A stretch of DNA of 5,415 nucleotides, taken from the NCBI GenBank assembly GCA_030620925.1, contig JAUXIQ010000162.1, positions 1 through 5,415 on the forward strand, given 5' to 3'. Of this stretch, positions 1 to 5,415 are shown in pieces. A program made the position numbers and the translations under genes. Every line of letters begins with the position of its first letter. The stretch's first letter is position 1. The notes below the pieces were generated by a model. The model searched no databases. It saw only the letters and a program-made list of their open reading frames with translations, and had not been told where the DNA came from. This DNA comes from JAUXIQ01 sp030620925 [NCBI: Nitrospinota bacterium] (GTDB lineage: Bacteria; JAUXIQ01).

Positions 1-89
1 AGCTCCCCGCATCGGTGCGGGGCAGGTATAGATTGCTGGGATACAACGTGGAGTTTCACGGGGTTTGCAAAGAGTGTGAAGGAGTCTGA
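1..89 (+). CDS. Fur/PerR-family metalloregulator, C-terminal end only (partial)
   Basis: The frame starting at base 3 is open from the window edge to a TGA at 87-89 and gives 28 residues ending in GYNVEFHGVCKECEGV. That ending resembles the C-terminus of Fur/PerR regulators, where a beta-strand leads into G-[VIL]-C-x-x-C, the second half of the structural zinc site (the first CxxC would lie outside the window). The two cysteines are encoded at 66-68 and 75-77, and only three residues follow, as is common in the family. The gene just downstream encodes a rubrerythrin-like protein, and perR-rubrerythrin pairs are well known in anaerobes, which supports a peroxide-sensing PerR type over an iron-sensing Fur type. 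The DNA-binding and sensing-metal residues are not visible, so the subtype is inference. The terminator-like hairpin at 5-22 lies inside this reading frame. No terminator follows the stop, so read-through into the next gene is possible. Confidence 0.68.
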   Translation, partial: LPASVRGRYRLLGYNVEFHGVCKECEGV

Positions 90-92
90 TTT

Positions 93-139
93 TTTACCCG
101 GTATTTAGAATTAATACTATAAAGTAAACATGCTAATAT
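93..139 (+). promoter_or_regulatory. Candidate promoter region of the rubrerythrin-like gene
   Basis: This is an AT-rich island in an otherwise GC-rich gap. Candidate elements are TTTACC (93-98), TACTAT (115-120) or TATAAA (118-123), and an extended -10 TGCTAATAT (131-139) paired with TTAATA (111-116) at 17-bp spacing. None matches the consensus well, so the exact promoter is unresolved. The stretch TTAGAATTAATACTA (105-119) matches 10 of the 14 fixed positions of the Bacillus PerR box TTATAATnATTATAA and overlaps these elements. That is a possible operator for the adjacent PerR-like regulator. Confidence 0.35.
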
Positions 140-214
140 AGTCGCTCTTCACTCCACTTTCACCCGCCTGTGGCCCTCGGGCCGGGCTTAACCGATAAAA
201 GGTGTTGTTTTATT

Positions 215-229
215 TGACCTCAGAGGTCA
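215..229. promoter_or_regulatory. Perfect 7-1-7 palindrome, candidate operator
   Basis: TGACCTC-A-GAGGTCA is a perfect inverted repeat with 7-bp arms around one central base, ending 36 bp before the rubrerythrin start codon. The 7-1-7 geometry is that of Fur-superfamily boxes, and a Fur/PerR-like gene lies immediately upstream. The bases themselves are GC-rich and unlike the AT-rich classical PerR or Fur boxes, so the identity of the binding protein is inference. It could instead serve another dimeric regulator or form a small hairpin in the mRNA leader. Confidence 0.4.
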
Positions 230-251
230 TACCCCTGATCCTAAACCAAAC

Positions 252-257
252 GAGGAG
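252..257 (+). promoter_or_regulatory. Ribosome binding site that selects ATG 266
   Basis: GAGGAG lies 8 nt before ATG 266 but only 2 nt before the in-frame TTG at 260. The spacing favours ATG 266 and a protein beginning MAELINEV. Confidence 0.75.
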
Positions 258-265
258 ATTTGAAG

Positions 266-685
266 ATGGCAGAACTGATCAACGAAGTAGCGCTGGGCGT
301 TTCCAAGGGAACCGAAGTAGAAGAAGCCGTAGACCAGAACTTCCGGGGCGAGACCATGGAAGTAGGCCTATATCTGGCCATGGCGCGGCAGGCGGAACGG
401 GAAGGCTATCCTGAAGTGGCCAGGACGCTTGAGGCCATCGCCTGGGACGAAGCGCAGCACGCCGCCCACTTCGCCGAGCTTAACGGCAAGATCAGCACCA
501 GCACCAAAGAAAACATCGCCAAGATGCTCTCCGGCGAGCAGGCCGCCAACAAGATGAAAAAGGAAGCGGCCATCAAGGCCAAGGAGACGGAGTGCGACCC
601 GGCCCACGATTTCTTCGACGAATCTTCCCGCGATGAGGGGAGGCACGCCAGGGCACTCGAAGGGCTCCTCAAACGCTACTTCTAA
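266..685 (+). CDS. Rubrerythrin-family ferritin-like di-iron protein (no rubredoxin domain)
   Basis: This is a cytoplasmic four-helix-bundle di-iron protein of 139 residues, probably a hydrogen peroxide scavenger that takes electrons from an external donor. The first helix pair carries E29 in GETMEVGLY (helix 1) and the E62-x2-H65 motif of DEAQHAAH. The second pair carries E91 in a GEQAAN context and E124-x2-H127 in [11 protein letters not shown]. This repeated E...ExxH pattern is the rubrerythrin iron site. Full-length rubrerythrins (about 190 residues) add a rubredoxin domain with two CxxC pairs. Here there is a single cysteine (C110) and the protein ends after the bundle, so it belongs to the short, erythrin-like class and must receive electrons from a separate rubredoxin or similar carrier. 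The start at ATG 266 is set by the GAGGAG site. The PerR-like regulator end upstream and a strong terminator 18 nt after the stop suggest a peroxide-regulated gene, either monocistronic or transcribed with the regulator. The family call is firm; the peroxidase activity is inferred. Confidence 0.9.
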
Positions 686-702
686 TCGCTCCTTCACTCA
701 GA

Positions 703-741
703 AAGAAAAGCCGGGGTGTTTTTAAGACCCCGGCTTTTCTT
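703..741. terminator. Bidirectional intrinsic terminator between convergent genes
   Basis: The perfect 14-bp stem pairs AAGAAAAGCCGGGG (703-716) with CCCCGGCTTTTCTT (728-741), with an 11-nt loop between. The GC core is flanked by an A-rich left arm and T-rich right arm, so a U-tract is made in both directions. It lies 18 nt after the rubrerythrin stop and 19 nt beyond the stop of the minus-strand oxidoreductase, and can end both transcripts. Confidence 0.9.
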
Positions 742-760
742 ACCTCAAACGGGCGGTGCT

Positions 761-1729
761 TCATCTGGAAGAATCGGCCCGCACAGCGCTGCCGGTGCTC
801 AACGAATGGATTTTCGAGCATATCTCTCCGGCGCCTGCGATGATACCATCAACGAGTTCTTTAACGCTCACTATGTCATTTATCATCCCACACACCTGCA
901 CAGCGGCCATTGTGCTTCCCTGACGATAACCCCCGTCGACCGAGTTCCTGGGCTTCATGGCCCTCAGCTCTTCCTCCGATGCGCCCCCGGCCTCCGCCTC
1001 CATATACTCCCGCATGGCTTCGTTCAGGATAACCCTCACCGGCTTGCCGGTGAAAATAGTGCTCACCGTGGTCTGCTCTTCGCTGCTGTTCAGTATCAGT
1101 TCTTTCAGCTCGGGCGGCGCGGTGCTTTCATCGGTGGCGATGAACCGCGTCCCTATCTGCACCCCGGCAGCGCCCATGGCCAGCGCGGCGACAAAACCGC
1201 GGGCGTCGGCGAAGCCGCCCGCCGCCACCACCGGCAGCTTCACGGCGTCCACCACCTGGGGCACAAGGGGAAGCGTGGATACCTTCCCCACGTGACCGCC
1301 GGCTTCACACCCGGAAGCCACGATGACGTCCGCCCCCTCTTCCTCGAGCCTCAGCGCATGCCTGGCGGTGGGGACCACCGGTATCACGGTTATGCCGTGC
1401 TCTTTGAGCAGCTTCACCACCGGTGTGCGGGGGTCTCCCCTCCCCGTGGTGGCTATGGTCACCCCTTCGGATACGGACAGCTCAGCCATCTTCTGGAACC
1501 CCGGCCCCATGGGGACCAGGTTGACGGCGAAAGGTTTATCCGTAAGGTCTCTGGTGCGCTTGATTTCATCCCTGATCTGCTCCGGCCGGTAGTAGGCCGT
1601 GGCCAGCACCCCCAGGCAGCCGGCGTTAGAGACCGCGGCCACGAAACGGGCATCGGTTACCCCGGACATGGCCCCCTGCAGAATGGGATACTTTATTCCT
1701 AACGTGTCGCAAATAACGGTGTGGAACAT
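761..1729 (-). CDS. FMN-dependent nitronate monooxygenase / enoyl-ACP reductase II (FabK)-like oxidoreductase
   Basis: This 322-residue TIM-barrel flavoprotein belongs to the 2-nitropropane dioxygenase family. The N-terminus has the family signature LGIKYPILQGAM (10-21) followed by AVSNAGCLGVLA (32-43). The mid region has SGCEAGGHVG (139-148), where H146 is at the position of the catalytic histidine of both NMO and FabK. The phosphate-binding strands follow: VVAAGGFAD (167-175) and GAAGVQIGTRF (186-196). A further conserved patch, VDGGYRQGSTMAAVQ (264-278), resembles the C-terminal FMN-side loop of FabK. NMO oxidises alkyl nitronates, whereas FabK reduces enoyl-ACP with NADH; the motifs alone do not separate them. 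The start at 1729 is fixed by AGGGGGAGG just upstream; an in-frame extension would run antisense-free but through the ferredoxin gene. It is the last gene of the four-gene minus-strand operon, 20 nt after the ferredoxin, so a ferredoxin-linked reductase role is plausible. The tail after about residue 305 is poorly conserved in appearance. Confidence 0.85.
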   Translation of the reverse strand: MFHTVICDTLGIKYPILQGAMSGVTDARFVAAVSNAGCLGVLATAYYRPEQIRDEIKRTRDLTDKPFAVNLVPMGPGFQKMAELSVSEGVTIATTGRGDPRTPVVKLLKEHGITVIPVVPTARHALRLEEEGADVIVASGCEAGGHVGKVSTLPLVPQVVDAVKLPVVAAGGFADARGFVAALAMGAAGVQIGTRFIATDESTAPPELKELILNSSEEQTTVSTIFTGKPVRVILNEAMREYMEAEAGGASEEELRAMKPRNSVDGGYRQGSTMAAVQVCGMINDIVSVKELVDGIIAGAGEICSKIHSLSTGSAVRADSSR

Positions 1730-1731
1730 TT

Positions 1732-1740
1732 CCTCCCCCT
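1732..1740 (-). promoter_or_regulatory. Ribosome binding site that selects the oxidoreductase start
   Basis: On the minus strand AGGGGGAGG precedes ATG 1729 by 2 nt, with its AGGGGG part 5 nt away. The reading frame stays open far upstream to 1939, but that extension lies inside the ferredoxin gene, and the translated product begins family-like only at MFHTVICDTLG. Confidence 0.8.
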
Positions 1741-1749
1741 GTCCGCTCC

Positions 1750-1992
1750 TTACTCGAGGGTTATGCCGCCGTAGACGCAGTAATCCACGCAGACGTTGCA
1801 GGAAGTGCACTCCTCGGTGAACCGGGTAACTTTCTCTCCTGTCGGTTTGCGCTCTATGATAATCCTTGCCTTGGAGGGATTGAAGACTTTCTCGTAGGTT
1901 ATGGAGCAGATGAGCTGGCAGTTGATGCACTGCGTGCATCGGCCAACGTCTATCACCACGCTGGTGTTGTTCTCATCGACATAAGTTTCCAT
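1750..1992 (-). CDS. 2[4Fe-4S] ferredoxin-like electron carrier
   Basis: This 80-residue protein has two complete CxxCxxCxxxC motifs: C19, C22, C25, C29 and C62, C65, C68, C72. They are expected to bind two [4Fe-4S] clusters and carry low-potential electrons in the cytoplasm. The segment after the first motif, FNPSKARI (37-44), resembles iron-sulfur subunits that accompany aldehyde ferredoxin oxidoreductases and similar enzymes, rather than the compact clostridial ferredoxin, and separates the motifs by 32 residues. Both motifs lack the proline that usually follows the fourth cysteine (CS at 29-30, CV at 72-73). The start at ATG 1992 is preferred over an in-frame GTG at 2016: AAGAGG at 2001-2006 sits 8 nt before it, and nothing similar precedes the GTG. 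It lies 51 nt after the DUF169 gene and 20 nt before the FMN oxidoreductase, its likely redox partner by position. Confidence 0.9.
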   Translation of the reverse strand: METYVDENNTSVVIDVGRCTQCINCQLICSITYEKVFNPSKARIIIERKPTGEKVTRFTEECTSCNVCVDYCVYGGITLE

Positions 1993-2043
1993 GTCTCTAT
2001 CCTCTTTGGGTAGCACCGGCAGATTATCCGGAGAGGCCCCGGA

Positions 2044-2841
2044 TCAGCCCTTCTTTTTGTCCTTCTCCCCGTCCGGATAGCTGAAGGCCAGTCCCGCCGA
2101 GGGGTCCGCCTGTGCCCCCCACAGGGGGATGGGATACTTGAGCCCGGCCTTGGCCAGCCCCTGCAGCCCCTCTATGGCCTTGGGGAGAAAGCGGGGGGGC
2201 AGGGCCATCAGCATCTCATCGTCTGCGACGTGGCCGTAGCGCCTCTCCCCGTAGCAGGGAATGGCAGCCGCGGGCTTGTCGGACAGGATGCTCTGCGAAA
2301 TGGAGTCTGAACAGGCCGTTTCGCCCACGCAGAAGAACTCGTAGCGTTCGTAATCCTTCCACTGCAGCCCGTTGATGAGCAGGATGATCTGCGCCGGGTT
2401 GCCGAATAACAGGACGGTGTCCGGCGGGTCAAGCCTGCCCGAGCCCAGAGGGGAAAAAGCGGCGGCATGATACTTCCCTGCGGAAACGCGGGGGATGGCC
2501 TGCTGATGTTTTGCGGCGTCCGCCTTTTCCTTGAACCAGACTCCCGTCAGCCGGGTGCCGTCCATGAGGTCCGGTGCGGGGGTGGCAAGCCCTATGACCG
2601 TGGCGCAGTTGCCACCCACGAAATCGTCGGCGACAACCCCCAGCGTCCACCCTATTCTCCGGGCCTGATATATCACCTGGCACATGGTAGCCTTGCCCTG
2701 CAAACGGCGGATGCGGGGGACTTTCATCATCTCCTCTTCGGATTCGAAGAGCTTTATTCCTATGGGAAGCGTCCTCAGCCTCAACATGCCCTCCAGCATC
2801 GAAGAGAGCTCCTTCCAGTTCATTGCCGCTTTATCTTCCAT
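2044..2841 (-). CDS. DUF169 family protein (COG2043-like), function unknown
   Basis: This protein of 265 residues has no signal peptide or membrane segment, so it is presumably cytoplasmic. It fits the DUF169 pattern. The N-terminal LRLRTLPIGIKLF (20-32) resembles the family's 'L-x-L-x3-P-V-[AG]-[VI]-K-[LF]' opening. C54 follows in KATMCQVIYQAR, C79 in GGNCATVIGL, an FxxLG-like segment near 129-135, and a hydrophobic strand VLLFGNPAQIILLINGLQ (143-160). Then come C171 and C177 in FCVGETACSDSI, and C196 in PCYGERRYG followed by DDEMLMALPPR (207-217). The five cysteines suggest metal, cluster or thiol chemistry, but no biochemical role is established for the family as far as I know. The C-terminus is lysine-rich (KDKKKG). 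The start at 2841 has AAGGAGG at a 9-nt spacing. An internal Met at residue 7 lacks such a site. It lies between the XRE-cupin regulator (34-nt gap) and the ferredoxin (51-nt gap), which ties it to a redox pathway. Confidence 0.85.
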   Translation of the reverse strand: MEDKAAMNWKELSSMLEGMLRLRTLPIGIKLFESEEEMMKVPRIRRLQGKATMCQVIYQARRIGWTLGVVADDFVGGNCATVIGLATPAPDLMDGTRLTGVWFKEKADAAKHQQAIPRVSAGKYHAAAFSPLGSGRLDPPDTVLLFGNPAQIILLINGLQWKDYERYEFFCVGETACSDSISQSILSDKPAAAIPCYGERRYGHVADDEMLMALPPRFLPKAIEGLQGLAKAGLKYPIPLWGAQADPSAGLAFSYPDGEKDKKKG

Positions 2842-2875
2842 GGGGTCTAACCTCCTTCTTCTCAGGGCGTCTGCT

Positions 2876-3418
2876 CTACTTGGTGAGTATTACAAGCGCC
2901 CTGGCCTCCGTCGTTCCGGTATTGCGCCAATTATGGGGAACGCCTCCGTCGAAATAGGCGCTGTCTCCCTCTTCCAGATTATAAGTCCGATCGTTATAGA
3001 TGAACTGGGCTTTCCCTTCCAGCATATATATCAGCTTCATCTCCCCCGGCTCTACCGAGACGCTTTCAGCCCCCATATCACCGGGCCCCAGCGTGGAGAC
3101 TACGCCCACTATTCTTCCGCCCAAAATACCCGAGGCCAGTATCTGCCATTTTTCCGAGGTGTGGTCGAAGGTCAGAAGGCGGTGCTCATCCCTGCGGACG
3201 ATGCGGATGTAATCCGGCTTATCGTCGTCCTCGAAAAAATAGGTTATCCTTACCCCCAGCGACCTGGCGATTTTCCGGAGGGTGTTTATTGAAGGCGAGA
3301 GCCTGTCGTTCTCGATCTGGGAGATGGAACTTTTGGTGACCTCAGACAGTTTGGCCAATGTCTCCTGTGAAAGTTTCTTCTCGGAGCGAAGCTCTTTTAA
3401 CTTTTTTCCTATGGCCAA
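2876..3418 (-). CDS. XRE-family transcriptional regulator with C-terminal cupin domain
   Basis: This 180-residue regulator has an N-terminal lambda-repressor-like helix-turn-helix: KKLKELRSEKKLSQETLAKL then VTKSSISQIENDRLSPSINTLRKIARSLGV, residues 5-56. The recognition helix is around SSISQIE (30-36). A linker follows, then a cupin beta-barrel (about 105-178) with the motif PGEMKLIYMLEG (124-135) and the second motif GDSAYFDGGVPHNWRNTG (151-168). In many family members the first cupin motif carries histidines for a metal. Here those positions are not histidine, leaving H162 as the only obvious candidate, so the barrel probably binds an organic ligand rather than a metal. Translation starts at TTG 3418: no ATG or GTG lies upstream in frame, the helix-turn-helix begins five residues in, and AGAGGG is 6 nt away. 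As first gene of the operon with DUF169, ferredoxin and the flavoenzyme, it probably controls them and itself in response to a pathway metabolite. Confidence 0.92.
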   Translation of the reverse strand: MAIGKKLKELRSEKKLSQETLAKLSEVTKSSISQIENDRLSPSINTLRKIARSLGVRITYFFEDDDKPDYIRIVRRDEHRLLTFDHTSEKWQILASGILGGRIVGVVSTLGPGDMGAESVSVEPGEMKLIYMLEGKAQFIYNDRTYNLEEGDSAYFDGGVPHNWRNTGTTEARALVILTK

Positions 3419-3424
3419 GTCGAT

Positions 3425-3430
3425 CCCTCT
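3425..3430 (-). promoter_or_regulatory. Ribosome binding site for the TTG start of the XRE-cupin gene
   Basis: AGAGGG on the minus strand lies 6 nt before TTG 3418. It supports a TTG initiation codon, since no ATG or GTG is available upstream in the frame and the helix-turn-helix begins almost at once. Confidence 0.65.
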
Positions 3431-3491
3431 CTTTCCCTGAATCCGCGGTGTAGCGATTTCTGATTGCCTACCCCGGTTTGAATAACGCTAA

Positions 3492-3520
3492 ATGATATTA
3501 TCAAAAGAGGCGGCAGTCAA
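3492..3520 (-). promoter_or_regulatory. Sigma-70-type promoter of the minus-strand operon
   Basis: On the minus strand TTGACT (3520-3515) and TATCAT (3497-3492) each match the -35 and -10 consensus at five of six positions and are separated by exactly 17 bp. Transcription would start near 3485 and leave a leader of about 65 nt before the TTG start of the XRE-cupin regulator. No equally good promoter precedes the other genes of the operon. Confidence 0.7.
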
Positions 3521-3535
3521 GCAGATTTAAACTCT

Positions 3536-3552
3536 GTTAACATATACTTAAC
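3536..3552. promoter_or_regulatory. Inverted repeat upstream of the operon promoter, candidate operator
   Basis: GTTAA-CATATAC-TTAAC is a 5-bp inverted repeat with a 7-bp spacer in the AT-rich part of the divergent intergenic region, 16 bp upstream of the -35 element of the minus-strand promoter. XRE-cupin regulators often bind such short dyads near their own promoter. The arms are short, so chance cannot be excluded. Confidence 0.3.
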
Positions 3553-3570
3553 TACTGCCTTTTCCGCCCC

Positions 3571-3667
3571 CCTGCCATACCTCCCTCTCTCGCCGGCGGT
3601 CTTAAATATACCGATAAAGCCGCGCCGGCCATGTTTATGCGAGGTATGCTATATTATTTAATGCAGG
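3571..3667 (+). repeat. Nested, nearly concentric inverted repeats upstream of the DUF1848 gene
   Basis: Three pairs of arms nest around nearly the same centre: CCTGC (3571-3575) with GCAGG (3663-3667), CATACCTC (3576-3583) with GAGGTATG (3641-3648), and GCCGGCG (3592-3598) with CGCCGGC (3623-3629). The inner loop is AT-rich (cttaaatata). Together they could form an interrupted hairpin of about 97 nt in RNA, or a cruciform in DNA. It resembles no riboswitch or known RNA that I recognise. It may be a leader structure, a protein-binding site or the remnant of a small repeat element. Confidence 0.4.
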
Positions 3668-3678
3668 ATATATATAAT
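3650..3678 (+). promoter_or_regulatory. Candidate promoter of the DUF1848-DUF2231 genes
   Basis: A perfect TATAAT (3673-3678) lies 23 bp before the start codon, with TATATT (3650-3655) at 17-bp spacing as a poor -35. The TATATT itself is preceded by TG (extended -10 form) and could be an alternative -10. The region is AT-rich and directly upstream of the gene, but the absence of a clear -35 keeps this tentative. Confidence 0.35.
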
Positions 3679-3701
3679 TTATTTTTCTCGAGGGAACAGG
3701 G

Positions 3702-4622
3702 ATGAACATCATTTCGGCGAGTCGTCGGACGGATATCCCCGCATTCTATTCCGCATGGTTCATGGGCCGCATAAGGGAGGGTTATGCGGCCTACCGCAAT
3801 CCTTTCGGCGGACAGGAACACCGCGTCTCCCTCCTCCCTGAAAACGTGCACAGCATCGTATTCTGGTCCAAGGACTACGGCCCCCTGATCCCTCACCTGC
3901 GGACGCTCGACTCGTCAGGATACCATTTTTGCTTCCACTTCACCATAACCGGGCTGCCCCCGGTTCTCGAAGAAAACGTACCAACTCAGCGCGAAACCGT
4001 GGAGCAGTTCAATAAGCTGGCAGACGAATACGGCCCCCGCCGCATATTCTGGCGCTACGACCCCATACTGCTCTCAGACCTCACGGGCCCCGACCATCAC
4101 CTCAGCACCTTCGAGGGGCTGGCCGGGGAGCTGCGGGGCCGCACGGAGCGCTGCTACATAAGTTTCACCCAATACTACTCGAAAGTTAAACGCAATACCG
4201 CCGCCCTTACCAACCGGCGGGGAATCAAATGCTTCGACCCGCACCCGGAAGAAAAATTCGCCCTCGTATCCCGGCTGGCGGAAATAGCCGAGAGCAACGG
4301 CATGGAGCTTCTATCCTGTTGCGGCGACCATCTGGTAGAAGGCAAGGTGGGCAAGGGGAGCTGCATCGACGGCGCCCTCCTGAAAGAGCTGTTTCCGGAT
4401 AAGCCCTTCGGCTTCGGGCCCAATCCCACGCGGCCCCAATGCGCCTGCACCGACAGCAGGGATATAGGCGCCTACGATACGTGCCCCCACGGCTGCGTAT
4501 ACTGCTACGCCAACGCCAACAAAGAAGCGGCGAAAAGAAAACATGCGGAACATCTTCCTCAAACGGAAACGCTGGGGGGAAACACCGTCGAAGCCGCCGA
4601 GGGGAAAGAGCTGAACCGATAA
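3702..4622 (+). CDS. DUF1848 family protein with C-terminal radical-SAM-like cysteine motif
   Basis: This 306-residue protein opens with ISASRRTDIPAFYSAWFM (4-21), the hallmark start of DUF1848. Other family-like blocks are VFWSKDYGPLI (53-63), FTITGLPP (80-87), RIFWRYDPILL (114-124) and CYISFTQYYSKV (151-162). The C-terminal part has C206-C207, C221, PQCAC (C247, C249), then DIGAYDTCPHGCVYCYAN (254-271), where C261, C265 and C268 form CX3CX2C. This is the spacing of the radical SAM [4Fe-4S] motif, but placed at the end of the domain instead of the start. An aromatic follows the second residue of the last CxxC, as in radical SAM enzymes. An iron-sulfur role is therefore likely; substrate and reaction are unknown. 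The start at ATG 3702 has GAGGG at 7 nt. The last 30 or so residues are charged and look non-conserved. The DUF2231 gene follows after 22 nt and is probably co-transcribed. Confidence 0.88.
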   Translation: MNIISASRRTDIPAFYSAWFMGRIREGYAAYRNPFGGQEHRVSLLPENVHSIVFWSKDYGPLIPHLRTLDSSGYHFCFHFTITGLPPVLEENVPTQRETVEQFNKLADEYGPRRIFWRYDPILLSDLTGPDHHLSTFEGLAGELRGRTERCYISFTQYYSKVKRNTAALTNRRGIKCFDPHPEEKFALVSRLAEIAESNGMELLSCCGDHLVEGKVGKGSCIDGALLKELFPDKPFGFGPNPTRPQCACTDSRDIGAYDTCPHGCVYCYANANKEAAKRKHAEHLPQTETLGGNTVEAAEGKELNR

Positions 4623-4644
4623 CCGTAAATGAGGAGGCTCGAAT

Positions 4645-5118
4645 ATGCCCAACATCCATCCCCTGATAGTGCATTTCCCCATCGCCCTCTTTTCCGCAGG
4701 GTTCCTGGTAGGGATGGTCGGCTACATCTTCAGGAAGGACATCCTTAAAAACGCCGGGCTGGTAATGGTGATACTGGGTGCCGCGGGTGCCGTGGCCGCA
4801 GCCCTTTCCGGAGAGGAGGCTGAGGAAGCGGTGGGAAAATTCCTCTCCGCGGAGGGTGAACAGGCGCTGGAGAGCCACGAGACCTTCGGCGGCGTAACCG
4901 TTTACATCCTTCCCGCGGCGGCCCTGCTCAACCTGCTGGGAGCGGTTTTCCTGAAAAACAGAAGGAGAGCCGCCGCGGCGCTGCTGGCAGCCTACGTTGC
5001 GGCGGGCATACTGGGGGTCATCATGGTCAACGTTACCGCCTACAAGGGCGGACGCCTGGTCTACGAATACGGGGCGGGAGTCAGCAGACCGGCCCTGGAA
5101 ACGCAGGAGCGGAAATAA
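4645..5118 (+). CDS. DUF2231 family four-helix inner-membrane protein
   Basis: This integral membrane protein of 157 residues has four predicted hydrophobic segments at about 7-29, 36-55, 82-103 and 109-132. The N-terminal motif NIHPLIVHFPIAL (3-15) with H5 and H10 is typical of DUF2231. H78 in ESHETFG before helix 3 and the closing segment GGRLVYEYGAGV (135-146) also fit the family. Histidines at these membrane-edge positions have prompted suggestions of metal or haem binding in such proteins, but no function is shown here. An acidic loop (EEAEEAV, 57-63) separates helices 2 and 3. The start at ATG 4645 has a strong GAGGAGG at 7 nt (4631-4637). The gene follows DUF1848 by 22 nt, suggesting one transcript. 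No convincing hairpin with a T-run follows the stop, so the end of the operon is not visible. Confidence 0.88.
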   Translation: MPNIHPLIVHFPIALFSAGFLVGMVGYIFRKDILKNAGLVMVILGAAGAVAAALSGEEAEEAVGKFLSAEGEQALESHETFGGVTVYILPAAALLNLLGAVFLKNRRRAAAALLAAYVAAGILGVIMVNVTAYKGGRLVYEYGAGVSRPALETQERK

Positions 5119-5415
5119 GCCGGTCCCGCCGGTTAAAACCTCGAGAATATCCGCGCTCTAAGCCCGTTTTCCCCCTTCCAAAGTCCCTTAAAGTAACGCC
5201 CGTTTAGAGTCGATACTCAATAAAGTGAGAAATTTCCCCGGGCAGTCTTGAAAAAATGGAACTCTTTGCAATAGAAGCTTGCGTGAGCTGCAACTTTATT
5301 TAACAGAGGAGGATTTGCAAAAACCGCGGCGCTTTTCGCGCTGCTGCCCGTTGCAAGCTCTATTACGGACATACTTTTTCCCGCAAAGACCACCACGATC
5401 ATCATGAGAATTAAT
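5119..5415. other. 297-bp right-hand end without a supported gene
   Basis: No RNA gene, terminator or family-like protein is recognised here. A short direct repeat GCCCGTTT occurs at 5162-5169 and 5198-5205, partly within a CTCTAA (5156-5161) / TTAGAG (5204-5209) inverted pair. Base composition is more AT-rich in 5217-5320 than in the genes to the left. Confidence 0.5.
5217..5415 (-). CDS. Doubtful open frame reaching the window edge
   Basis: A minus-strand frame is open from the right edge down to a TGA at 5217-5219. Read from an ATG at 5405 it gives 62 residues starting MMIVVVFAGKSMSVIELATG, with a short hydrophobic start, but codons upstream (LIL) are also open, so the frame may continue outside the window. 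There is no ribosome binding site before 5405 within the visible 10 bases. The third-position GC falls markedly in the last half, which is unlike the confident genes. It matches no family I recognise. It may be the tail of a gene entering from the right or simply non-coding. Confidence 0.15.
   Translation of the reverse strand, partial: LILMMIVVVFAGKSMSVIELATGSSAKSAAVFANPPLLNKVAAHASFYCKEFHFFKTARGNFSLY

What the first reader, a model, noticed from the sequence alone, without database searches (positions are those of the whole stretch)
761..3418. Uncharacterised four-gene redox operon: XRE-cupin, DUF169, 2[4Fe-4S] ferredoxin, FMN oxidoreductase
Four same-strand genes with 20-51 nt gaps, one good promoter and one strong terminator form a self-contained unit. 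A cupin-type sensor regulator, a cysteine-containing protein of unknown function, a low-potential electron carrier and an NMO/FabK-type flavoenzyme together suggest a ferredoxin-linked reduction or oxidation of an unknown metabolite. DUF169 has no assigned function that I know of, so this neighbourhood could indicate one.
Basis: partly seen in the sequence, partly recalled or inferred. Interest (0 to 1): 0.65.

Follow-up and report, generated by a model that had tools for sequence, protein, structure and literature searches.

The report
One-off redox operon with DUF169
A real four-gene bacterial operon joins a regulator, an uncharacterised cysteine-bearing protein, a small ferredoxin and a flavin enzyme; the grouping was not seen in the related genomes examined, where many relatives of the uncharacterised protein are tied instead to the last enzyme of coenzyme A synthesis, the better clue to its role.

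Summary
Four minus-strand genes (XRE-cupin regulator, DUF169, two-cluster ferredoxin, NMO/FabK-type flavoenzyme) have gaps of 34, 51 and 20 nt and end at a strong bidirectional terminator (z -5.5). The promoter is well placed, but such sites are no commoner in the window than chance.

A ferredoxin-linked flavin redox role fits: the ferredoxin resembles the Fe-S subunit of tungsten aldehyde oxidoreductase. The flavoenzyme is a paralog, not the housekeeping FabK, which lies in a fab cluster elsewhere.

The proposed recurring DUF169-ferredoxin-NMO partnership was not found. Among 172 distinct relatives read (122 with useful flanks), this ferredoxin occurs near none, an NMO fragment near one and a weak XRE hit near one. 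In its own clade of 35, only the window has these partners.

The sister clade, in sulfate reducers, Firmicutes, Chloroflexi and Helarchaeota, sits with DUF2889, a PHP protein and dephospho-CoA kinase (CoaE). Of 80 named loci, 37 have CoaE fused to DUF169. Where fused or adjacent, it was the only CoaE found in 7 of 12 genomes checked. Conserved Cys suggest a metal or Fe-S site. Joint function remains inferred.

The parts
2876..3418 (-). XRE-cupin transcriptional regulator, 180 aa, TTG start
   Evidence: HTH_3 and Cupin_2 over cut-off; PuuR equivalog 86.9 bits against cut-off 211
2044..2841 (-). DUF169 / COG2043 protein, 265 aa, Cys54, Cys79, Cys177, Cys196
   Evidence: PF02596 3.8e-44; Cys conservation
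1750..1992 (-). Two-cluster ferredoxin of aldehyde-oxidoreductase type, 80 aa (ATG start)
   Evidence: 8 Cys in two CxxCxxCxxxC motifs; 8c0z_C 5.8e-7
761..1729 (-). NMO/FabK-type FMN oxidoreductase, 322 aa, His146 kept
   Evidence: PF03060 7.2e-74; FabK chain 7l00 4.5e-70; alignment
3492..3520 (-). Promoter-like site TTGACT-17-TATCAT
   Evidence: 10 of 12 matches; 3 sites found in window against 2.4 expected
3493..3503 (.). Inverted repeat TGATAATATCA over the -10 box, possible operator
   Evidence: exact 5-base arms; no chance estimate made
3536..3552 (.). Inverted repeat GTTAA-7-TTAAC upstream of the promoter, possible operator
   Evidence: exact 5-base arms; no chance estimate made
698..745 (.). 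Bidirectional intrinsic terminator
   Evidence: -26.4 kcal/mol, z -5.53, 0 of 200 shuffles

Best explanation
A compact, probably autoregulated operon of one poorly sampled bacterium. Shown by sequence: four genes of these families in one direction, ending at one terminator. Inferred: the XRE-cupin protein represses the promoter at inverted repeats near the -10 and -35 boxes until a small molecule binds its cupin domain. The NMO-type enzyme holds FMN and oxidises or reduces an acyl- or enoate-type substrate at His146. The two-cluster ferredoxin, of the aldehyde-oxidoreductase kind, passes electrons between that flavin and the low-potential pool. DUF169 binds a metal or Fe-S centre through its conserved Cys and serves CoA or acyl-CoA chemistry, as its relatives' tie to dephospho-CoA kinase suggests. 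The enzyme is not the cell's FabK. The union of the four genes looks like a local assembly, not a conserved system.
For: Compact unit with a strong terminator. Flavoenzyme nearest to FabK chains with His146 kept, but under the FabK cut-off (296.5 against 453.1), while the copy on contig 33 passes it (506.8) beside PlsX. Ferredoxin nearest in PDB to an aldehyde oxidoreductase Fe-S subunit; of four ferredoxin paralogs in the genome, two lie directly beside aldehyde oxidoreductase genes. FabX shows a flavin of the NMO family coupled to a [4Fe-4S] cluster (PMC8626469, passages). DUF169 Cys pattern CCCC in 109 and DCCC in 8 of 119 near relatives. CoaE fused to DUF169 in 37 of 80 loci.
Against: No partner recurs in relatives, so joint function rests on one genome. 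A third ferredoxin paralog (46%, contig 292) has no aldehyde oxidoreductase in the held stretch; the fourth was not looked at. The flavoenzyme keeps a FabK-like C-terminal region and may simply use NAD(P)H. Cys196 is missing in 12 of 39 far DUF169 relatives and Cys177 in 2. The clade of the window protein has no CoaE link in the loci held. The promoter is not above chance.
Confidence: 0.38

Rival explanations
1. A chance or short-lived gene cluster: the four genes share a promoter but not a pathway, and DUF169 acts alone, as its closest relatives seem to.
For: In a clade of 35 (support 0.945) the other 34 have none of the tested partners in the held flanks; 0 of 172 distinct relatives have the ferredoxin.
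Against: Tight gaps, a shared terminator and no internal site on the same strand; ferredoxin and flavoenzyme are plausible redox partners.
Confidence: 0.3
2. The ferredoxin serves an aldehyde oxidoreductase encoded elsewhere, and the operon is part of an aldehyde or carboxylic acid response; the flavoenzyme is an NAD(P)H-dependent enoate or nitronate enzyme in the same response.
For: Ferredoxin type; two of four paralogs lie beside aldehyde oxidoreductase genes; FabK-like C-terminal region kept.
Against: Those aldehyde oxidoreductase genes already have ferredoxins of their own next door; none is in the window.
Confidence: 0.2
3. The flavoenzyme is a second enoyl-ACP reductase and the unit belongs to fatty-acid synthesis.
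For: 42% identity to the genome's likely FabK; FabK chains are its best PDB matches.
Against: Of six copies scored against the FabK model, the window copy is lowest (296.5; the others 353-507). No fatty-acid synthesis gene was recognised in the window.
Confidence: 0.07

Closest known systems
DUF169-CoaE module (DUF2889, DUF2889, PHP, DUF169, CoaE) of anaerobes, described here loci
   Same: Homologous DUF169 with the same four-Cys pattern in most members
   Different: No CoaE, PHP or DUF2889 in the window; the tree puts the window protein in a sister clade without these partners
FabK, enoyl-ACP reductase II (TIGR03151)
   Same: Same fold family, conserved His, near full-length alignment
   Different: Score 296.5 under the 453.1 cut-off; another gene in this genome passes it
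FabX of Helicobacter pylori (PMC8626469, passages)
   Same: NMO-family flavoenzyme with an Fe-S electron partner
   Different: FabX holds its own cluster by four Cys; the window enzyme has no CxxxCxxxC motif, and any cluster would be on a separate ferredoxin
AorA of Aromatoleum aldehyde oxidoreductase (PMC10413684, passages; 8c0z_C)
   Same: CxxCxxCxxxC motifs and NPSK stretch, E 5.8e-7
   Different: AorA holds four clusters and forms filaments with AorB; the window protein has two motifs and no aldehyde oxidoreductase beside it

Membership tests
DUF169 (PF02596) | Score over the Pfam gathering cut-off | tested here: met
   151.5 bits against 27
DUF169-CoaE module | CoaE, PHP and DUF2889 beside DUF169 | tested here: not met
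   None among the window's genes; CoaE of this genome is on contig 328
DUF169-CoaE module | DUF2889 present in the genome | tested here: inconclusive
   No match, but the control rang nowhere and the genome is 89% complete
NMO family (PF03060) | Score over the Pfam gathering cut-off | tested here: met
   249.6 bits against 28
FabK (TIGR03151) | Score over the curated equivalog cut-off | tested here: not met
   296.5 against 453.1
FabK (TIGR03151) | Catalytic histidine beside FMN | tested here: met
   His146 invariant with five paralogs including the one over the FabK cut-off; its role is taken
FabX | Four cluster-binding Cys in the C-terminal part (C300, C304, C308, C320) | tested here: not met
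   Cys only at 7, 38, 141, 280, 304; no CxxxCxxxC
Aldehyde oxidoreductase Fe-S subunit | CxxCxxCxxxC motifs of the AorA kind | tested here: met
   Two motifs, 8c0z_C best in PDB
Aldehyde oxidoreductase Fe-S subunit | Aldehyde oxidoreductase gene beside it | tested here: not met
   None in the window; present beside two paralogs
PuuR regulator | Score over the curated cut-off | tested here: not met
   86.9 against 211
Thiolase fold (for DUF169) | Structural match well above background | tested here: inconclusive
   VIA-align best Z 4.6, rmsd 5.9, 154 aligned, 4xl2_A; Foldseek best E 0.39

The most novel reading that the evidence does not exclude
DUF169 (COG2043) is a metal or Fe-S protein of CoA metabolism. 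In sulfate reducers and other anaerobes it is one half of what is often the cell's only dephospho-CoA kinase, and with a PHP phosphoesterase and two DUF2889 proteins it sets or senses the CoA/dephospho-CoA balance by redox state. The window shows a branch outside that module, joined to a ferredoxin-linked acyl-type flavoenzyme.
Probability: 0.25. Interest if true: 0.65.

Novelty: new variant of a known kind. Interest (0 to 1): 0.4.

Why it matters
All four families are known; their union was not seen in the genomes searched. The larger value is the side result: a widespread family without an assigned function is fused, in many sulfate reducers, to an essential CoA enzyme, and has a conserved four-Cys (or Asp-Cys3) set. 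That makes the roles of DUF169, DUF2889 and the linked PHP protein testable together. Searches of the held paper library for DUF169 (16 papers, several of them about other families whose numbers begin with 169), COG2043 (1), DUF2889 (2) and CoaE with fusion terms (6 with at least 4 of 5 terms) listed no title or abstract on this link; most of those papers were not opened, and subscription journals are largely missing from the library.

Tried and rejected
Rfam scan of the window: no match. 16S search to name the organism: none found in the genome. rpoB against 22 chosen genomes: best full-length 62% (an Abyssobacteria genome and G024), so the phylum stays unplaced; all 'relatives' listed are 'same domain' only.

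PDB sequence search for DUF169: nothing credible (best E 0.67). Structure library: no Foldseek match under E 0.39; the thiolase lead is too weak to use. Model coordinates cannot be read here, so whether the four Cys meet in space was not tested.

The first neighbour clustering was swamped by shadow ORFs of high-GC genomes and was redone with genes chosen by conservation. Gene calling is rough; no proper gene finder was at hand.

Flavoenzyme as the cell's FabK: rejected. As a FabX with its own cluster: rejected by its Cys positions. Ferredoxin as a recurring DUF169 partner: a motif scan found other two-motif proteins within 3 kb of DUF169 in four non-window loci: L119 (75 aa, 172 bases off, same strand, another type), L124, L038 and L125 (1.7-2.4 kb off).

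Papers: passages around DUF169 or COG2043 in four papers were seen: a list of genes linked to YedE-type selenium genes; a table where interruption of a DUF169 gene (Dde_0597) in Desulfovibrio alaskensis G20 goes with fitness 2.25 under nitrate; an occasional neighbour of archaeal SepRS; a table of DUFs. A DUF2889 passage names no function in the part shown. None assigns DUF169 a function. Searches for nitronate monooxygenase with ferredoxin and acyl- or enoyl-CoA: in the listings only FabX bore on this.
Full report
What is there. The window is a whole 5415-base contig of a fragmented genome (2.50 Mb, 445 contigs, 89% complete). On the minus strand four genes run in one direction: XRE-cupin regulator (3418-2876), DUF169 (2841-2044), small ferredoxin (1992-1750) and NMO-type flavoenzyme (1729-761). 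Gaps are 34, 51 and 20 nt with ribosome sites. A strong hairpin at 698-745 closes the unit (z -5.53) and also serves the convergent rubrerythrin-like gene. The promoter-like site at 3520-3492 is well placed, but the window holds no more such sites than shuffled sequence (3 against 2.4). Two inverted repeats lie over and beside it and may be operators; their chance rate was not estimated.

The flavoenzyme. Its best solved relatives are FabK enoyl reductases (4.5e-70), ahead of nitronate monooxygenases (3.9e-46 and weaker). It misses the FabK cut-off by far (296.5 against 453.1 bits). The genome has 12 matches to it, itself included: ten near full length, two of these with one in-frame stop besides a third on contig 33 whose frame shows one TGA within the searched stretch, and two partial. 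The contig 33 copy passes the FabK cut-off at 506.8 over its open frame of 318 residues and lies beside PlsX and a FabF-like ORF: the likely housekeeping FabK. Six copies were scored and the window copy is lowest. His146 is kept. The enzyme lacks the Cys set by which FabX holds its [4Fe-4S] cluster. FabX still shows that a flavin of this family can be coupled to Fe-S, and that its cluster domain stands in place of FabK's NAD(P)H-binding motif (PMC8626469, passages). The window enzyme keeps a FabK-like C-terminal region, which speaks for NAD(P)H use and against need of a ferredoxin.

The ferredoxin. Eight Cys in two CxxCxxCxxxC motifs and a FNPSKARI stretch match the iron-sulfur subunit of a tungsten aldehyde oxidoreductase (8c0z_C, 5.8e-7). 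Four paralogs were found in the genome. The best (contig 127; 47%, 48%) is directly upstream of an aldehyde oxidoreductase gene, and so is a larger one on contig 432. The second best (contig 292, 46%) has no such gene in the held stretch; the fourth was not looked at. So the type is clear, its partner is not.

DUF169 in other genomes. A scan of one genome for each of 84,980 species gave 230 confirmed relatives; the best 80 (42-52% identical in the best segment) were kept and read, the other 150 were not seen. In those 80 loci the window's ferredoxin had 0 hits, NMO 1 (L061, opposite strand, 29 bits) and XRE 1 (L014, opposite strand, 24 bits, 3 kb off); flanks of 1.5 kb or more on both sides were held for 60 of 80. 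Further searches took 297 genomes of the phylum of Desulfatibacillum (126 with a match), 386 spread genomes (27 with a match, the window's own included) and 400 genomes of the phylum of a Dehalococcoidia genome (29 with a match). Up to 30 places of each became loci, mostly with 1.5 kb flanks, and 34 larger regions were taken. Over all, 207 loci hold DUF169, 4 being copies of the window; the rest are 172 distinct genes, 122 of them with at least 1 kb held on both sides. Of the 172, 0 have the ferredoxin, 1 has NMO, 1 has XRE (the two above). The closest protein found is 53% identical. On a FastTree tree of 153 sequences the window protein falls in a clade of 35 (support 0.945; 0.819 for the inner clade of 34), and the other 34 have none of the tested partners within 2.5 kb or the held flank.

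The sister group. Here DUF169 has steady company. Of the 80 named loci, 44 have DUF2889 and PHP within 4 kb, 41 have CoaE (37 fused to DUF169, 4 separate), 33 have all three kinds, and 26 have none; those 26 are mainly Acetobacteraceae, Rhodospirillales and unnamed Proteobacteria, with one Chloroflexi genome (families named). Hosts of the module include Desulfobacterota, Firmicutes, Chloroflexi, Abyssobacteria and Helarchaeota. The tree node joining module and non-module groups is weak (0.18), so which came first is open. PF01121 was counted in 20 genomes: in 12 of them CoaE is fused to or beside DUF169, and it is the only CoaE found in 7, among them two single-contig chromosomes and two isolate drafts. 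Five have a second copy, and in one of these (L076) the copy beside DUF169 has two in-frame TAG codons. Two Helarchaeota genomes and one Desulfovirgula genome gave no match; in archaea another enzyme does this step (PMC6650551, abstract in a listing). Drafts may hide further copies. The window's genome has one DUF169 and one CoaE, on contig 328 without DUF169. Its search for DUF2889 was empty, but so was the control.

The Cys set. Positions 54, 79, 177 and 196 read CCCC in 109 of 119 near relatives, DCCC in 8, and differ otherwise in 2. In 39 far relatives position 54 is always Cys; the second Cys sits at 76 in at least 36; position 177 is not Cys in 2 and position 196 not in 12. Asp in place of one Cys is known in some [4Fe-4S] proteins (recalled), so the pattern suggests a cluster or metal site in the near group; in the far group a full four-Cys set is not general. 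The model is good (pLDDT 85.4), but no solved fold stands out.

Reading. The unit most likely makes an FMN enzyme for an acyl- or enoate-type substrate with its own ferredoxin, under a cupin-type repressor, with DUF169 as a metal-binding partner whose relatives are tied to CoA metabolism. Shown: gene content, order, terminator, families, and lack of the partnership in the loci read. Inferred: co-transcription, joint function, direction of electron flow, metal binding, and any CoA link in this branch. The hope that ferredoxin and NMO recur with DUF169 is not borne out; CoaE, PHP and DUF2889 are the better lead.

Score. As an operon it is one genome's assembly of known parts. The DUF169-CoaE fusion makes an old unknown testable, which lifts the interest to 0.4.

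Noticed in passing
L031:7905-9428 and 36 further loci: DUF169 is fused to dephospho-CoA kinase (CoaE) in one open frame; often the only CoaE found in the genome.
   Followed up: partly
L019:5654-8750, L065:6399-8792 and similar loci: Conserved gene run DUF2889, DUF2889, PHP, (CoaE), DUF169, also in Helarchaeota (an Asgard archaeal group) without a bacterial-type CoaE.
   Followed up: partly
L193, L163, L194, L093, L195, L095, L196, L197: Eight DUF169 relatives have Asp in place of Cys54 while keeping the other three Cys (read counts and list; two further listed loci differ in other ways).
   Followed up: no
G106, G269, G322, G278: Some genomes carry 6-8 DUF169 paralogs, mostly of the distant group.
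   Followed up: no
L076, CoaE beside DUF169 (G699 C10:30265-30789): This CoaE frame has two in-frame TAG codons; decay or a read-through code was not examined.
   Followed up: no
L133:5429-6919: DUF169 directly followed by DUF1847, then an AMP-binding (acyl-CoA synthetase type) gene.
   Followed up: no
window 260-685: Rubrerythrin-like gene convergent with the operon, sharing its terminator.
   Followed up: no
window 3702-5118: DUF1848 gene followed by a DUF2231 membrane protein gene on the plus strand, divergent from the operon.
   Followed up: no
G000 C127 (L159) and C432 (L161): Two aldehyde ferredoxin oxidoreductase genes, each directly downstream of a ferredoxin related to the window's.
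   Followed up: partly
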